A stretch of 64,000 bases of DNA from an uncultured Flavobacteriales bacterium (GTDB lineage Bacteria; Bacteroidota; Bacteroidia; Flavobacteriales_G; Salibacteraceae). The notes under the pieces were generated by a model. That model did not search any database. It was not told the DNA's origin and saw only the letters and a list, made by a program, of their open reading frames with translations. Below, in pieces: positions 1 to 64,000 of this stretch (positions are counted from its first letter, which is position 1; every line of letters begins with the position of its first letter). The DNA lies in the NCBI GenBank assembly GCA_943788725.1, contig CALSRJ010000004.1, positions 62,001 to 126,000 on the forward strand. Reading direction: 5' to 3'. Made by a program: the position numbers and the translations under genes.

Positions 1-1
1 T

Positions 2-944
2 CGGAAGATGCTCAATCCACTCGGCGCGGTGCTTTTGGGAATTGCCGTCGGCTGGTTGGTTCCAAACCTGGCGCGACCCGACTACCTCTTTTACGACCCG
101 CAGTTTTTCACGTTCGATCCGCAACGTATAGCTGGGAATGTCACGATTTATGTCTCCTACTTCGAACGCAACTTGAATGGGCTCTATTTGCACGGAAGGG
201 CCTACACCGAATCCTGGGCAACCCAACCCTACGTGCTCACTATGCGCAATGCTTGCGGTAGGGGTATGGGGACATTCAACCGTGCAAATTTTCCGAGACC
301 CTGAACGAAGGTGGCAGCATATGGCGAGTGTGGGGGCCATGGCAACCGTATTTGTTGTACCTCTCTTTTTAGTCTCAGCCGCTCCCCGTTATGCATTGCC
401 TTTGTTCAGCTTTCTCTTCCCTGCCTTGGCGATCCTGATGGAGGATCGCGTCTTCGCTCATCGGTTCAAGAAATGGGTGGCAGGCATACTCATCCTGCTT
501 ACAGGTCTATCGATGACCATCGCGCTGCAAGGGGCTCAGATTACGTTTGAGGACTATACCACCCAAGACATGGGAGAATTGATGGAATACCTGTCAGAGG
601 AAGAAGTAGGCGCTGTGCTTGCCAACAATGCGGGGCTTCAGTGGCAGGTGATGTTCTACGCTAACGGGGACATCCCTGCGCGCAACCGCCCCATCCACGA
701 CCGTATTCCAGCCTTAACGCAGCACGCTACAAGGGTCTACAATGCAGACCCACAGAAGGCAGCATTGGTGGAATTGTCATGGGAGTATGATGAAGAAGCA
801 TTTGGTCCGCCTTCATGGTCGAATGGCATCTTCTCCATACGGCTAGCGCCCTCATACGAAGCCCTGACTAAACTTGGGTTTCAAGGACTGCATCCAAATG
901 AGAGACGACCCGAGGAACGTATCTTTGAACCTGCTGGGATTTAA
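2..944 (+). CDS. Polytopic membrane protein, probable glycosyltransferase C-terminal part; 5' cut by window, frameshifted
   Basis: The coding frame is open at the left edge (from base 2) and runs to about 240; homologous-looking coding then continues one frame over to the stop at 944. The first part has a membrane helix (NPLGAVLLGIAVGWLV) and a soluble loop ending WATQPYVL. The second part continues with a hydrophobic stretch (LCAMLAVGVWG), two more helices and the motif RYALPLFSFLFPAL, which resembles the RY-LP segment of GT-C/ArnT-like lipid-linked sugar transferases. The C-terminal 150 residues are soluble. Removing one base around 239-242 would restore one frame. Family assignment is tentative because the catalytic N-terminal half lies outside the window. 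The downstream TonB receptor starts 6 bases after the stop. Confidence 0.5.
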
Positions 945-950
945 CATTTC

Positions 951-3422
951 ATGGCGCAATCCTTGTTTATTCGTGTGCAGCAAAAAGACAAGAAAACAGT
1001 GAAGAAGATCTATGTGGGAACCATCGTTTTAATGATGGGCTGGACGTTTGATGGGATTGCGCAAACCGTGCAAGTGAAGGATCAATTGTCGCACCAGCCG
1101 GTTGAGATGGTGAATGTTGCAAGTTACGGATCTAAAAAGGTGGTTACCACCGATGCGAAAGGACAAGCAAACCTGGGTGCGTTTGACGGGAATGAAGAAG
1201 ACAGCATTGTATTTAGCCAAGTGGGCTACCGCACCAAAAGCTTTCATTTTGATGCCTTGGGAGAGGGGGATCGATATACGGTTTACTTGGAGCGTTCCCC
1301 ATTCGCCCTTGACGAAGTGGTGATCAGCGCTGCGCGCTGGAAGCAGGAGAAACGTGACCTCCCCGTCAAGATCGTCTCCATTACGCCGGAGGATGTGCAA
1401 TTGCAAGCCCCACAAACAGCCGCCGACTTACTCGCCCGTTCGGGAGAAGTGTATGTGCAGAAATCTCAACTCGGTGGCGGAAGTCCAATGATCCGGGGAT
1501 TTTCTACCAATCGTGTGATGCTTACCGTGGATGGGGTGCGGATGAACAACGCCATCTTTAGAGGGGGAAACCTTCAAAACGTTATTTCTATTGACGCACT
1601 GTCCATTGAAAGCAGTGAAGTGATTTACGGCCCGGGATCGGTGATCTACGGGAGCGATGCGCTCGGCGGTGTCATGAGCTTTTACACCTTGGATCCTAGG
1701 TTTTCCAGCAACGATGAACTACTGGTAAAGGGAAGCGCGTTGGTGCGCACCTCCTCTGCTAATTTTGAAAAGACCGGGCACTTTGATGTCACCTTTGGAG
1801 GGAAGCGGTGGGCTTCGACCACCAGCGTAACCTACTCGGATTATGATGATCTACGCATGGGGTCATCTGGGCCAGAGGATTACCTGCGACCTGAATACGT
1901 TGAGCGCATCGATGGGAGGGATTCCGTCTTGGTCAACCCGGATCCTGAGGTGCAGCGGCCCTCGGGCTATGACCAGTTCAATCTGCTTCAGAAATTCAAG
2001 GTGCAGGCCTCAAAGCATATGGATGTTAACTACAACTTCCTTTACTCCACCACAAGTGACTATCCGAGGTATGATCGATTGGTGCGATACCGCAATGACA
2101 AACTGCGTTCGGCCGAGTGGTATTTCGGACCGCAAGAATGGATGATGCATGCTTTGCGCATTGAGAACGACAATCGAAATTTTTTCTACCATAGAATGCG
2201 CGTCACCATGGCTTATCAATATTTCGAAGAAAGCAGACACGATCGAGACTTTGGGTCGAACTTGCTTACCCATCGGGTGGAGCGTGTGAATGCATATTCG
2301 GTGAACCTGGACCTAGAGCAAGACATTGGAGCGCGTCACGAGATATTTTACGGAGCTGAATGGGTGACCAACACGGTAGACTCTCGAGGAATCGATAAAG
2401 ACATTGTCACGGATCAGACGTTTGCGGCGTCTTCTCGTTATCCTGATGATGCTTCCTGGACCAGTGCCGCAGTCTACGCCACCGATCGTTTTCGCCTTGC
2501 TGAGAACCTCACTTTGCTCTCTGGAATCCGCTACAACATTGTGCAAGTGAATGCAAGTTTTGACACCGCCTTTTACGACCTGCCGTTCACCGAGGCAGCG
2601 CTGACTATGGATGCCTTGAATGGTAGCGCGGGCCTGGCTTATCGTCCGACCGAACGTTGGCAGATCAACGTCAACCTTTCCACAGGCTTTAGGGCGCCTA
2701 ACATCGATGATGTCGGAAAGGTCTTCGATTCAGAACCAGGCGCGGTTGTGGTGCCAAACCCTGACTTGCGGCCAGAATATGCGTACAATGTGGATTTTGG
2801 CATTACAAAGGTGTTTGGAGATGTGCTGAAGGTAGACGTCACAGGCTTCTACACCCTGCTGGAAAATGCCATGGCGCGAAGAGACTTTCAACTGGACGGG
2901 AGAGACAGTATTCCGTACGACGGTGAGATGAGTCGGGTGCAAGCCATACAGAATGCTGCTCAGGCTAGGGTTTTTGGAGTTCAAGCCGGGTTTGAGTGGA
3001 AGATTGGAGCGGGATTCTCTTTGTCGAGCAGGTTCAATATGCAGGAAGGAGTAGAGGAGCTGGACGATGGCACTACGGCTCCTTTGAGGCACGCTGCGCC
3101 GGCCTTTGGACTGACCAAGCTCACGTATCAGCGCGAACGTTTGCGCCTTCAGTTTAGTTTAGAGTACAATGCTGCGATCTCTTCGGCGAACCTTCCTCCC
3201 TCTGAACTGGGCAAGGACCACATCTATGCTTTGGATGATGAGGGGATACCGTATTCTCCTGCCTGGTATATCTTTTCTGTTCGGGCCATGTATACGGTCA
3301 ATGATTTTCTCGTGTTTACGGGGGGTGTTGAAAACCTAATGGACCTGCGCTACCGTCCTTATTCCTCTGGCATCTCCCCGGCGGGGAGAAACGTTCAAGC
3401 ATCTGTGAGGGTGATGTTTTGA
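951..3422 (+). CDS. TonB-dependent outer-membrane receptor, hemoglobin/heme-receptor-like
   Basis: 823 residues. A signal peptide (KKIYVGTIVLMMGWTFDGIAQ region) is followed by a carboxypeptidase-regulatory-like beta-sandwich (about residues 40-125), a plug domain (about 140-245, with GGGSPMIRGFSTNRVMLTVDGVRMN and YGPGSVIYGSDALGG) and a long beta-barrel ending in Phe, as expected of BAM-inserted barrels. The NPDLRPE motif in the barrel is typical of TonB receptors. It should import a ligand such as heme or an iron chelate across the outer membrane with TonB-ExbBD energy; the substrate is inferred only from overall resemblance. A GTG at 999 would give a shorter, more typical signal peptide (MKKIYVG...), so the first 16 residues may not be translated. 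Confidence 0.85.
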   Translation: MAQSLFIRVQQKDKKTVKKIYVGTIVLMMGWTFDGIAQTVQVKDQLSHQPVEMVNVASYGSKKVVTTDAKGQANLGAFDGNEEDSIVFSQVGYRTKSFHFDALGEGDRYTVYLERSPFALDEVVISAARWKQEKRDLPVKIVSITPEDVQLQAPQTAADLLARSGEVYVQKSQLGGGSPMIRGFSTNRVMLTVDGVRMNNAIFRGGNLQNVISIDALSIESSEVIYGPGSVIYGSDALGGVMSFYTLDPRFSSNDELLVKGSALVRTSSANFEKTGHFDVTFGGKRWASTTSVTYSDYDDLRMGSSGPEDYLRPEYVERIDGRDSVLVNPDPEVQRPSGYDQFNLLQKFKVQASKHMDVNYNFLYSTTSDYPRYDRLVRYRNDKLRSAEWYFGPQEWMMHALRIENDNRNFFYHRMRVTMAYQYFEESRHDRDFGSNLLTHRVERVNAYSVNLDLEQDIGARHEIFYGAEWVTNTVDSRGIDKDIVTDQTFAASSRYPDDASWTSAAVYATDRFRLAENLTLLSGIRYNIVQVNASFDTAFYDLPFTEAALTMDALNGSAGLAYRPTERWQINVNLSTGFRAPNIDDVGKVFDSEPGAVVVPNPDLRPEYAYNVDFGITKVFGDVLKVDVTGFYTLLENAMARRDFQLDGRDSIPYDGEMSRVQAIQNAAQARVFGVQAGFEWKIGAGFSLSSRFNMQEGVEELDDGTTAPLRHAAPAFGLTKLTYQRERLRLQFSLEYNAAISSANLPPSELGKDHIYALDDEGIPYSPAWYIFSVRAMYTVNDFLVFTGGVENLMDLRYRPYSSGISPAGRNVQASVRVMF

Positions 3423-3425
3423 TGA

Positions 3426-3929
3426 CTACGGGCGACGGACGGCATACACTAGCTCGTCCTTGATTACACCATTTTTGATGAGCGTTGCCTTCAACCGAGC
3501 TTCGAGTGTGAATCCAGCTTTTTCCAATACCCGTTGCGAAGCGATGTTGTCACCGTAGGGCCGTGCAAAGATCCGGGTGATATCTGGGAAATGCCCGAAG
3601 GTGTACGCGACCATTTGTTCGATCGCCTTAGTGACGATTCCCTTGCCCCAATAGGTTTCGGCTATCCAATAGCCCATTTCTGCATTCATTCGGTCAATGT
3701 CTGTTTTAGGGTGGATGCCAATAGCTCCGATCAGCTCGTTTTTGACCGTGATGGCGAGGATGTTTCTTGGGTCGTTTTGCTCGGTCATTTTGATGAAGCT
3801 GCGGCCGTGCTCTTCTGTGTACGGAAAGGGGAAGGCATCCGTCAGCTGGTCTGAGATAGCTTTGTTATTGGCGTGGTTGACCAACTGTGCGAGATCGGCT
3901 TTGGTAATAGGACGCAGAGTAGGTGTCAT
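3426..3929 (-). CDS. GNAT family N-acetyltransferase (RimJ/RimL-like)
   Basis: 167 residues, the usual length for the RimJ/RimL branch of GNAT acetyltransferases. Sequence seen: N-terminal LRPITKADLAQLVNHANN, a central GAIGIHPKTDIDRMNAEMGYWIAETYWGKG strand-helix that contains the acetyl-CoA pyrophosphate loop (YWGKGIVTKAIEQ), and C-terminal ASQRVLEKAGFTLEARLK. These are hallmark features of proteins that acetylate amino groups of proteins, amino acids or small molecules; the substrate cannot be read from sequence. The start overlaps the stop of the upstream DUF1569 gene by ATGA, so it is probably the last gene of the prs-rplY-pth transcript. Confidence 0.85.
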   Translation of the reverse strand: MTPTLRPITKADLAQLVNHANNKAISDQLTDAFPFPYTEEHGRSFIKMTEQNDPRNILAITVKNELIGAIGIHPKTDIDRMNAEMGYWIAETYWGKGIVTKAIEQMVAYTFGHFPDITRIFARPYGDNIASQRVLEKAGFTLEARLKATLIKNGVIKDELVYAVRRP

Positions 3930-4384
3930 ACGCCGAATTGGGTCAAGTGATGGTCAATGTGCTTGAACATGGTTACGCTCCAATCTTCAGCACTCATTTT
4001 ACCGAGCCAAGCGTGAGGTCTGCCGGTTGCGTCTGCTGCTCCGGCTTCCTGATAGGAACGAATGTTTTGTAGTAGGCGGTCTTTCTCAACGGTGAAAACA
4101 GCAGTATCACCCACCTTGAAGTAACTGGCAGTAGGCGAGTTTTTCTTGTACGGTCGTTCACCTGCAATCACACGTCGCATCATACCTTTGAGAAGCCATT
4201 TCATGAAGGCTGGAATCTTGGTTTGGCGCTGACCGTTGTTGTATTCGTATGCGAGACTGCAATGTGCTAGCATTTGATCCACGGTCATCTTACCCCATAG
4301 AGGTTGAGTTTCTGGAGTCAATTGTTCCACGCGGGCAATGAGTGCCTCGGTGGTGTTCGTATTGAAAATATCGGGATAGCCCAT
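3926..4384 (-). CDS. DUF1569 / DinB-like protein
   Basis: 152 residues. Resembles the DUF1569 family of the DinB/YfiT-like four-helix superfamily: an N-terminal segment (ALIARVEQLTPETQPLWGKMTVDQMLAHCSLAYEY) with the conserved MLAHC histidine, and a C-terminal HIDHHLTQFG that supplies further metal-type histidines. Members are cytosolic and probably metal-dependent small-molecule transferases, but the reaction is unknown. It follows pth by 19 bases and overlaps the acetyltransferase downstream by 4 bases, so it is likely cotranscribed. Confidence 0.8.
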   Translation of the reverse strand: MGYPDIFNTNTTEALIARVEQLTPETQPLWGKMTVDQMLAHCSLAYEYNNGQRQTKIPAFMKWLLKGMMRRVIAGERPYKKNSPTASYFKVGDTAVFTVEKDRLLQNIRSYQEAGAADATGRPHAWLGKMSAEDWSVTMFKHIDHHLTQFGV

Positions 4385-4403
4385 TACCCGAAGATAAGAA
4401 TGG

Positions 4404-4967
4404 CTACTTATTGTTGTAGAAGTTCATCGTGCGTTCAAGGCCAATGCTCGAAAAGGAAAGCATGGCTTCACCGACTACTTTGAGACGCTCGTCCAACGCA
4501 GCATTTTCATCCGCGCTCCAAGGGGCAAGTACGTATTTCACCTGCTCTCCGGGGTGAAAATCGTTGCCTACGCCAAAGCGTAAGCGCGGATAGTTTGGGG
4601 TTCCCAACACCTCTTGGATATGCCGAAGGCCATTGTGCCCTCCGTGACTTCCTTTGGCTCGAATGCGGATCTTTCCGAAGGGAAGCGCAATGTCGTCAGT
4701 GATGACCATCATGCGCTCGGCAGGGATCTTTTCTTGCTGCAGCCAATAATTGACCGCTTTGCCGCTCAGGTTCATGAAGGTTTGCGGTTTGATCAAGATA
4801 AGGGTCCGGCCCTTGTGCTTGATCTCGGCTACATCTGCGTATCGGCTAGGGGTAAAAACAACATTGGACGCCCCGGCAAGAGCGTCCAATGTTTTGAATC
4901 CTATGTTGTGTCGAGTCTCCGCGTAGTCTACGCCAGGATTCCCGAGTCCAACAACTAAATACTTCAT
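4404..4967 (-). CDS. pth: Peptidyl-tRNA hydrolase
   Basis: 187 residues, the standard length. It hydrolyses the ester of peptidyl-tRNAs dropped from ribosomes. Visible family signatures are the N-terminal VGLGNPGVDYAETRHNIGF containing the catalytic His of TRHNIGF, the FMNLSG motif, VITDDIALPFGKIRIR with the conserved Asp, and GSHGGHNGLRHI. The gene sits 8 bases downstream of rplY, an arrangement (prs-rplY-pth) that is common in Bacteroidota. Confidence 0.97.
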   Translation of the reverse strand: MKYLVVGLGNPGVDYAETRHNIGFKTLDALAGASNVVFTPSRYADVAEIKHKGRTLILIKPQTFMNLSGKAVNYWLQQEKIPAERMMVITDDIALPFGKIRIRAKGSHGGHNGLRHIQEVLGTPNYPRLRFGVGNDFHPGEQVKYVLAPWSADENAALDERLKVVGEAMLSFSSIGLERTMNFYNNK

Positions 4968-4975
4968 AGAAGTGC

Positions 4976-5641
4976 TTATCCTTCTGCAGGTGCCTCAGCG
5001 CCTTCAGCAGAAGCGCCGTCTCCTTCAGCAGAAGTTGACTCTTCTCCTTCAGCAGATGCTTCTTCTTCAGCTGCTTCAGCTTCTTCGTCTGCAATAGCCT
5101 TACGAGAGGTTTTAATCGCAACCACCACTCGGTTAGCTGCTTCAAGCATTTCTACACCAGGAATGTTCAGATCGCCCACCTTCATGGTATGGCCGATGCG
5201 CATATTGGTAATATCAATAGAGATAGCGTCTGGCAGGTCTTCCACCATGCCGCGTACGAATAGAACTTTAGCATTTCTGCGGAGAACTCCACCGTTGCGC
5301 ACACCTAGGGCGCTTCCTTCCAATGCCACAGGAAGTGTAATAGAAACTGCCTTTCCAGGTAGAACTTCTATAAAATCCATGTGGAGGATGTTGTCTCCTA
5401 CGGCGTGGTATTGCACATCGCGCAACACAACTTTTACTTGCTTCTCACCCAACTTAAGTGTGATGAGGAATACATCTGGCGTGTACACCAGTTTGTTTAA
5501 TTCGCGCTCGTCTGCGTGGAAGTGAAGATTCTCCTCACCACCGTATACAACGCATGGAACGTGGCCTTCTCTGCGCAACTGCTTAGCGGAAGTTCCGCCT
5601 ACAGCCTCTCGCAAATGCCCTGTGATTTCGATCGTTTTCAT
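4976..5641 (-). CDS. rplY: 50S ribosomal protein L25/general stress protein Ctc
   Basis: 221 residues; the long CTC form. The N-terminal L25 domain (about 1-90; REAVGGTSAKQLRREGHVPCVVYGG) binds 5S rRNA, and a TL5/CTC C-terminal beta domain (about 95-185) follows. The last about 35 residues are a low-complexity acidic tail of Ala, Glu, Gly and Ser (EGEESTSAEGDGASAEGA), as commonly seen in this family. Cotranscription with prs upstream (25-bp gap) and pth downstream (8-bp gap) is likely. Confidence 0.95.
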   Translation of the reverse strand: MKTIEITGHLREAVGGTSAKQLRREGHVPCVVYGGEENLHFHADERELNKLVYTPDVFLITLKLGEKQVKVVLRDVQYHAVGDNILHMDFIEVLPGKAVSITLPVALEGSALGVRNGGVLRRNAKVLFVRGMVEDLPDAISIDITNMRIGHTMKVGDLNIPGVEMLEAANRVVVAIKTSRKAIADEEAEAAEEEASAEGEESTSAEGDGASAEGAEAPAEG

Positions 5642-5666
5642 TATTCGATTTTGATGAATAAAACGG

Positions 5667-6599
5667 TTAAATTAAAAATTGCGAACTGATGGATTCGTGA
5701 CTAACAATGCTGCGCATGGTGTTCGCAAATAAATCTGCCACGCTCAGCACTTTTATCTTGTCGGACTTTTCCTTAATCGGAATGGTGTCCGTAACGACTA
5801 ACTCTGTCAATTTGGAAGCATTGATGCGGTCGTATGCCGGGCCGCTCAACACGGGGTGGGTGATCAGCGCACGCACTGTGTTCGCTCCGTGTTCTAACAT
5901 CATTTCTGCTGACTTGGTCAAGGTTCCTGCCGTGTCGATCAGGTCATCCACCAAAACAACATCCTTGCCTTCAACGTCTCCAATGACCGTCATCGATTCG
6001 ATTTGGTTGGCGACCTTGCGCTGCTTGTAGCAGATCGCCAGATCGCAATTGAGGAATTTCGCGTAGGCGTTAGCCCGTTTCGTGCCGCCCGTATCTGGAG
6101 CCGCCATGATCAGGTTGTCAAGGTTAAGGCTCTTGATGTAAGGTAAAAAGATCGAAGAAGCGAACAAGTGATCAACCGGCACTTCAAAGAAGCCTTGGAT
6201 CTGGTCTGCGTGCAAGTCCATCGTCATCACGCGGGTTACTCCAGCGGCGCTCAACAGGTTGGCAACGAGCTTCGATCCAATAGATACGCGTGGCTTATCC
6301 TTACGGTCTTGACGGGCATAACCGTAGTAAGGCATAACCGCAATGATGTTTCTTGCTGAAGCCCTTTTGGCCGCATCTACCATCTGAAGTAATTCCATCA
6401 GGTTGTCTGCCGGAGGCATTGTGCTTTGGATGATGAATACATCCGCACCGCGTACCGTCTCTTCAAAGGAGGGTTGAAATTCACCATCACTGAAGCGCAG
6501 GATGTTCACATTCGCAAGCGGCAAACCATAGCGTTTCGCGATTTGTTCGCCTAAGCCTCGGGATGCAGTTCCTGCGCAGATCTTGACTTCGTGTGACAT
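5667..6599 (-). CDS. prs: Ribose-phosphate pyrophosphokinase
   Basis: 310 residues from the ATG at 6599 (MSHEVKICAGTASRG). Upstream in-frame codons reach 6623, but they overlap the probable -7 promoter element and are not expected of the family. The enzyme makes PRPP from ribose 5-phosphate and ATP for nucleotide, His and Trp synthesis. Seen: the flexible-loop region NIIAVMPYYGYARQDRK, MDLHADQIQGFF and the PRPP-binding loop VVLVDDLIDTAGTL. First gene of the prs-rplY-pth-DUF1569-GNAT unit. Confidence 0.97.
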   Translation of the reverse strand: MSHEVKICAGTASRGLGEQIAKRYGLPLANVNILRFSDGEFQPSFEETVRGADVFIIQSTMPPADNLMELLQMVDAAKRASARNIIAVMPYYGYARQDRKDKPRVSIGSKLVANLLSAAGVTRVMTMDLHADQIQGFFEVPVDHLFASSIFLPYIKSLNLDNLIMAAPDTGGTKRANAYAKFLNCDLAICYKQRKVANQIESMTVIGDVEGKDVVLVDDLIDTAGTLTKSAEMMLEHGANTVRALITHPVLSGPAYDRINASKLTELVVTDTIPIKEKSDKIKVLSVADLFANTMRSIVSHESISSQFLI

Positions 6600-6620
6600 A
6601 TCCAACCTTTTTAGGGGCTG

Positions 6621-6628
6621 CAAATGTA
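6621..6628 (-). promoter_or_regulatory. Bacteroidota -7 promoter element upstream of prs
   Basis: The minus strand reads TACATTTG, a perfect match to the TAnnTTTG -7 element, 21 bases upstream of the prs ATG. No TTG lies at the ideal -33 distance, so only the -7 half is supported. Confidence 0.45.
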
Positions 6629-6743
6629 ATCAATGGAGTGTTGATAACTGGTTGATATGCATAAAAAGAACGTATGAGGAAATTGTACAAAACCTCACCT
6701 TTGTTTTTCACGTATTCAACGTGAATCAAATAATAATTAGGAG

Positions 6744-7232
6744 ATGAAAAAGTTGCACATCACCTTGCTCTTGATTGGCCTTTCGATGGTTGGTTTGGCG
6801 CAGGTCAATACGAACGCCATTGGATTGCGATTGGGAGGAAACGGAGACGTCAATGGCGCCGAGATTTCCTATCAAATGGGAATGTCTTCGCAAAACCGAA
6901 TCGAGCTGGATCTGGGCTTTGGAACGGGCAATGGCCACAACCGCATGTACTTGGCGGGCATCTATCACTGGGATTGGAACATCACCGACGCCTTGAATTG
7001 GTATGTAGGCCCTGGTGCAAGCGTTGGATTCTACCAGTATGACAACTCAGCTGACGGTATCAATGTCGCTGTTGGCGGACAGATTGGTATCGAGTATGAT
7101 TTCACAGATAAAGGAGCCCCGATCCTGTTGAGTTTGGATGGACGACCTATGTGGGATTTACTTGGTGATAACTCAGGATTGGGCTGGGGAGCTGCCCTAG
7201 GAGTGCGCTACATCTGGGGAGGAAAGCAATAG
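6744..7232 (+). CDS. Small secreted beta-barrel-like outer-membrane protein
   Basis: 162 residues. A clean signal peptide (MKKLHITLLLIGLSMVGLAQ, cleavage after Ala-Gln region) precedes a mature part of alternating hydrophobic/polar strands rich in Gly, Asn and Trp (GLRLGGNGDVNGAEISYQ, WYVGPGASVGFYQYD, GIEYDF, LGWGAALGVRYIWG). This is the look of an 8-stranded outer-membrane barrel (OmpW/outer membrane protein beta-barrel type). Function unknown; monocistronic, divergent from prs and upstream of tRNA-Leu. Confidence 0.7.
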   Translation: MKKLHITLLLIGLSMVGLAQVNTNAIGLRLGGNGDVNGAEISYQMGMSSQNRIELDLGFGTGNGHNRMYLAGIYHWDWNITDALNWYVGPGASVGFYQYDNSADGINVAVGGQIGIEYDFTDKGAPILLSLDGRPMWDLLGDNSGLGWGAALGVRYIWGGKQ

Positions 7233-7268
7233 CCCTCTGCCTTTAAACTTCTGAGCATTTCAATGCGC

Positions 7269-7296
7269 TTGTGAATTGAAACTTTATCTATTTTCG
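7269..7296 (+). promoter_or_regulatory. Probable promoter of tRNA-Leu
   Basis: A TTG at 7269-7271 and TATTTTCG at 7289-7296 are separated by 17 bases, resembling the Bacteroidota -33 TTG / -7 TAnnTTTG promoter with a C in place of the seventh base. It lies 17 bases before the mature tRNA. Confidence 0.4.
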
Positions 7297-7313
7297 CGCC
7301 CCCTATGGGAACT

Positions 7314-7397
7314 GCCCGGGTGGCGGAACTGGTAGACGCGCTGGATTCAAAATCCAGTTCTGGCAACGGAGTGCGGGTTCGATTCCCGCCCCGGGTA
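7314..7397 (+). tRNA. tRNA-Leu(CAA)
   Basis: An 84-base class II tRNA. The acceptor stem GCCCGGG (7314-7320) pairs with CCCGGGT (7390-7396), followed by discriminator A. The anticodon stem CTGGA/TCCAG encloses loop TTCAAAA, giving anticodon CAA (reads UUG). A long variable arm is present, and the T arm is GCGGG-TTCGATT-CCCGC (7373-7389). CCA is not encoded. Its 3' end serves as the attachment site of the downstream island. Confidence 0.97.
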
Positions 7398-7398
7398 C
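7383..7398. repeat. attL core repeat (tRNA-Leu 3' end)
   Basis: TTCCCGCCCCGGGTAC, identical to 15657-15672. It covers the T-loop end, T stem and acceptor stem of tRNA-Leu, so integration leaves the tRNA intact. Confidence 0.9.
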
Positions 7399-7403
7399 TT
7401 GAC

Positions 7404-7454
7404 AACCCCTCTTAATTAGCTGATAGACAAGCGATTAAGGGGGGTTTCTTTTTT
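7404..7454 (+). terminator. Rho-independent terminator just inside the island
   Basis: A 13-bp stem, AACCCCTCTTAAT (7404-7416) with ATTAAGGGGGGTT (7434-7446), is followed by a run of T (TTTCTTTTTTT). It ends tRNA-Leu transcription with element-borne DNA. Confidence 0.85.
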
Positions 7455-7456
7455 TG

Positions 7457-7465
7457 TTGTGACCA
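7457..7465 (+). promoter_or_regulatory. Putative integrase arm-type site at the left end
   Basis: TTGTGACCA occurs here, about 60 bases inside attL, and again at 15521-15529 about 130 bases inside attR, where two more TTGTGAC heptamers lie. Shared short repeats flanking both att cores are what arm-binding integrases use. Inference from position and sequence only. Confidence 0.4.
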
Positions 7466-7604
7466 ATTTGAGACTGTCGGAGTAGATTTTTAACTCGATT
7501 CCGCACGAATAGAAACTGTCGCGCAACCAACTATCAAGGATACCGGAATCACTTGTTTCTGACGGTATAGGTATTAGTTTAGTACCATACTAATTTATTC
7601 AGCC

Positions 7605-8102
7605 ATGAGACTTTACTTATCAATTTTCGCAGCGTTCTTGTTTATCTCCTTCAATTCGAATGCCCAGTCGGATCATGTCATGCTTGATGATGAGACGGTG
7701 ATTGAAGGGCGCATAGTGTCTAATGCTGAGACTCGAATACTGGTCAAGGACAATTCAAAAAGTTACGTGATTATTGACCGAGATCGCGTCAAGTCTTTAA
7801 AGTATGATGCAGGAGCTGGTAACCTAGCCTTTAACCTAGTAGCCTTAGATCAACAGCTAGACAAGACTGAGCTTCCCACAGGAGGAGCGCTTATATCTGA
7901 TGGGGCTGGTATGTTGATTGGGGCGATAGTTGTAACAATGGTCGGAAGCATCGGTTCAGGGTTGTTGGCTTGGAAAAATCAACCTAGCGCAGGATTGGTT
8001 CTTGGCGGGCTAAGCGGAGCAGGAGGCTTAGGATTAACATTTGCTGGACTCGGAAAGATTTCCAAGGGCGGTAAAATGTTGGATGCAGTTGTTTATGAAT
8101 AG
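7605..8102 (+). CDS. Exported protein with Gly-rich membrane segment, unknown function (island)
   Basis: 165 residues. The signal peptide MRLYLSIFAAFLFISFNSNAQ is followed by a small beta-rich region (HVMLDDETVIEGRIVSNAETRILVKDNSKSYVIIDRDRVKSLKYD, residues about 24-70) that looks like a short SH3/OB-like fold asking for a carbohydrate or ligand. The C-terminal half holds two Gly-rich hydrophobic stretches (MLIGAIVVTMVGSIGSGLLAW and AGLVLGGLSGAGGLGLTFAGL), suggesting membrane insertion or a glycine-zipper. Monocistronic, with its own terminator. No family recognised; probably island cargo. The 150 bases upstream hold short inverted repeats (ATTAGT...ACTAAT) that may be promoter elements. Confidence 0.6.
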   Translation: MRLYLSIFAAFLFISFNSNAQSDHVMLDDETVIEGRIVSNAETRILVKDNSKSYVIIDRDRVKSLKYDAGAGNLAFNLVALDQQLDKTELPTGGALISDGAGMLIGAIVVTMVGSIGSGLLAWKNQPSAGLVLGGLSGAGGLGLTFAGLGKISKGGKMLDAVVYE

Positions 8103-8128
8103 GTAGCAGCTCGTTTTACACACACAAG

Positions 8129-8173
8129 AAAGGGGCAGGGCTGAAAAAAGCACTAAACAGCCTGCCCCCTTTT
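8129..8173. terminator. Rho-independent terminator between convergent island genes
   Basis: GGGGCAGG (8132-8139) pairs with CCTGCCCC (8161-8168), flanked by AAA on the left and TTTT on the right, so the hairpin can act in both directions for the gene ending at 8102 and the operon ending at 8216. Confidence 0.8.
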
Positions 8174-8215
8174 AGAAACAAGAAAGAAGATTGGTGGGTG
8201 TGGTCTTCCTTCCCG

Positions 8216-8524
8216 TTAATCTATATACCAATCGCTACCCCATGCCGTTGCTAGTGGCTTACCTTGGGCTTTGCGTATTTCATTCTCTTTGTCTAGGTAG
8301 TGTTGGTACGGCTTCTCGCACCCGTTCGCCCTATCAATACGCTGTTCGTCGCTATATACAGGGTCTTCCCACTTCAAGGTATGCGAGTACACCCCGTCCT
8401 TATAACAGTAGATGTAACGACTCTTTTCGTGGGTCTTCCCCGTTGCAAGCCCCCACTTGATGCTGTTGATCATAGCCTCGATCAGCTTGGGGTGCATTGG
8501 TGTATTGTCTTCGTCCTTATTCAT
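8216..8524 (-). CDS. Hypothetical protein of island operon (102 aa)
   Basis: 102 residues, soluble, with many charged and aromatic residues (MHPKLIEAMINSIKWGLATGKTHE, YIYCYKDGVYSHTLKWEDPVYSDEQR, TAWGSDWYID). No signal peptide, membrane helix or family recognised. The start overlaps the end of the upstream 106-residue gene by 8 bases, so it is the last gene of a five-gene minus-strand unit starting at 9956. Confidence 0.55.
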   Translation of the reverse strand: MNKDEDNTPMHPKLIEAMINSIKWGLATGKTHEKSRYIYCYKDGVYSHTLKWEDPVYSDEQRIDRANGCEKPYQHYLDKENEIRKAQGKPLATAWGSDWYID

Positions 8525-8837
8525 TGGTTACTCCGAGTATTTCAAGTCTTTGCTCAGGTGTCCACGACTTCCAAACGCTAACCACATCGTCACCGCTTGT
8601 TGTATTCAAGTCAACCGAGCCTAGCTTGGGTTTGTAATATGGCATCGCTTGTAGCGTGAACCGCATCTTCTCTGATGGCGTTAGCTGTTCCCATACCTCG
8701 GCAAGTTTTTCGACTGTTAGCTGCTCCAAAAAGAAGCCATCCATTGCCTCAATAACGCGCGCAGATACCTTGTCCTGTATTCCCTTGCGGCTGCTTTTCT
8801 TGCCTGCCTCCCTCGCTTGTTCTGATGTGAAGCCCAT
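8517..8837 (-). CDS. Hypothetical phage-like small protein (106 aa)
   Basis: 106 residues. The N-terminal FTSEQAREAGKKSSRKG segment resembles the basic leader found on many small phage-associated proteins of Bacteroidota. The middle part (TVEKLAEVWEQLTPSEKMRFTLQAMPYYKPKLGSVD) reads like the helical region plus proline-rich linker of small-terminase-like or DNA-binding proteins. Assignment beyond phage-like is not supported. It lies in the minus-strand operon between the 177-residue and 102-residue unknown genes. Confidence 0.55.
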   Translation of the reverse strand: MGFTSEQAREAGKKSSRKGIQDKVSARVIEAMDGFFLEQLTVEKLAEVWEQLTPSEKMRFTLQAMPYYKPKLGSVDLNTTSGDDVVSVWKSWTPEQRLEILGVTNE

Positions 8838-8855
8838 GCCGTTTCTATTCGTTAC

Positions 8856-9389
8856 TTAACGTCCGCTGGTGTTTAACATAAATGCACCGTAGTCCAACCG
8901 CCCCTCGCCCGTTCTGCTATCGACGGCAAAGCACCTATCGACTCTAATACCCGTATCGGTTGCGGTTGCGTTGTAAGCGTCCACAAGCTCTTGCACTTTT
9001 AGGTATTGCTCCATGCGCGAGCCTTCTAGGTAGACTGTCGCTTCTTCGGTGATAGCGTTTACCCATGCTTTGCTTATGCTAACGTTGCCATCTACAAGCT
9101 CATAGCGCAGCGTTAAGCCGCTTTGATGAACCGCTTGAAGGAAGTCATGGTACAAAGCCTTACAGCCTTTCAAATCTGCTAGTAGGTCGGTGCTGGCGTT
9201 GGGGTAAGCCTTGTCTTTGAGATGCTCCGTTACTTCACGTTCGCCCGTCAAGGTCTTGGGTGCTTGCCCTGTGATAGCCTCCGCGATCATGCGCGCCCTG
9301 GTCAAGTGTACCGCTTCACCATTGGCATCGCTTACCTGCTTATTGATGTGGGCTTTGTCTGTTCGTACTGCTAGTCTATTATCGCTCAT
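8856..9389 (-). CDS. Hypothetical protein of island operon (177 aa)
   Basis: 177 residues, soluble, mixed alpha/beta by appearance. No catalytic motif seen; segments include ADLKGCKALYHDFLQAVHQ, LRYELVDGNVSISKAWVNA and VQELVDAYNATATDTGIRVDRCFAVD. It starts 7 bases after the stop of the upstream basic protein and ends 18 bases before the next start, consistent with one transcript. No family recognised. Confidence 0.55.
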   Translation of the reverse strand: MSDNRLAVRTDKAHINKQVSDANGEAVHLTRARMIAEAITGQAPKTLTGEREVTEHLKDKAYPNASTDLLADLKGCKALYHDFLQAVHQSGLTLRYELVDGNVSISKAWVNAITEEATVYLEGSRMEQYLKVQELVDAYNATATDTGIRVDRCFAVDSRTGEGRLDYGAFMLNTSGR

Positions 9390-9396
9390 GCTTTAA

Positions 9397-9756
9397 TTAT
9401 TTGATGTGAGAAATCCCTTTGAAATAGTGCCGCTTGTATTTTGATACACCGCCTCCGCGTTTATCGGTGGTCTTTGAACCTCCTGACCGCTCGTCAGCGC
9501 GTTTGGTTGGCACTCGATTAGCGTTACCGTTGCTAGTTCGCTTTGGACGATTAGAGCCGTTAGACGTGCCTCCAGACCTTGCAGCCGTGAACGGCTCGCC
9601 CATGCGAATCTTTCTACCTACTTCGCAAAAGGCGTCGATTATATCTTGCAGGTCTGCCCTAGACAAAACCTTCTTTGGTGATGCCTTCTTAACTGTGGCT
9701 GTGGCGAGTTTCATTCTGCGATGAACGGCTGCGCTTGGTTCGTTAAACTTCATCAT
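9397..9756 (-). CDS. Basic, low-complexity hypothetical protein (119 aa)
   Basis: 119 residues, strongly basic. A short predicted helix (SRADLQDIIDAFCEVGRKIRMGE) is followed by a disordered Arg/Lys/Gly/Ser/Asn-rich tail (SNGSNRPKRTSNGNANRVP, GGSKTTDKRGGGVSKYKRHY). The composition suggests nucleic-acid binding (inference). Overlaps the upstream ribbon-helix-helix gene by ATGA, so translation is probably coupled. Confidence 0.5.
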   Translation of the reverse strand: MMKFNEPSAAVHRRMKLATATVKKASPKKVLSRADLQDIIDAFCEVGRKIRMGEPFTAARSGGTSNGSNRPKRTSNGNANRVPTKRADERSGGSKTTDKRGGGVSKYKRHYFKGISHIK

Positions 9757-9956
9757 TGTGATAATCCAATGAACGCAGCGAAGCGTGCTGCCTCGCTAAA
9801 TGATACGCCCTGCTCTTTTGCCGCTTGCTCTATTCGGCTTCGCTCGGTTTGACTGACTTTGTAATGCACGCTAGTTTTCTTAGGTGCGCGTGACAGCTTC
9901 AAATATTCGACTGCCAGTTGTGGGTTTATGTTATCCTTCATGTCTAAGTAACGCAT
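9753..9956 (-). CDS. Small ribbon-helix-helix-type protein, MobC/NikA-like
   Basis: 67 residues. The segment TSVHYKVSQTERSRIEQAAKEQGVSFSEAARFAAF has the beta strand, helix, turn, helix pattern of MetJ/Arc-type proteins and of the relaxosome accessory proteins NikA/MobC (known family features). An internal ATG at 9941 is an alternative start. It heads the minus-strand operon and faces the minimal recombinase gene across 166 bases that contain an inverted repeat, so it may be an autoregulator or an accessory DNA-bending factor. No relaxase is seen in the element, which argues against a simple mobilisation role. Confidence 0.6.
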   Translation of the reverse strand: MRYLDMKDNINPQLAVEYLKLSRAPKKTSVHYKVSQTERSRIEQAAKEQGVSFSEAARFAAFIGLSQ

Positions 9957-9990
9957 TAGGATAGCAAACGTTTTTCTTTTGTTCGATAAA

Positions 9991-10113
9991 TGTTATATAA
10001 GAATCATTATATAACAGATTACGCCTGCATACGTTGGTGTATATAAGAAAATAAGGTAAGCTAGATTTGCTAGTATGTTATGCAATATGTACTTTAGCGC
10101 GGATTATATAACA
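9991..10113. promoter_or_regulatory. Operator or dif-like recombination site cluster
   Basis: A perfect inverted repeat TGTTATATAA (9991-10000) / TTATATAACA (10007-10016) with a 6-base spacer GAATCA. The half-site TTATATAACA recurs at 10104-10113, and TATATAAGAA, spanning the left arm, recurs at 10040-10049. The arm-6bp-arm layout with inner ATAA/TTAT ends is that of Xer/dif-type core sites; it could equally be an operator for the divergent genes on either side. Confidence 0.6.
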
Positions 10114-10122
10114 AAAAGCACA

Positions 10123-10689
10123 ATGAAAGGCACTAAAACCAAAGCGATAGACTGGAGCATATTAGACGATTTCGGACAAAAGCACATGGATGCAAAAAAC
10201 TATGATTTGCAAACCTTCGCCTTAATGATACTTACTGGCATAAGGACGGGGCTGCGCTTCTCTGACTTGTCAAAGCTGACCGTTGAGAATATCAAGGAAT
10301 GTGAAAACGGCTACCGCCTAAAGGGCATCGCCAAAAAAACAAAGAAGGTGTTTGAAATACCTCTAAAGGCTTGGCTAGTCAATAGGCTAAAGGTTCACGC
10401 TAAAGGCGTGCATCTATTCAGCAAAGGAGGTAAAATGGTAAACGCAATGTGGTTTCATCGGAATATGCAAAAGCATTTCGAGCATGAAGCAAAGCAAGCC
10501 AAGAAAGAAGGTAGGGCAATCGGTGCGCATAGTATGAGGAAGGCGGCTGCTCTGAAGATGTATGCAGGAAATAAGGACATGAACAAAGTAAGGTCGTTTT
10601 TGCAGCACCGCGACCTGGCGACCACTAGCGATTATATGGAGATAGACCGTCAAACTTTGATGGATGCTATTTCAGATGCCTTCGATTGA
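10123..10689 (+). CDS. Minimal tyrosine recombinase (catalytic domain only)
   Basis: About 188 residues from the ATG at 10123 (MKGTKTKAIDWSI); an upstream in-frame ATG at 10075 would add 16 residues, but these cover the third TTATATAACA half-site. The catalytic residues of the tyrosine recombinase family are all visible: Arg I in TGLRFSDL, Lys in KKTKK, His-x-x-Arg in AHSMRKAA, His in LQHRD and the nucleophile Tyr in SDYMEI. The N-terminal core-binding (SAM-like) domain of phage integrases is absent, as in short FimB/FimE-type invertases. It lies in the middle of the element, transcribed away from the inverted repeat, and the next gene follows closely. Confidence 0.85.
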   Translation: MKGTKTKAIDWSILDDFGQKHMDAKNYDLQTFALMILTGIRTGLRFSDLSKLTVENIKECENGYRLKGIAKKTKKVFEIPLKAWLVNRLKVHAKGVHLFSKGGKMVNAMWFHRNMQKHFEHEAKQAKKEGRAIGAHSMRKAAALKMYAGNKDMNKVRSFLQHRDLATTSDYMEIDRQTLMDAISDAFD

Positions 10690-10718
10690 ACTTGAAAAAA
10701 TACTTGATTAAACAAGCC

Positions 10719-11012
10719 ATGATTAGAGTACAACGAAAAAGAACGAAGGGCTACAAACTGCCTGACAATACCAAGTGTGTAAACAGAGGTACGAAGTGGG
10801 GCAATCCCTTCAAGGTGGTCGAGCATAGGGGCGGTTGGTGCGTAATCGACATCAACGGGGTAGAACTGGCTAACGGAGTGGCTACAAAGGATGAGGCGGC
10901 TGGTGTAGCTGTTAAGTATTATATCACATGGTTAGACCGTCAAATATTGGATGGTCGATTGAACATCGAGGAGTTAAGGGGTAAATTCAAATCTACCATA
11001 CCATATTATTAG
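10719..11012 (+). CDS. DUF4326 family protein
   Basis: 97 residues from the ATG at 10719; a TTG at 10686 overlapping the recombinase stop would give 108. The core VNRGTKWGNPFKV matches the DUF4326 family, small proteins common in phages and mobile elements. The function is unknown; the conserved Asn-Arg...Trp-Gly-Asn-Pro-Phe motif suggests nucleotide or ligand binding (inference). Likely cotranscribed with the minimal recombinase. Confidence 0.75.
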   Translation: MIRVQRKRTKGYKLPDNTKCVNRGTKWGNPFKVVEHRGGWCVIDINGVELANGVATKDEAAGVAVKYYITWLDRQILDGRLNIEELRGKFKSTIPYY

Positions 11013-11016
11013 AAGT

Positions 11017-11268
11017 ATGTCCGGACACACCGACGACAAGGTGTTCAAGAGTTATTTTAATACTCTTACCGAAGAGATAGAGAGGGGGATGGAGAAGATG
11101 TTTGTTTTTGACCTCAAGAGAGCCGGTCCTAATGAAGGAGTCACTACTGAATCAGATTTTGAGACCGCGACGGATGGTCCACCCAATCTTTCAAAGTATC
11201 GCGTTTGGCTTGAGGAAGGTCTTATCAGTAGAGATGAGTTTTTGGACTTACTTGCAAGAGAGAATTAA
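11017..11268 (+). CDS. Hypothetical protein; N-terminus resembles a recombinase tail fragment
   Basis: 83 residues. The first residues (SGHTDDKVFKSYFNTLTEEI) have a Gly-His followed nine residues later by Tyr, the spacing of the last two catalytic residues of Bacteroidota tyrosine recombinases. The rest (NLSKYRVWLEEGLISRDEFLDLLAREN) is a short helical SHOCT-like tail. It starts 4 bases after the DUF4326 stop. It may be a remnant of a second integrase fused to other sequence, or an unrelated small protein. Confidence 0.45.
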   Translation: MSGHTDDKVFKSYFNTLTEEIERGMEKMFVFDLKRAGPNEGVTTESDFETATDGPPNLSKYRVWLEEGLISRDEFLDLLAREN

Positions 11269-11378
11269 AATTTATCCGTTTAAACCGACTAATTGGTTTC
11301 ACTCGTGTTTTATTTGTATTGAAGAATTGTTTGAATACACTCCCTTTGTTTAAATTTGATTTATAAAAATCAACTCTT

Positions 11379-11666
11379 ATGACTACCGACACTATCGTAG
11401 AAATTATCATTTTCGGAATTTGCCTATCGCTATGGAACTTCAAATTCGGAAGTAGAGTAGCCTTAAAGCATAGGGTTTATTGGTTGTGGTTTTCCGTAGT
11501 TGCGAGTCGAGATATGGTTGCGGGATATAAGCATAGCGGAGAGCGTGAGGGCGTGTCGCCTGAACTCATAATTTATTTAGAGAAGAGTTTACTCTACATA
11601 ATTGTGATGGATTATTTAGCGTACCCTATGGTTTTTTGGCTATTTACTTTTTTTGTGCGCTTATAA
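11379..11666 (+). CDS. Small membrane protein, unknown function (95 aa)
   Basis: 95 residues with two probable membrane helices (TIVEIIIFGICLSLWNF near the start and LLYIIVMDYLAYPMVFWLFTFFV at the end) and a basic connecting loop (SRDMVAGYKHSGEREGVSPE). No family recognised. Locally AT-rich compared with chromosomal neighbours. Bases 11667-11871 after it hold a 19-codon open frame (11689-11748) without recognisable features and a strong terminator. Confidence 0.45.
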   Translation: MTTDTIVEIIIFGICLSLWNFKFGSRVALKHRVYWLWFSVVASRDMVAGYKHSGEREGVSPELIIYLEKSLLYIIVMDYLAYPMVFWLFTFFVRL

Positions 11667-11820
11667 TTGAACATTTAAATCAACACAATGAACTACCAAT
11701 TCAAGAAACTCATTTCAGAACTTCAGTCAAAGGACCGTTGTAATTGAGGGTGTGAAGACCGAAAGTGGATTGACGTTAAGAGTCGTTCTAATTTGAAATT
11801 GACAACCTTCAGAAAATGAA

Positions 11821-11848
11821 AATACCCACCCCATTAAGGGTGGGTATT
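11821..11848. terminator. Bidirectional Rho-independent terminator
   Basis: An 11-bp perfect stem, AATACCCACCC / GGGTGGGTATT, with loop CATTAA and T-rich sequence on both sides. It serves plus-strand transcription from the 11379 gene and minus-strand transcription of the resolvase remnant. Confidence 0.85.
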
Positions 11849-11871
11849 CTTTTCAACTTTGGTTTCGGTTA

Positions 11872-12312
11872 TTACGACAACTCCTTGACCTTCAGAATTA
11901 AGTTGGGACTACACCCAAGTATCTTTTGAATCTCGGAGTATTTTAATCCTCGGTGAAGGAGTTTGATAATCTCTTGGTTCTTCGGTTTAGATAGGAATCG
12001 TTCGTTGGATTCAGTCGTTCCAATTTGTCTCCCTTTGTAGAGACCCTTCTCTTTCCTCAATCGGATTCCTTCCATTTGTCGTTCTCTTATGAGTGACCTT
12101 TCAAAGTCAGACATCGTTGAGAGAATGGACATCATTAGTTGGGAGAACTTGTCTTCCTTTCCGTTCTCATCCAAGTTTCGTAGAGATGGGTTTCTACAAA
12201 CCACAACCACACCCTTCTCGGTGAGTTCTTTCCATATAGTCAACACATCAAGAGTATTCCTACCCAGACGGTCAATGGAGTGAACCTCAAGATGGTTGAG
12301 TTGGTTGGAGTC
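11872..12312 (-). pseudogene. Serine recombinase (resolvase) lacking its N-terminal catalytic half
   Basis: The open frame from the GTG at 12246 gives 124 residues, but coding similarity extends upstream through HSIDRLGRNTLDVLT to about 12312. This is the middle and C-terminal part of a resolvase/invertase: the DRLGR motif, SQLMMSILSTMSDFERSLIRERQ, the basic KEKGLYKGRQIG hinge and a C-terminal helix-turn-helix (GLKYSEIQKILGCS). The N-terminal part with the catalytic Ser (Tyr-x-Arg-x-Ser region) is missing, replaced at about 12312 by unrelated DNA. Recombinase activity is therefore not expected. Confidence 0.8.
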
Positions 12313-12324
12313 AGTCAGTTTTTT

Positions 12325-12462
12325 ATGATAGCGATGATGGTCTTCGTGGGGATATTTTGGCTTTGGTTTTTCTTAGGCCCTTTAATAACTAATGAGTTTC
12401 ATTCTGATGACGAATTAGACGAATTAGTTATTAAAAAAAGAAAAAATGATTCGCAAGTTTAA
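12325..12462 (+). CDS. Very small membrane protein (45 aa), possible
   Basis: 45 residues from the ATG at 12325; the frame is open from 12280, but that part overlaps the resolvase remnant on the other strand. One strong helix (MIAMMVFVGIFWLWFFLGPLI) is followed by an acidic then basic tail (SDDELDELVIKKRKNDSQV). It occupies DNA between two recombinase remnants. It could be a genuine small protein or chance. Confidence 0.3.
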   Translation: MIAMMVFVGIFWLWFFLGPLITNEFHSDDELDELVIKKRKNDSQV

Positions 12463-12464
12463 TC

Positions 12465-12620
12465 TTTAGCGTAGACCAATTCCTAAAGAAGCACCGTAAA
12501 GTGCTAAAGGAACTGAATGAAGGTTCATCGTTGAGGCGTATCGCAAAGGTCTGTGATGTGTCTATTAATACCGTCAGGAAGTTGAAGGACAAGGCTAGCA
12601 TGAAGGCTAGAGGCTTTTGA
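12465..12620 (+). pseudogene. C-terminal HTH remnant of a second serine recombinase
   Basis: An open frame of 51 codons without a good start, preceded in frame by a stop at 12447-12449. The peptide KHRKVLKELNEGSSLRRIAKVCDVSINTVRKLKD matches the C-terminal helix-turn-helix tail of Bacteroidota resolvases (compare the GLKYSEIQKILGCS tail of the remnant on the other strand). Only the DNA-binding end of the gene remains. Confidence 0.6.
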
Positions 12621-12674
12621 CATAGTTGGGTTTATTAATTGTTATAGATTTACGCAACCTTAAACAATAACACT

Positions 12675-13094
12675 ATGGAAGAGAAGGAAATTTGGAATGG
12701 TAGCCCTTCACAATGGACAAACTTTGGAACGTATCTATTTTGCGCCATATTCAGTTGGCTGGTAATACCGATTCTTATTGCTATTTGGAAATTCTTGGTT
12801 GTAAATACATGGACAATTCAAGTTACAGATCAAAGATTAATCGAGGAGAAGGGTGTTTTGTCAAAGACAACTGATGAATTGGAACTTTTCAGAGTAAAAG
12901 ATATTCGACTTGAACAGCCGTTCTTTCTGAGGCTAGTGGGCTTGTCCAACATTGTGTTGGTGACATCTGATAAGTCGCACTCAATAGTCACGATTCCAGC
13001 TATAAAGGATGGTAAAAATCTGCGTGAACAGATACGTTCAGCGGTAGATGCCAGGCGAGATAAAAAACGAGTTCGAGAAACAGATTTTGAGTAG
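12675..13094 (+). CDS. Membrane-anchored bacterial PH-domain protein (bPH2/YdbT-like)
   Basis: 139 residues. A hydrophobic segment (TYLFCAIFSWLVIPILIAIW, residues about 18-37) precedes a bacterial pleckstrin-homology domain: WTIQVTDQRLIEEKGVLSKTTDELELFRVKDIRLEQPFFLRLVG and ILVTSDKSHSIVTIPAIKDG, closely following the YdbS/YdbT (PF03703) pattern. It should sit in the inner membrane with the PH domain cytosolic. Function unknown; such proteins are known as accessory parts of stress or conflict modules, so cargo for host benefit is an inference. Possible promoter: TTG at 12626-12628 with TAGATTTA about 18 bases downstream. Confidence 0.75.
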   Translation: MEEKEIWNGSPSQWTNFGTYLFCAIFSWLVIPILIAIWKFLVVNTWTIQVTDQRLIEEKGVLSKTTDELELFRVKDIRLEQPFFLRLVGLSNIVLVTSDKSHSIVTIPAIKDGKNLREQIRSAVDARRDKKRVRETDFE

Positions 13095-13142
13095 GTAGGA
13101 ATCTGCTCTTTGTTACGGCAGGGCAGGGGTGATTCGACAAGC

Positions 13143-13171
13143 AAAAAGCCCTGACCGATTAAGACCAGGGC
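13143..13171 (-). terminator. Rho-independent terminator for the replication-protein operon
   Basis: On the minus strand GCCCTG (13171-13166) pairs with CAGGGC (13153-13148) and is followed by a TTTTT run (13147-13143), downstream of the gene ending at 13267. Confidence 0.6.
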
Positions 13172-13266
13172 AATGCCTTCTATATTATACGGAGTTGTCG
13201 AAGGCTTTACAAAGATGGTGTTGGTTCAGATTAGCTCCGTTGCAGTTTTTGCAGGTGGTTTGTAGG

Positions 13267-13893
13267 TTAGTGGTATTTCTTTCCTGGAATACCCTTAAAC
13301 GTATCCTTTGTAGGTTCTTTAAGGTAGGGGATTGTGTTTAGTAGTGTAGTCTTCCAGTTCTTAATCGGTCTATCCTTTCCGTTTTCTAGGGGTATGCTCC
13401 AATCGTTAGACTTCCAAGCCTCATACTTCAAACGCACGTGCTCAACGTTTACCTCAGGTTTCTTTTCCTTGGCATACTCTATAAACTCACCAACGCTAGG
13501 TATTGTTTCTTCTCTTCTTTTCTCTTCTCTTCTCTTCTGCTGACCATTTGCTTGGCTATTGCTTAGCTTTTGCTTAGCTAATGCCCCCTTTTTGCCTAGC
13601 TCGCTACGGATTTTGCGCATTGCTTGCAGTTTCTCTATCTGAACGTCTAGCCACCCGATAGTTATATGGTCTTCATCCTCGCCTATATACTTGCGTTTAA
13701 CAAGCCTGTCGTATAGTTCATCGCCTAACCTAAGTCTAGCGTCCTCAGTTTGAATGTCGCCCATCTTCTGCCAGTAGACAGCGCATAGGTTTATGTAAGC
13801 ACCCTGCACGTCAAAGGCTTCCATTGCCATTCTACCTGCCAACCATTCGGCAGGCTCAAACATAAACCATGGTGATTCTTTACCCATTTCCAA
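13267..13893 (-). CDS. Phage-type replication initiation protein (DUF1376/replisome-organizer-like)
   Basis: 208 residues. The N-terminal domain (WFMFEPAEWLAGRMAMEAFDVQGAYINLCAVYWQK) matches the DUF1376/Lin1244-type N-terminal domain of phage replisome organisers, where a winged helix binds the origin. A basic low-complexity linker, KRREEKRREET (about residues 120-130), and a C-terminal helical DnaD/DnaT-like tail (EFIEYAKEKKPEVNVEHVRLKYEAWKSNDW) follow. It would promote element replication after excision. Its start overlaps the excisionase-like gene by 14 bases. Confidence 0.75.
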   Translation of the reverse strand: MEMGKESPWFMFEPAEWLAGRMAMEAFDVQGAYINLCAVYWQKMGDIQTEDARLRLGDELYDRLVKRKYIGEDEDHITIGWLDVQIEKLQAMRKIRSELGKKGALAKQKLSNSQANGQQKRREEKRREETIPSVGEFIEYAKEKKPEVNVEHVRLKYEAWKSNDWSIPLENGKDRPIKNWKTTLLNTIPYLKEPTKDTFKGIPGKKYH

Positions 13894-14272
13894 GTGATTT
13901 TGTGCAGCTATATTTATCTGCTATTACACCCAGTTCAAATTCGGAAGACGTGCGATTGTTTTCGAGCCATGCCTTCACCTCTGCCAGCTTGAGGTAGGTC
14001 AGTTTGCGTGAGGGAGAATAAGATGGTAGCTCCCTTTCTCGAATGAGATGCTTCAAATGGGAAATGGACACATGAAGGTAGTTTGCGATCTCTTCAAGCG
14101 AGAAAAAGTCCTCGTCTCGCTTTGCGGCAGGGTCGTCAAAATTCGTTTTGTAGCGACTAGAGTTATCTACACCGGGCTTTGGAGAGTTTGTAAGCATTAT
14201 GCTATTTGTTTGAGTAAAACTGATGCCGAGAGAGCGATTGGTCAATCGACATTGTCGGCTCATGTAATACAA
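13880..14272 (-). CDS. Helix-turn-helix protein, excisionase-like
   Basis: 130 residues from 14272; an ATG at 14197 (MLTNSPKPGVDN) gives a shorter and perhaps better start. Residues about 56-110 form a MerR/Xis-type winged helix: DFFSLEEIANYLHVSISHLKHLIRERELPSYSPSRKLTYLKLAEVKAWLE, the usual helix-turn-helix with a wing and recognition of DNA at att sites. It sits between the integrase and the replication gene, the place where recombination directionality factors are found. Bases 14273-14425 upstream hold no gene and probably contain its promoter. Confidence 0.75.
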   Translation of the reverse strand: MYYMSRQCRLTNRSLGISFTQTNSIMLTNSPKPGVDNSSRYKTNFDDPAAKRDEDFFSLEEIANYLHVSISHLKHLIRERELPSYSPSRKLTYLKLAEVKAWLENNRTSSEFELGVIADKYSCTKSLGNG

Positions 14273-14425
14273 ATTCGAGTCCGATGGGCGGAGTTTTTAA
14301 ACCCCTGACAAATTTTTTGTTTGAGTGTAAAATTTGGCGGGTTTTTGTGGCATTATGCACAAGTCTGTCGCTGACATTGTGTCAAAGAGCCTCAACTAGA
14401 AAGGATTCGGAGTATAAAAACGGGA

Positions 14426-15481
14426 CTAATTGAAAAAATCAGCCGATAGGGACGCTGCCTTTTTAGCCTCATCTACATGCCTGATGTACTTCTCGGTGTG
14501 AAGAGTTGAGCTATGGCCCATGTTCTGGGCGATTGCACTTTGATTGTGACCACCTAGCGCTTGATTTGTGCCGAACGTGTGTCTCCCGCAGTAAAAAGTA
14601 ATGTGCTTTTTGATGCCGGCCCTTTCTACCCAATACCGAAGCGTCTTGTTCACTCCGTTGTTTGATGGTAGGTCTGGAAATAAGAAGTCATGAAAGCCTT
14701 TCTCCATTCGAGAATCAAGTATAGCCTCAGCCGTTTGATTTAAACTAACTCGGACAACAACCCTGTCCCTAGTCTTGTGGCGCTTATAGTTGAGGTATCC
14801 GTCCTCTATGTCTCTTACATGGAGTGTGCGTATTTCACTTAGTGTAATGCCCGTTGTACAGGATAGGAGAAAGGCATCCTTTATGTCGTCGTTGCCGCAT
14901 TGCGTGTTATAAAGTAATCTCAACTCGTCTTTGGATAGAACTGCTTTGGACACCCTGTTGCTGGTATGTCCTTTCGTGTCGACTCGTGTATCTAGCGCAG
15001 GGTTCGAGCGTAGCAATTTGAGGCGTACGGCCTGCTTTAAGGCTCGCTTGAAAATGGAGTAGTAGTTGCGCGCGGTTTCCGGCTTGAGCGTCTTGGTTAA
15101 ATAGTCGGCAAATGACTGACAGTACATCTCGTCAACTCCAACGAGCCTTGCGTCCTTGGTTGACTCCAGAAGGCGAGATAACATGGCCTTAGCTTTTCTG
15201 TGATCTTCATGGGCGTAATTCTTTACGAACTCAGCCATGTAATCGTGTAGGGAGATTTTGGTCTTGTTTACCCTTATGTTGTAATCCCCTTCGGCTAGTT
15301 CTCCTGCCTTTTTAGCCGCTAGGCGGTTCGCTGTATCCTTTGCGGCTTTGAACCCGTTAGAACCCTTCCTATGCGATCCTAGCGTGAGCTTTTCTCTATA
15401 TCGTTTGCCGTTGTGATAGTAGTCTAGGTAAAAGGTGATGTTGCCACTTCGCTGTTCTCGGAGAAAGACATTGACTCCCAT
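14426..15481 (-). CDS. int: Tyrosine-recombinase integrase of the island
   Basis: 351 residues with arm-binding (about 1-65; FYLDYYHNGKRYREKLTL), SAM-like core-binding (about 75-165) and catalytic domains (about 180-345). Catalytic landmarks: Lys in KRHKTRDR, Arg II at R300 (CGRHTFGTN), His at H323 (MGHSS) and nucleophile Y332 (TEKYIRH). The Arg I position is Thr (T213 in TGITLSEIR instead of TGLRxSE), and the His of HxxR is Tyr (Y297). The CTnDOT integrase is a known Bacteroidota precedent for loss of Arg I, so activity is not excluded. The gene lies directly inside the right att repeat, reading inward, as expected for the enzyme that inserted the element at tRNA-Leu. Confidence 0.92.
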   Translation of the reverse strand: MGVNVFLREQRSGNITFYLDYYHNGKRYREKLTLGSHRKGSNGFKAAKDTANRLAAKKAGELAEGDYNIRVNKTKISLHDYMAEFVKNYAHEDHRKAKAMLSRLLESTKDARLVGVDEMYCQSFADYLTKTLKPETARNYYSIFKRALKQAVRLKLLRSNPALDTRVDTKGHTSNRVSKAVLSKDELRLLYNTQCGNDDIKDAFLLSCTTGITLSEIRTLHVRDIEDGYLNYKRHKTRDRVVVRVSLNQTAEAILDSRMEKGFHDFLFPDLPSNNGVNKTLRYWVERAGIKKHITFYCGRHTFGTNQALGGHNQSAIAQNMGHSSTLHTEKYIRHVDEAKKAASLSADFFN

Positions 15482-15509
15482 GGGTTTGATTTTCTACAAA
15501 ACTATCAGT

Positions 15510-15553
15510 TTGTGACTGAATTGTGACCATGTTATTTATGTAATTAGTCACAA
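15510..15553. promoter_or_regulatory. Cluster of TTGTGAC heptamers (putative integrase arm sites)
   Basis: TTGTGAC occurs at 15510-15516 and 15521-15527 on the plus strand and inverted (GTCACAA) at 15547-15553, between the integrase start and attR. The 9-mer TTGTGACCA at 15521-15529 matches 7457-7465 at the other end. These may be arm-type sites or an operator of the integrase promoter. Confidence 0.45.
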
Positions 15554-15656
15554 TAAGCTGCTATTTGTGTCTATCCGAATTTAACGATGTGTCCATAAAC
15601 CCCTTAAAACAATGATAATTATAGATAGTGGAGGTGGTTGCGAATATTGGGTATTG

Positions 15657-15672
15657 TTCCCGCCCCGGGTAC
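15657..15672. repeat. attR core repeat
   Basis: TTCCCGCCCCGGGTAC, identical to the 3' end of tRNA-Leu at 7383-7398; the flanking bases differ on both sides, fixing the repeat at 16 bp. Confidence 0.9.
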
Positions 15673-15677
15673 GATTA

Positions 15678-15704
15678 AAAAGCTCGCTTTTAGCGGGCTT
15701 TTTT
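15678..15704. terminator. Terminator displaced from tRNA-Leu by the island
   Basis: AAAAGCTCGC (15678-15687) pairs with GCGGGCTTTT (15693-15702) around loop TTTTA, six bases after attR. It probably ended the tRNA transcript before insertion and can also terminate the minus-strand propeller gene. Confidence 0.75.
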
Positions 15705-16992
15705 ATTCCCTATCGATCAAGGCCGTCCAAACACTCAACTTCCCTTCGTCATAACGGGTCCAGATCGGACGAACGACTCCTTGTGCTGCTGAAATGTTGT
15801 TGTAATCCCCAAAAAAGACGCCTTCTTGTGGGGTGAAAGAGGATTCGCTGACAATCTGATTATTCCATGTCTTGCCACCGTCTTTTGAATGTGCTACCAC
15901 CACGTCGGTGGCGTGATCGGAATGATTTCTTCGGTCGTAAAACACGCAATGCAAATGCCCGGTGCTTTGATCTACTGCCATCCAGGTAAAGAACTGCTGC
16001 TTGCCGGGTGGGTCGTCATTGACGCGAGTGGGATCTGACCAAGTGGCGCCGCCATCTGTAGAAGTGATCACCCATACATCGGTGTCGTCTTCACCGTTGC
16101 GCTGATCTGCCCAGTTGATGTAAATGTTTCCGTGATTGGTCCCACCGCTCAGATCGACCAAGGTGATGGGCATACCATTGGCCCGGCCGAGCCCTGGAAT
16201 GTCAAAAGCCCAATCGGCACCGCCTTCTACGGCTATGTTTTCTTCTAGTACGGTCATCACGCCTGCCTTTCCGGTTAGCATGCGCTTGAAATAGATGTTG
16301 CCATCGAGCGCCCACGCTACGCATACAGATCCATCTGTGAAAATGGCAGGAACAGCTCCCTCGTTGGTGCCACTATTGTCGATGCAATTTCCAGGCACCG
16401 AACTGATGTCTATGGCCTCCGTCCACTTTTTACCCTTTTTCGAAGTCGACAGCATGATGTTGGATTCGCAGGAAGGGTCTTCGTCGCCGTACACGTCAAA
16501 TTGGGTCCATGTGACCACCAAGCGTCTGTTGATCGGATCCCAAACGCCCCATTCTTTGTCTTGATCTTTGGACGAGTTGAGCCCCATGCCCCAGCCTTGG
16601 TCCCATTGACCGCCCCACTTGGTTAGGCGCTGACAAACGATCCGATCCAAAATATCATCCCCCGCCCAACCCAGGCCTGAGGGATTGCTCAGGTGGAAGT
16701 AGAAAAACCGTCCCTTTTCACCGGGGATGATGCACGGGTCTCCGTACACTCCATAACGCGACGTGAGTCGATCCGTTTTCCATGTCTTCCCGGAATCAGC
16801 GGAGGTGATGACGTAGTCCAATACGGCTCCAGCAACTACCTGAGAGGGGTCTTCAGGGTTCACCGCGATGCTGGGCTCACACGGAGGGTAGCTGCCTGCA
16901 GTTGAGTTGATGATCTCAACATTCTTCGGGACTTGAGCCATCCCAAAGGAGGTCGTCAACAAGAGGGATAGGAAAAGGAGGGTTCGCGTCAT
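15703..16992 (-). CDS. Secreted Asp-box beta-propeller (sialidase/exo-glycosidase-like)
   Basis: 429 residues. The signal peptide MTRTLLFLSLLLTTSFGMAQ is followed by a propeller-type sequence with several Asp-box (BNR) motifs: SADSGKTW, STDGGATW and SKDGGKTW, plus partial ones (STSKKGKKW). Repeats of this kind occur in sialidases, photosystem assembly factors and sortilin-type proteins. The sialidase Arg triad and nucleophile Tyr cannot be assigned with confidence, so the enzyme activity is not claimed. No T9SS C-terminal sorting domain is present. Monocistronic on the minus strand just outside the island. Confidence 0.75.
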   Translation of the reverse strand: MTRTLLFLSLLLTTSFGMAQVPKNVEIINSTAGSYPPCEPSIAVNPEDPSQVVAGAVLDYVITSADSGKTWKTDRLTSRYGVYGDPCIIPGEKGRFFYFHLSNPSGLGWAGDDILDRIVCQRLTKWGGQWDQGWGMGLNSSKDQDKEWGVWDPINRRLVVTWTQFDVYGDEDPSCESNIMLSTSKKGKKWTEAIDISSVPGNCIDNSGTNEGAVPAIFTDGSVCVAWALDGNIYFKRMLTGKAGVMTVLEENIAVEGGADWAFDIPGLGRANGMPITLVDLSGGTNHGNIYINWADQRNGEDDTDVWVITSTDGGATWSDPTRVNDDPPGKQQFFTWMAVDQSTGHLHCVFYDRRNHSDHATDVVVAHSKDGGKTWNNQIVSESSFTPQEGVFFGDYNNISAAQGVVRPIWTRYDEGKLSVWTALIDRE

Positions 16993-17002
16993 GGCATAAA
17001 GG

Positions 17003-17039
17003 TCAAAAAAAAGCGCGTGTCCGAATGGAACACGCGCTT
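17003..17039 (-). terminator. Rho-independent terminator of the sorting-domain protein gene
   Basis: AAGCGCGTGT (17011-17020) pairs perfectly with ACACGCGCTT (17030-17039); on the minus strand a run of T follows, 23 bases after the stop of the gene ending at 17062. Confidence 0.85.
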
Positions 17040-17061
17040 CAAAATTAGCTGATTAGCGGGG

Positions 17062-17565
17062 TTATTGCCCTTTCACGACCTTATAGCTGTACACTTCTCC
17101 CGTCGTCTTTTCAGACATACGCAAGATGTAATTGCCAGCGGCATAAGGGATGAAATTGATCACCATGCGCTCTTGGTCAGCGAGGCTACTCGCTTGCTGC
17201 CAGATAAGCTTTCCTTGGAGGTCGTACAGTTTGACCCGCTCGAAATCAGAGAGGTGTGCCGACTCGATCACTAGGCGGTCCGCGGTTGGATTGGGGTAAA
17301 TAGTTACCTCAAATCGTTCGGGAACCTCATCGATGGCGGTAGGCGTCAAGAACCCCTGATGGAAACCCTGCGTCAATACATTTTCGGTACTGGAACCGGT
17401 CGCCACGACCACTTCCCCGATGGTATAACTCAGTGTTCCTGAGGCGCTGGTCTCACTGGATCCAGCACTGCCAATGACCTCTAACTCTTGCGCGTTGGCC
17501 GACAATGCGCCCGCCGCGAAAAGCGTGATCATTGCGATGTGTTTCATTGTTCTGAACCTCATCAT
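17062..17565 (-). CDS. Small secreted protein with T9SS type A sorting domain
   Basis: 167 residues. A signal peptide (MKHIAMITLFAAGALSANAQ) precedes a short segment (SSETSASGTLSYTIGEVVVATGS...LTQGFHQGF, the pattern often found before sorting domains in Bacteroidota). The C-terminal 80 residues are a type A sorting domain: VTIYPNPTADRLVIES, VKLYDLQGKLIWQQ, AAGNYILRMSEKTTGEVYSYKVVKGQ. The type IX machinery would export it across the outer membrane and remove or anchor the domain. It starts at TAATG, overlapping the stop of the repeat protein upstream, so the two are likely cotranslated and perhaps act together at the cell surface. Confidence 0.9.
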   Translation of the reverse strand: MMRFRTMKHIAMITLFAAGALSANAQELEVIGSAGSSETSASGTLSYTIGEVVVATGSSTENVLTQGFHQGFLTPTAIDEVPERFEVTIYPNPTADRLVIESAHLSDFERVKLYDLQGKLIWQQASSLADQERMVINFIPYAAGNYILRMSEKTTGEVYSYKVVKGQ

Positions 17566-20010
17566 TAGTCGTTTTCAAGCTGTTGAATGCGATCTTCCAA
17601 TGCTTCGATGAGCTCTTGCTGCTCTTGCACGGCTTTGATCAGGACAGGAATAAGGCTCTCGTACCTCACCGCTTTAAATTCGACCTCATCTCCGGCGACG
17701 ACCATTGCTTCCTTGGTTTCCTTTCCCTCTTCATCCACCTCCGCTTCAGAAACGATTTCATACGTGAGCCCTTGTTCTACAGCATGTGAGAGGGGCATCG
17801 TTGGAGCTGGGTTTTTCGCCATTTTGATCAATTCTGGAAATACTTCCTCCAATTCTTGAGCGATCAAACCAATTTGCTCTTCTTCAGGCAGACCCATAGT
17901 TGGGAAATCACTGCTTCGGAATTGATACCTCCTCGGCTGCAGCTGCATCAGGTCGTTTAGCCCACCCTCATAATCGCGAATGTTCGATTTTAGCTTGGCA
18001 TCTGATGATGAATATCCTCCTGACGAATACGTCACACCAGAAGCGTATATCGCATAGTTTCCATAATAGCCACCGCTGGCTGTTGCAATGAGGCCATAGG
18101 CATAATCGTACAAGGAACCACCAGCATAGCCGTAGTGATAGGATCCGCGCGCAGTGCCATAATTAGTGGAAGTATAAGCATAATTATAAGAGCCATAGGC
18201 CGTTCCACCTGTACTTCGGTAGTTGTACGCGTCGTTCCGAGTTCCATAGCTGGTAGAGCCGTAGCTTTGAGCTTGGTTGTATGTGGCCATGGCTCCTCCG
18301 GTGCTGCCTTGATAGGAGTAGTTATATGATGCATAATGAGTATAAGCATTATTTCCGTAGGCCTGATTATACGAACCGTAACCGTTGTAAACAGGGTACG
18401 ATGATCTATTGTAGGCTCCGTAGGAATAATTGGAGGAAGTGGCCAAGTTGTAAGCACCATAGGCATAGGAGGAAGGGCTGTATGCGTAGTTATACATACC
18501 GTAGGAAGACCCAGATGGATTGTATACCTGGTTGTACGTTCCAAACCCAGTTCCTGACGGGTCATAGAGGTAATTGTACGTTCCGTAAGTAGAGGAACTT
18601 CCATACATAATGCGATTGTAAGCCCCGTATGCAACACTGCTCGGGCTTTCTACTGATGTGTAAGCCCCGTAATTGACACCACCCCCATTGCGCATCTTGG
18701 TGTAAGTACCCACGCCAACGGTGCCGGCAGCGTCAATGTCATTGTACGTACCAAAGGCAGTGTCAGCAGAAGATTCTACATCATTGTAATTGCCATAGGC
18801 ATTGCCTGCTCCGTTAGCTAGCACAGTGTGGTACGATCCATAAGCTTCGCCATCCGGGTAGTACAACTCGCTCGCAGAGGCGTAGGCTACCGCCGCGTGG
18901 TTGTAATAGTCAAGGCTATAGATGCCCACTGCGCCATTGTTTCCATGGGTGTTGTTTCGGTAGTTCATGATGCCTCCTAAGCCCTGCCCAGGATCATTCG
19001 AATCCGACGCTACAATCATCTTGTACCCCGTAGCGTACCAGTTGCCAACGCTGAGCTGTCCGCGTCTCTGTAACCAAAGTCGTCCCGCAGAATCAGCGTT
19101 CACTTTCGCAATGATGTCATTGCTGTCCATGGCAAGGTGGCCGCTGTCTACATCCCCAACAATCACGCTTCCGCTGCCAAAGTTCGGCCACGCGTTCCCG
19201 CCTTTAACGTTGAAAGGGGCACCCGGAGATGCCGTGCCAATGCCTACCCACTTGCTGTCATTGTAAACGGTGTCGCCGTCTACCAACCAATCATTATCAT
19301 CGATCAAACCTGAGAGGTCTACGCCGTGGTCAATGCCGCCCTCGGTCAAGGAGCAAAGAGTCGTTGCTAAACGCCATGTTCGTAATCAGTTCATTGGTAG
19401 AATCGATGTCCAGATCTGCAGCGTTGTGCGCAGCAATATCAGAAGCGTTTTGCGCAATGTCCGCTGCATTGTCGGCAACTTCGGCGCTTTGGTCGTACAC
19501 GCTCATGTCAACACTACCGCCATCAGACAGGACTAATGAGTCTCCAACTAAAGAAAGCGTTTGCATTTCATTCGCGGGGTCGCTGTCGTCGTCCATTACG
19601 CTGTCGTTTGCGACGCTCTCGGCATAAAGGGCGTAAGGCACAGAAACCAGCTCTGAATTGCTCATCACGCTGTAATTGCTGCCACCTTCTGGGTCCATTT
19701 CTACTTCGATGAAGTAGCTGTCGTTGCCCCATGCAATGCCTGAAAGGCTGCCGGTTTGGTTGGAGCCGTTGCCGATCTGAAGGTTGAACAGCCCGAAGGT
19801 ATTGGTAGTAGGACTGTGCTCTTCCGAAAATACAGCAGTGCCGCTGGAAGATCCTTGCAATACGGAGATCCGGACAGAAATGCCTTGATCAGTGAGTTGG
19901 ATACCATTGGCATCGCGTGCGATCGCTTGGTAATTGAACTTTCCTGGCGCCTGTGCCCAGCCGAATACGGCAGACATCACCAGCACCAAGGTTAATTGGA
20001 GTGTTTTCAT
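17565..20010 (-). CDS. Large secreted Tyr/Gly/Asn-repeat protein with Peptidase_S74 chaperone domain; frameshifted
   Basis: The first frame (20010 to 19330; 226 residues) has a signal peptide (MKTLQLTLVLVMSAVFGWAQ) and a beta-rich head, and ends SNDSLLLDRGRH-stop. The second frame (from about 19349; 594 residues) continues with LTEGGIDHGVDLSGLIDD. Dropping one base near 19350 joins them as SNDSLLLTEGGIDHGVD, a continuous family-like sequence, giving one protein of about 815 residues. After a middle domain come about 17 imperfect repeats of about 17 residues with YGxYN cores, then a Peptidase_S74 intramolecular chaperone (SSDAKLKSNIRDYEGGLNDLMQLQPR...IGLIAQELEEVFPELI) that trims itself from fibrous trimers, and a terminal coiled coil (QEQQELIEALEDRIQQLEND). 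Probably a fibrous surface adhesin. Known relatives are phage tail spikes and Bacteroidota fibre-like proteins. Confidence 0.8.
18045..18845 (-). repeat. Coding tandem repeats with YGxYN core
   Basis: About 17 units of roughly 51 bases encode variants of xxSxxYGxYNxxYxx (for example AYGNYNDVESS, AYGAYNRIMYG, SYGMYNYAYSP, AYGSYNYAYTS). Unit length and sequence vary, so this is an old protein repeat rather than a recent DNA duplication. Confidence 0.8.
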
Positions 20011-20169
20011 AGTAGTCGAAAAAAGAGATGATGCGAATCGCCGTTACAGCAGTATCTCGCCATCCAGTGTTGGTTAAATAGGTTTAATTGTCGACTAAAA
20101 TATATTATTCAACGATAAGAGCGATGTTTTTGCAAACAAACCGATGTCACACGGTAATTAGATCGAGCG

Positions 20170-22068
20170 TTAGTCTTCGCGAAAAATCAAAGAGCCGGTT
20201 GGGTACTGATCATTCTTATCGTTTACGTCAGCCACCTTTTCAAAAGGATCCAATCGGAGCAGGGTGATTTCCTCAATCGGCACATTCACAGTGAGTTCGT
20301 AATACGGATAAGCCCACGGCCAATCTGTTTGGGTGTGCCACTGTCCTTCCCATCCCTGTGGAGTAGGTTTTTCATTGCGCAGTACTTGGAGGGGAATGTA
20401 GTAGATGTCCTTTTTTCCGTTGTGTTCGACCAGCAGTTCAACAGGCATTGGCATGGCTCCCATGCGCTCCAACTCAATGACGGTCTTCTTGCCGACTGAG
20501 CTGATTTTATGAATGCCGTAGTCGATCGTCTTGGTAGTGCCAATCCAGGTATCGAAGTACCAATCGAGGTCCATGTCTGAAGCTTTTTCCATGATCCGCT
20601 TGAAATCCAAAGGGGTAGGATGTTTGAACTTCCATTGGTTGAAGTAGGTTTTCATGGCATGATCAAACTTTTCTTGACCAATTATGTGACTGAGTTGGTG
20701 CAAGAACACGCAGCCTTTGGAATAAGCGTTGGCGCCATAATCTTTATTGGTCTCGTAAAGATCCGCCTCCGTCGAGAGGGGCTCATCGCTCCCTTCCTTG
20801 GTACTCCGAATGTATCCGGTATAGCTCCGTTGGTGGGGATTGCTTTTTCCCCGATGGAAGAGGGAGTCCAAAACGATGTTTTGCGCGTAGGTGGTAAATC
20901 CTTCGTCCATCCACGGGTACTTCGTTTCGTTAGAGGCCAGCACACCATAGAACCAATTGTGTATCGCTTCATGCACGGTCACACTCACCAATCCACCAAA
21001 AGAACCTCCGCTGGTGATCATGGTACACATCGGGTATTCCATGCCGCCATCTCCGGCCTGGATCACGCTGAATTGCTCATAAGGGTAAGTCCCGAAACGA
21101 TCGTTCATGATGTTGAACATGCCTACCGTGAATCCGACCAATTTGTCCCACTGCAGGTTGAGGGTGGAGTCTTCGATATGAAAGAAGTGAATCGTGGTGC
21201 CGTTCTCCAAAGCTGTGGTGATGTGCCGGTATTCTTTGTCCGCTGCCCAGGCAAAATCGTGTACGTTTTCTGCCTTGAACTTCCAGGTAACACGTTCGCC
21301 TGTTGGCTGGGTACGCGCGTATCCATGCCCTACTTCTTCTGGGTTTTGAACTACTCCTGTTCCGGCTAGTGTATAAGAAGACGGGATGTTGATGTTTACC
21401 TCGAAGTTGCCAAAGACGCCGTGAAATTCTCTCGCCACGTAAGGAGAAGTGTGCCAGCCGTCTTGGTCGTATTCGGCCAATTTTGGATACCACTGTGTCA
21501 TGGTATAATCCACACCCTCTTGATTGTTTCTTCCGCTGCGCCGTATTTGGATGGGTACTTGGCTTTCGAACTCCATGTCCAATTGCGTGGTTTCTCCCGG
21601 CAGCAGAGGCATTTGAAGCTTCACTTCGGCAACGGTTCCGACAATGTTCATGTCGAGCTTTTTGCCGTCTTGCTTGAGTGAACCGATGTGATGATAGCCA
21701 ATTTCATCTGGTTTCAAGGAGGCGATACGCGCCCCGATCCTAGGGTCGGGGTCTGCAATGGTGCGGGAGCGCACGTCCATCACGCTTCCAGGTTGAAAGG
21801 CGTTGAAGTACAGATGGTAAAAAACCCGTTCAAGGGTATCGGGCGAATGATTGGTGTATTGAATAGATTGCTTCCCAGAAAATTGATGTTTCGCATCATC
21901 AAAATCAATGTCCATCACGTAGGCTACGTGCTGTTGCCAGTAGCATTCTTGGGCATGAATTTGTGGTGACAGTGCGAGGAATATGGCTAGGGGGAGAATT
22001 AATTTCAACTGCAACTGTGCGGGGGTTAGTTGAGGGCTGACTGGGAACCTTGGATGGGTTGAAAGCAT
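20170..22068 (-). CDS. M1-family zinc metallopeptidase (aminopeptidase)
   Basis: 632 residues. An N-terminal hydrophobic segment (LKLILPLAIFLALSPQIHA) acts as a signal sequence, with a longer than usual polar leader. The gluzincin signature HEAIHNW is followed, 18 residues on, by the third zinc ligand Glu in MDEGFTTYA. GGMEYPMCTMI corresponds to the GxMEN substrate-anchoring motif, here with Tyr for Asn. The enzyme should remove amino acids from peptides in the periplasm or outside the cell. Its ATG overlaps an upstream stop (TAATG). Confidence 0.88.
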   Translation of the reverse strand: MLSTHPRFPVSPQLTPAQLQLKLILPLAIFLALSPQIHAQECYWQQHVAYVMDIDFDDAKHQFSGKQSIQYTNHSPDTLERVFYHLYFNAFQPGSVMDVRSRTIADPDPRIGARIASLKPDEIGYHHIGSLKQDGKKLDMNIVGTVAEVKLQMPLLPGETTQLDMEFESQVPIQIRRSGRNNQEGVDYTMTQWYPKLAEYDQDGWHTSPYVAREFHGVFGNFEVNINIPSSYTLAGTGVVQNPEEVGHGYARTQPTGERVTWKFKAENVHDFAWAADKEYRHITTALENGTTIHFFHIEDSTLNLQWDKLVGFTVGMFNIMNDRFGTYPYEQFSVIQAGDGGMEYPMCTMITSGGSFGGLVSVTVHEAIHNWFYGVLASNETKYPWMDEGFTTYAQNIVLDSLFHRGKSNPHQRSYTGYIRSTKEGSDEPLSTEADLYETNKDYGANAYSKGCVFLHQLSHIIGQEKFDHAMKTYFNQWKFKHPTPLDFKRIMEKASDMDLDWYFDTWIGTTKTIDYGIHKISSVGKKTVIELERMGAMPMPVELLVEHNGKKDIYYIPLQVLRNEKPTPQGWEGQWHTQTDWPWAYPYYELTVNVPIEEITLLRLDPFEKVADVNDKNDQYPTGSLIFRED

Positions 22069-22256
22069 TAGTGTATTCCTTTTTTCTTTTTGATTAACGA
22101 CGCGATGATTTTAATCAATTGTTCTGTTTCATTGAGCAGAGGGGCAGTATTTCCGAGCGCCCCTAACTCACGAACAGTTGCAGTTGAGTTTGAAGTTAAC
22201 AAAGCCACTGTGAGCGTCAATCGACCAAATACGCTGCCTTCTCCAGCTTCAGCCAT
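22068..22256 (-). pseudogene. Possible remnant of a four-helix-bundle protein C-terminus
   Basis: The open frame of 62 residues overlaps the 3' end of the amidohydrolase gene (22217-22256) and ends exactly on the M1 peptidase start. The last residues, PLLNETEQLIKIIASLIKKKK, resemble the C-terminal helix of the S23/IVP four-helix-bundle family. The rest of the family is not present, so this is at most a decayed fragment. It could be chance. Confidence 0.25.
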
Positions 22257-23233
22257 TCCAGCGTGGAATTACAAAAGATATCTTCTACCGCTTCGCTGGG
22301 CAGGCCCATTTCGGTGATGAACTTTCCTATCTCCAAGTCGCCCAGGGGAAAAGGATAGTCGGAACCTAGACAGACGCGTTTCGATCCTTGGTAGTCTAAA
22401 ATGGTCTCCAAGGCCTTTGCGTCGTGCGTGATGCAATCCACCCAAAACTTTCCGATGTAGTTGCGCGGATTGTGGTCGTTGTCAATGGCGACCAAGTCGG
22501 GGCGGCAATTATAGCCGTGTTCTATGCGACCTATGGTGCCAAAGAAACTTCCACCAGCGTGCGAGAAGCAAACTCGGAGATTGGGAAGGCGTTCAAATAT
22601 GCCTCCGAAGATCATGGAGCACATGGCGCGTGAAGTCTCACCCGGCATGCCGACCAGCCAAGGAAGCCAGTACTTGCGCATGCTTTCCATGCCCATCATG
22701 TTCCAAGGATGCACCATAATGGCTAAGTCCAATTCCTGGCAGGCCTCGAAAATGGGGAAGAACCTTTCTTCGTTCAGGTTGAGGTCGTTGATGTTGCTTC
22801 CGATCTGAATGCCCGGGATGTTGAGTTCTTCTTTCAGACGGCGGAGTTCTTGAATGGCCAAATCGGTATCCTGCATCGGGATGGTCCCCAAACCGATGTA
22901 GTGTTTTGGGTGCTTCTCCACCAGCTTGGCAATGTCGTCATTCAGAAATTGCGAAAGCTCCAAGCAATCCTTGCCTTTCGCCCAGTAGCTGAACATCACT
23001 GGGATGGTACAAACTACCTGCACCTGCGTGAGGTGCTCGGCATATTCTCCTATCCGGAGCTCTGGGTCCCAGCAATTGGGCTGTATGGTTCTAAAATAGG
23101 TGTCGCCCTTCATCATGTCGGCCGCTCCATCTTCTCTAGGTTGAAGGTGGATGAAGTCTCCGTAGCCGAACTTATCTGCAAAGCGAGGAAGGCGTTCAGG
23201 CAGGATGTGGGTGTGCATGTCGATCTTGAGCAT
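22217..23233 (-). CDS. ACMSD-like amidohydrolase (aminocarboxymuconate-semialdehyde decarboxylase)
   Basis: 338 residues, the usual length. Metal-binding motifs of the amidohydrolase TIM barrel are present: MHTHILPE near the N-terminus, MVHPWNMMG in the middle, FSHAGGSFFGTIGR and the final LGSDYPFPLGD with the catalytic Asp. These match 2-amino-3-carboxymuconate 6-semialdehyde decarboxylase of the kynurenine route from Trp. No other gene of that route lies in the window, so the role rests on the protein alone; a related hydroxybenzoate-type decarboxylase is possible. Confidence 0.85.
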   Translation of the reverse strand: MLKIDMHTHILPERLPRFADKFGYGDFIHLQPREDGAADMMKGDTYFRTIQPNCWDPELRIGEYAEHLTQVQVVCTIPVMFSYWAKGKDCLELSQFLNDDIAKLVEKHPKHYIGLGTIPMQDTDLAIQELRRLKEELNIPGIQIGSNINDLNLNEERFFPIFEACQELDLAIMVHPWNMMGMESMRKYWLPWLVGMPGETSRAMCSMIFGGIFERLPNLRVCFSHAGGSFFGTIGRIEHGYNCRPDLVAIDNDHNPRNYIGKFWVDCITHDAKALETILDYQGSKRVCLGSDYPFPLGDLEIGKFITEMGLPSEAVEDIFCNSTLEWLKLEKAAYLVD

Positions 23234-23309
23234 AAACGTGGAGTTTGGCTTCGAAAATAGAATTCCTTGCCCAAAGCTTCACCTTGAGGTGCTGGGTGAA
23301 TGGTTCTGT

Positions 23310-23317
23310 TAATTTTG
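23310..23317 (+). promoter_or_regulatory. -7 promoter element of the OmpA-family gene
   Basis: TAATTTTG is a perfect TAnnTTTG element 17 bases before the ATG at 23335. The nearest TTG (23284-23286) is 23 bases upstream, slightly far for a -33 box. Confidence 0.45.
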
Positions 23318-23334
23318 TTTGACAACTCCACGCT

Positions 23335-24912
23335 ATGAGGACTATCTTTTCGACGCTACTGGCTTTATTCATTTTGTCTTCTGCCTCCGCGCAGATGGAC
23401 TACCAGATCGATGACGCAAGAAAGGTCAAGATGGGCTACAAACCCTTTCCCAAGGATATGCAGACGCAGGCCTTGACATGGAATGCCTTGGAAAGTTCTT
23501 GTGTTCAAGCGCCCTCTTTTGGCGCTTGGTTTGAACTGCAAGTGAAGTCCGACAAAGCGAAGTTCAACGTGCATACGGGAGGCAACATGGGCAATATCGA
23601 AGATCCCATGATCTACCTCGGAAAAGTGGTTGAGACGAAATCAGGACGATCCATTCAAGAGGTGTGTTGTGTGGAGCATTCAGGGAATGATGGCATCTAC
23701 TCCATTGAGTCAACGGGCTTGTCGAAGGATGAAACGTATTATGTTTTGGTGGTGTCTACGGAGGAAAAAAGTCGCTTTGCCATCAGTAGCACGGATGATT
23801 TTGAACCGCTGAAAAGAGTGGAGAAGAAAGAGACGGCATCTGTGCTCCACAAAATCTTTGGACGGGTGCTCGACAAGGAAGGAAAAGAACAAGTCGACGT
23901 GAAGGTTAGCTTGCTCGATGAGTCCCAACAATTGGTGGCCAGTGCTCTCACAAATGCGCAAGGGGTATTCAACTTTGAAAAGTTGGATGCGGATCAGGTG
24001 TACATGACCCGCATCGAGTCAGAGGATACAGAGTTTGAAGTAGCTATGTTCTTGATCGATGAGAAGGGCAGCATCAAGAGCCAATCCACCCGCATCGGTG
24101 ATCAGCTGTACGGCTTTGGGGTTGACAAGGGACTGGCAGAATTCATTAAACTCTTGGCGCCCAAAGACTATTCGTTGAAGGTTTCTTCCGGCAAGAAAGG
24201 CATCGTGGGTAGGGTAGTGGACAAGCAGACCTTTTTATTCGGCCGGTCGGGTGTAGAAGTGGGTCTTTACAACAAAGAGCGACAACTCATGTCTTCCTCG
24301 TTTACAGATAAGAATGGCATCTTCTCTTTTGTAGTAATGGAATCTGATAATTGGGATATTAAAGTGACCAGTGATCTAGAAAAGGACTTTACCGAAATCG
24401 TCATCGTGGATGAGTTCAACGTGCCGAGCAACGTTGCGAATTCTGAGGACATGGGGGCTGACGGTTTCTTCGAGTTTGCATCCCTTCCCCAAGAGCTGGT
24501 CGAAATGAAGCGCATGGAGGTTAAAGACACCCGCATGCAACTGCCGAGCAACTTTGGCGATATGAGTGTTGGAAAGTCCATTGTGTTGCAAAACATCCTT
24601 TTCGCGTACGGATCTGCGGACCTCTTGGAGTCTTCGTTTGAAGAATTGGATCGCCTCTCCGCCCAACTGCAAAAAATGACTTCGGTGAAGATTGAGGTGT
24701 TCGGGTATACAGATAACCAGGGGTCGAGCACGATGAATCAGATCCTTTCGGAGAACCGAGCTAAAGCCGTGGTTGATTATTTAATCGGGAAGGGTGTTGG
24801 GCCTAATCGAATGACATTCAAAGGTTTAGGTGAAAGCGACCCGATTGCCTCCAACGAAACGGAAGAAGGGAGAAAGAAAAACCGAAGGGTTGAATTTAAG
24901 GTGGTCGACTGA
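23335..24912 (+). CDS. OmpA-family outer-membrane protein with carboxypeptidase-like repeats
   Basis: 525 residues. The signal peptide MRTIFSTLLALFILSSASAQ is followed by an N-terminal domain (about 25-150; LTWNALESSCVQAPSFGAWFELQV), two carboxypeptidase-regulatory-like beta-sandwiches (IFGRVLDKEGKEQVDVKVSLLDE and IVGRVVDKQTFLFGRSGVEVGLYN) and a C-terminal OmpA peptidoglycan-binding domain. The OmpA domain shows ILFAYGSADLLESS, GYTDNQGSSTMNQILSENRAKAVVDYLI and KGLGESDPIASNETEEGRKKNRRVEF. It should tether the outer membrane to peptidoglycan. A close paralogue follows in tandem. Confidence 0.88.
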   Translation: MRTIFSTLLALFILSSASAQMDYQIDDARKVKMGYKPFPKDMQTQALTWNALESSCVQAPSFGAWFELQVKSDKAKFNVHTGGNMGNIEDPMIYLGKVVETKSGRSIQEVCCVEHSGNDGIYSIESTGLSKDETYYVLVVSTEEKSRFAISSTDDFEPLKRVEKKETASVLHKIFGRVLDKEGKEQVDVKVSLLDESQQLVASALTNAQGVFNFEKLDADQVYMTRIESEDTEFEVAMFLIDEKGSIKSQSTRIGDQLYGFGVDKGLAEFIKLLAPKDYSLKVSSGKKGIVGRVVDKQTFLFGRSGVEVGLYNKERQLMSSSFTDKNGIFSFVVMESDNWDIKVTSDLEKDFTEIVIVDEFNVPSNVANSEDMGADGFFEFASLPQELVEMKRMEVKDTRMQLPSNFGDMSVGKSIVLQNILFAYGSADLLESSFEELDRLSAQLQKMTSVKIEVFGYTDNQGSSTMNQILSENRAKAVVDYLIGKGVGPNRMTFKGLGESDPIASNETEEGRKKNRRVEFKVVD

Positions 24913-24974
24913 GCAAACTTTTGGGCAGTAACCCCGTAAACACAGACGTGTTCACACCCTAAGCGTGCTGCCGT

Positions 24975-25003
24975 TTGTGGTTTGGCTTTCAGTCGTAATT
25001 TCG
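24975..25003 (+). promoter_or_regulatory. Probable promoter of the second OmpA-family gene
   Basis: TTG (24975-24977) and TAATTTCG (24996-25003) are 18 bases apart, a TAnnTTYG variant of the Bacteroidota -7 element, 14 bases before the ATG at 25017. Confidence 0.45.
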
Positions 25004-25016
25004 CCCTATTGACCCC

Positions 25017-26716
25017 ATGAAACAAAAACTGGTTGCCTGCGCTATTCTGATTTTCAGCACGATTGCTGTGCTCGGTCAAGCAAACTTTGTCATCAACAAG
25101 TCAAAGGTTCTCAAAACAGAATACACGCCTGTTCCAAGGGATTTCAAGACCAAGAAGATTTCATGGGGAGCCGTTGGATCCTTTTGTGCTTCTGACAGTA
25201 TCCATTACGGCGCATGGTTTAGGGTGTACCCAACAAGTGATCGACTCAAGGTGACCGTTTCTACCGGGTTCAACTGGGGGGATATCTCAGACCCGCTCAT
25301 CTATGTGGCCTACCTGGATATGTTGAATGGCGTAGAAACACTCGAACCGCTGGGATGCGAGAGGTTTGCGGGAGCCCAAGGTGATTTCACGATCGAAGTG
25401 ATTGGATTGCGTCCGAGAAAAAAGCACTTCATGTTGATCGGCGCTAACGCTAAAAAGGAAAAGTTTGCCTTGTACTTAACCGAGAAATTTCAACCTACTG
25501 TAGAGGAGGAAGTAACGTTGACCGAACCAGATGAGCAGATCAAGGTCAACGAGAAAATCGAGGATACGGATCAGGCAGAGGAAGAAGAAGCGCTACTGGA
25601 AAAAGTGAGCGGCTCAACGCTAAGGCAACTGTAGAGGAAGGAGCCATCATCATTGGACGCGTACGAAAACGAAATGGCAAACCTATCAACGATTTCGATT
25701 TGGCATTGCTCAATGATGGCCTCGAGGAAACGACAAGCACTACCACCGATGAGTACGGCGTGTTCAAGATTGAGGGCATCGATCCATCCAGCATCAACCT
25801 TGTGCGTACTTCACAAGATGACGCCAATGTTTTGATCGACATGTTCATCTACAACAGAGATGGCAACATCATCGGGAAGCCTATTAGTTTGGGCCACAAT
25901 CTGTTTAGTTTCCAGGCAAATGAACCTGAGTCCAACCAGTTAAAGATCCTCACAGATCAGGATATGGTTGTTATGGTGAAGCGAGGTATGAGCACTATGA
26001 CCGGAAAGGTAGTGGATCGCGAGACGTTTCTTATAGGCAAAGAAGGAGTGCGCGTTGGGCTTTATACCCCGCGAAAGGCGCTGCTGAGAAGCGCCATTAC
26101 GGATCATAGTGGAGCGTTCTTATTTACGCAACTCGATGAGGAAGAGTATATCGTAAAAGTTGACCATAAACCGGACAGTGATTATGTTGAGATGGTGCTG
26201 ACGGATGACAAGAACGAGCCGTACGCGATGTCTAATTCAAACGATCAAAGCGCGGATGGTTATTTCCGCTTCAGAAAACTTGCCAAGCAGTCCATTGATC
26301 TGGAGACCATGGAGATGGCCGATGAGTCAGGATTCAAGCATCACTACTATACAATGCTCTCAGAGGAGGAGCCGGGGGTTCCATACGAGCTGCATTCCAT
26401 CGTCTTTGAATCAGGGGCAAGCGATTTGTCACGGCAGAATGATGAACTCGATCAGTTGGCGCGTGAATTGACCGAAAGTCCTGAGATTGCCATCAAGATT
26501 GACGGGCATACGGACAATGTCGGGGAGGTGAGAGCAAATCAAAGCCTTTCACTCAAGAGAGCGGAAGCAGTCAAAGCCTATCTAGTATCAAAGGGGGTGT
26601 CTTCCAACAGGATTTCCTGTCAAGGATATGGAGCTGTGAAGCCCATTGCTTCGAATGCGACGGAAAAGGGTAGAAGCCTCAACAGACGGGTTGAGTTTGC
26701 TATCGTTGAGGAATAA
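25017..26716 (+). CDS. OmpA-family outer-membrane protein, tandem paralogue; frameshifted
   Basis: The first frame (25017-25634, 205 residues) has a signal peptide (MKQKLVACAILIFSTIAVLG) and the same N-terminal domain as the upstream gene (VPRDFKTKKISWGAVGSFC). It breaks at KVSGSTLRQL-stop. The second frame carries the rest to 26716: IIIGRVRKRNGKPINDFDLALLND and MTGKVVDRETFLIGKEGVRVGLY (carboxypeptidase-like domains) and an OmpA domain (HSIVFESGASDLSRQ, IDGHTDNVGEVRANQSLSLKRAE, RRVEFAIVEE). One missing A in the run at about 25598-25602 would read EKSERLNAKATVEEG and join the frames into about 566 residues. Either a sequence error or a recent inactivation. Confidence 0.85.
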
Positions 26717-26719
26717 AAA

Positions 26720-26744
26720 AGCCGGCTCCAAACGGAAACCGGCT
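26720..26744 (+). terminator. Rho-independent terminator
   Basis: AGCCGG (26720-26725) pairs with CCGGCT (26739-26744), four bases after the OmpA-family stop codon; preceded by an A run on the left that gives a T run for the converging S9 peptidase transcript. Confidence 0.65.
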
Positions 26745-26773
26745 AATTCTCCATCTAAGGAAAATGAAACGTC

Positions 26774-28750
26774 TTAGTGAGAAGCTACTGCTTCTTGAGA
26801 GACTGCTTCGGCGCTCCTACCACCGATGTGCTCCTTCAGAAACTGCTCCATTGCATTGTAGAAATCATATTTGTTTTCTTGGTTGCGGAAGCCGTGCCCT
26901 TCATTGTCTTTAACCATGTACTGGACATTGACGCCACGGGCCTGCATGGCTTCAACCATCTGGTCAGACTCTGACTTTACCACACGAGGATCGTTTGCCC
27001 CTTGTGCTACGAACAAAGGAGCTGTAATCTTATCTGCATTCAACGAGGGAGAAGTAGCCGCCATGCGCGCGCTGTCTTCAGGATTACTAGGGTCGCCTAC
27101 CATCTCGTACATCATGGTCAGGTACGGTTTCCAATACTCTGGAATGCCGTTCATGAATGTGAAAAGGTTAGAAACCCCCACATAGTCTACACCACAAGCA
27201 TAGAATTCAGGATCCTTCACCAGTCCTTGCAAAGTGGCGTACCCACCATAGCTTCCGCCGTAAATAGCTAGTCGAGCCGGATCAGCGATGCCTTGATCAA
27301 TCAACCATTGTGCGCCGTCTTGCACGTCTTCTTGCATGCTCAGACCCCACTGATCAAAGGAGGCCTCCCAAAACTTACGACCGTAAGAAGTGGATCCGCG
27401 GAAGTTCATTTGAAGCACAGCATACCCTCTATTCGCCAAGAATTGAACCTCTGGGTTGAAACCCCAGTTGTCGCGCGCCCATGGCCCTCCGTGTACGTTT
27501 ACTACGACAGGAATTCCTTTGGCATTTTCAAGTCCTTTGGGCAAGGTCAGGTATCCATGGATGGTCAAGCCATCTCGTGAGGTATATTGAACAGGCGTCA
27601 TGGCAGCCATGTTCGCCTCGTCGATCCAAGGACTCACATCAGCGAGCTTGGTCAATGCATCCGTAGCCTCATCATAGAGGTAGTAAGCGCCTAAAGAACG
27701 GTCGCTATATGTTCGAATGATGTGTTTGTCTTCTTCCTTGGTGCGAGATGTAATAGCAACCTCGTAGCCGTCGAGCTCCTTTAGCAAACGCTCGTAGGTA
27801 GCCTTGGCATCTGCATCAAAGAAGTGACGCTCTGCCTTATCCGCAGTGTACATTGCACTTAGCAGTTTCTTGTCTTTACGTGAGTAAGAGATGCCACTTA
27901 CGTCATTGGTCTCATTGGCATAGAGCTCTTCCATCTCCTCTCCAGTCGTCGGATCAATGATCACAACCGCCTCTTTATCACGACCGATGTTGGAGGTTGC
28001 ATAGAGGTTCTTGTTGTCGAACGTGAAGAAACGAGGAGAGAGGCTTTCCTTGAAGTTGGTGGTTTTCACGGAAGTCCAAGCACCCTTTTCAGTCGCACGA
28101 TACATAAGTGAAGTATTCACTCCATCCGTAGTGATGGCGATGCGCAATTTGCCATTGTGATCTGTCATCCAGCCGGTAATGTTGCCTGGATTCTCAGCAA
28201 TCATCGTCATTTCACCCGTTTCCAAGTTGAGTCGGTAGGGATCGAAAATCCGTGGATCACGCTTGTTTAATCCTACGATCATTTCATTCGGGAGGTCTTC
28301 CAAATCATCGATGATCTGTGAACGGACGCCTTCCATTTTCGTCAGCGCACGCTCTTCACCTGTTGCAACATCCGTCGCAACGAGGTACCAGTTTTCATCG
28401 CCCCCGTCATCACGCATGAAGACTAGGGTGTTATTGTTGGGCCAGAAATAACCGGCAATATCGCGGTCAGACTGGGAGGTAACGCGCTTGGTTTCACCTG
28501 TGGCGATGTCCTCTACAAAAATGTTTTTTCGGTCTTCCCATGGCGCGAGGTAGGAATAATGGGAGCCATCTGGAGAAATCTGATACGACGTTCGTTCAGG
28601 ATTCTTGAAAAAATCCTCTAGTGGGATCAGTGGTGCTGTCACTTCAGCCATTGCGTTTTCTTCGTGTTTTTCTTCTGTCCCACCTCCGCAAGAGGCCAAC
28701 ATGATTGCCGACAATGCGAGTGCAGGAATTGAGATGTGTTTCATTTTCAT
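26774..28750 (-). CDS. S9-family prolyl oligopeptidase-type peptidase, lipoprotein
   Basis: 658 residues from the ATG at 28750 (MKMKHISIPALALSAIMLASC); the frame is open to 28786. The lipobox IMLASC-GGG marks a lipoprotein. An N-terminal seven-bladed propeller (about 40-390; TSQSDRDIAGYFWPNNNTLVF) gates a C-terminal alpha/beta-hydrolase. The catalytic Ser lies in GGSYGGYATL, Asp in AQGANDPRVV and His in NEGHGF. It should cleave short peptides at the cell envelope. Converges with the OmpA-family pair. Confidence 0.9.
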   Translation of the reverse strand: MKMKHISIPALALSAIMLASCGGGTEEKHEENAMAEVTAPLIPLEDFFKNPERTSYQISPDGSHYSYLAPWEDRKNIFVEDIATGETKRVTSQSDRDIAGYFWPNNNTLVFMRDDGGDENWYLVATDVATGEERALTKMEGVRSQIIDDLEDLPNEMIVGLNKRDPRIFDPYRLNLETGEMTMIAENPGNITGWMTDHNGKLRIAITTDGVNTSLMYRATEKGAWTSVKTTNFKESLSPRFFTFDNKNLYATSNIGRDKEAVVIIDPTTGEEMEELYANETNDVSGISYSRKDKKLLSAMYTADKAERHFFDADAKATYERLLKELDGYEVAITSRTKEEDKHIIRTYSDRSLGAYYLYDEATDALTKLADVSPWIDEANMAAMTPVQYTSRDGLTIHGYLTLPKGLENAKGIPVVVNVHGGPWARDNWGFNPEVQFLANRGYAVLQMNFRGSTSYGRKFWEASFDQWGLSMQEDVQDGAQWLIDQGIADPARLAIYGGSYGGYATLQGLVKDPEFYACGVDYVGVSNLFTFMNGIPEYWKPYLTMMYEMVGDPSNPEDSARMAATSPSLNADKITAPLFVAQGANDPRVVKSESDQMVEAMQARGVNVQYMVKDNEGHGFRNQENKYDFYNAMEQFLKEHIGGRSAEAVSQEAVASH

Positions 28751-28865
28751 CGTGTGCAGTTTATATATCCCGCAAATAAACGGCATGACGTTGAATTGAT
28801 AACCTTCGGTGTGTTGAATGGTTCAAAGGATGTTTTTTCGGTATGGTAAGGCGAAGGGCTAGCTG

Positions 28866-28873
28866 TACATTTG
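28866..28873 (+). promoter_or_regulatory. -7 promoter element TACATTTG before the dCMP deaminase
   Basis: A perfect TAnnTTTG match ending five bases before the ATG at 28878, implying a very short leader or a start slightly further downstream. Confidence 0.4.
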
Positions 28874-28877
28874 CCCG

Positions 28878-29333
28878 ATGCGCGATGAAAAAACCCCAGA
28901 ACAGAAAACTGCCAAGCGGTTGAGGTATGATAAAGCCTACTTGCGCTTGGCGCGTGAATGGGCCAAATTGAGCCATTGCAAGAGGAAGCAGGTCGGTGCC
29001 ATCATCGTCAAGGATGCGACCATCATAGCGGACGGCTACAACGGCACGCCGACGGGATTTGAAAACGAGTGTGAGGATGAAAGCGGGGCTACCAAGTGGT
29101 ACGTGCTTCATGCCGAGGCCAACGCGATTCTTAAAGTAGCACGCACAACCAACAATGCCATGGGAGCAACGTTGTACCTCACGCATTCCCCCTGTAAGGA
29201 CTGCAGTAAGTTGATTTTACAGGCAGGGATCAAGCGGCTTGTATATCATTATTCCTACAAGGATACCAGCGGCATTGAGTTCTTGCAGAAGGCGGGATTG
29301 GAAGTAAGTCAATTGGTCAATGAAGATGAATAA
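28878..29333 (+). CDS. Deoxycytidylate (dCMP) deaminase
   Basis: 151 residues. The zinc-dependent cytidine/dCMP deaminase signature is complete: HAEANAI (His ligand and catalytic Glu) and PCKDCSKLI (two Cys ligands), with the dCMP-type VGAIIVKDATIIADGYNGTPTGFEN before them. It converts dCMP to dUMP for dTTP synthesis. The following S41 protease begins 30 bases downstream and may be cotranscribed. Confidence 0.93.
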   Translation: MRDEKTPEQKTAKRLRYDKAYLRLAREWAKLSHCKRKQVGAIIVKDATIIADGYNGTPTGFENECEDESGATKWYVLHAEANAILKVARTTNNAMGATLYLTHSPCKDCSKLILQAGIKRLVYHYSYKDTSGIEFLQKAGLEVSQLVNEDE

Positions 29334-29363
29334 GGCGCCGAAAGGTTTGCTAGGAAAGAAGCG

Positions 29364-30875
29364 ATGATACAGCGCGCGCACATACCCCTGCTCTTGGCGG
29401 TCAGCATGGCCATTGGCCTGTGGCTAGGAAGCGGCTTGCGCAATCCGTTCCTCAGAACCGAACAGACGGCAGGCTGGCAAAAAATTGAGCGGATCCTTCA
29501 ATACGTAGAGAACGATTACGTCGATACGATTTCCAAGGCCCGCTTGGAAGACGAGGTAGTCGCTTACCTCCTCCAACGGCTCGATCCCCATAGCTATTAC
29601 ATTCCTGAGGATGACCTGGCCACGATGAATGAACCGCTCGACGGAGGATTCGAAGGCATTGGCGTGCAGTTCAATTTGCGCAACGATTCCGTCTATGTGG
29701 TGAATACGATTCCAGGAGGCCCGTCAGAAAAGGCAGGATTGCTTCCAGGTGATCGCATCATCGAAGTGGATTCGTTGGTGATTGCGGGAACGGGGTTGAA
29801 CAATCGTAAAGTAATGGGCTTGCTAAAAGGCCCTGAAGGAAGCGCCGTCCAAGTAGGGGTTAAACGCCGAGGCAGCAGCGAAGTGCTGCGCTATCAGATC
29901 CTGCGTGGGGCCATTCCCATCAGCAGCTTTGATGCGATCTACCTCTTGGATGATTCGACTATCTACGTCAAATTGGCGCGCTTCTCAAAGACCACGTATC
30001 AAGAATTTCGAGAGAGGGTATATCCGTTGAAAACCCCCAGTACGAAGGGGTTTATATTGGACCTCAGGGGCAACGGAGGGGGATACCTTGACGGCGCAGT
30101 GAACCTCGCCGACGAATTTTTACCTGAGGGTGCGGTGATCACCTATACCGAAGGCAAGAACAGGCCGCGACGGGATTACCTCGCCACAACTGATGGAGCA
30201 TTCGAAGAGGTCGTGCTATCCGTCATCATTGACGGCTACAGTGCGAGTGCTTCAGAGATCTTGGCCGGAGCCATCCAAGACCTCCAAAGAGGAGCCATCG
30301 TTGGAAAGCGTTCATATGGAAAAGGGTTGGTTCAAGAACAAAACGAATGGAACGATGGCAGTGCGACCCGATTGACCGTGGCACGGTACTACACGCCAAA
30401 CGGCCGCAGCATTCAACGACCCTACGAAAGCCTGAGCGGTCCGGATGCGAATTTGCCGGACAGTTTGATAGGTGGTATTGATCCAGACATAAATGTGGTG
30501 AGAGATACAACGGGTGTTACGTGGTTCTTTGCAGAGCTGGTGCACGGTGCAGTGCTGACCGAGTTTGCGTACCACTGGAGGGATGAACAATACGCTTGGC
30601 TGAGCAAGGTAAATGAACGCGACTTTTCGGATGTCGTTTCTTCCGACACCCTCGCTTCGTCGTTGCGGAGATACCTTGGAAATAGTAAAGTAGAGATCAA
30701 TGAAAAGGAATGGTCACGATCGATTGACCGCATTACCCTTCGGGTTCAAGCGTTGATTGCACGAAGCTTATTTGGTGATCAGGCTTACTTCCGAATCTTG
30801 AATCAGACAGACCCATTTGTGATGCAGGCCAGGGATCAATTGCGATCTGCAAAATCCCTTTCGCCGGCGCTCTGA
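29364..30875 (+). CDS. S41-family C-terminal processing protease
   Basis: 503 residues. An N-terminal signal or anchor helix (PLLLAVSMAIGLWLGSG), a PDZ domain (about 90-175; GFEGIGVQFNLRNDSVYVVNTIPGGPSEKAGLLPGDRI) and the S41 catalytic core follow: FILDLRGNGGGYL, DGYSASASEILAGAIQD with the catalytic Ser, and GKRSYGKGLVQ with the Lys. It cleaves periplasmic proteins near their C-termini. A second, longer paralogue lies at 53929-55605. Confidence 0.93.
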   Translation: MIQRAHIPLLLAVSMAIGLWLGSGLRNPFLRTEQTAGWQKIERILQYVENDYVDTISKARLEDEVVAYLLQRLDPHSYYIPEDDLATMNEPLDGGFEGIGVQFNLRNDSVYVVNTIPGGPSEKAGLLPGDRIIEVDSLVIAGTGLNNRKVMGLLKGPEGSAVQVGVKRRGSSEVLRYQILRGAIPISSFDAIYLLDDSTIYVKLARFSKTTYQEFRERVYPLKTPSTKGFILDLRGNGGGYLDGAVNLADEFLPEGAVITYTEGKNRPRRDYLATTDGAFEEVVLSVIIDGYSASASEILAGAIQDLQRGAIVGKRSYGKGLVQEQNEWNDGSATRLTVARYYTPNGRSIQRPYESLSGPDANLPDSLIGGIDPDINVVRDTTGVTWFFAELVHGAVLTEFAYHWRDEQYAWLSKVNERDFSDVVSSDTLASSLRRYLGNSKVEINEKEWSRSIDRITLRVQALIARSLFGDQAYFRILNQTDPFVMQARDQLRSAKSLSPAL

Positions 30876-30880
30876 TGCCT

Positions 30881-31108
30881 TTACTCTGCGGGGGATGTAG
30901 TGCTATCTGAAGAGGTAGAATCCTTGTTCACCGCAACGCTATCTGATGGGGCAATTGCTTCCGAAGGAATACTCTCCAGCAATGCGTTTACCTTTTCGTT
31001 TACCGCTTTTTCATTTTCTGCTTGTGCTTGCGCACGATCTTCATCACTTGTGCCACAAGCGGAAACAGTGAGGGCTAGCACACTCAGAGATAGTAACAGT
31101 TTTTTCAT
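30881..31108 (-). CDS. Small lipoprotein, unknown function
   Basis: 75 residues. The signal peptide MKKLLLSLSVLALTVSAC ends in a lipobox (TVSAC-G). The mature part is short, polar and Ala/Glu/Ser/Asp-rich (ENEKAVNEKVNALLESIP, KDSTSSDSTTSPAE), likely a disordered tether. No function is evident. Convergent with the S41 gene, whose stop is 5 bases away. Confidence 0.65.
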   Translation of the reverse strand: MKKLLLSLSVLALTVSACGTSDEDRAQAQAENEKAVNEKVNALLESIPSEAIAPSDSVAVNKDSTSSDSTTSPAE

Positions 31109-31244
31109 CTTGAGGTAGGGGTTAACTCGTTTTGTTTTAAAACCTTTGGACGAAGTTAAACGAATTCAAAGCACAGCCGGATGGAACATTGGGAAGGGTC
31201 CTGTGTTGAATTCATTGAAGTCAAATCATTAAACAATTAGTAAA

Positions 31245-31853
31245 ATGGCATTTGAATTACCATCACTCAACTATGCGCACGACGCATTGGAACCACACAT
31301 CGACGCGCGCACCATGGAAATCCACCATGGTAAGCATCACGCTGGATACACTCTTAAATTGAACGACGCGATCGCAGGAACTGACCTCGAAGGAAAGTCG
31401 ATCGACGACATCATTAAGAATCTTGACATGGGCAACGGAGCCGTTCGCAATAATGGCGGAGGTTACTGGAACCACAGCCTTTTTTGGAAGGTCATGTCTC
31501 CGAACGGTGGAGGTGCTCCAAGCGGAGACCTAGCCAATGCGATCAACGCAGCATACGGATCTTTCGACGGATTTAAAGATGCGTTTTCAAAGGCAGCAGC
31601 AACACAGTTTGGCTCAGGATGGGCTTGGCTATGTGTGCACCCAGGTGGAAAGGTTGAGGTTTGCTCAACACCTAACCAAGACAATCCATTGATGCCAGGT
31701 ATGACGTGTGGAGGCACTCCAATCCTTGGACTCGATGTTTGGGAACACGCTTACTACCTCAACTACCAAAACCGACGACCAGATTACATCTCTGCATTCT
31801 GGAATGTTGTGAACTGGGATGAGGTTGCAGCGGGTTATGCGGCCAATAAGTAA
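31245..31853 (+). CDS. Superoxide dismutase (Fe/Mn family)
   Basis: 202 residues. It detoxifies superoxide in the cytosol. Metal ligands of the family are visible: His in [11 protein letters not shown], His in [14 protein letters not shown], and Asp/His in [22 protein letters not shown]. The [11 protein letters not shown] run and [15 protein letters not shown] are typical of bacterial Fe- or Mn-SOD; metal preference cannot be fixed by eye. A strong terminator follows. Confidence 0.96.
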
Positions 31854-31880
31854 TAGAGCTTTGAGCCATTAAAGTGTATG

Positions 31881-31905
31881 AAGGGCTTCCGAAAGGGAGC
31901 CCTTT
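31881..31905 (+). terminator. Rho-independent terminator of the SOD gene
   Basis: AAGGGCTTCC pairs with GGGAGCCCTT around a GAAA loop and runs into TTTTT. Confidence 0.85.
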
Positions 31906-32028
31906 TTGTTTGCCAACGAAAGGTGCTAATTGCTCCTGATTGTTGCGGCCTGATCGGAAGAGACCTGATGCGCCGTAGGAGATGCATGTGCGATGCTCGA
32001 AAAGGATACTTTTATGAAAAACTATTCC

Positions 32029-32561
32029 ATGAAACAAATCCTGCGCCTCACCCTCATGCTCATCCTTGTTTGGGGCTGCACCAAAAGCGAACTCGACCGA
32101 GATATCACGCAACCGATAGCGTATAACGTACCGGCCGAATTTCAGGTATACATTGACTCCTTTCTAAGTGCCGGACAACAGAGGGGAATAGATTCTATCG
32201 CCATCGACAACCTCGTTGTGGACTGGGAGGCAGAAAACGAAAACCTAGTGGGTCATACATGTGCCGTTTGCTATAAGGCAAAGGAAGTGGACTCCTTACA
32301 GAAATATATCATCATCAAACCTGACTGCTGGAACGGACTGAACGACCACCTAAAGGAAGTAGTTATGTTTCATGAATTGGGTCATTGCTACCTAAATAGA
32401 TCTCACAAAAGCGGCAACATGGGCAATGGCTACGTCAAGTCTATTATGAATAAACCATGAGTGAGCCGCTTTGGGCAGACACTACCAGCTATCGCCGTGC
32501 GTATTATTTAGACGAGCTGTTTGATCCTGACACGGACAAGCCGGAGTGGGCTGATCAGTAA
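32029..32561 (+). CDS. Metzincin-like zinc metalloprotease lipoprotein; frameshifted near its C-terminus
   Basis: The frame from 32029 (MKQILRLTLMLILVWGC, lipobox WGC-T; longer starts at 31993 or 32014 are possible) stops at 32460. The zinc motif is HELGHCYLNRSH (HExxHxxxxxxH), the metzincin consensus, followed by SIMNKP. In the next frame an ATG overlapping the stop (32457) opens to 32561 with MSEPLWADTTSYRRAYYLDELFDPDT. YYLDELF is the usual C-terminal signature of this Bacteroidota family, so one missing base at about 32454-32456 (CC for CCC) best explains the split. Restored length about 178 residues. Probably an envelope protease of unknown substrate. Confidence 0.75.
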
Positions 32562-32589
32562 ATGCTGCAGGAAGATCCGGGGCTAAAAC

Positions 32590-34431
32590 CTACTCTACCG
32601 TTACGCTTTTCGCGAGGTTGCGGGGTTGGTCTACATTGCATCCGCGCATCACGGCGATGTGATAAGACAGCAATTGAAGCGGAACAGACGCAACAAGCGG
32701 GGTGAAAATTTCATCGACTTCTGGAATCTCGATTGTGTAATCCGCCATTTCCTTCACTTTTTCGTCGCCCTCGGTCACGATGGCAATGACCACCCCTTTC
32801 CGCGCTTTGACCTCTTGGATGTTGCTTACCACCTTTTCATAGGATGGACCTTTGGTGGCGATTACCACAACAGGCATTTGCTCATCGATGAGCGCGATAG
32901 GGCCGTGCTTCATCTCGGCTGCAGGATACCCTTCGGCGTGGATGTAGGAAATCTCCTTCAACTTAAGCGCACCTTCCAAGGCCACAGGAAAACAATAACC
33001 TCGTCCTAAGTACAGGAAGTTGCTTGCGTCCTTGAATTTCTCTGAAATCTCTTCTACCAATCTATTGGTCTTTAGCGCTCGCTCTACCTTTTCTGGAATC
33101 GCCTCTAATCCATACAGCAAGCGTTGGTATCGGCTGCGCTCTATGGTGCCTTCTTTGCTTCCGAGCATCAGAGCCAATAGGGTCAGTACCGTCACTTGAG
33201 AAGTAAATGCTTTGGTACTCGCCACTCCGATTTCTGGACCCGCGTGGGTGTAAGATCCGCCGTGCGTAATACGCGCAATAGATGACCCTACTACATTGCA
33301 AACACCTAGGATAGTTGCTCCTCTTGATTTGGCAAGTTCAAGTGCGGCTAAGGTGTCGGCTGTTTCGCCAGATTGTGAAATGGCGATGACCACATCGCGT
33401 TCGGAGATGATGGGGTTTCGATAGCGAAACTCAGAAGCATATTCCACTTCAACAGGAATGCGTGCTAAGTCCTCAATTAAGTATTCACCTACCAAGCCAG
33501 CATGCCAAGAAGTTCCGCAAGCGACGATGATGATCCGTTGTGCATTGATCATCCGTTGCTCGTAGTCTGCTACGCCGCCTAAATGAACCAAGCCTTGCTG
33601 TACGTTCAGTCGGCCACGCATACTGTCGTGAATGCTACGGGGTTGTTCGAAGATCTCTTTTAGCATGAAATGCTCGTAGCCGCTTTTTTCCAATTGCTCG
33701 AGATGCATCTCGAGTTCTTGGATGTACGGAGTTACATCCTGATTTGCCATGGTAAAAAGCTTCAGTTCTTTTCCTGGCTTTATCTCGGCAATTTCACCGT
33801 CTTCTAAGTAGACCACATTTTTCGTGTACTCTACAATGGGTGTTGCATCGGAGGCGACGTAAAAATCGCCTTCGGCTCCAATACCAATAACCAAAGGGCT
33901 GCTCTTTCGAGCGGCAACGAGTGTGTTTGGTTCAGACTTGGACATTACCACGATGGCGTAAGCCCCGATTACTTCGTTCAACGCTTTGCGCACGGCTTCG
34001 CTCAATGAGATACCCTCTTGGCGCTTGATCTCTTCGATCAGGTTGACCAATACTTCCGTATCCGTTTCTGATTGGAAGGTATACCCCCGATTCACCAATT
34101 CCTTTTTGATGCTGTCGTAGTTCTCAATGATGCCGTTATGGATGAGCACCAACTCACCGGACATAGAGGTATGTGGATGTGCATTTTTGTCGTTGGGCTC
34201 GCCATGGGTCGCCCATCGCGTATGTCCAATACCTGAATGCCCAGAAACGTCTCCATCCCCGACATGGTGCTGCAGGTCTGCCACCTTGCCTTTGCACTTG
34301 TGTACAATGATACTTTCATTCGTCAAAGCAACGCCCGCGCTGTCATAGCCGCGATATTCTAAGCGTTGAAGTCCTTTGATGAGAATATCGTATGCTTGTT
34401 TCTGACCCGTATAACCGACAATTCCACACAT
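32590..34431 (-). CDS. glmS: Glutamine--fructose-6-phosphate aminotransferase (isomerizing)
   Basis: 613 residues, full length. N-terminal class II glutaminase with the catalytic Cys right after the start Met (MCGIVGYTGQKQAYD, LEYRGYDSAGVA, THGEPNDKNAHPH), then two SIS sugar-isomerase domains (ACGTSWHAGLVGEYLIED; AISQSGETADTLAALELAK; LEGALKLKEISYIHAEGYPAAEMKHGPIALID). It makes glucosamine 6-phosphate for peptidoglycan and LPS. Follows the DUF4270 gene by 2 bases and ends the operon starting at 36663. Confidence 0.97.
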   Translation of the reverse strand: MCGIVGYTGQKQAYDILIKGLQRLEYRGYDSAGVALTNESIIVHKCKGKVADLQHHVGDGDVSGHSGIGHTRWATHGEPNDKNAHPHTSMSGELVLIHNGIIENYDSIKKELVNRGYTFQSETDTEVLVNLIEEIKRQEGISLSEAVRKALNEVIGAYAIVVMSKSEPNTLVAARKSSPLVIGIGAEGDFYVASDATPIVEYTKNVVYLEDGEIAEIKPGKELKLFTMANQDVTPYIQELEMHLEQLEKSGYEHFMLKEIFEQPRSIHDSMRGRLNVQQGLVHLGGVADYEQRMINAQRIIIVACGTSWHAGLVGEYLIEDLARIPVEVEYASEFRYRNPIISERDVVIAISQSGETADTLAALELAKSRGATILGVCNVVGSSIARITHGGSYTHAGPEIGVASTKAFTSQVTVLTLLALMLGSKEGTIERSRYQRLLYGLEAIPEKVERALKTNRLVEEISEKFKDASNFLYLGRGYCFPVALEGALKLKEISYIHAEGYPAAEMKHGPIALIDEQMPVVVIATKGPSYEKVVSNIQEVKARKGVVIAIVTEGDEKVKEMADYTIEIPEVDEIFTPLVASVPLQLLSYHIAVMRGCNVDQPRNLAKSVTVE

Positions 34432-34433
34432 AG

Positions 34434-35828
34434 TTATTCGCTTATATCTGCATAGTAAACTTCCAGAGCAATATTATCTGATCCTTTCAAGACATTTTGA
34501 CCGCGTACGTTTCCGTTAAGAACAGGAACCTGTGCATTCAACGTAAAACCTAGGTAAATTTCTTCCCCGCGCTGCTGCAGTTCGATCATCTTCTGCAGTT
34601 GTCGGGTAACGTCAAATGTATACGTCTCGTTGGCTTCATCATACACACCGCCATACCGCGTTTGATTGTAAGCAAAGTCTAAGGTCAATGTTTCGATGGT
34701 GTCTTCGGAGGCAGGATCAATTTCGTAATCAAGCAAGTACAGTTGATTTGAGTACGGAAGCCCCTCGGGTTGCGATTCGTCCGTCTGGAACACTAATTGG
34801 GCCCGGTGAATGGCTGCATCTGTTTGCTCGATGAAACGTTCGATGTGAGGCACTTCAATCTTCGCTTTCACACCGGACATGCCCTGAACGTAGATTTTAT
34901 CGGCTTGCGTTGCACTTGCCATTGCCTGCTCTACCGCGCTTCCTGCATAGTCTAAATCAAACTTATTGAAGCGAGTATTGGAACTCAAAACGTTGTAGTC
35001 AAGCGTCTCGTAAATGACCGTATCAGGATTGTCCTCTGGGACATAGCTGTACTTCAATTGGAGGCCTGCTGATCCACTGGCGATGTCAATGTTGTACAAC
35101 GCACCTTTGGCAGAGGGGTCGGCATACTGAGGAACGATGGCCAGTCCACCGAAGAAGTCAAGAAAGGATGAGGAAGTGGAGTAGCTTGTACCAATCCCTT
35201 GGAGCAAATAAGACCCAAGATCTTTGGACAAAGCAATCTTTACACCCTCAAATACCACATCGTTGGAATCGTTCGGATCCAATACATAGAGGGCAGCCAG
35301 CTCTTCTTTAGATGCATAAGCGATCGTTTCTGACCCTACGGGAAGATCATCGAGGCGAAAGGACCGATCGGATGTATAGGCGCTGTCAATGATCATCAAC
35401 TCTTCAATCTGATAAATGGCCAGTGTTAGGCTGTCTGTGAGGTCTCCGTAAGCGTTGATAGGGAATACAGTAAGGGTAAGCTCCTCTACGGTATACTCAG
35501 AGGAAGGCAGCTCGAGAAAAATGTTTTCTGATTCCAACGCGAAGTTCATCAAGAGACTGGCTTCGGCTTTTCCAAAGACATCGTTTTGGATGCGTCCTGC
35601 GAAATTTTGAAAGCGGGTCGACCCCTGGGGGTCAAGGAGGATGGTGCGTGCCTCAAGGCTGAACGTGTCGACCAAGGTCAACGAATCGAGGTATCCGTCT
35701 GGTTGAACCTCAGGGCCGATCAATGCATTTTTCTTGCATCCGATCAAGACCGAGACTAGTCCGAAAAAAACAACGGCTCGCCAAGAGGCAAACCGTCGAA
35801 TGTTGTTACGTAGAGGTATATTTTTCAC
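34434..35828 (-). CDS. DUF4270 family lipoprotein
   Basis: 464 residues. An Arg-rich N-terminus and hydrophobic segment (RAVVFFGLVSVLIGC-KK) end in a lipobox Cys. The mature part matches DUF4270 (GPEVQPDG...LVDTFSLEARTILLDPQGSTRFQNFAGRIQNDVFGKAEASLL), an all-beta Bacteroidota envelope protein of unknown role. Its place between a glycogen-synthase-like gene and glmS recurs in Flavobacteriia, so a link to envelope polysaccharide is likely. 4-bp gap to the upstream gene. Confidence 0.88.
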   Translation of the reverse strand: MKNIPLRNNIRRFASWRAVVFFGLVSVLIGCKKNALIGPEVQPDGYLDSLTLVDTFSLEARTILLDPQGSTRFQNFAGRIQNDVFGKAEASLLMNFALESENIFLELPSSEYTVEELTLTVFPINAYGDLTDSLTLAIYQIEELMIIDSAYTSDRSFRLDDLPVGSETIAYASKEELAALYVLDPNDSNDVVFEGVKIALSKDLGSYLLQGIGTSYSTSSSFLDFFGGLAIVPQYADPSAKGALYNIDIASGSAGLQLKYSYVPEDNPDTVIYETLDYNVLSSNTRFNKFDLDYAGSAVEQAMASATQADKIYVQGMSGVKAKIEVPHIERFIEQTDAAIHRAQLVFQTDESQPEGLPYSNQLYLLDYEIDPASEDTIETLTLDFAYNQTRYGGVYDEANETYTFDVTRQLQKMIELQQRGEEIYLGFTLNAQVPVLNGNVRGQNVLKGSDNIALEVYYADISE

Positions 35829-35832
35829 TCCC

Positions 35833-36663
35833 TTATTCTGCGATCACTGAGTTTTCTTCCATGACCCTGGTGTAGAAATCATCGAATACGCTCATTAGGT
35901 TTTCTTCAGGTTGTGCATCGAGCACAGGCTTGCCTAACGTCTCTACGTATGACTTTATATCATCGCTGACGTACTCAGATCCGTAGACGATGGCGTCTGA
36001 ATACTTAGCAGCAAGCTTCACCCAATTATCATACGTTGGATCCTGCATGATCTCGATGTCTTCTCCCTCGATGCCATCGTACTTCAATTTTTCAATGAAG
36101 CGTGGGTCTAACTTTTCTTCAAAGTCTTCATCGTAAATCGAAAACACCACCTTGGCGTCGCCAAAGAGTGGATCATCGGTATAAAATGTCTTTTGATAGA
36201 TAGCCATCAGAGCGCTGAACCATCCATGGCAATGTATGATTTCTGGCATCCAACCGAGCTTCTTTACCGTTTCAAATACCCCGCGGCAAAAGAAGATGGA
36301 ACGCTCATCGTTGTCCTCAAAGAAATTCTCCTCATCATCGAAGAAGGTATGCTTGCGCTTGAAGTACTCTTCGTTGTCAATGAAGTACACCTGCATCCTA
36401 GTAGGTTGGATCGAAGCAACCTTGATGATCAAGGGGTGATCCGTATCATCAACGATCAAGTTCATTCCCGAAAGCCGAATCACTTCATGCAACTGGTGAC
36501 GACGCTCGTTTACACAGCCGAAGCGGGGCATAAACAATCGGATCTCTTTGCCGAAATCTTGAGCCTCCTGCGGTAGCTGGCGGCCCATGTAAGACATGTA
36601 ATTTTCAGGAAGGTAGGGGTTGATCTCGTGGGAAACGTACAGAACGCGGTCGTAATTACTCAT
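35833..36663 (-). CDS. Glycogen/starch synthase-like protein, N-terminal GT5 domain only
   Basis: 276 residues from the ATG at 36663 (MSNYDRVLYVSHEINPYLPENYM); the frame is open to 36717 but the 18 extra residues precede the promoter. It has the N-terminal Rossmann-like domain of glycogen/starch synthases (RLFMPRFGCVNERRHQLHEVIRL, HCHGWFSALMAIYQKTFY) but lacks the C-terminal GT-B half that binds ADP-glucose, so it is probably not an active synthase alone. Such stand-alone halves sit between panC and DUF4270 genes in many Flavobacteriia. Confidence 0.85.
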   Translation of the reverse strand: MSNYDRVLYVSHEINPYLPENYMSYMGRQLPQEAQDFGKEIRLFMPRFGCVNERRHQLHEVIRLSGMNLIVDDTDHPLIIKVASIQPTRMQVYFIDNEEYFKRKHTFFDDEENFFEDNDERSIFFCRGVFETVKKLGWMPEIIHCHGWFSALMAIYQKTFYTDDPLFGDAKVVFSIYDEDFEEKLDPRFIEKLKYDGIEGEDIEIMQDPTYDNWVKLAAKYSDAIVYGSEYVSDDIKSYVETLGKPVLDAQPEENLMSVFDDFYTRVMEENSVIAE

Positions 36664-36714
36664 AAATTCATCCTTGGTTTTAAGAAAAGAACTCTCCTCG
36701 GAGAAAAAGTCTTG

Positions 36715-36745
36715 CAAATTTACGCAAATTGCGGCTTCGCGTCAA
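36715..36745 (-). promoter_or_regulatory. Promoter of the glycogen synthase-like/DUF4270/glmS operon
   Basis: On the minus strand a TTG (36745-36743) and TAAATTTG (36722-36715) are separated by 20 bases, a textbook Bacteroidota -33/-7 promoter, 51 bases upstream of the ATG at 36663. Confidence 0.7.
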
Positions 36746-36765
36746 TAAGAAGCTGTCTTTGTACA

Positions 36766-37602
36766 ATGTTCATAGCCAAGACCAAACAAGAGATCGATCA
36801 ATTCACTCCTCGTGACCGAAAGGTGGGATTTGTTCCTACAATGGGCGCGCTGCATGAAGGGCACGCATCCTTGGTTACGGCGTCCAAGCTTGATGGGCAC
36901 TTTACCGTTGCCAGCATATTCGTGAATCCGACACAGTTCAACGACCCAAAAGACTTTGAGAAGTATCCGGTTGATACCGAGCGCGACCTTGAGGCTTTGG
37001 AAGCCGCCGGATGTGATCTGGTGTTTTTGCCTACACGATCGGAGATCTATCCCTCCGGGACTGATTTGGAGCGCTACATCCACGATTTTGGGGCCTTGGA
37101 AAACAGACTCGAAGGTGCGTTTCGACCTGGCCATTTTCGGGGAGTGGGTCAAGTAGTACACATCCTCTTCGAGGCGGTGCGGCCCGATGTGGCATATTTT
37201 GGGGAGAAAGATTTTCAACAATTACAGGTCATTAAGCAGCTCGTCAAACAACTGAACTCAGCAATAGAGATCAAGGGAATGCCAACCGTGCGAGAGCCCG
37301 ACGGGCTGGCGATGAGTTCGAGAAACCGAAGACTTACTCCGACGCAAAGAACCGCGAGTACATTGTTGTACCAAGCCTTATCACGGGCCGCGCAAGTACT
37401 TGTTGAACAGGGGGTGGATGCCGCCAGAGAGCAAGTGAAACGCTCGTTTGAAGGCAATGCACACTTGCGCCTAGAATACTTTGACATCATTGACCCAGTC
37501 ACCTTTTTACCAAGGAAAGAAGGCGATTCAGGAACCCATCATGCGGTCATAGCTGCTTATGCGGGAGACGTTAGGTTAATTGATAATTTGAGACTTGATT
37601 AA
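36766..37602 (+). CDS. panC: Pantoate--beta-alanine ligase
   Basis: 278 residues from the ATG at 36766 (MFIAKTKQEIDQFT); the frame is open upstream to 36628 but that part overlaps the divergent operon's leader. It makes pantothenate from pantoate, beta-alanine and ATP. Family motifs seen are GFVPTMGALHEGHASLV (HxGH), FVNPTQFNDPKDFEKYP, YFGEKDFQQLQVI and MSSRNRRLTPTQR. Confidence 0.96.
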   Translation: MFIAKTKQEIDQFTPRDRKVGFVPTMGALHEGHASLVTASKLDGHFTVASIFVNPTQFNDPKDFEKYPVDTERDLEALEAAGCDLVFLPTRSEIYPSGTDLERYIHDFGALENRLEGAFRPGHFRGVGQVVHILFEAVRPDVAYFGEKDFQQLQVIKQLVKQLNSAIEIKGMPTVREPDGLAMSSRNRRLTPTQRTASTLLYQALSRAAQVLVEQGVDAAREQVKRSFEGNAHLRLEYFDIIDPVTFLPRKEGDSGTHHAVIAAYAGDVRLIDNLRLD

Positions 37603-37653
37603 ATCGCTCGCGAAGGCTAACCTTTGTATGGCAACACAACGCGCGGTGAATAC

Positions 37654-38331
37654 ATGGAATTAACATCCGCCATTCAACATAAGATCCTCCGGATCAAAGA
37701 CCACGTTCAGGAATTCCGGAACGAGGGGAGAACATTCTTTGCTAGCTCCTCCTTTCAAACCCACAGTTTACCGATGTTGCATGTTCTCAGCCGCATTGCA
37801 CCTGAGATGCCTGTCTACTTTATTCAAACAGGATTTCATTTTCCGGAGACGCTAAAATTCAGGGATCATATCGCTGGGGCATTTGGATTGAATCTAGTAA
37901 ACGTCGAAAGCCACGTTCCGAAGGTCCAGCAGCGCGATGCCAAGGGGAAATTCTTCTTCACTTCAGATCCAGATTTTTGTTGCTTCCTCAACAAAACCCA
38001 ACCGATGCAGCCCCTATTGGAACGCTTCGATATTTGGGTCAATGGGGTCAGGGCAGATCAAAATGCCAATCGCAAGGCACTGCAGGAGTTTGAACACACT
38101 CCCCAAGGCGGATCCAGATACCACCCTATGTTGGATTGGTCCAAACAAGAAATTTGGCAGTACATTTCAGTGATGGAATTACCCCGGCATCCATTGGATG
38201 CGGAGGGCTATGTGAGTATCGGATGTGAGCCTTGCACCGTGAAACCGAGCATTGGAGATGAACGAGGAGGGCGGTGGTTGGGACAGAGTAAGAATGAGTG
38301 TGGTCTGCACACCGAATTAGTAAGCAAATAA
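37654..38331 (+). CDS. cysH: Adenylylsulfate/PAPS reductase, 4Fe-4S type
   Basis: 225 residues from the ATG at 37654 (MELTSAIQHKIL); an ATG at 37624 would add ten residues. It reduces APS or PAPS to sulfite with thioredoxin. Seen: the PAPS-reductase P-loop-like FASSSFQTHSLP, FIQTGFHFPET, the Cys pair in DFCCFLNKTQP, and a C-terminal GCEPCTVKPSIGDERGGRW followed by NECGLH. CC...CxxC plus ECGLH matches the [4Fe-4S] (APS-type) clade (family knowledge). No ATP sulfurylase lies nearby. Confidence 0.93.
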   Translation: MELTSAIQHKILRIKDHVQEFRNEGRTFFASSSFQTHSLPMLHVLSRIAPEMPVYFIQTGFHFPETLKFRDHIAGAFGLNLVNVESHVPKVQQRDAKGKFFFTSDPDFCCFLNKTQPMQPLLERFDIWVNGVRADQNANRKALQEFEHTPQGGSRYHPMLDWSKQEIWQYISVMELPRHPLDAEGYVSIGCEPCTVKPSIGDERGGRWLGQSKNECGLHTELVSK

Positions 38332-38349
38332 GTTAGGTGCATTAGAGTA

Positions 38350-39254
38350 TTGATTACAGGTGGAGCGGGTACATCGGCACTGCGCTGTGTCAAGCATTGT
38401 TAGCAGATCCTTCCATTGAGCGCGTCACGATCTATGACAACCTGAGCCGACACAATTACAATGCCTTCATCGGCACCTTGAAACTGGACCATCGCTTCCA
38501 CTTCATTGAAGGAGATATCCTCGACAGTAGAAACCTTCGTAAGGCAGTGCGAAACGCCGACGCGGTATTTCACCTGGCGGCAAAAGTGACCACCCCTTTT
38601 GCGGATCAAGACGCCCATCTATTTGAGCAAGTAAACCATTGGGGAACGGCAGAGGTGACCTATGCCGTAGAAGAGAGTGACGTGCAGCGATTGGTGTACC
38701 TGAGCTCCGTCTCGGTCTATGGGTCGGGCGAAGAACGAAAAGCTCTAGGCGTACAGTTGAACCCGAAAACGTTTTATGGCATTTCTAAAATGCGTGGTGA
38801 AGAGCACGTGCGCAGATTGGAAGACAAGGTGAAAACGCACATCGTCCGGTGTGGAAATGTGTATGGGTACAACAAGAGTATGCGCTTCGATGCCGTCATC
38901 AACAAGTTACTCTTCGAGGCCAATTTCCACGGAACCATCAATGTCCATGGAAGCGGAGAGCAGCATCGACCTTTTATCTTCATCGATACGGTCAGCCGAC
39001 ACTTGCACACGATACTAAAGGATCAAAGTGCAACGGGCACCATCAACTTGGTAGAGCACAATTACAGCATCAACGACATCGTAGAAGTGCTGAAGGAGCT
39101 GTATCCTGAAATGGAGATGATCTTTATCAACAACAACATGAAGTTGAGGGAGCTTAAAGTAGACACCTCCACAGGGAATTTGGCTGATCCTGCAGAAGGA
39201 CTGGCTGTGTTGAGGGATCGACTGGCTTCGTTCAAGAAGGAGTTCACCTTCTGA
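38350..39254 (+). CDS. NAD-dependent sugar epimerase/dehydratase; frameshifted at its NAD motif
   Basis: The frame open to 39254 starts at about 38397 with LADPSIERVTIYDNLSR, too late for this fold. Just upstream in another frame (from TTG 38350, or ATT 38341) is LITGGAG, and adding one T near 38368-38371 gives LITGGAGYIGTALCQALLADP, the TGxxGxxG NAD-binding motif. So one missing base splits the N-terminus. Restored protein about 302 residues. SDR features: HLAAKVTT, YLSSVSVYGSGEE with Ser, YGISKMRGEEH (YxxxK), and GNVYGYN. It probably modifies a nucleotide sugar for envelope glycans. Substrate unknown. Confidence 0.82.
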
Positions 39255-40286
39255 TTACCACTTCACAACTACCTTTCCGATGGAGCCCCGACTCTCCAAA
39301 CGCGCATGCGCTTGACCCAGCTCATTGGCGTTGAATACAGAATCCACCGTGGGTTTCAGGATGCCTTGTCGGTAGTGCGTGTACACTTCTTCGAGCGCTT
39401 CTTGCACATAGTTGGGTTTATTCTGTCCCAGCCTGAGCATGTTGACACCAATTACGCCTTTTGATTTCATAAGCAAGGCGATTGGGTGGAAGAACCCAAA
39501 TCCTAATCCGATCTTCAATTTATCTAGAAAATTGCCCTCAGTGGAACTCCAGTCGCTGGCTCCAAATGTGATAATACGCCCACCCGATCCTAGAAGTCCG
39601 AGGGTTCGTTTGAAGTTTTTGCCCCCAATTGGGTCAAAGGCCACGTCGATTCGATCCTCACCACACAGTCTCTCCACTTCCTTGACAAAATCTTTCTCCC
39701 TATAGTTGATAGGATGATCTACCCCTTGAGAGATGAGATAGTCCATCTTTTCAGGCCGACTTGCAGTGCCGAATACTTCGCAGCCTTTCCATTTTGCAAT
39801 CTGGACTAACGCAGTTCCCACTCCCCCTGCTGCAGCATGCACCAAGACCTTATCGCCTGGTTTCAAGTTGATCATATGACACGCTGCCATCCACGCAGTG
39901 CAATATTGAGTAGCCAGTGCCGTAGCTTCAGCAGGGTTTGTTCCAGCATCAAGGCGAATGGCTCCTGCTCCCTGTGTCTTGGCGTATTCTGCGTACCCAC
40001 CAAAAGGGGTAAGAGCCAAGACCAAATCACCCATTTGAACATGACTAACCTCGGACCCTACTTCCACGACCTCACCGACAACCTCATACCCAAGGACAAC
40101 AGGCAAGGCAGGTCGGTCTGCATACATTCCACGACGCGACATCACATCCGCATAGTTTAGTCCAAAATGGCTCACTTTGATTACTATTTCGTCGGGGTTG
40201 GCCTTAGGAATAGGTCTTTCTTCAAGTTCGAAAGCGTTTCCTGGGTCTCCCTTCCTTACATCTTTCGTCAGTACCAGTGCTTTCAT
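39255..40286 (-). CDS. Zinc-type alcohol dehydrogenase-like / quinone oxidoreductase
   Basis: 343 residues, MDR superfamily. Seen: N-terminal ERPIPKANPDEIVIKVSHFGLNYADVMSRRGMY (quinone oxidoreductase type, no catalytic zinc Cys), GYEVVGEVVEVG, and the NADPH-binding Rossmann motif VHAAAGGVGTALVQIAKWKGCEVFGTAS. It would reduce quinones or enals with NADPH in the cytosol. The start overlaps the rsmI stop by ATGA, and its stop lies next to the converging epimerase. Probably the last gene of the five-gene operon beginning at 43609. Confidence 0.88.
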   Translation of the reverse strand: MKALVLTKDVRKGDPGNAFELEERPIPKANPDEIVIKVSHFGLNYADVMSRRGMYADRPALPVVLGYEVVGEVVEVGSEVSHVQMGDLVLALTPFGGYAEYAKTQGAGAIRLDAGTNPAEATALATQYCTAWMAACHMINLKPGDKVLVHAAAGGVGTALVQIAKWKGCEVFGTASRPEKMDYLISQGVDHPINYREKDFVKEVERLCGEDRIDVAFDPIGGKNFKRTLGLLGSGGRIITFGASDWSSTEGNFLDKLKIGLGFGFFHPIALLMKSKGVIGVNMLRLGQNKPNYVQEALEEVYTHYRQGILKPTVDSVFNANELGQAHARLESRGSIGKVVVKW

Positions 40287-40981
40287 TCCTTTTTTCGTTT
40301 TTCTGCGTGATGCGTTCCTTCAATGACCAACACGATTTCCCCTTTATACGCATTGGTTTCGCCCAAAGCATGTAGCTCCTGGAGGGTGCCGCGGTGATAT
40401 GACTCGTAAACTTTGGTCAACTCCCGCGCAACACAAGCCCTTCGCTCACTTCCGAAAACTTCTACGGCTTCTTTAAGCGCTTTTTGTATCCGGTGGGGCG
40501 ACTCATACATCACCATAGTGTGTTGAATATCAGTTAGATCTCTCCAAAAGGTCTGCCTACCTTTCTTCTGGGGTGGGAAACCCAGGTAGAGATATTTCTC
40601 ACAAGGGAGTCCAGAGCCAACAATGGCGGGGATGATAGCGGTTGCACCAGGTAAAACTTCTACACGGATGTCTCGTTCAATGCAGGCCCTAACCAAGAGA
40701 TATCCAGGGTCACTTATGCCAGGTGTACCCGCATCTGTTACCAAAGCCATGTTGGTTCCGCCGATCAATTGATCTATTAAGCGTTCTGTGACTTTGTGCT
40801 CGTTGTGTTGGTGGAAGGGACTCAGCTTGTTTTCAACGCCTATATGCTGCAAGAGCTTGCCTGAGTGCCTAGTGTCTTCGCAGAGAATGAGGTCAACCGT
40901 TTTCAAGACCTTAACAGCCCGCATGGTGATGTCGTCTAGGTTGCCAATTGGCGTGGGGACCAGGGTGAGAATTCCGCTCAT
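40283..40981 (-). CDS. rsmI: 16S rRNA (cytidine-2'-O)-methyltransferase
   Basis: 232 residues from the ATG at 40981 (MSGILTLVPTPIGNLDDITMRA); upstream in-frame codons reach 41029 but overlap the phosphatase gene. It methylates C1402 of 16S rRNA. Seen: the N-terminal TPIGNLDDITMRAV, LCEDTRHSGKLL, LVTDAGTPGISDPGYLLVRACI and the FWRDL...YESPHRIQKAL region. Overlaps its neighbours on both sides by 4 bases. Confidence 0.95.
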   Translation of the reverse strand: MSGILTLVPTPIGNLDDITMRAVKVLKTVDLILCEDTRHSGKLLQHIGVENKLSPFHQHNEHKVTERLIDQLIGGTNMALVTDAGTPGISDPGYLLVRACIERDIRVEVLPGATAIIPAIVGSGLPCEKYLYLGFPPQKKGRQTFWRDLTDIQHTMVMYESPHRIQKALKEAVEVFGSERRACVARELTKVYESYHRGTLQELHALGETNAYKGEIVLVIEGTHHAEKRKKE

Positions 40982-41619
40982 AGCACGTCTTTCAATTGAG
41001 GAAAACAGCGCAAGTATTCTCGCACGCAACCATGGCCACCCTTCGAACGAAGTACGAAATGCGCGGCTTCTTTTATGGGTTGGGTAGCATCAGACGGACA
41101 GGCAGCAATGCGCGCTTTACCGAACATCTCAAGGTCGTTGATATCGTCCCCGATATACCCGACTTCATTCCATGACAGGCCCAATGTATCCAGCCATCCA
41201 GCAGCAACATTCAGTTTCGGATCTGTGCCGACATACACGTGCTCAATTCCGAACATCGCGGCTCTATGCTGAATGATGGATTGATTTACCCCGGAGGAGA
41301 TGATGCCAAAGGTGATGCCCTTTTTCATGGCGTGTTTGATGGCCATTCCATCCTTCGTATCAAAGCGCTTGAATTCATCACCGCTTTCGGTGTAGAACAT
41401 GCCTCCTTCTGTCAATACACCGTCCACATCCAAGAAGACAAAGCGAAGATCTTCCCAAGGAAGATTCGTGTATTGCATGTTCCATAGTAAAAGCACATCC
41501 AGGCCAATGCCGAGTCGTTCAGCTAGCGCTTCCAGCTCATAGAGGGTTGGGTTTTCGCTGAGCTCAAGCCCAGGGTCCAAGCTTTTCAAGTGGGCAATAT
41601 TCTCTTTAAGGTAGCTCAT
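40978..41619 (-). CDS. KdsC-like HAD phosphatase with N-terminal helical extension
   Basis: 213 residues; the HAD core of KdsC (3-deoxy-manno-octulosonate 8-phosphate phosphatase) is normally about 170-190. Core motifs: FVFLDVDGVLTEGG (nucleophile Asp), FDTKDGMAIKHAMKKG, IISSG and GYIGDDINDLEMF. The 50 or so residues before it contain NPTLYELEALAERLGIGLDVLL, which resembles the last helices of an XRE-type HTH or a helical oligomerisation tail. It hydrolyses a phosphosugar acid such as Kdo 8-phosphate (family knowledge). Overlaps the DAHP synthase gene by ATGA. Confidence 0.85.
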   Translation of the reverse strand: MSYLKENIAHLKSLDPGLELSENPTLYELEALAERLGIGLDVLLLWNMQYTNLPWEDLRFVFLDVDGVLTEGGMFYTESGDEFKRFDTKDGMAIKHAMKKGITFGIISSGVNQSIIQHRAAMFGIEHVYVGTDPKLNVAAGWLDTLGLSWNEVGYIGDDINDLEMFGKARIAACPSDATQPIKEAAHFVLRSKGGHGCVREYLRCFPQLKDVL

Positions 41620-42614
41620 ACAATGTTCCGCCCAACTGCTTGAGCCACTGGTTTGATGGCTTTGAGTAGATGGCGAAATTGGTCGTGGTAAAGTTGTTGC
41701 GCAGCGTCGCTTTTCGCTACCGAAGGGTCTGGGTGAACTTCAACGAGCAAACCGTCGATGCCCATAGCTACGCAAGCTTTGCTGAGGTCCTCAATACCGT
41801 ATCGGTATCCCAAGGCATGCGAAGGGTCTAAGATGATCGGAAGGTTGATGTGCTCTTTGAGCCATGCCACCCCGCAGAGGTCAAGTGTGAATCGCGTCTT
41901 TGTTTCGAATGTTCTGATCCCGCGTTCGCACAACATTACGTTGGAGTTCCCTCCGGAAAGCACGAATTCGGCGGCTTGCACGAATTCCTGCAGCGTAGTT
42001 CCAAATCCTCGTTTGATGAGAACGGCTTTGTCCGTTTTCGAGCATGCCTTAAGAATACCGTGATCATACATGCTCTTTGCGCCGATTTGAATTACATCAG
42101 CAAATTCGATGACGTCGTCCACATGGGTCGCATCCCGCACTTCGCTCACGATGACAAATCCATGTTCTTCGCGCATTTTGGCGAGCAACCGCAGACCTTC
42201 TCTACCAAGTCCTTGGAAGGAATAAGGAGATGTTCGGGGCTTGTAGCATCCCCCGCGCAGACCTTGGATGCCTAGTTCCTTCATCAGATCAGCGCTCTGT
42301 CTGATCTGCTCTTCAGATTCAACTGAACACGGCCCTGCAATGACCATCGTGTTGTTCGTATCACCACCAATGCTTTGTTGACCCAACTGAATGGTGCGCG
42401 TAGGAGCCGAATAGCTCCGACTCGCCAATTGGATGTCAGAATCCATCGCCCAATGTGCTTCAGCGTGGGGTTCGATTTCAGCGGGGACTTCCTTCAACTT
42501 TGAAGGGGTTACCAGCACAAAGCGTTGGCCATCGTAAAAAATGGCGGAGGTAGTCATCGCCGCAAAACGATGCGCCTCCTGTTCGGAGACATCCGGTCTC
42601 AAATGAATGATCAT
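41616..42614 (-). CDS. 3-deoxy-7-phosphoheptulonate (DAHP) synthase, type I-beta
   Basis: 332 residues. A short N-terminal ferredoxin-like domain (about 1-70; MIIHLRPDVSEQEAHRF) is the feedback-sensing module of I-beta enzymes (known family feature). The PEP/erythrose-4-phosphate barrel shows IAGPCSVESEEQI, GLRGGCYKPRTSPYSFQGLGREGL, ADVIQIGAKSMYDHGIL, VLIKRGFGTTLQEF and ILDPSHALGYRYG. KPRTSPY is the DAHP-synthase form, not the Kdo8P-synthase one. It condenses PEP with erythrose 4-phosphate, the first step to aromatic amino acids. It overlaps the RPE-CBS fusion upstream and the phosphatase downstream by 4 bases each. Confidence 0.93.
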   Translation of the reverse strand: MIIHLRPDVSEQEAHRFAAMTTSAIFYDGQRFVLVTPSKLKEVPAEIEPHAEAHWAMDSDIQLASRSYSAPTRTIQLGQQSIGGDTNNTMVIAGPCSVESEEQIRQSADLMKELGIQGLRGGCYKPRTSPYSFQGLGREGLRLLAKMREEHGFVIVSEVRDATHVDDVIEFADVIQIGAKSMYDHGILKACSKTDKAVLIKRGFGTTLQEFVQAAEFVLSGGNSNVMLCERGIRTFETKTRFTLDLCGVAWLKEHINLPIILDPSHALGYRYGIEDLSKACVAMGIDGLLVEVHPDPSVAKSDAAQQLYHDQFRHLLKAIKPVAQAVGRNIV

Positions 42615-43609
42615 AGTTCGCCTTTTACAAGGTTGAGGAAGGATACGACACCCTTCACTTTTTTGGTCTTATCAACTACAGGAAGGTAGTTGATGGGGAA
42701 TTGAAATTCTTTTAAATAGAGCAACATGGCACTCACGGTCATGTGGTCTTCTATCGCAATAGGTGCGCGATTGATCATGGCGTTTACGTCCATCTTTTCC
42801 GGGTGATCCACATTGCGGAGCACCTCTCTGCGCAGGTCCGCATTGCTCACGATTCCTTCGATCTGCTGTTCGGCATCTTCTAAAATAGTGAAGCCCAACT
42901 TGTGGTCTTCAATCGTTTGTAAGACTGTGCGCAAACTCCTATCGGCTGGTCCGACAATTGGCGTTTCCTCACGACTGCGCATGAAGTCGCCTACGGTGTA
43001 GTGACTCTCAATGTCGTGCAGTTTCAGGTTCAATAGGGCGGCGCCAATCGGCAAATTCTTGAACAGGTAGGAGCCAACCACGGAGGCGTGCACGCCCATG
43101 TTTCTGAGGATGAAACTCACCTCTGCGTTGACACCGCCATCCACGTGAATGCCCTTATCGGGGAATCGCCGTTTGAACCGCCGGATCTTTCGAAAATTTA
43201 TTTTGTCAAACCTGCCACCGCTCTCTCCTGGGATGGTCGCCATCATAAGAATGAAGTCGTAATGCGCGGGATCAAACTCGTCAATATCCGTGTCTGAAAT
43301 GATGCTTAACCCCATGCTCGCCGAGCAACCACCCTTGTACTTGTATCCATCCAAATCTTCATGCTGAAGCGTGACGAATTCAATCTGCAAGGCATTGATA
43401 CGCTCAAAGTACTGCTCTGGATTAGCGGTGATCAGATGAAGATCGATCGGAGTGTCGCTGTAGCGACGGATTTCTTCGATGTCATCAAAAACCTGGGGAT
43501 TGTCTCGGCAGTCGATGTGGAAATAGTCGATACCGTGCTGGTCAAGGTCTTTGATCAGCTGTTCAAGGGGGGTTTCCTTACTGGAATATACCGAAGCGGA
43601 GATCTTCAT
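42611..43609 (-). CDS. Ribulose-phosphate-3-epimerase-like barrel fused to a CBS-domain pair
   Basis: 332 residues. Residues 1-205 match the RPE barrel, with the metal-binding His and Asp of YFHIDCRDN, His of DLHLITANPEQYF, and Asp of IHVDGGVN; the MATIPGESGGRFDKINFRKIRRFK loop follows the RPE VNPGFGGQ pattern. In the first motif the usual HIDVMDG reads HIDCRDN, a change at the Met. Residues about 206-332 are two CBS domains (TVGDFMRSREETPIVGPADRSL; IEGIVSNADLRREVL; VNAMINRAPIAIEDHMTV; INYLPVVDKTKKVKGVVSFLNLV), in the KdsD (arabinose-5-phosphate isomerase) style with the SIS domain replaced. First gene of the operon. Confidence 0.88.
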   Translation of the reverse strand: MKISASVYSSKETPLEQLIKDLDQHGIDYFHIDCRDNPQVFDDIEEIRRYSDTPIDLHLITANPEQYFERINALQIEFVTLQHEDLDGYKYKGGCSASMGLSIISDTDIDEFDPAHYDFILMMATIPGESGGRFDKINFRKIRRFKRRFPDKGIHVDGGVNAEVSFILRNMGVHASVVGSYLFKNLPIGAALLNLKLHDIESHYTVGDFMRSREETPIVGPADRSLRTVLQTIEDHKLGFTILEDAEQQIEGIVSNADLRREVLRNVDHPEKMDVNAMINRAPIAIEDHMTVSAMLLYLKEFQFPINYLPVVDKTKKVKGVVSFLNLVKGEL

Positions 43610-43907
43610 GGGTGAAAGTCAAGCGAAGGTAGTAACCCGAAGGGGAAATGCTGATGCCATAAATGGGAATGGTCTTCTGCTGTTTGATGACAATGGTTTC
43701 ACCGCTGACGGAAGTTTTGACGCGATAAGTGCTTTGTTTTTCGCCTCTTTGCAGGCAACACCTCCCACGTTTGCCTGCGCCAGGACCTCACATAACGCCC
43801 CTTTTTGATTATCACAGGCGTTCTTATGCCTGTATTCTATGCGCAGAATATTTCAGTGCGGGCAACTTTTTTACCTCAAATCACATCTTATTCTCAGTTT
43901 TGGCCTG
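43610..43907. other. Intergenic region between divergent operon and sigma factor gene
   Basis: About 300 bases between the divergent RPE-CBS and ECF sigma factor genes. Both promoters should lie here. Only short, low-complexity open frames are present; no RNA gene or strong hairpin was noticed. Confidence 0.5.
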
Positions 43908-44444
43908 ATGATGACAGACAATGAGCTTATTGAGCAGTGTTTGAAGAACGATCACAAGGCGCAAAAAGCGTTATTTGACAAGTTTTCGCGAAAGATGATG
44001 TCGGTATGCATGCGCTACGCTTCCGACATCGAACTGGCAGAGGATTGGCTGCAGGATGGATTCATTAAAGTGTTTTCTAACCTGAGCAAATTCAAAGGCG
44101 AGGGAAGTTTCGAAGGATGGATCCGAAGGACGATGGTAAATACATGCCTGGATCACATTCGAAAATCCAACCGGTTGCAGATTGACGCAGATATCTCCGA
44201 AGCTGAGTATTTAGCTGGCGATGAAGAAAAATCTGTTGGAAAACTGAGGGTGGAGGAACTGATGACCTTGATTGAGAACATGCCTGTTGGGTACCGAACG
44301 GTGTTCAACATGTTCGCAATCGAAGGCTACTCACACCAGGAGATTGCAGAGCAGCTAGGGGTGACTGAAAGCACCTCAAAAACGCAGTTTCGAAAAGCGA
44401 GAACGTACTTGATGAATATTATCGTCGAACGAGAGAACATATAA
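43908..44444 (+). CDS. ECF-type RNA polymerase sigma factor
   Basis: 178 residues from the ATG at 43908 (MMTDNELIEQCLKNDHKAQKAL); the frame is open upstream to 43839. Region 2 is seen in LFDKFSRKMMSVCMRYASDIELAEDWLQDGFIKVFSNLSKF, and region 4 in LPVGYRTVFNMFAIEGYSHQEIAEQLGVTESTSKTQFRKART (helix-turn-helix). The stop overlaps the next start as TAATG, so it is cotranslated with its membrane partner. Its regulon is not visible here. Confidence 0.93.
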   Translation: MMTDNELIEQCLKNDHKAQKALFDKFSRKMMSVCMRYASDIELAEDWLQDGFIKVFSNLSKFKGEGSFEGWIRRTMVNTCLDHIRKSNRLQIDADISEAEYLAGDEEKSVGKLRVEELMTLIENMPVGYRTVFNMFAIEGYSHQEIAEQLGVTESTSKTQFRKARTYLMNIIVERENI

Positions 44445-45397
44445 TGACGAAGAACGAACACAACATTGAAGACATCTTCCGAGAGGCTTTCGCCTCCCAT
44501 GAGATGGATGTCAGTCCAAAAGTCTGGAGCGGGATCGAAGCATCCTTGGGTCAGGCTGGAGCGGCAGCTACTGGAGCAACAGGAGGGGCAAGCTTCCTAG
44601 CCAAGGCAGCCGCCGTAATCGGTTTTGCAGGTTTGATAACAGCAGCTACCATTGCTGAGGTCAATTACCAAACGGGCATTTCGCCAGAAACGACAACAGA
44701 AACTCCTGAGAATCACATTGCTGAACCTGCTTCCCAGTATACTGCTACCGCAATGGCACCGATGATTTCTAGCGAGAACAAGGTTTCTGAAACCACTGAG
44801 ATTTCGATAGATGCGGAGATGGTATCTTCAAGTGAACCAAGCATCCAGGAAATTACGGCGAAAGAAGGCACGACCTTACCATTGGCATCAACTCCAGTGC
44901 CGTCTACGGCCCAAGTGGTTGACAATGTTGAATCAAACGAACCGTTGGAGCAAGAAAAGGCGATGGCCACTGCAACGAGCGCAGCAGAGAATACAGAAAA
45001 CCGTGGTTCAGTGCAGGAAGTGGCTGAACAGCCTTCCAATCAAAAACGTAACGCCGAGGTTGTTGCTCCTGCTGAGCAAAATGCATCACCAGAAGCCTCT
45101 ACTACAGCGTACTTCACACATGAAGCTCGCCAGATGATTACGCCAAACGGAGATCCCTACAACGAATACATGACGATCGAAGGTTATGGCGTGAAGGACT
45201 TCTTCCTTCAGATCGCAAATCAGAGTGGTCAAATTGTCTTCGAGTCGCGTGATATCAACGTGCGTTGGAATGGTGTTGACCGATTCGGTAATGCGCTTCC
45301 AAACGGAGTATACTTCTATGAAATACGTGCAGTGGGCGATGATGGACTACCGTATGTGGATCAGAACGCTCGGGGAAGCGTGACCATCAAGCGCTGA
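44444..45397 (+). CDS. Membrane protein with anti-sigma-like N-terminus and FlgD/T9SS-type C-terminal domain
   Basis: 317 residues. The N-terminal 45 residues (NIEDIFREAFASHEMDVSPKVWSGIEASL) look like the sigma-binding leader seen downstream of ECF sigma genes in Bacteroidota. One membrane helix (FLAKAAAVIGFAGLITAATIA) follows, then about 150 residues of low-complexity Thr/Ser/Glu/Ala/Pro linker, and a C-terminal beta-domain (ITPNGDPYNEYMTIEGYGVKDFFLQIANQSGQ...WNGVDRFGNALPNGVYFYEIRAV) of the gliding-motility/FlgD-Ig type. It likely holds the sigma factor inactive and senses a periplasmic signal (inference). Confidence 0.78.
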   Translation: MTKNEHNIEDIFREAFASHEMDVSPKVWSGIEASLGQAGAAATGATGGASFLAKAAAVIGFAGLITAATIAEVNYQTGISPETTTETPENHIAEPASQYTATAMAPMISSENKVSETTEISIDAEMVSSSEPSIQEITAKEGTTLPLASTPVPSTAQVVDNVESNEPLEQEKAMATATSAAENTENRGSVQEVAEQPSNQKRNAEVVAPAEQNASPEASTTAYFTHEARQMITPNGDPYNEYMTIEGYGVKDFFLQIANQSGQIVFESRDINVRWNGVDRFGNALPNGVYFYEIRAVGDDGLPYVDQNARGSVTIKR

Positions 45398-46663
45398 TCA
45401 GTAATCTAGACCGCGGGCTACAAACCCGGTCATCAGATCAAATACTTTCTTGTAATTGGTGAGAGGAATGTTCTCAGGTACATCGTGAATATCATGATAG
45501 TGCTTGTAATCCCCCATCGTATAAATGAAAAAGCAAGGCACGTCCTTTTGAAAGAAAGGATAGTGATCGCTGTTGGCAGCGGAACCCCTAGCCTTGATCG
45601 AGGAAAGCTTGCTTACCTCGTTGTTCACCCGCACTAAATTGTCAAACTGATCCGAAAAAATCTTGCCGTTCACAGCCGTGATTCCCGTCTTGGCATCCGC
45701 CATCAAGTCTAGGTTGAGCAAGAATTTAATCTTGTTTAATTCAATAGGACTATGGTCTACGAAGAACGTTGACCCTACAAGGCCAGCTTCTTCCCCTGCG
45801 AACCAAATAAAGACCGTAGTGTACTCCGGCGGGTGCATTTTGTAATGACGCGCAAGGTCGAGCAGCATGGCGGTTCCACTTGCATTGTCACTCGCTCCGG
45901 CTATGTAGGTATCGGCGCCCATTCTTCCCAAATGGTCATAGTGCGCTGTGAAAACGACCATTGAATCTTTCATGCCCGGGATGTATGCGGTTACATTCTT
46001 AGCCTGATAGTTGCTCACCCAGGCTTGGTCCATATCCAGCGAGATGGAACGAATTTTTTTGCCTACCGAGGCTTTTGTCACTTCGAGAATGGGGATGTTA
46101 TACATGCGACGCCCGACCCACCACGTCAGCTTTTTATCGGTCAGCACTACGTAGCCTTTTGCGTTGATAGGATTTTCTCCTAGGCGAACTATATAGGCTT
46201 GATTGGCGGGAGAATCATCCGTTGCATCAAGCACTACCATGCTCTCTTTTACCTTTTCCTGGAGCGATAGCTTAAAAAGCTTTTCGCGTTTATCCGTCCA
46301 CTTTGGTTTTAATGAAAAGGCCTTGAAGTCACCGTGCAGGGCATATGAATTGGGGTTGGGGATGTAGTCCTCACCAGTCTCAAGGAGCTTTCCGTTGATC
46401 GATAAATCCATGGCACCAGGAAAGGTGTTTACACCCAACTCAAAGGCTTGGGTAAACGAGCCCTTTAAAGGAGCCAACCCGATTGACTTGCATTGGCGAA
46501 CGAGAAAATCGGCTGCCTTGACGTCGCCGTTGAGAACGTAGCCACGCCCGTGGTAGCGAGGTGCGCAAAGCGAATCAATCATGCGACGCACATAGGCACT
46601 GTCTTGCGCCTGGCATAGCATGGGAAAGGTTAAAAGAAGACTAAAGAAAAAGGAACGCATCAT
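45398..46663 (-). CDS. M28-family metallopeptidase, secreted
   Basis: 421 residues. The signal peptide MMRSFFFSLLLTFPMLCQAQ is followed by a pre-domain and the M28 catalytic domain. Zinc ligands and catalytic residues are visible: VFTAHYDHLG, AGASDNASGTAMLLDLA, FAGEEAGLVGS (EE), LNLDLMADA, and SDHYPFFQKDVP. It should trim peptides or amino acids from the outside of the cell or in the periplasm. Overlaps the coiled-coil gene upstream by 4 bases. Confidence 0.9.
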   Translation of the reverse strand: MMRSFFFSLLLTFPMLCQAQDSAYVRRMIDSLCAPRYHGRGYVLNGDVKAADFLVRQCKSIGLAPLKGSFTQAFELGVNTFPGAMDLSINGKLLETGEDYIPNPNSYALHGDFKAFSLKPKWTDKREKLFKLSLQEKVKESMVVLDATDDSPANQAYIVRLGENPINAKGYVVLTDKKLTWWVGRRMYNIPILEVTKASVGKKIRSISLDMDQAWVSNYQAKNVTAYIPGMKDSMVVFTAHYDHLGRMGADTYIAGASDNASGTAMLLDLARHYKMHPPEYTTVFIWFAGEEAGLVGSTFFVDHSPIELNKIKFLLNLDLMADAKTGITAVNGKIFSDQFDNLVRVNNEVSKLSSIKARGSAANSDHYPFFQKDVPCFFIYTMGDYKHYHDIHDVPENIPLTNYKKVFDLMTGFVARGLDY

Positions 46664-47286
46664 GTAAATCGGCGTGCAACGGTGGATCGAAAGGCGATCA
46701 CCGTGTCATTCTCGCCATCCCATTTGTATTTCTGAGAGAGATTTTCGTCCATGAGCAGTTCGGCATCCATAAGGGACTCTAAATGATTGAGTTCTTCCAA
46801 GGCACGGGTGAAGGCAGACATATCGCCGTTGAATAGCTCATTGGCATATAGAAAGCGCTCGTTGATGCCGAAGGCCTTTTTCAAGTCCTGTAGTTTTGAA
46901 TTGCCAACGCGATCGCTCAAGGTGATGGTATCTCTGGCATGCGCAGGTTGCTTTGGCAGGCCCTCATGCGCCTTCGAAAACTCCTCAATGGTGCGCATGA
47001 TCGCTTCGTGCTGCTGTTCTTCATTTGCAGGTTCTTCCTCCACGGCCGGCTCTCCCTCTTCCAGAGCGGAATCCTCTACAACCGAGGTTTCGGGGATGGC
47101 TTCTGCTGCTGGAGCAGGTTCTTCAACGAGATCTGGTGCGGCTTGAGATTGATGTTCTTCCAAGACAGTTTCCAATGCCGCGCGAATGGCTTCGAGGTCG
47201 TCCTTGAGCAATTGAAGTTCGTTTTCCTTTTCTTGGATCTGTCGTTCCAGTCGGTCTATCTTTTGGAGGAGGTCGTTCATGTACAT
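46660..47286 (-). CDS. Conserved coiled-coil protein of Bacteroidota, unknown function
   Basis: 208 residues; an ATG at 47280 (MNDLLQKI) is a likely alternative. Residues 1-50 form a coiled coil (LLQKIDRLERQIQEKENELQLLKDDLEAIRAALETVLE). An acidic Pro/Ala/Glu linker (about 50-115) leads to a conserved C-terminal domain (TITLSDRVGNSKLQDLKKAFGINERFLYANELFNGDMSAFTRALEEL). That domain recurs in Bacteroidota as a helical protein; its role is not established. It is cytosolic by appearance. Confidence 0.7.
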   Translation of the reverse strand: MYMNDLLQKIDRLERQIQEKENELQLLKDDLEAIRAALETVLEEHQSQAAPDLVEEPAPAAEAIPETSVVEDSALEEGEPAVEEEPANEEQQHEAIMRTIEEFSKAHEGLPKQPAHARDTITLSDRVGNSKLQDLKKAFGINERFLYANELFNGDMSAFTRALEELNHLESLMDAELLMDENLSQKYKWDGENDTVIAFRSTVARRFT

Positions 47287-47444
47287 GCAAATCTAACGAA
47301 GATCAAAGATCGCAATTGTGTCTTGCAATTGTGAGGAGGGGATAATATTTCAAGAACAACCGGAGGTTAATGACGCCAGATCGAGCGGGATTCAAACAAT
47401 TCAGATAGATTCGTATCATCCGATTGAACCCAATTCAAGGCGCA

Positions 47445-48026
47445 ATGTTCCTGGAATTCACTGGTAAAACAACACATAAATATGGATGGATCGAGGTAAT
47501 CTCTGGATCCATGTTCTCGGGCAAGACAGAAGAACTGATACGCCGCTTGAAGCGAGCAAAATTTGCGGGACAGAAGGTTGAAATTTTCAAACCCGAGATG
47601 GATGTACGCTATAACGAAGAAGCGGTGGTATCGCACGATGAGAATAGCATTCCTTCTACACCCGTAGAAAGCTCTGGCAACATTTTGATCTTGTCGAATG
47701 AAGCACAAGTAGTCGGGATAGACGAGGCCCAGTTTTTTGACCCCGAACTGGTCAGTGTCTGCAACCAATTGGCCAACATGGGTAAACGGGTAATAGTGGC
47801 GGGTCTTGACATGGATTTCAAAGGTCGTCCCTTTGGGCCCATGCCAGGACTTATGGCCATTGCAGAATACGTGACCAAGGTCCATGCGATCTGCGTAAAT
47901 TGTGGCTCACATGCGAATCATTCCCAACGAATCAGCTCGAGCGATCGGCTGGTCGAATTGGGAGAACTCAAAGAGTACCAGCCGTTGTGCCGTGCTTGTT
48001 TTAACACGAATGTGATGAACAAATGA
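47445..48026 (+). CDS. tdk: Thymidine kinase
   Basis: 193 residues from the ATG at 47445 ([18 protein letters not shown]). The P-loop [11 protein letters not shown] and the lasso/zinc region [13 protein letters not shown]...CRACFN mark the type II enzyme. IDEAQFF is the catalytic-base segment. It phosphorylates thymidine for the salvage pathway. The following murF-alr start overlaps its stop by ATGA, giving a translationally coupled pair. Confidence 0.95.
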
Positions 48027-50485
48027 ATTATACGATCGAAAGCATTGCAGACTTCTGTGGAGGCAAGGCACACATTGCTTTTCCCGGGTCAAAGGTCGGC
48101 CGTATCAATACAGATCATCGCATTTTGAAACGCGATGATGCTTTGTTTGCGGCGCTCAAAGGAGCACGCTTTGATGGGCATGATTTCATTCCTGAATTGC
48201 TCGATTATAGGGGACGTCATTTTTTGATCACTGATGAAGGGATTGCTCAGCGATATGAGGGGAGGGCAAATTTCATTGTGGTGAGGGATGTGGTCGAAGC
48301 CTTGCAGCGCATCGCGGCTGAGCATCGGGATAACTATGACGTACCTGTTATAGCAGTCACGGGAAGCAATGGAAAAACGATCATCAAGGAATGGCTGAAT
48401 GCATTGCTTGAAGGTGAGTACCAGATTTGCCGCAGCCCGAAGAGCTATAATTCCCAGATTGGCGTTCCACTTTCGGTCTTCGAATTGAGCAGCAATGATA
48501 GTCTGGCCATTTTCGAGGCGGGCATTTCTAGGCCGGGTGAAATGGATCGATTGGAGGAAATCTTGTGCCCGACCTTAGGCATCATGGCCAATCTAGGCGA
48601 TGCGCATTCTGCGCATTTCGGTTCAGATAAGGAGAAATTCAAAGAAAAGTGGCGCCTGTTTAAGGGGGCTGAGCGGGTCGTAGCATGTGCTGACCACAAA
48701 TGGGTGAAGTGGCTGTCGACAGAAGATCACGAGCGCTGCGTTTTTTGGTCCTTGAAAGGCGAACAAGCCCAAATTCAACTGAGGGTATTTGAGCAGTCGA
48801 ATGAACACACCCAACTGCATGCAAAGGTTAAAGGAAAGCAGTTCAAGTTTTCTATTCCATTTACTGATCGAGCGAGCATTGAAAATGCAGGACATTGTTT
48901 CGCCATGCTTTGGACGCTTGGCAACACGGATAAAGCTGTCCTCGACCGATTTGAGTTGTTGTCGCCGATTGCGATGCGTATGGAGGTGAAACAGGGGATT
49001 GAAGATTCACTGATCATCGACGACACCTATAATTCAGATCTGCATTCTTTGCGCGCTTCGGTAGACCAACTCGTAACGCATGCTGACCGTGATAAATGGG
49101 TGATCTTGAGTGATCTCAAAGAAATGCAGAGCTTCGGTAATACCTACCACGAAATCGCGCAAATGCTCCTCGAGGCTGAAGTGACAAACTTGATTGCCAT
49201 CGGACCTGAAATAGCTATGCATAAGCACATGTTTGCGCCGATCAGGGTTCAGTGTTTTGCTTCCATGGATGAATATTGGGACCAGCTGGATCTGAAGACC
49301 TTGAAGCATAAAGCAATCTTGGTGAAAGGGGCAAGACAGTTCAAATTGGAAAAATTGGTCAATCGGCTACAGGCGAAACAGCGGATTACGACCCTAGAAA
49401 TCGACTTGCAGAAACTGGGGGAGAACCTCAACTATTTTCGGTCTAAATTGGCCGAGGATACCAAAGTGATGGTGATGGTCAAGGCTTTCGCGTACGGCAG
49501 CGGCGGCTATGAAATTGCGCATTTCTTCCAATCTCAGCGCACGGTGGACTACCTCGTAGTGGCTTATGCCGATGAGGGCATACTGCTTCGGGAAAAGGGC
49601 ATTAACCTACGGATCATGGTCATGAGCCCCAGCAAGACTTCCTACGAAAGTATGATCCAACATGAGCTGGAGCCGGAGATCTATTCTTTGAATGCCCTCA
49701 AAGATTTCATTCGAGCAGCGAGGAGCATGCGACACTTTTTTGAACGTTATCCAGTCCATTTAAAACTGGACTCTGGGATGCATAGATTGGGATTTCATCA
49801 GCGAGAACTCTCAGAAGCATTGAAGATTATTCAGGCTTCGCCATTCGTCAGTGTTGCGAGCATTTTCACCCACCTTTCTGCTACCGACGAAGCGACACAC
49901 GATGGCTTTACACGAGAGCAGATAGCGCGATTTGAAGTCATGAACACCCAAGTGATATCAACGCTGGGCTATCAGCCGGATCGACATGTGCTTAATTCTA
50001 CAGGCGTGCTTCGCTTCCCCGAATATCATTTCGAAATGGTCCGTCTCGGCATTGGGCTCTATGGGTTCAGTGGCAACGAAGAGAATCGATTCCTCAATGC
50101 GCTGGGCTCTTTGAAGAGCTATATTGTTCAAATCAGAGAAGTAGACGCTGGAGATTCGGTGGGATACGCGCGGAAGGGAAGAGCAGACGCCTCTCGCCGC
50201 GTGGCCACGGTGGCACTCGGTTATGCAGATGGGTTAGACAGACGGCTCAGTGATGGAAACTGGGATGTCTTGTGGCAAGGCATCCCGTGCCCAATCATTG
50301 GAAATGTATGCATGGACATGACGATGATCGACGTATCCCATACCCAGGCGAAAGAAGGCGATGAAGTAGTCATTTTTGAAGGGAATGATTCGATTACTGC
50401 CATGGCTGAAAAATTGGGAACGATTCCTTACGAAATTCTGACTAAGATTCCCGAACGTGTGCGCAGGATATACCTACACGAATGA
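48023..50485 (+). CDS. Bifunctional MurF ligase / alanine racemase
   Basis: 820 residues. The N-terminal half (1 to about 440) is MurF, with P-loop [28 protein letters not shown] and [13 protein letters not shown]; it adds D-Ala-D-Ala to UDP-MurNAc-tripeptide. The C-terminal half (about 450-820) is a PLP-dependent alanine racemase with [14 protein letters not shown] (PLP Lys), [13 protein letters not shown] and [12 protein letters not shown]. The fusion is known from Bacteroidota and places production and use of D-Ala in one protein. Coupled by 4-bp overlaps to tdk and the GT2 gene. Confidence 0.96.
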
Positions 50486-51243
50486 TGAAGGACCTCTCAG
50501 TAGTCATTATCACACTCAATGAAGAGCGAAACATCGGCCGATGTATCGAGAGCGTTTCCGGCTTGGCAAAGGAGGTGGTGGTGGTAGATTCGCTTTCCAC
50601 GGATCGAACTAAGGCGATTGCCGAAGCCGCAGGGGCACGCGTGGTAGATCAACCGTTTCTGGGCCACATCGAACAAAAGAATTTCGCTATTGAGCAAGCC
50701 AGTCACGAGGTTATTCTTTCGCTGGACGCTGATGAAGCGTTGAGTACAGAGCTCAAATCCTCCATTGAGAAGGTGTTGCGCAGGTTTGATCAGGACGGAT
50801 ACACGATGAACCGCCTGACCAATTTTTGTGGAAAATGGATTCGCCATGGGGGATGGTATCCTGACACCAAGCTGCGTTTGTTTCGAAAGGGCCAAGGTGC
50901 ATGGACGGGCACGAACCCACATGACCGCTATGCGTTGAAATCCGGATTGAAGTCGGGGAAACTGAAAGGTGACTTGTTGCACTATTCGTTTTACTCGGTA
51001 GAAGAGCACCTCGTCCAAATTGAAAAGTTCAGCGCTATCTCCTCCGAGGCCAAGTACAAAGAGGGCATTCGTTCTAACTGGCCCAAGATTTTAATCAAAA
51101 CGGCCGCCAAGTTCGCCAAGGCGTATGTGATCAAGCTTGGGTTTTTAGATGGATACTACGGGTGGGTGATCGCCAAGAACTCCGCTTTCGCGACCTACCT
51201 TCGCTACCGAAAACTCCTTGATTTGCAGTCTAAAAAGGCATGA
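50482..51243 (+). CDS. Glycosyltransferase family 2 (LPS core WaaE/KdtX-like)
   Basis: 253 residues. A GT-A fold: VVIITLNEERNIGRCIESV, VVVVDSLSTDRTKAIAEAAGARV, and LSLDADEAL (DxD). The C-terminal LTNFCGKWIRHGGWYPDTKLRLFRKGQGAWTG...HDRYALKSG region matches LPS core beta-1,4-glucosyl/heptosyl-type transferases (WaaE/KdtX-like). It works at the inner membrane on lipid A-core (inference). Overlaps both neighbours by 4 bases. Confidence 0.88.
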   Translation: MMKDLSVVIITLNEERNIGRCIESVSGLAKEVVVVDSLSTDRTKAIAEAAGARVVDQPFLGHIEQKNFAIEQASHEVILSLDADEALSTELKSSIEKVLRRFDQDGYTMNRLTNFCGKWIRHGGWYPDTKLRLFRKGQGAWTGTNPHDRYALKSGLKSGKLKGDLLHYSFYSVEEHLVQIEKFSAISSEAKYKEGIRSNWPKILIKTAAKFAKAYVIKLGFLDGYYGWVIAKNSAFATYLRYRKLLDLQSKKA

Positions 51244-52358
51244 AGGTTTTACACATCACATCACCGAAGACGTGGCGTGGCGGTGAGCAGCAGCTCATTT
51301 ATCTCGCTGAAGAACTCAAAGTGCTGGGCATTGAGCAGGTGATCATGTGTCCGTTCAATTCACCAGTGCACAAGTATTGCCTAAAGCATCACTTCCCCCA
51401 TGTGACCTACTACAAAGGGTTTTCCGCAAATCCGATGGTGGCATTTCGTGTGACCCACGTTTGCAAACGGTCCAACATCGACCTGGTTCACGTGCACGAT
51501 TCGCATGCCCACAATTTTGCGGTGCTGAGCTCGGTATTGACGACCAACAACATTCCGATCATCGTCTCTCGAAGGGTGGATTTTGCCATACAGGGTACGT
51601 CCATGTCATTGTTCAAGTACAATCACCCGAACATCAAGAAAATCGTCTGCGTCTCTAACGCCATTCGCCACATCATGGCGACCTCTGTAGAAGATGATTC
51701 AAAACTTACGGTCGTTCACTCAGGCATTGACCTAAAGCGCTTTGAAGATGTAGAAGTGGGCACCAGCTTGCGGGAGGAATTCAACATTCCAAAGGACCAC
51801 GCTCTGGTGGGCAATATTGCGGCTCTCGCCCCACATAAAGACTATATAACCTTTATCCGCACGGCTAAGCGAATGATAGCATCTGGAGTCAAGGTCCGTT
51901 TTATCGCCATCGGTGAAGGACCTTCGCGGAAGGAGATCGAGGAAGAAATTGCCTCCGCTGGAATGGAAGCGCATATTCATTTGGCGGGGTTTCGCGACAA
52001 TGTACCGGCGCTGTTGCGTGAGCTAGACGTTTTTCTGATTACTTCGAGTACGGAGGGGTTGGGGACCTCCATCTTGGATGCAATAGCGAGTGGCACTCCC
52101 GTTGTTGCGACCGCTGCCGGAGGAATCGTCGAGATCATAGACCACGAAAAAAATGGCTTGTTGTGCAAGGTGGGCTCCGAAGAGGAATTGTCAGCAGCCG
52201 TCAAGCGAATGCTCGAAGATGAGGAACTCCGTGAACGATGCACCGAGGAAGGATTGAAGACCGTGCTTCGGTTCAGCAAGCAAGAGACCGCGCGAAAAAC
52301 CCTTGAGCTTTACCGAGAAGTCATGGAAAAGGAGTCCGAAAGCGACCTCGAAGCGTAA
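51240..52358 (+). CDS. Glycosyltransferase family 4 (GT-B fold)
   Basis: 372 residues. The GT1/GT4-type C-terminal signature is seen in FLITSSTEGLGTSILDAIASGTPVVATAAGGIVEII with the E-x7-E motif, after AALAPHKDYITFIRTAKRM and RFIAIGEGPSRKEIEEEI. The N-terminal acceptor domain has WRGGEQQLIYLAEEL and HVHDSHAHNFAVLSS. It likely extends an LPS or capsular glycan. Its 3' end overlaps the 3' end of the convergent O-antigen-ligase-like gene by 49 bases (52310-52358). Confidence 0.9.
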   Translation: MKVLHITSPKTWRGGEQQLIYLAEELKVLGIEQVIMCPFNSPVHKYCLKHHFPHVTYYKGFSANPMVAFRVTHVCKRSNIDLVHVHDSHAHNFAVLSSVLTTNNIPIIVSRRVDFAIQGTSMSLFKYNHPNIKKIVCVSNAIRHIMATSVEDDSKLTVVHSGIDLKRFEDVEVGTSLREEFNIPKDHALVGNIAALAPHKDYITFIRTAKRMIASGVKVRFIAIGEGPSRKEIEEEIASAGMEAHIHLAGFRDNVPALLRELDVFLITSSTEGLGTSILDAIASGTPVVATAAGGIVEIIDHEKNGLLCKVGSEEELSAAVKRMLEDEELRERCTEEGLKTVLRFSKQETARKTLELYREVMEKESESDLEA

Positions 52359-53899
52359 AGGAGTAAGAAGCTAAAGTAGGCGTATAGTGTTACGCCGACC
52401 TGTGTCTCTAACGTATCCTCATTCAACATACTCGCAAAGATGACGATGGAGAAGCCTATGTATAGGAATGTGTTGGCGTTCTTGAGAAGGAGGAAAGGAG
52501 CAAGGATGGATAAAATGAAAAGCACCATGCCTGCCAACCCGAGTAAGATGCCAACGCTTAGGTATTGGTTATGCGCCCTAAGGCGATTTTGTTCGCTTAG
52601 GTTAGAACCGGTTCGTTCATACATTTCTTCAAATGCACCAGGTGCATCTCCGACCCCTACACCCACCAGCCAATTCTCTTTGAGGATATGCCACCCTGTT
52701 CGCCAATAGACAAATCGCTGGGTCACCGAATGTCCCTGCACGCGCTTTTCATTGATCATGCGATCTACTTCCCATATCACCGTATAGATCCTGCTGTCGA
52801 TAGGGTTTCCGTAGGTGAAACGCACGTTGGCGACGCCATTTTCTATGGCCAGAATGTCTTCTTGCGTTAAGGAATTCACGCCGATTGAATCTTTGCGTAA
52901 TCCTTTGCTGGTTAGGTATCGCATAAGCGTGGCGTCGATCGGTTGCCCCGTGTGATCCTTGCCACCCCAAAACGGGATATCACTTCGTTCGTTCCACTCA
53001 CTCTCCAATTCGTGGTAGGCGATGTAGAGGTGGATGTAATTGCCGTTCTCAAGGGTAGCCTTCTCAGGTTTATGAATGTAAGCCTCACCGCCGACGGTGT
53101 GCGTTTCTAGGGCGGCGACGTCCGGTTGGTGGTCTGGGTAAAAGGCATCCACTTGAAACAGCAAGTAGGCCCCAACCATCAGCGGAGCGAGTGTCAGTAT
53201 GGTAAGGCTAACCGTCGCAGAGCGCTGTTGACGGATAAAGGCGAGTGTATAAAACAACATGAGGTAGCTACACAGAAACCAAATCACTATACCAGTCATT
53301 GACTGTAGTATGAAAATGAAAGCGCTCAGCCAGAGGGCGAAAAAAACGGCAGTCCATTGAATGATGGGCCTTCCTTTTGCGTTCCATGCGAGGTTGAGCA
53401 GAAAGAGATAGCCAATGCACACCATCAATGAGTAGCGGATGTGTGACGTGAACAATGAGATCGTGCGATAATCAGCCGCTGGGTCATCTTTGATCCGTAG
53501 AAACTCCCATGTAGAAAGGAAGGAAGTAGCAATCACCGCCGCCGTGAACAACAAGACGATGGCTCGAAATTCCGATTTTTCGAGAGGTTTGGAAAGTGGA
53601 ATTACGAGAGGAAAGAGCAGCAATGGCAGTCGCACACGCAGGTCCCATAAAGCGCGGTCGAGATCAGAACTCCAAAAAATGGAAAGGATGTGTAGCAGGT
53701 AAAAGGCGATGAACAAGGTCGGAACGGGCTGCTGCACAAGCTTCCGAAATCGAGAGCGAAAATGGCCTTCGAGGATGAAATTTACGGCCAATGCAATGCC
53801 GCCAATGCTCATGAAGGCCTTGGACAATGGAAGTCCAATGGCAATGAGCCCCAGCGCACCGAGGTAAATCCAACGGTGATGTTCCTGTTTTAGCAGCAT
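52310..53899 (-). CDS. O-antigen ligase/polymerase-like membrane protein
   Basis: 529 residues with about 10-12 membrane helices, including LGALGLIAIGLPLSKAFMSIGGIALAVNFIL and NLAWNAKGRPIIQWTAVFFALWLSAFIFIL. The large periplasmic loop (about 260-405) carries the WaaL-like RLRAHNQYLSVGILLGLAG segment near its end (the Hx5 region used to ligate O-antigen to core). It is thus a Wzy/WaaL-type protein. It is transcribed towards the glycosyltransferases and overlaps the last of them, so it is regulated separately. Confidence 0.83.
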   Translation of the reverse strand: MLLKQEHHRWIYLGALGLIAIGLPLSKAFMSIGGIALAVNFILEGHFRSRFRKLVQQPVPTLFIAFYLLHILSIFWSSDLDRALWDLRVRLPLLLFPLVIPLSKPLEKSEFRAIVLLFTAAVIATSFLSTWEFLRIKDDPAADYRTISLFTSHIRYSLMVCIGYLFLLNLAWNAKGRPIIQWTAVFFALWLSAFIFILQSMTGIVIWFLCSYLMLFYTLAFIRQQRSATVSLTILTLAPLMVGAYLLFQVDAFYPDHQPDVAALETHTVGGEAYIHKPEKATLENGNYIHLYIAYHELESEWNERSDIPFWGGKDHTGQPIDATLMRYLTSKGLRKDSIGVNSLTQEDILAIENGVANVRFTYGNPIDSRIYTVIWEVDRMINEKRVQGHSVTQRFVYWRTGWHILKENWLVGVGVGDAPGAFEEMYERTGSNLSEQNRLRAHNQYLSVGILLGLAGMVLFILSILAPFLLLKNANTFLYIGFSIVIFASMLNEDTLETQVGVTLYAYFSFLLLYASRSLSDSFSMTSR

Positions 53900-53928
53900 A
53901 GGTTAGGTTCAGGAAGGTAAGTTACTGC

Positions 53929-55605
53929 TTATCCTTTTTTCGTGAGGCATTCCTCACAGGTTCCATCTAAAACGGAGGTGTAAAATTCTTTATTGTGCAG
54001 CGTTTCAATGGCTTTTAACACCTCCGGATCGTACTTCATGTATGCCCTTACTCGCCCCTTGGAGAAATAGTACCGGCCGACGATTTCATTCTCAAGGATG
54101 ATTTGAATTTCATCTCGAAACTTGAACATGTCTGAACGCTTATCGCGCTCCAATTTTGCCGAGAGATGAACGTACTCGTCTTTCACTTCTTCCCAGAATG
54201 CGTCTTCTTCGATGACCTCCTGAAGTTCTTTCATCATTTCGGTGCTGCTCGTACGGTACTCGAAGTCTTTGGAAAGCGCATAGATGATGAAAGCTTCAAA
54301 TTCTGCATCGGTCAGTGAGAACGCCTCCGGCGAAGCGATGCTGTCGTGCTCGAAATAGTAGTCCGTTGCAAAATCAAAGATGATGTTTTCGCCCATCAAT
54401 GTTGCGAGCAAGTCGCTGTAGGGTTCTACCTCTACCTCGATGTCTGGGGTGATTCCAGCACCATCTTTTACGACACGGCCATTTTTGGTTGCGAATGAGG
54501 TGGTAAGGGAGTCGGGAACTTCTACGGCTTTGCCCCGATCGTCTCGCTTGCCATAATCAATGCGCTGGATACACCGACCACTTGGCGTATAGTACTTTGC
54601 AATGGTCATCTTGAGCATGGAATTATAGCTCAGATTGGTAGTGTTTTGGACCAGACCCTTTCCGAAACTGTTTTGACCGATCACTACACCGCGATCGAGG
54701 TCTTGGAGGGTCCCAGAAACGATTTCTGACGCCGATGCTGAACCTTCGTCGATCAATACGGCAAGTGGTATATCTAAGTCCAAAGGAGCATTCAAAGCGC
54801 GGTGCAGGCTGTAGTGATCTTTTACCTTTCCTTTAGTCTCTACCACCTTTTCTCCTTTGGGAACAAAGAAGTTCACGATGTTCACGGCTTCGTGGAGGAG
54901 TCCCCCACCGTTGCCCCGCAAATCGAGGATGATCTTTTGCATTCCTTCTGCCTTCAGGGCATCAAAGGCCTGTTTTACATCGCGGCTCGCCGTCTGGGTG
55001 AACCCTCGAAGGTTGATGTATCCCACTTCATCGTCGATCATGCCGTAGTACGGGACGTCGTCTAATTTGATCTTTTGACGAACGATGGTGGCCTGGATCT
55101 CTTCATCTGTGGCGGCTCGGTACACGGTAAGCTTCACTTCCGTTCCTGACTCTCCTTTGAGCATGCTGCTCAGCTCCGATGTCGATTTTCCCTCTGCGCG
55201 TTGATCTTCAACGGAAATGATCACATCGCCAGCCTCCAATCCCGCTTTATGTGCAGGCGAATCTTCGTAAGGCTCGGTGATCATGATTTGACCATTCCGC
55301 GTGCCGATCAAAGCTCCAATGCCCCCATATTCATGGGTGGTCATAAAGCGGTAATCTTCGATGTCTGCTTCCGCAATGTAGTTGGTGTAAGGGTCGAGAG
55401 AGCCTAGCATAGCGTCGATGCCTGTCTTGACCAATTTACCTGGATTGGTTTCTTCAACGTAATTTACGTTCACTTCTCGGTACACGCTGCTGAAGATGTC
55501 TAGGTTTTTAGAAATCTCAAAATAGCTGTCGATGTAGCCAGATGAAATGAATCCAATGGTAACGATGGATAGCAGGATGATCGCCTTTTTTGATAATGCC
55601 TTCAT
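53929..55605 (-). CDS. S41-family C-terminal processing protease (CtpA-like)
   Basis: 558 residues. A signal/anchor helix (IILLSIVTIGFISSGYIDSYF), a PDZ domain (about 90-180; GGIGALIGTRNGQIMITEPYEDSPAHKAGLEAGDVI) and the catalytic core: ILDLRGNGGGLL, IDEGSASASEIVSGTLQDLD (Ser) and GQNSFGKGLVQ (Lys). A C-terminal extension of about 180 residues contains a helical region and ends with a CEEC pair. Longer than the first S41 protein in the window. Overlaps no neighbour; the yidD gene lies 9 bases upstream. Confidence 0.92.
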   Translation of the reverse strand: MKALSKKAIILLSIVTIGFISSGYIDSYFEISKNLDIFSSVYREVNVNYVEETNPGKLVKTGIDAMLGSLDPYTNYIAEADIEDYRFMTTHEYGGIGALIGTRNGQIMITEPYEDSPAHKAGLEAGDVIISVEDQRAEGKSTSELSSMLKGESGTEVKLTVYRAATDEEIQATIVRQKIKLDDVPYYGMIDDEVGYINLRGFTQTASRDVKQAFDALKAEGMQKIILDLRGNGGGLLHEAVNIVNFFVPKGEKVVETKGKVKDHYSLHRALNAPLDLDIPLAVLIDEGSASASEIVSGTLQDLDRGVVIGQNSFGKGLVQNTTNLSYNSMLKMTIAKYYTPSGRCIQRIDYGKRDDRGKAVEVPDSLTTSFATKNGRVVKDGAGITPDIEVEVEPYSDLLATLMGENIIFDFATDYYFEHDSIASPEAFSLTDAEFEAFIIYALSKDFEYRTSSTEMMKELQEVIEEDAFWEEVKDEYVHLSAKLERDKRSDMFKFRDEIQIILENEIVGRYYFSKGRVRAYMKYDPEVLKAIETLHNKEFYTSVLDGTCEECLTKKG

Positions 55606-55614
55606 AGTCTTGCT

Positions 55615-55827
55615 TTATGGAACGGGATCGTACCCGCTGCCTCCCCAGGGGTGGCATGAACCGAAACGTTTTAAGGTGAGCCAGCCGCCTTTGATAGCCC
55701 CGTGCTTTTTGATGGCTTGCACACCGAATTCTGAACACGTTGGGGTATACCTACAGGTCGCCGGAAAGAAGGGAGATATCGCACCTTGATAGATACGGAT
55801 CAAAAGGATGAAAAGTCTACTTACCAT
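55615..55827 (-). CDS. yidD: Membrane protein insertion efficiency factor YidD
   Basis: 70 residues from the ATG at 55827 ([19 protein letters not shown]); the frame is open upstream but overlaps rnpA. The Cys-rich core [48 protein letters not shown] is diagnostic. It helps YidC insert proteins into the inner membrane. It overlaps the end of rnpA by 11 bases, the usual rnpA-yidD arrangement. Confidence 0.95.
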
Positions 55828-56215
55828 GCTGCCCCTGCCCAATTTCCTGTAAAAGTAAAAGGATTTTAGGCCGGAGGACGTCATAAGAGATGTTATCCGT
55901 TTTGACCGTGATGAACAGCACGGCAATTTGCTTTCCTGAAGCGGAGACGGACTGTTCGAGTGTAGCTTTTTGAGTGCGAAAGGCTTCCTTCATCCACCGC
56001 TTTATACGGTTGCGCTGAACGGCAGTCTTGTAGTGCTTTTTGGGAGCTACGAATCCAGCTTGAATCGGAACGTCTTCTGGTAGTTCAACCTCAGACCAAA
56101 CAGCGAGAACGGGATGTTTGAATACACGATTGCCTTTGGTGAAGAGGTCTTCGAAAAGCTTCTTGTGCTTCAGCCGCTCCTCAACTGGGAAAGAAAAGTC
56201 AAGCTCTGGGGGCAT
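55817..56215 (-). CDS. rnpA: Ribonuclease P protein component
   Basis: 132 residues. RnpA assists the RNA subunit in 5' maturation of tRNA. The conserved [15 protein letters not shown] (RNR motif) lies in the middle, preceded by [11 protein letters not shown] and a basic N-terminal strand. The family is normally followed by yidD, as here. Confidence 0.93.
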
Positions 56216-56244
56216 GACCCAAAGGTCGTAAAAAGAATAGGAGT

Positions 56245-57012
56245 TTACTTGCCCTTCTCTTTGACGTAAGAGGCAATAGCTGCGGTCATGGATGGATAGT
56301 CCGGAGTGGGCGCTGAGCAGTCTAGGCGTAGATTGTGCTCCTCGATCGCTTTGTGCGTTGTAGCGCCGAATGCGGCAATCCTAGTTTCTCCCTGCACGAA
56401 ATCGGGAAAATTGTGGAACAAAGACTTGATACCACTGGGGCTGAAGAATACGAGCATGTCGTACTTAACATCCTCAAGATCGCTCAAGTCGCTGATTACC
56501 GTGCAATAAAATATTGCGCGAGTGAAACTGATCTCAGCATCTTCTAGCTGCTTGGTAATGTCTTCTTTCAGTTTGTCAGCGGAAGGAAGCAGGAATCGCT
56601 CACCATCGTGCTTTTTGATCAAAGGCATCAAATCGTTGAATCGGCGCTCACCAACGAAGATTTTCCGCTTGCGGTAGACAACATACTTCTGGAGGTAATA
56701 GGCAATGGCTTCTGACATGCAGAAGTACTTCATCGTTTCAGGCACGGTAACCCGAGACTCCCCACAAAGGCGAAAGAAATGGTCAACCGCGTTGCGTGAA
56801 GTGAAAATGATGGCGGTGTGATCCAACACCTGGATCCGCTGCTTCCGGAATTCTTGTGCGGTAAGTCCTTCCACATGAATAAATGGACGGAAGTCAATCT
56901 TCAACTTGAATTTCTTGGCCAAATCAAAATAGGGAGATTTATCCCCTTCTGGCTTGGGTTGACTGACTAGTATCGTCTTGACCTTGTTTTTTGTCTTCGC
57001 TTCGCTGCTCAT
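56245..57012 (-). CDS. hemD: Uroporphyrinogen-III synthase
   Basis: 255 residues, two-domain HemD fold. Seen: TILVSQPKPEGDKSPYFDLAKKF, ALDHTAIIFTSRNAVDHFF-like region (HTAIIFTSRNAVDHF) and VFFSPSGIKSLFHNF with a final IAAFGATTHKAIEE. It makes uroporphyrinogen III for heme. DUF4271 upstream and rnpA downstream form the known Bacteroidota neighbourhood. Confidence 0.9.
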   Translation of the reverse strand: MSSEAKTKNKVKTILVSQPKPEGDKSPYFDLAKKFKLKIDFRPFIHVEGLTAQEFRKQRIQVLDHTAIIFTSRNAVDHFFRLCGESRVTVPETMKYFCMSEAIAYYLQKYVVYRKRKIFVGERRFNDLMPLIKKHDGERFLLPSADKLKEDITKQLEDAEISFTRAIFYCTVISDLSDLEDVKYDMLVFFSPSGIKSLFHNFPDFVQGETRIAAFGATTHKAIEEHNLRLDCSAPTPDYPSMTAAIASYVKEKGK

Positions 57013-57034
57013 GCTGAATCTAACTTGTTTTCCG

Positions 57035-57727
57035 TTAACCTTCCGCCTGTCTCAAAACACTGACCACCACCAATATTGGCGGCATAATTTCGAGCGCGCA
57101 AAGGTACAAAACATTATAGACCCACGAAGTGTGAATGTCAGATTGTGCCATACCAAATAATCGGAATGCTCTGATCAGGTAGGTGAGCAAGATTGCTCCC
57201 AACCCCATATATACCAAGGGGCTAGTCCATTGGGCAGGTCCAAATGCGATGATGATGCTGATGGGCAGCAAGAAGAGGGCAAGGATGAAATTGTGCAGTA
57301 ACCATTGCAGATTGTGCATGCGGTAGGTCCCCATCAAGCCGAAGGTTAATGCAAGTCCGAGGTAAGCCAATGATCGAAGCACAGTGACTCCGATGATGAC
57401 GCCAATCACGGTGCTAATTCCGATTGAGAAGGCATCTATTTCCATCAGGCCGAACTGATGCAGGGCTTGAAACACAAAAAGTCCAATCACGGCAATGACG
57501 ATCAGGAGGATGGGAAGGGTCACGCGGTTATACGCGCGTTCCTGACGTACCTGCTGGATGAGCAAAGAAGGGTTTAAAAACGAACGAAGAAAAATACGCA
57601 AACGAGTGCCCTCACTTTGTCGGATTATCCCCAATAGCAAAAGGATCAGTCCAAAGGAGATGAACCAAGGGTCTCGATTGTGAACAACGGATTCCATCCA
57701 TTCCATGATCCACAAAGCTAGTCTCAT
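57035..57727 (-). CDS. DUF4271 family membrane protein
   Basis: 230 residues with about 6-7 membrane helices (PILLIVIAVIGLFVFQALHQFG, IGISTVIGVIIGVTVLRSLAYL, ILALFLLPISIIIAFGPAQW, LVYMGLGAILLTYLIRAFRLF). The linker QSEGTRLRIFLRSFLNPSLLIQQVRQER and RLFGMAQSDIHTSWVYNVLYLCALEIMPPILV match DUF4271. It sits directly upstream of hemD, a conserved pair in Bacteroidota. Function unknown. Confidence 0.87.
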   Translation of the reverse strand: MRLALWIMEWMESVVHNRDPWFISFGLILLLLGIIRQSEGTRLRIFLRSFLNPSLLIQQVRQERAYNRVTLPILLIVIAVIGLFVFQALHQFGLMEIDAFSIGISTVIGVIIGVTVLRSLAYLGLALTFGLMGTYRMHNLQWLLHNFILALFLLPISIIIAFGPAQWTSPLVYMGLGAILLTYLIRAFRLFGMAQSDIHTSWVYNVLYLCALEIMPPILVVVSVLRQAEG

Positions 57728-57803
57728 TTATGTGGATGGAAGTTCAGATTTGAACATTTTCGGTGGTCGATTCTTCTACCTTCGTACAGTAAATGCGATG
57801 ATC

Positions 57804-58988
57804 ATGGCGAACAAAGAAGACCGTTTTCAAGGAGTTGATTATTACAGCCTGGATGACCTACTTACTGAAGAGCATAAGCTCATTCGGGATGCAGCGCGAG
57901 CTTGGGTGAAAAAAGAAGTATCTCCCATCATTGAAGAGGCGTATGAGAAAGCCGAATTCCCACGGCATTTGATCCAAGGGCTTGCTGATATCGGTGCGTT
58001 TGGCCCTTACATCCCCGAGCAATACGGAGGGCCGGGCTTGGATCAGATCTCCTACGGATTGATCATGCAAGAGCTCGAGCGCGGTGATAGTGGATTGAGA
58101 AGTACGGCTTCTGTGCAAAGCTCACTTGTGATGTATCCCATCTATGCTTACGGCTCTGAAGAGCAGAAGATGAAATACCTGCCAAAACTGGCTTCTGGAG
58201 AGATGATTGGATGTTTTGGTTTGACAGAGCCGGATCATGGAAGTAACCCGGGAGCGATGGTTTCAAATTTCAAAGACGATGGTGATCACGTCATTTTGAA
58301 TGGTGCCAAGATGTGGATTTCCAACGCCCCCTTTGCAGACATTGCCATCGTATGGGCTAAGAACGAAGAAGGCCGCATCCACGGGCTCATCGTTGAACGC
58401 GGAATGGCAGGGTTTACGACCCCTACTATGCATGGAAAATGGTCGCTCCGCGCTTCTGATACCGGCGAGCTTGTCTTCCAAGACGTCCGGGTTCCAAAAG
58501 CAAATATTCTGCCCAATAAATCTGGGCTGGGCGCTCCTTTAGGCTGCCTAGACTCAGCGCGTTATGGAATCAGCTGGGGTGCTATTGGAGCTGCCATGGA
58601 TTGCTATGATGCCGCGCTGAGGTATTCAAAAGAGCGAAAGCAATTCGGCCGACCGATCGGTGGATTTCAATTGCAACAAAAGAAACTGGCCGAAATGGTC
58701 ACAGAAATTACCAAAGCCCAACTCATGGTGCATCGCCTCGGACAATTGAAAAACGAAGGGCGCGCTACCTCTGCACAGATATCGATGGCCAAGCGCAATA
58801 GCGTTGAGATTGCCATCCATATCGCGCGTGAATCGAGAACGATCTTAGGAGGAATGGGGATTACCAATGAGTACCCCATCATGCGGCATATGATGAACCT
58901 CGAATCGGTCTTGACCTATGAAGGAACCCATGACATTCATTTGCTCATCACCGGATTGGACATCACCGGCGAGAGCGCCTTCAAGTAA
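57804..58988 (+). CDS. gcdH: Glutaryl-CoA dehydrogenase (acyl-CoA dehydrogenase family)
   Basis: 394 residues from the ATG at 57804 (MANKEDRFQGVDYY); an ATG at 57798 is an equal candidate, while in-frame codons before that overlap the divergent DUF4271 gene. FAD-binding acyl-CoA dehydrogenase folds: GLRSTASVQSSLVMYPIYAYGSEEQKMKYLPKLASGEMIGCFGLTEPDHGS and GGMGITNEYPIMRHMMNLESVLTYEGTHDIHLLITGLDITG, the latter with catalytic Glu in YEGTHDIH. These loops fit glutaryl-CoA dehydrogenase (Lys/Trp catabolism). Confidence 0.92.
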   Translation: MANKEDRFQGVDYYSLDDLLTEEHKLIRDAARAWVKKEVSPIIEEAYEKAEFPRHLIQGLADIGAFGPYIPEQYGGPGLDQISYGLIMQELERGDSGLRSTASVQSSLVMYPIYAYGSEEQKMKYLPKLASGEMIGCFGLTEPDHGSNPGAMVSNFKDDGDHVILNGAKMWISNAPFADIAIVWAKNEEGRIHGLIVERGMAGFTTPTMHGKWSLRASDTGELVFQDVRVPKANILPNKSGLGAPLGCLDSARYGISWGAIGAAMDCYDAALRYSKERKQFGRPIGGFQLQQKKLAEMVTEITKAQLMVHRLGQLKNEGRATSAQISMAKRNSVEIAIHIARESRTILGGMGITNEYPIMRHMMNLESVLTYEGTHDIHLLITGLDITGESAFK

Positions 58989-58999
58989 GGGCAAAAAAA

Positions 59000-59017
59000 A
59001 GCCCTCCGAGGAGGGCT
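59000..59017. terminator. Rho-independent terminator between convergent genes
   Basis: AGCCCTC (59000-59006) pairs with GAGGGCT (59011-59017), loop CGAG, with an A run on the left that becomes a T run for the minus-strand gene at 59040. Confidence 0.8.
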
Positions 59018-59039
59018 ATAATTCTTGAGTTCGTAGCTC

Positions 59040-59258
59040 TTACTTACAAGTACAGCCGAACAATAGATCGTTCTCTAGGAGCTCGATCGCATCGTTGTAC
59101 TCATCCTTACTATCAAAATCATCTTCGCAGATCTCAGCATCTCCTTCATCGAAAGTGATGCCTTCGTTACAATCATCGCATGTAACACATTTGCTGCATG
59201 ATGCCATTCCGAGTCCGAAGATCACGGCGACACCGAATACCAGTAGGTTTCTTTTCAT
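59040..59258 (-). CDS. Small Cys-rich lipoprotein
   Basis: 72 residues from the ATG at 59258 (MKRNLLVFGVAVIFGLGMASC); the frame is open upstream to 59315. The lipobox GMASC-S is followed by CVTCDDC, an acidic middle (EGDAEICEDDFDSKDEYNDAIELLE) and CTC near the C-terminus, six Cys in all in the mature part counting the lipidated one (C21, C24, C27, C30, and the ICE and FGCTC ones). It could bind metal or form disulfides in the periplasm (inference). No family recognised. Confidence 0.6.
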   Translation of the reverse strand: MKRNLLVFGVAVIFGLGMASCSKCVTCDDCNEGITFDEGDAEICEDDFDSKDEYNDAIELLENDLLFGCTCK

Positions 59259-59367
59259 AAGATCAGGTGTTTTTGTTTGATTCAAATGTAGTGAATTCAA
59301 ATTGTGTAAACACAAAGGGCCTAGAAATTCAACGATAAAACTTAGTGGAATTCCGTGATAAATCGAT

Positions 59368-60342
59368 CTATTTCTCTCGATTAATCGTATAGCGAACCAA
59401 CTCTAGAAGGGAATCACGTGCATCGGACTCTGGAAGGGTCTGCAATTCAACAATCGCCCCATCTGCTATCTCCCTCATGCGCTGATCAGCGTATTCGATG
59501 CCACCTGAATTCAGTACAAAGTTGATCACCTCATCCACGTCCTTCTTATTCTTGCTATTGCGCTTGACTATTCGAAGCATCTTTTTACGCGTAGCGGCAT
59601 CGGCATTGTTCAACGCGTAAATAAGTGGTAGGGTGCTCTTTTTTTCCTTGATATCATTGCCCGTTGGCTTGCCAATCTTTCCGCCAAGGCCGTAGTCAAA
59701 GAGGTCGTCCTTGATCTGGAATGAGATCCCGATGTGCTCACCGATCTGGCGCATCCGTTCGATCATCTCGTCATCCGCACCAGCTGAGGCCGCTCCGCAA
59801 GCACAACAGCTGGCAATCAGCGTAGCGGTCTTTTGACGTATGATCTCGAAATAGACATCTTCTTTGAGGTTTACACCTCGACTTTCTTGGATTTGCAATA
59901 ATTCGCCTTCGCTCATCTGCTCCACCGCAGTGGATACGATCTCGAGGTGGCGAAATTCTTTGTTCTTGATGGCCAACAGAAGACCTCGGGAGAGCAGATA
60001 GTCGCCGACGAGTACAGCAATTTTATTCTTCCACAGGGCGTTGATGGAAAAGAATCCCCGTCGTTCGAATGCATCGTCTACCACGTCATCGTGTACGAGG
60101 GTGGCGGTGTGAAGCAGCTCAATCAAGGATGCCCCGCGGTGTGTGCTTTCGTTGATGCCCCCCATGGCTTGTGCGGAAAGGAAGACAAAAAGGGGGCGAA
60201 TCTGCTTCCCCTTGCGTTTGACGATGTAATGGGTGATTTTGTCAAGCAGGGCCACGTTGCTCTTCATTGACAAGCGGAACTTTTCCTCAAAGCTTTCCAT
60301 TTCCCCTGCGATCGGGGCTTTGATCTGTTCCAGTTTACTCAA
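59368..60342 (-). CDS. Polyprenyl diphosphate synthase (octaprenyl-type)
   Basis: 324 residues. The first Asp-rich motif is in LVHDDVVDDAFERRG and the second in QIKDDLFDYG, with KRKGKQIRPLFVFLSAQAMGG at the N-terminus: all hallmarks of trans-prenyl synthases that build C35-C45 chains for menaquinone (known role). Chain length is not determinable by eye. Its start is about 55 bases from the end of the unknown secreted protein gene, and both may be in one minus-strand transcript. Confidence 0.92.
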   Translation of the reverse strand: MSKLEQIKAPIAGEMESFEEKFRLSMKSNVALLDKITHYIVKRKGKQIRPLFVFLSAQAMGGINESTHRGASLIELLHTATLVHDDVVDDAFERRGFFSINALWKNKIAVLVGDYLLSRGLLLAIKNKEFRHLEIVSTAVEQMSEGELLQIQESRGVNLKEDVYFEIIRQKTATLIASCCACGAASAGADDEMIERMRQIGEHIGISFQIKDDLFDYGLGGKIGKPTGNDIKEKKSTLPLIYALNNADAATRKKMLRIVKRNSKNKKDVDEVINFVLNSGGIEYADQRMREIADGAIVELQTLPESDARDSLLELVRYTINREK

Positions 60343-60397
60343 GTGTCTGTGGTGAATTTACGCTCAAACTTACATTAATTATAACCGAATATTGAGG

Positions 60398-61882
60398 CTA
60401 AAGTTCGGTAGTTGAAACGGTGCCGACCCTCAGGTTACGGTTGTTCATTGAAAGAATGAATACGGTTTGCTCGTGCGAGCAGATTCCAAATTTCGGCGTG
60501 AAGACAAACTCGGTTTGTCGATCTTGGGTGAGGGTAGATGAAATAAACTCGCCAGATGGCTGGATCCGCACAAAACGAGGCACGGATCGGCTGGGGTTGT
60601 TCATGACCTTTTCGGATCGGATGTCTTCGTTTTTGAAATGATCATTGTATAGAAAGAATTGCTCCCCTTCCGACAGTTCGGTGGAGGCATGCGAAGAATA
60701 GGGGCTTTTTTTGTCGTAGTCAATCTGATGCCGGCCGACGCTCATCAGGGTGCGTTGACCCAAGATGTCGATCAGCGTAATGGCCTCAAAGTGGAATTGA
60801 TCCGTACAGTTCATCATACCCGTTCTTGGGTCGGCAGTGCAAAGCTGATCTTGATAGTGTTTCTCAATGGCCAACACGGGATTTTGACCCAAATGCAGAA
60901 TGTCTTGCACATAAATGTTACTGACGCCGGCACCATTTCCCGCTTCGGCGCCTTCATATTCTGCCACAAACGACGGGTCAAAAGTGGAAATAATGCGCTG
61001 TTCGATCTCCTTTCCATCCTTCGTGAGTTTGATGAACACATAGCCAGAAGATTTGTACTCTTCCAAGGGATCAGAATTGTACAGTGCCGCTACGTACAGG
61101 CCCTCGTCGGTAGCGTGAATGACCACGTCTCTAATGAACAAGTCTTGGGAACTTAGGTCGAACTCTGTCAGCACACTGTCTGAAGGGTTAAAAGAATAGA
61201 TGAGGTAGCGCTTCCGAAAGGGACTGTTGAGCTTAACTCCAGCTACTACGCCGAGATAGACGATTCCAGCTGTGTCTACGGTAGCCCCGAGCAATTCAAT
61301 ATCGTCGCTATCATAATCACTGGGTAGATGAAACAATCGGGAGCGCTCATCGGAAGTAATCAGCACATTGATTTCACCCTTTGAAGCCCGCTGAAAGATT
61401 TGTTGCTGGCATATTGCGACCGTTTCTCCACGCTCTGAGACTGCAAGTATCAAGGGATTTTGTAAGCCGTTCTGAGCCTTGCGGCTCATCTGAAAATCGT
61501 GCGTATAGAACTTGGTAACGGCGCTCGAAGAGAGGCGGGAGCGTGAAAGCCGGTACCTACCACCATTCAACTTTCCGGGTTTTTCCAACATCGTCACCAC
61601 ATCTCCGGTCAAGTTTTTGGCGACAAGGCGGGCATCACCAGCGCTTCGAATGAAGATTGGACGCTCCTCTTCGGTGGGTAAGAAATTCCGCATGATAAGT
61701 GCTTCCCCGAACTGGCTTATAAGCACAGGAACGTTGCCGTCTACCAGGGTAAAATCCAGGATGTCTTCACTCTTAGGAATGGAAATCGAAGGACTCCACT
61801 GTATCAGGGAATCTTGCGCATGCATTCCCGAAAGGAGAAGTGTCGAGGCAACAACCAAACAGAGGTCACGGTGCCACCTCAT
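60398..61882 (-). CDS. Secreted protein, propeller-like, unknown function
   Basis: 494 residues from the ATG at 61882 (MRWHRDLCLVVASTLLLSGMHA, a signal peptide ending in HAQ); the frame is open to 61960, but that part overlaps rlmN. The mature part is all-beta by appearance, with regularly spaced strands and hydrophobic/aromatic residues (ALIMRNFLPTEE, VLISQFGEALIM, YLGVVAGVKLNS, GLYVAALYNSDPLEE), suggesting a beta-propeller. No catalytic motif or sorting domain was found. It overlaps the rlmN stop by 17 bases, so it may be cotranscribed. Confidence 0.65.
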   Translation of the reverse strand: MRWHRDLCLVVASTLLLSGMHAQDSLIQWSPSISIPKSEDILDFTLVDGNVPVLISQFGEALIMRNFLPTEEERPIFIRSAGDARLVAKNLTGDVVTMLEKPGKLNGGRYRLSRSRLSSSAVTKFYTHDFQMSRKAQNGLQNPLILAVSERGETVAICQQQIFQRASKGEINVLITSDERSRLFHLPSDYDSDDIELLGATVDTAGIVYLGVVAGVKLNSPFRKRYLIYSFNPSDSVLTEFDLSSQDLFIRDVVIHATDEGLYVAALYNSDPLEEYKSSGYVFIKLTKDGKEIEQRIISTFDPSFVAEYEGAEAGNGAGVSNIYVQDILHLGQNPVLAIEKHYQDQLCTADPRTGMMNCTDQFHFEAITLIDILGQRTLMSVGRHQIDYDKKSPYSSHASTELSEGEQFFLYNDHFKNEDIRSEKVMNNPSRSVPRFVRIQPSGEFISSTLTQDRQTEFVFTPKFGICSHEQTVFILSMNNRNLRVGTVSTTEL

Positions 61883-62930
61883 TGGCAATTTGGTTCTTAT
61901 TCGCCAGTTGTCCGCATGCTGCATCGATGTCTTTTCCACGACTTCTACGTATGTTAACATTGACGCCGTTTCGTTCCAAATGCTGCGCGAAGGCGTCTAC
62001 CTTTTCTGGGTCGGCCTGCTCAAATTCTCCCTCGTCGATAGGATTGTATTCGATGATGTTGACCCGTCCCGGTATTTTCTTGTGGAAAGATATGAGTTCA
62101 TCCGCATCCTTGAGGGTATCATTGAATCCTTTGAAAATGATGTACTCATAAGTAACCCGATTTCTCGTATTCTCATGAAAGTATGCGAGTGACTCCGCGA
62201 GACTGTCGAGGCTGTTTTGCTCATTGATCGGCATGATCTCACTCCGCTTGGCATCGTTGGCGGCGTGCAGCGATAGCGCCAACCTGAACCGCACTGTATC
62301 TTCTGCTAGTTTCTGAATCATTTTCGAAATCCCCGCAGTGGATACCGTGATTCTTTTTGGAGACATACCCAAGCCGACATCATCGCTGATTCGGTCAATA
62401 CTCGTGAGCACATTTTTATAGTTCAACAAGGGTTCGCCCATCCCCATGTATACAACATTGGTAAGGGGTTTGTCGTAGTATTTTTTAGCCATTGCCTTTA
62501 TGGCCACGACTTGATCAAAGATCTCATCGGGGTCGAGGTTGCGCATTCGTTTGAGGCGCCCTGTGGCGCAAAATTTACAGGTCAAACTGCAACCGACTTG
62601 AGATGAAATGCAGGCCGTCATTCGATCTCCAGCAGGGATCAATACACCTTCCACAACGCGGCCATCGTGTAATTGAAAGGCCAATTTCACAGTGCCATCA
62701 TCGCTCAATTGCTCCTCGGCAATGGTAAGTTCGTTGACCACAAAGTGGGCTTCGAGTTGAGGCCGCACTTCTTTTGGGAGGTTGGTCATTTCGTCGAAGC
62801 TCTTCACTTGTTTTTGCCACAACCATTGCTCCACCTGGTCGGCGCGAAATCGAGGTTGATCGATTTCAGCAAAGAAGGCTGTGAGCTCCGCAGTGCTCAG
62901 CGAACGGATGTTTCTTTTCTCAGATGACAT
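61866..62930 (-). CDS. rlmN: 23S rRNA (adenine2503-C2)-methyltransferase
   Basis: 354 residues from the ATG at 62930 (MSSEKRNIRSLSTAEL); in-frame codons upstream to 63104 overlap ispD and look non-coding. The radical-SAM Cys motif CxxxCxxC is in GCSLTCKFCATGRLKRMR, followed by VVYMGMGEPLLNYKNV and ALSLHAANDAKRSEIMP. It methylates A2503 of 23S rRNA and A37 of some tRNAs. The next gene overlaps its stop. Confidence 0.95.
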   Translation of the reverse strand: MSSEKRNIRSLSTAELTAFFAEIDQPRFRADQVEQWLWQKQVKSFDEMTNLPKEVRPQLEAHFVVNELTIAEEQLSDDGTVKLAFQLHDGRVVEGVLIPAGDRMTACISSQVGCSLTCKFCATGRLKRMRNLDPDEIFDQVVAIKAMAKKYYDKPLTNVVYMGMGEPLLNYKNVLTSIDRISDDVGLGMSPKRITVSTAGISKMIQKLAEDTVRFRLALSLHAANDAKRSEIMPINEQNSLDSLAESLAYFHENTRNRVTYEYIIFKGFNDTLKDADELISFHKKIPGRVNIIEYNPIDEGEFEQADPEKVDAFAQHLERNGVNVNIRRSRGKDIDAACGQLANKNQIANEVAP

Positions 62931-62946
62931 GGAGCAAAGGTAGGGT

Positions 62947-63630
62947 TCAGCGCTTGGCTTTCTTACCAGGGGAAAGGAGAGCCTCGGCCATCTGCATGTC
63001 GCCGGGGGTGGTAATCTTAAGATTGGATGCTTCCCCTTCGATGAGATGGATGGTATTGCCAGCCTTTTCATACACGGTAGCGTCGTCTGTGAACGACGGG
63101 TCATATGACGCGTCGTAACACTTCTTTATTTCGGCGAGGTCAAAGCATTGAGGGGTTTGAACAGACACAACGCCTTCGCGCGAAATGGGGGTGCTGCTTG
63201 TTCCTTCTAACTTACGGAGGCTTTGCGTCACCGGAAGTACGGGCAGCGCCGAGCCGTGCTCTAACGCAGCGTCATAGCAGCGCTCTATCAAAACTGGACT
63301 TATCAGCGGGCGCACGCCATCATGAATGCCTACAATGCCTTCGTCTGCACACTTAGCCAAGCCATTCTTGACCGAAGCGTAGCGTGTATCTCCACCGGCA
63401 ACAACGGTGTGGGGAACATCAAAATCCATTTGTTGGCACATGTTCGTCCACAAGGAGATTTGATCTTCGGGTAAAACCAGCACGATGGCGATGTCTTCGT
63501 AGGTCATCGCGAAGCGTTCGAGGGTGTGCATCAAAACAGGAGAATCAAGCAACAGCATGAACTGTTTTGGCAGGTCGCTTTGCATGCGCGTTCCCTTGCC
63601 TCCGGCTACGATGACGACAGAACGTGTCAA
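62947..63630 (-). CDS. ispD: 2-C-methyl-D-erythritol 4-phosphate cytidylyltransferase
   Basis: 227 residues, full length. CTP-binding loop VIVAGGKGTRMQSDLPKQFMLL, then VVAGGDTRYASVKNGLAKC, GIHDGVRPLIS and the C-terminal SDDATVYEKAGNTIHLIEGEASNLKITTPGDM. It converts MEP to CDP-ME in the non-mevalonate isoprenoid route. rlmN follows 16 bases downstream and queA precedes by 2 bases. Confidence 0.95.
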   Translation of the reverse strand: MTRSVVIVAGGKGTRMQSDLPKQFMLLLDSPVLMHTLERFAMTYEDIAIVLVLPEDQISLWTNMCQQMDFDVPHTVVAGGDTRYASVKNGLAKCADEGIVGIHDGVRPLISPVLIERCYDAALEHGSALPVLPVTQSLRKLEGTSSTPISREGVVSVQTPQCFDLAEIKKCYDASYDPSFTDDATVYEKAGNTIHLIEGEASNLKITTPGDMQMAEALLSPGKKAKR

Positions 63631-63632
63631 TT

Positions 63633-64000
63633 TTAGCGCAAAATCAACATGGCATCGCCATAGCTGTAGAAGCGGTACTTCTCCTTGATGGCGAGCTGGT
63701 AAGCTTCCATGATCAGGTCATAGCCTCCAAATGCAGAAATCATCATCAAGAGCGTTGATTCTGGAATGTGGAAATTGGTAATCATGCTGTCCGCCACGCT
63801 GAAGTCGTAGGGAGGAAAGATGAATTTATTGGTCCACCCGTAAAAAGGCTTCAGCTCACTATCGGTAGAAAATGAGGTTTCCATAGCACGCATAGACGTG
63901 GTTCCAACCGCACAGATGCGCTTCTTCCGCTTCTTGGCACTGTTCACCGCATCACAGCATTCCTGTTCGATCTCGACTTGCTCCGAATCCATCTTGTGTT
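63633..64000 (-). CDS. queA: tRNA ribosyltransferase-isomerase QueA (C-terminal part)
   Basis: The reading frame ends at 63633 and is open at the window's right edge; about 120 residues are visible. Signatures: [17 protein letters not shown], the catalytic region [34 protein letters not shown] and a final [13 protein letters not shown]. It transfers the ribosyl part of SAM to preQ1 in tRNA during queuosine synthesis. The start lies beyond the window. Confidence 0.93.

Follow-up and report, generated by a model that had tools for sequence, protein, structure and literature searches.

The question raised by the locus described here is what an RPE barrel joined to a CBS pair could be doing at the head of an operon with a DAHP-synthase-like gene and a KdsC-like gene, in a Flavobacteriales genome (99.07% complete, in 7 contigs) in which neither KdsA nor KdsD came over its cut-off in a profile search. 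These two enzymes belong to the pathway to KDO, a sugar acid by which lipopolysaccharide is anchored in the outer membrane. The making of KDO is strongly conserved among Gram-negative bacteria as part of their envelope biology, and it serves as a drug target.

In the window, that is, the whole stretch of 64,000 nucleotides that was analysed, the fusion gene (RPE-CBS; 42611-43609, minus strand) encodes a product of 332 aa, the proposed enzyme forming D-arabinose 5-phosphate (A5P). It is followed on the same strand by a DAHP-synthase-like (DAHPS-like) gene of type I-beta (41616-42614), whose product is the proposed KDO8P-synthase-like condensing enzyme, by a KdsC-like HAD phosphatase (40978-41619) with its HAD part from about residue 57, and by a gene with a TP_methylase domain in Pfam (40283-40981), which we take to be RsmI-like and which is probably just co-transcribed with the others. 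All three junctions are ATGA overlaps and the fusion is the first gene, so that the operon with a DAHP synthase and a KdsC-like phosphatase described in the first-pass annotation stands at every junction.

In Pfam, residues 2-183 of the fusion match Ribul_P_3_epim with 74 bits (cut-off 21.1), and a CBS pair covers about residues 206-329 (two stretches, 39.3 bits, cut-off 24), with no SIS match anywhere in the 332-aa ORF. The residues H31, D33, H58 and D157 of the metal-ligand motifs, which we take to be the RPE metal ligands, with the catalytic aspartates among them, are invariant across 17 aligned fusions; the 16 that come from elsewhere align to that of the window at 41-94% identity, and this architecture is therefore no chance event. 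The predicted model (mean pLDDT 82.9, pTM 0.59; pLDDT below 50 at 127-132, which is the PGxSGG loop, at 199-202 and at 328-332) matches the RPE structure 1h1y over residues 1-198 (Z 22.4, rmsd 2.8, 198 aligned), and over about residues 198-332 the CBS pairs of two putative A5P isomerases (3k2v and 4o9k, both with Z 16.2 and 127 residues aligned). The earlier description of an RPE barrel with its metal-ligand motifs, a CBS pair and no SIS domain thus finds agreement in the domain search, the alignment of 17 and the fold match.

With canonical RPE the fusion shares the TIM-barrel fold and the metal-ligand motifs, but it differs in falling below the equivalog cut-off (69.1 bits on TIGR01163, cut-off 212.6), in a shortened loop, in changed pocket residues and in the added CBS pair. 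When aligned to the canonical Rpe that the same genome carries elsewhere (G000:C1:996527, 254.3 bits), all 17 fusion barrels lack six residues of the beta2-alpha2 loop, carry Q at the H position of H-x-E, R or N instead of M after HxD, and I instead of M after the second His, and they read PG[EQV]S[GR]G where the canonical enzyme has PGFGGQ. Judged from these residues, RPE-CBS is not a plain RPE: its catalytic motifs are retained and what surrounds them is altered. The first-pass annotation had named the joint absence of a canonical Rpe and of KdsD as something that would speak against a special role for the fusion; KdsD is indeed absent, whereas Rpe is present.

As regards the CBS pair, the closest solved CBS sequence is that of the A5P isomerase 4o9k (E 7.4e-9), a structure that presumably holds CMP-Kdo. 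Among the NCBIfam models that contain CBS, KpsF scores highest with 39.3 bits (cut-off 203.7) and KdsD follows with 35.7 (cut-off 505); both scores stay far below the cut-off, since the match is confined to the CBS part (residues 206-322 in the case of KpsF). A 511-aa ORF of the same genome, presumably IMP dehydrogenase, scores 52.9 bits on the KpsF model, above the fusion, and so the description of the pair as typical of KdsD, which is right in that its best matches are A5P isomerases, rests on best match and architecture. KdsD interconverts ribulose 5-phosphate and A5P and consists of one SIS and two CBS domains (PMC10448790). Like the KdsD/KpsF/GutQ isomerases, the fusion carries its CBS pair at the C-terminus, behind the catalytic domain, its proposed role would be the supply of A5P for KDO, and it occurs where KdsD is missing; unlike them, it has an RPE barrel where the SIS domain would be.

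The collection scan, the genomes of the window's order and a phylum sample together gave 18 distinct carrier genomes, all of them Bacteroidota and at least 10 belonging to one genus; G190, G191, G193 and G194, with identical match coordinates, were counted once with G175, G172, G173 and G178, and the carriers reached through their loci (G192, G195-G200) were counted without completeness figures. The scan, which reaches close relatives only, contributed 11 matches, all in Bacteroidota (Flavobacteriales, Salibacteraceae, Bacteroidales, Cyclobacteriaceae, Chitinophaga, Flammeovirgaceae, Saprospiraceae and one "Bacteroidetes"). In the order, the fusion is present in 10 of 33 genomes, these being all 10 of the window's own genus and none of the 23 others, and in the phylum sample in 2 of 158 (G000, which is the genome of the window, and G041).

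A DAHPS-like gene comes directly after the fusion in all 18 carriers, and a KdsC-like gene lies at most two genes further on in 15; of the remaining three loci, two break off where the contig ends, and L015 has no such gene close by. In L015, kdsB stands directly upstream of the fusion and overlaps its start by ATGA, an adjacency found in this one distant lineage only. The genes seen between the DAHPS-like and the KdsC-like genes are an AAA_14 ATPase (L006:11997-13187, minus strand), an ORF with no Pfam match (L128:7351-7932, minus strand) and a Peptidase_S51 gene (L011:2187-2891, plus strand).

A gap in the KDO pathway goes with this operon. The window's genome has WaaA, a separate KdsC, and a KdsB that matches solved KDO cytidylyltransferases; its only two DAHP_synth_1 genes are that of the operon and a DAHPS-chorismate mutase, which leaves no KdsA. 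Across the 18 carriers, KdsB and the KdsC family were found in 18, WaaA in 16 (missing in G177 and G041), KdsA over cut-off in one (G171) and KdsD over cut-off in none. Of the 158 genomes of the phylum sample, 115 have both WaaA and KdsA and 40 have neither; one (G153) has KdsA alone, and two, namely the window's genome and G066, have WaaA alone. The KdsA count of 116 is made up of 114 over cut-off, G128 just below it and G052 split in two frames. Fisher tests, which ignore kinship and on neither of which we lean, gave p 1.3e-5 for the order (9 of the 10 carriers and 2 of the 23 non-carriers are without KdsA) and p 1.1e-10 for a comparison of seven selected carrier lineages with 116 WaaA genomes that lack the fusion, the latter leaving out G041, which has no WaaA match. 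Poor assembly was considered as a cause of the gap and rejected, since the window's genome is nearly complete and the pattern recurs in other lineages; hidden copies were likewise rejected on the counts of KdsA and KdsD just given. Three genomes deserve separate mention. G171 has the fusion together with KdsA and a transaldolase-CBS gene (see below). G041 (L122, L136), listed as 100% complete, has the RPE-CBS operon and KdsB and no WaaA match at E 0.001; it is possible that it has another KDO transferase, or another use for the sugar. G066 has WaaA, and neither KdsA over cut-off nor the fusion was detected in it, which may be due to a further replacement or to an assembly gap.

The explanation that we favour, with a probability of roughly 0.55, is that the three genes together take the place of the KdsD-KdsA(-KdsC) segment of the KDO pathway, as a non-orthologous replacement. 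The domains, the operon, the pattern of genes present and absent, their co-occurrence and the substitutions specific to the group are observed; substrate, product and regulation we infer. RPE removes, and then returns, a proton at the carbon adjoining the carbonyl, and A5P is the C2 epimer of ribose 5-phosphate, so that the two-aspartate, metal-assisted chemistry of RPE, shifted by one carbon towards the carbonyl end, could give A5P, with a change of pocket being needed. The fusion would thus make A5P most simply by C2 epimerisation of ribose 5-phosphate, or alternatively by isomerising ribulose 5-phosphate; that the RPE barrel supplies A5P or a close analogue is our best reading of it. The DAHPS-like enzyme would condense A5P with PEP, the KdsC-like phosphatase would take off the phosphate, and ordinary KdsB and WaaA would then use the product. 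The CBS pair would regulate the first step, possibly sensing CMP-KDO, for its best matches are the CBS pairs of A5P isomerases and the KDO end product is consequently at least as likely a ligand as adenine nucleotides. The first-pass annotation had suggested that a 2-keto-3-deoxy sugar acid might be made here by a variant route, and this is supported by the missing KdsA and KdsD, the retained KdsB and WaaA, and the kdsB overlap in one lineage. In the open-access literature, no description was found of an RPE-CBS fusion or of KDO synthesis that does without KdsD and KdsA.

The condensing enzyme speaks in two ways. By its scores it belongs to type I-beta DAHP synthase (TIGR01361, PRK08673), passing TIGR01361 with 312.9 bits (cut-off 267.75), and it fails the KdsA model TIGR01362 (127.2 bits, cut-off 314); the motif KPRTSPY is present in all 18 operon enzymes, and the KANRS of KdsA is absent. 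With the KDO8P synthase KdsA, itself rare in the carriers, it would have in common the superfamily and the proposed reaction. On the other hand, 11 near-fixed positions set the 18 operon enzymes apart from 19 control Bacteroidota DAHPSs, hand-picked from profile matches, among them R180K, Q183Y/F and N184D (K180, Y/F183 and D184 in 18/18, against R, Q and N in 19/19). The operon group accordingly reads G[AS]K[SA]M[YF]D for the GARN[MST]QN of type I-beta, a stretch aligned with IPAFLCRQT of KdsA, where the residue in the 183 column presumably touches the phosphate of A5P. Two others of the 11, F242 and A304, also occur in the DAHPS chains compared, 1zco second among them, that we take to be archaeal, which however keep GARN.QN. 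A further difference from type I-beta enzymes is that the carriers are without KdsD and, except G171, without KdsA. In the DAHPS tree the 18 operon enzymes group together (85/86 alone, 97/90 with a very long chorismate-mutase row, which stands beside the operon group and is of unsure placement), and a branch sets them apart in 100% of the 200 bootstrap trees. We found no paper in the open-access literature on the specificity of DAHPS versus KDO8P synthase.

The phosphatase of the window passes the family model TIGR01670 (123.8 bits, cut-off 106.95) and lies below both equivalog cut-offs: its best model is KDN-9-phosphatase (135.1 bits, cut-off 180), and on the KdsC equivalog NF007019 it scores 114 bits (cut-off 208), where the separate KdsC of the same genome (at C2:42019) likewise stays below with 134.4. 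Two other operon phosphatases were scanned, one being closest to the KDN model and one to the KdsC family. The operon copy is the sole KdsC-family match in G196 and G198, and in G200 the sole match lies outside the operon. These mixed matches and the variable location of KdsC mean that the phosphatase does not settle the product. The window copy has an N-terminal extension of about 55 aa that by eye resembles part of an XRE-type helix-turn-helix; the copies in L011, L013 and L014 have 158-165 aa.

On sequence grounds, what may be said against the replacement of the KdsD-KdsA steps is that the DAHPS keeps KPRTSPY and passes the DAHPS cut-offs, and that the phosphatase is nearest to the KDN model; against it also stand the exceptions G041, G066, G171 and G177, the second KdsC of the window's genome, the KdsC outside the operon in G200, the sharing of F242 and A304 with archaeal DAHPSs, the restriction of the kdsB adjacency to a single lineage, and the weight of one genus among the carriers. 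Alternatively, the operon might make an analogue of KDO along the same three steps, with KdsB and WaaA accepting the analogue: the fusion would act on a different aldose phosphate, such as E4P, which a change at C2 would turn into threose 4-phosphate, and the DAHPS would condense the product. KPRTSPY, a four-carbon-sugar motif, has persisted in 18/18 operon enzymes although the neighbouring loop has changed, the nearest model of the phosphatase is one for a nonulosonate (KDN-9-P) phosphatase, the phosphate in RPE lies two carbons away from the reacting carbon, a distance that fits E4P, and the evidence of the pathway gap is equal for both. Against an analogue stands KdsB, which has no column fixed differently between carriers (17 of the 18, G192 being out) and genomes with an SIS-type gene (5 of 6), a result that, given the small SIS group, speaks weakly for KDO. 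We hold the analogue to be unlikely, if credible. Its fullest form, in which threose 4-phosphate from E4P is taken by the DAHPS to a C7 3-deoxy-lyxo-heptulosonate phosphate, and KdsB and WaaA place the C7 homologue at the position of KDO, so that lipid A would be built without KDO, seems to us distinctly improbable.

Two further explanations keep the operon closer to known functions. If the fusion were an ordinary ligand-regulated RPE, and the DAHPS-like enzyme made DAHP for aromatics or a secondary product while other genes filled the KDO gap, the intact RPE motifs and fold, the DAHPS family scores and KPRTSPY would all be expected; but a canonical Rpe and a DAHPS-chorismate mutase are already in the window's genome, the equivalog cut-off is widely missed, the loop is lost and the pocket changed, and there would be no explanation for the overlap with kdsB in L015 or for the missing KdsA and KdsD, which makes this quite unlikely. 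For the same reason, namely the separate DAHPS-chorismate mutase, a control point for aromatic synthesis, the other possibility raised in the first-pass annotation, is not supported, as far as the window's genome, the one checked, is concerned. The fusion might instead be mainly a regulator of its DAHPS-like partner, with the CBS pair binding an end product and the barrel catalysing little, as its strict pairing with the DAHPS-like gene and the likeness of its CBS pair to those of A5P isomerases would allow. This we regard as very improbable, for the metal-ligand motif residues are invariant in 17 sequences, which is unexpected in a dead barrel, and no KdsD over cut-off remains to supply A5P.

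The replacement of the KdsD-KdsA steps, if true, would account for a gap in the annotation of several Bacteroidota lineages and would mean a new enzyme activity, drawn from an RPE barrel and a DAHPS, in a pathway whose KdsA is found with WaaA in 115 of the 158 genomes sampled, with one of the two lacking in 3; such an operon, which appears to stand in for the missing KDO enzymes, points to a second way of building KDO.

A parallel is found in the sister genera. Divergent KdsA loci of the same order are adjoined in 16 of 16 cases (blastp) by a protein related to a transaldolase/fructose-6-phosphate-aldolase barrel with a CBS pair (L037:402-1418, minus strand; L040:2289-3296, plus strand; and 14 more KdsA_b loci in L036-L051), the transaldolase and CBS domains being confirmed by Pfam in two of them; the CBS part of one scores 79.7 bits on the KpsF model, and kdsB lies within the same short locus in 8 of the 16. 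The transaldolase-CBS genomes have no KdsD over cut-off. The 33 genomes of the order divide into 6 with a KdsD-type SIS gene and KdsA (including G162, a partial match under cut-off), 15 with transaldolase-CBS and without RPE-CBS, 10 with RPE-CBS (including G171, which has both fusions) and 2 with none. The transaldolase-CBS is a candidate A5P-forming aldolase; the fructose-6-phosphate aldolase FsaA has served in E. coli as an aldolase that yields A5P from glycolaldehyde and glyceraldehyde 3-phosphate (PMC9947464). The CBS pair is therefore found on three catalytic domains (SIS, aldolase and RPE), adjoining or replacing KDO genes, and if the proposed roles are true, the first step towards KDO would have been rebuilt on three unrelated catalytic domains joined to a like CBS pair. 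In the KdsB of 5 of the 7 transaldolase-CBS genomes compared, LEQN is found instead of LEQL, so that this branch may make a modified sugar.
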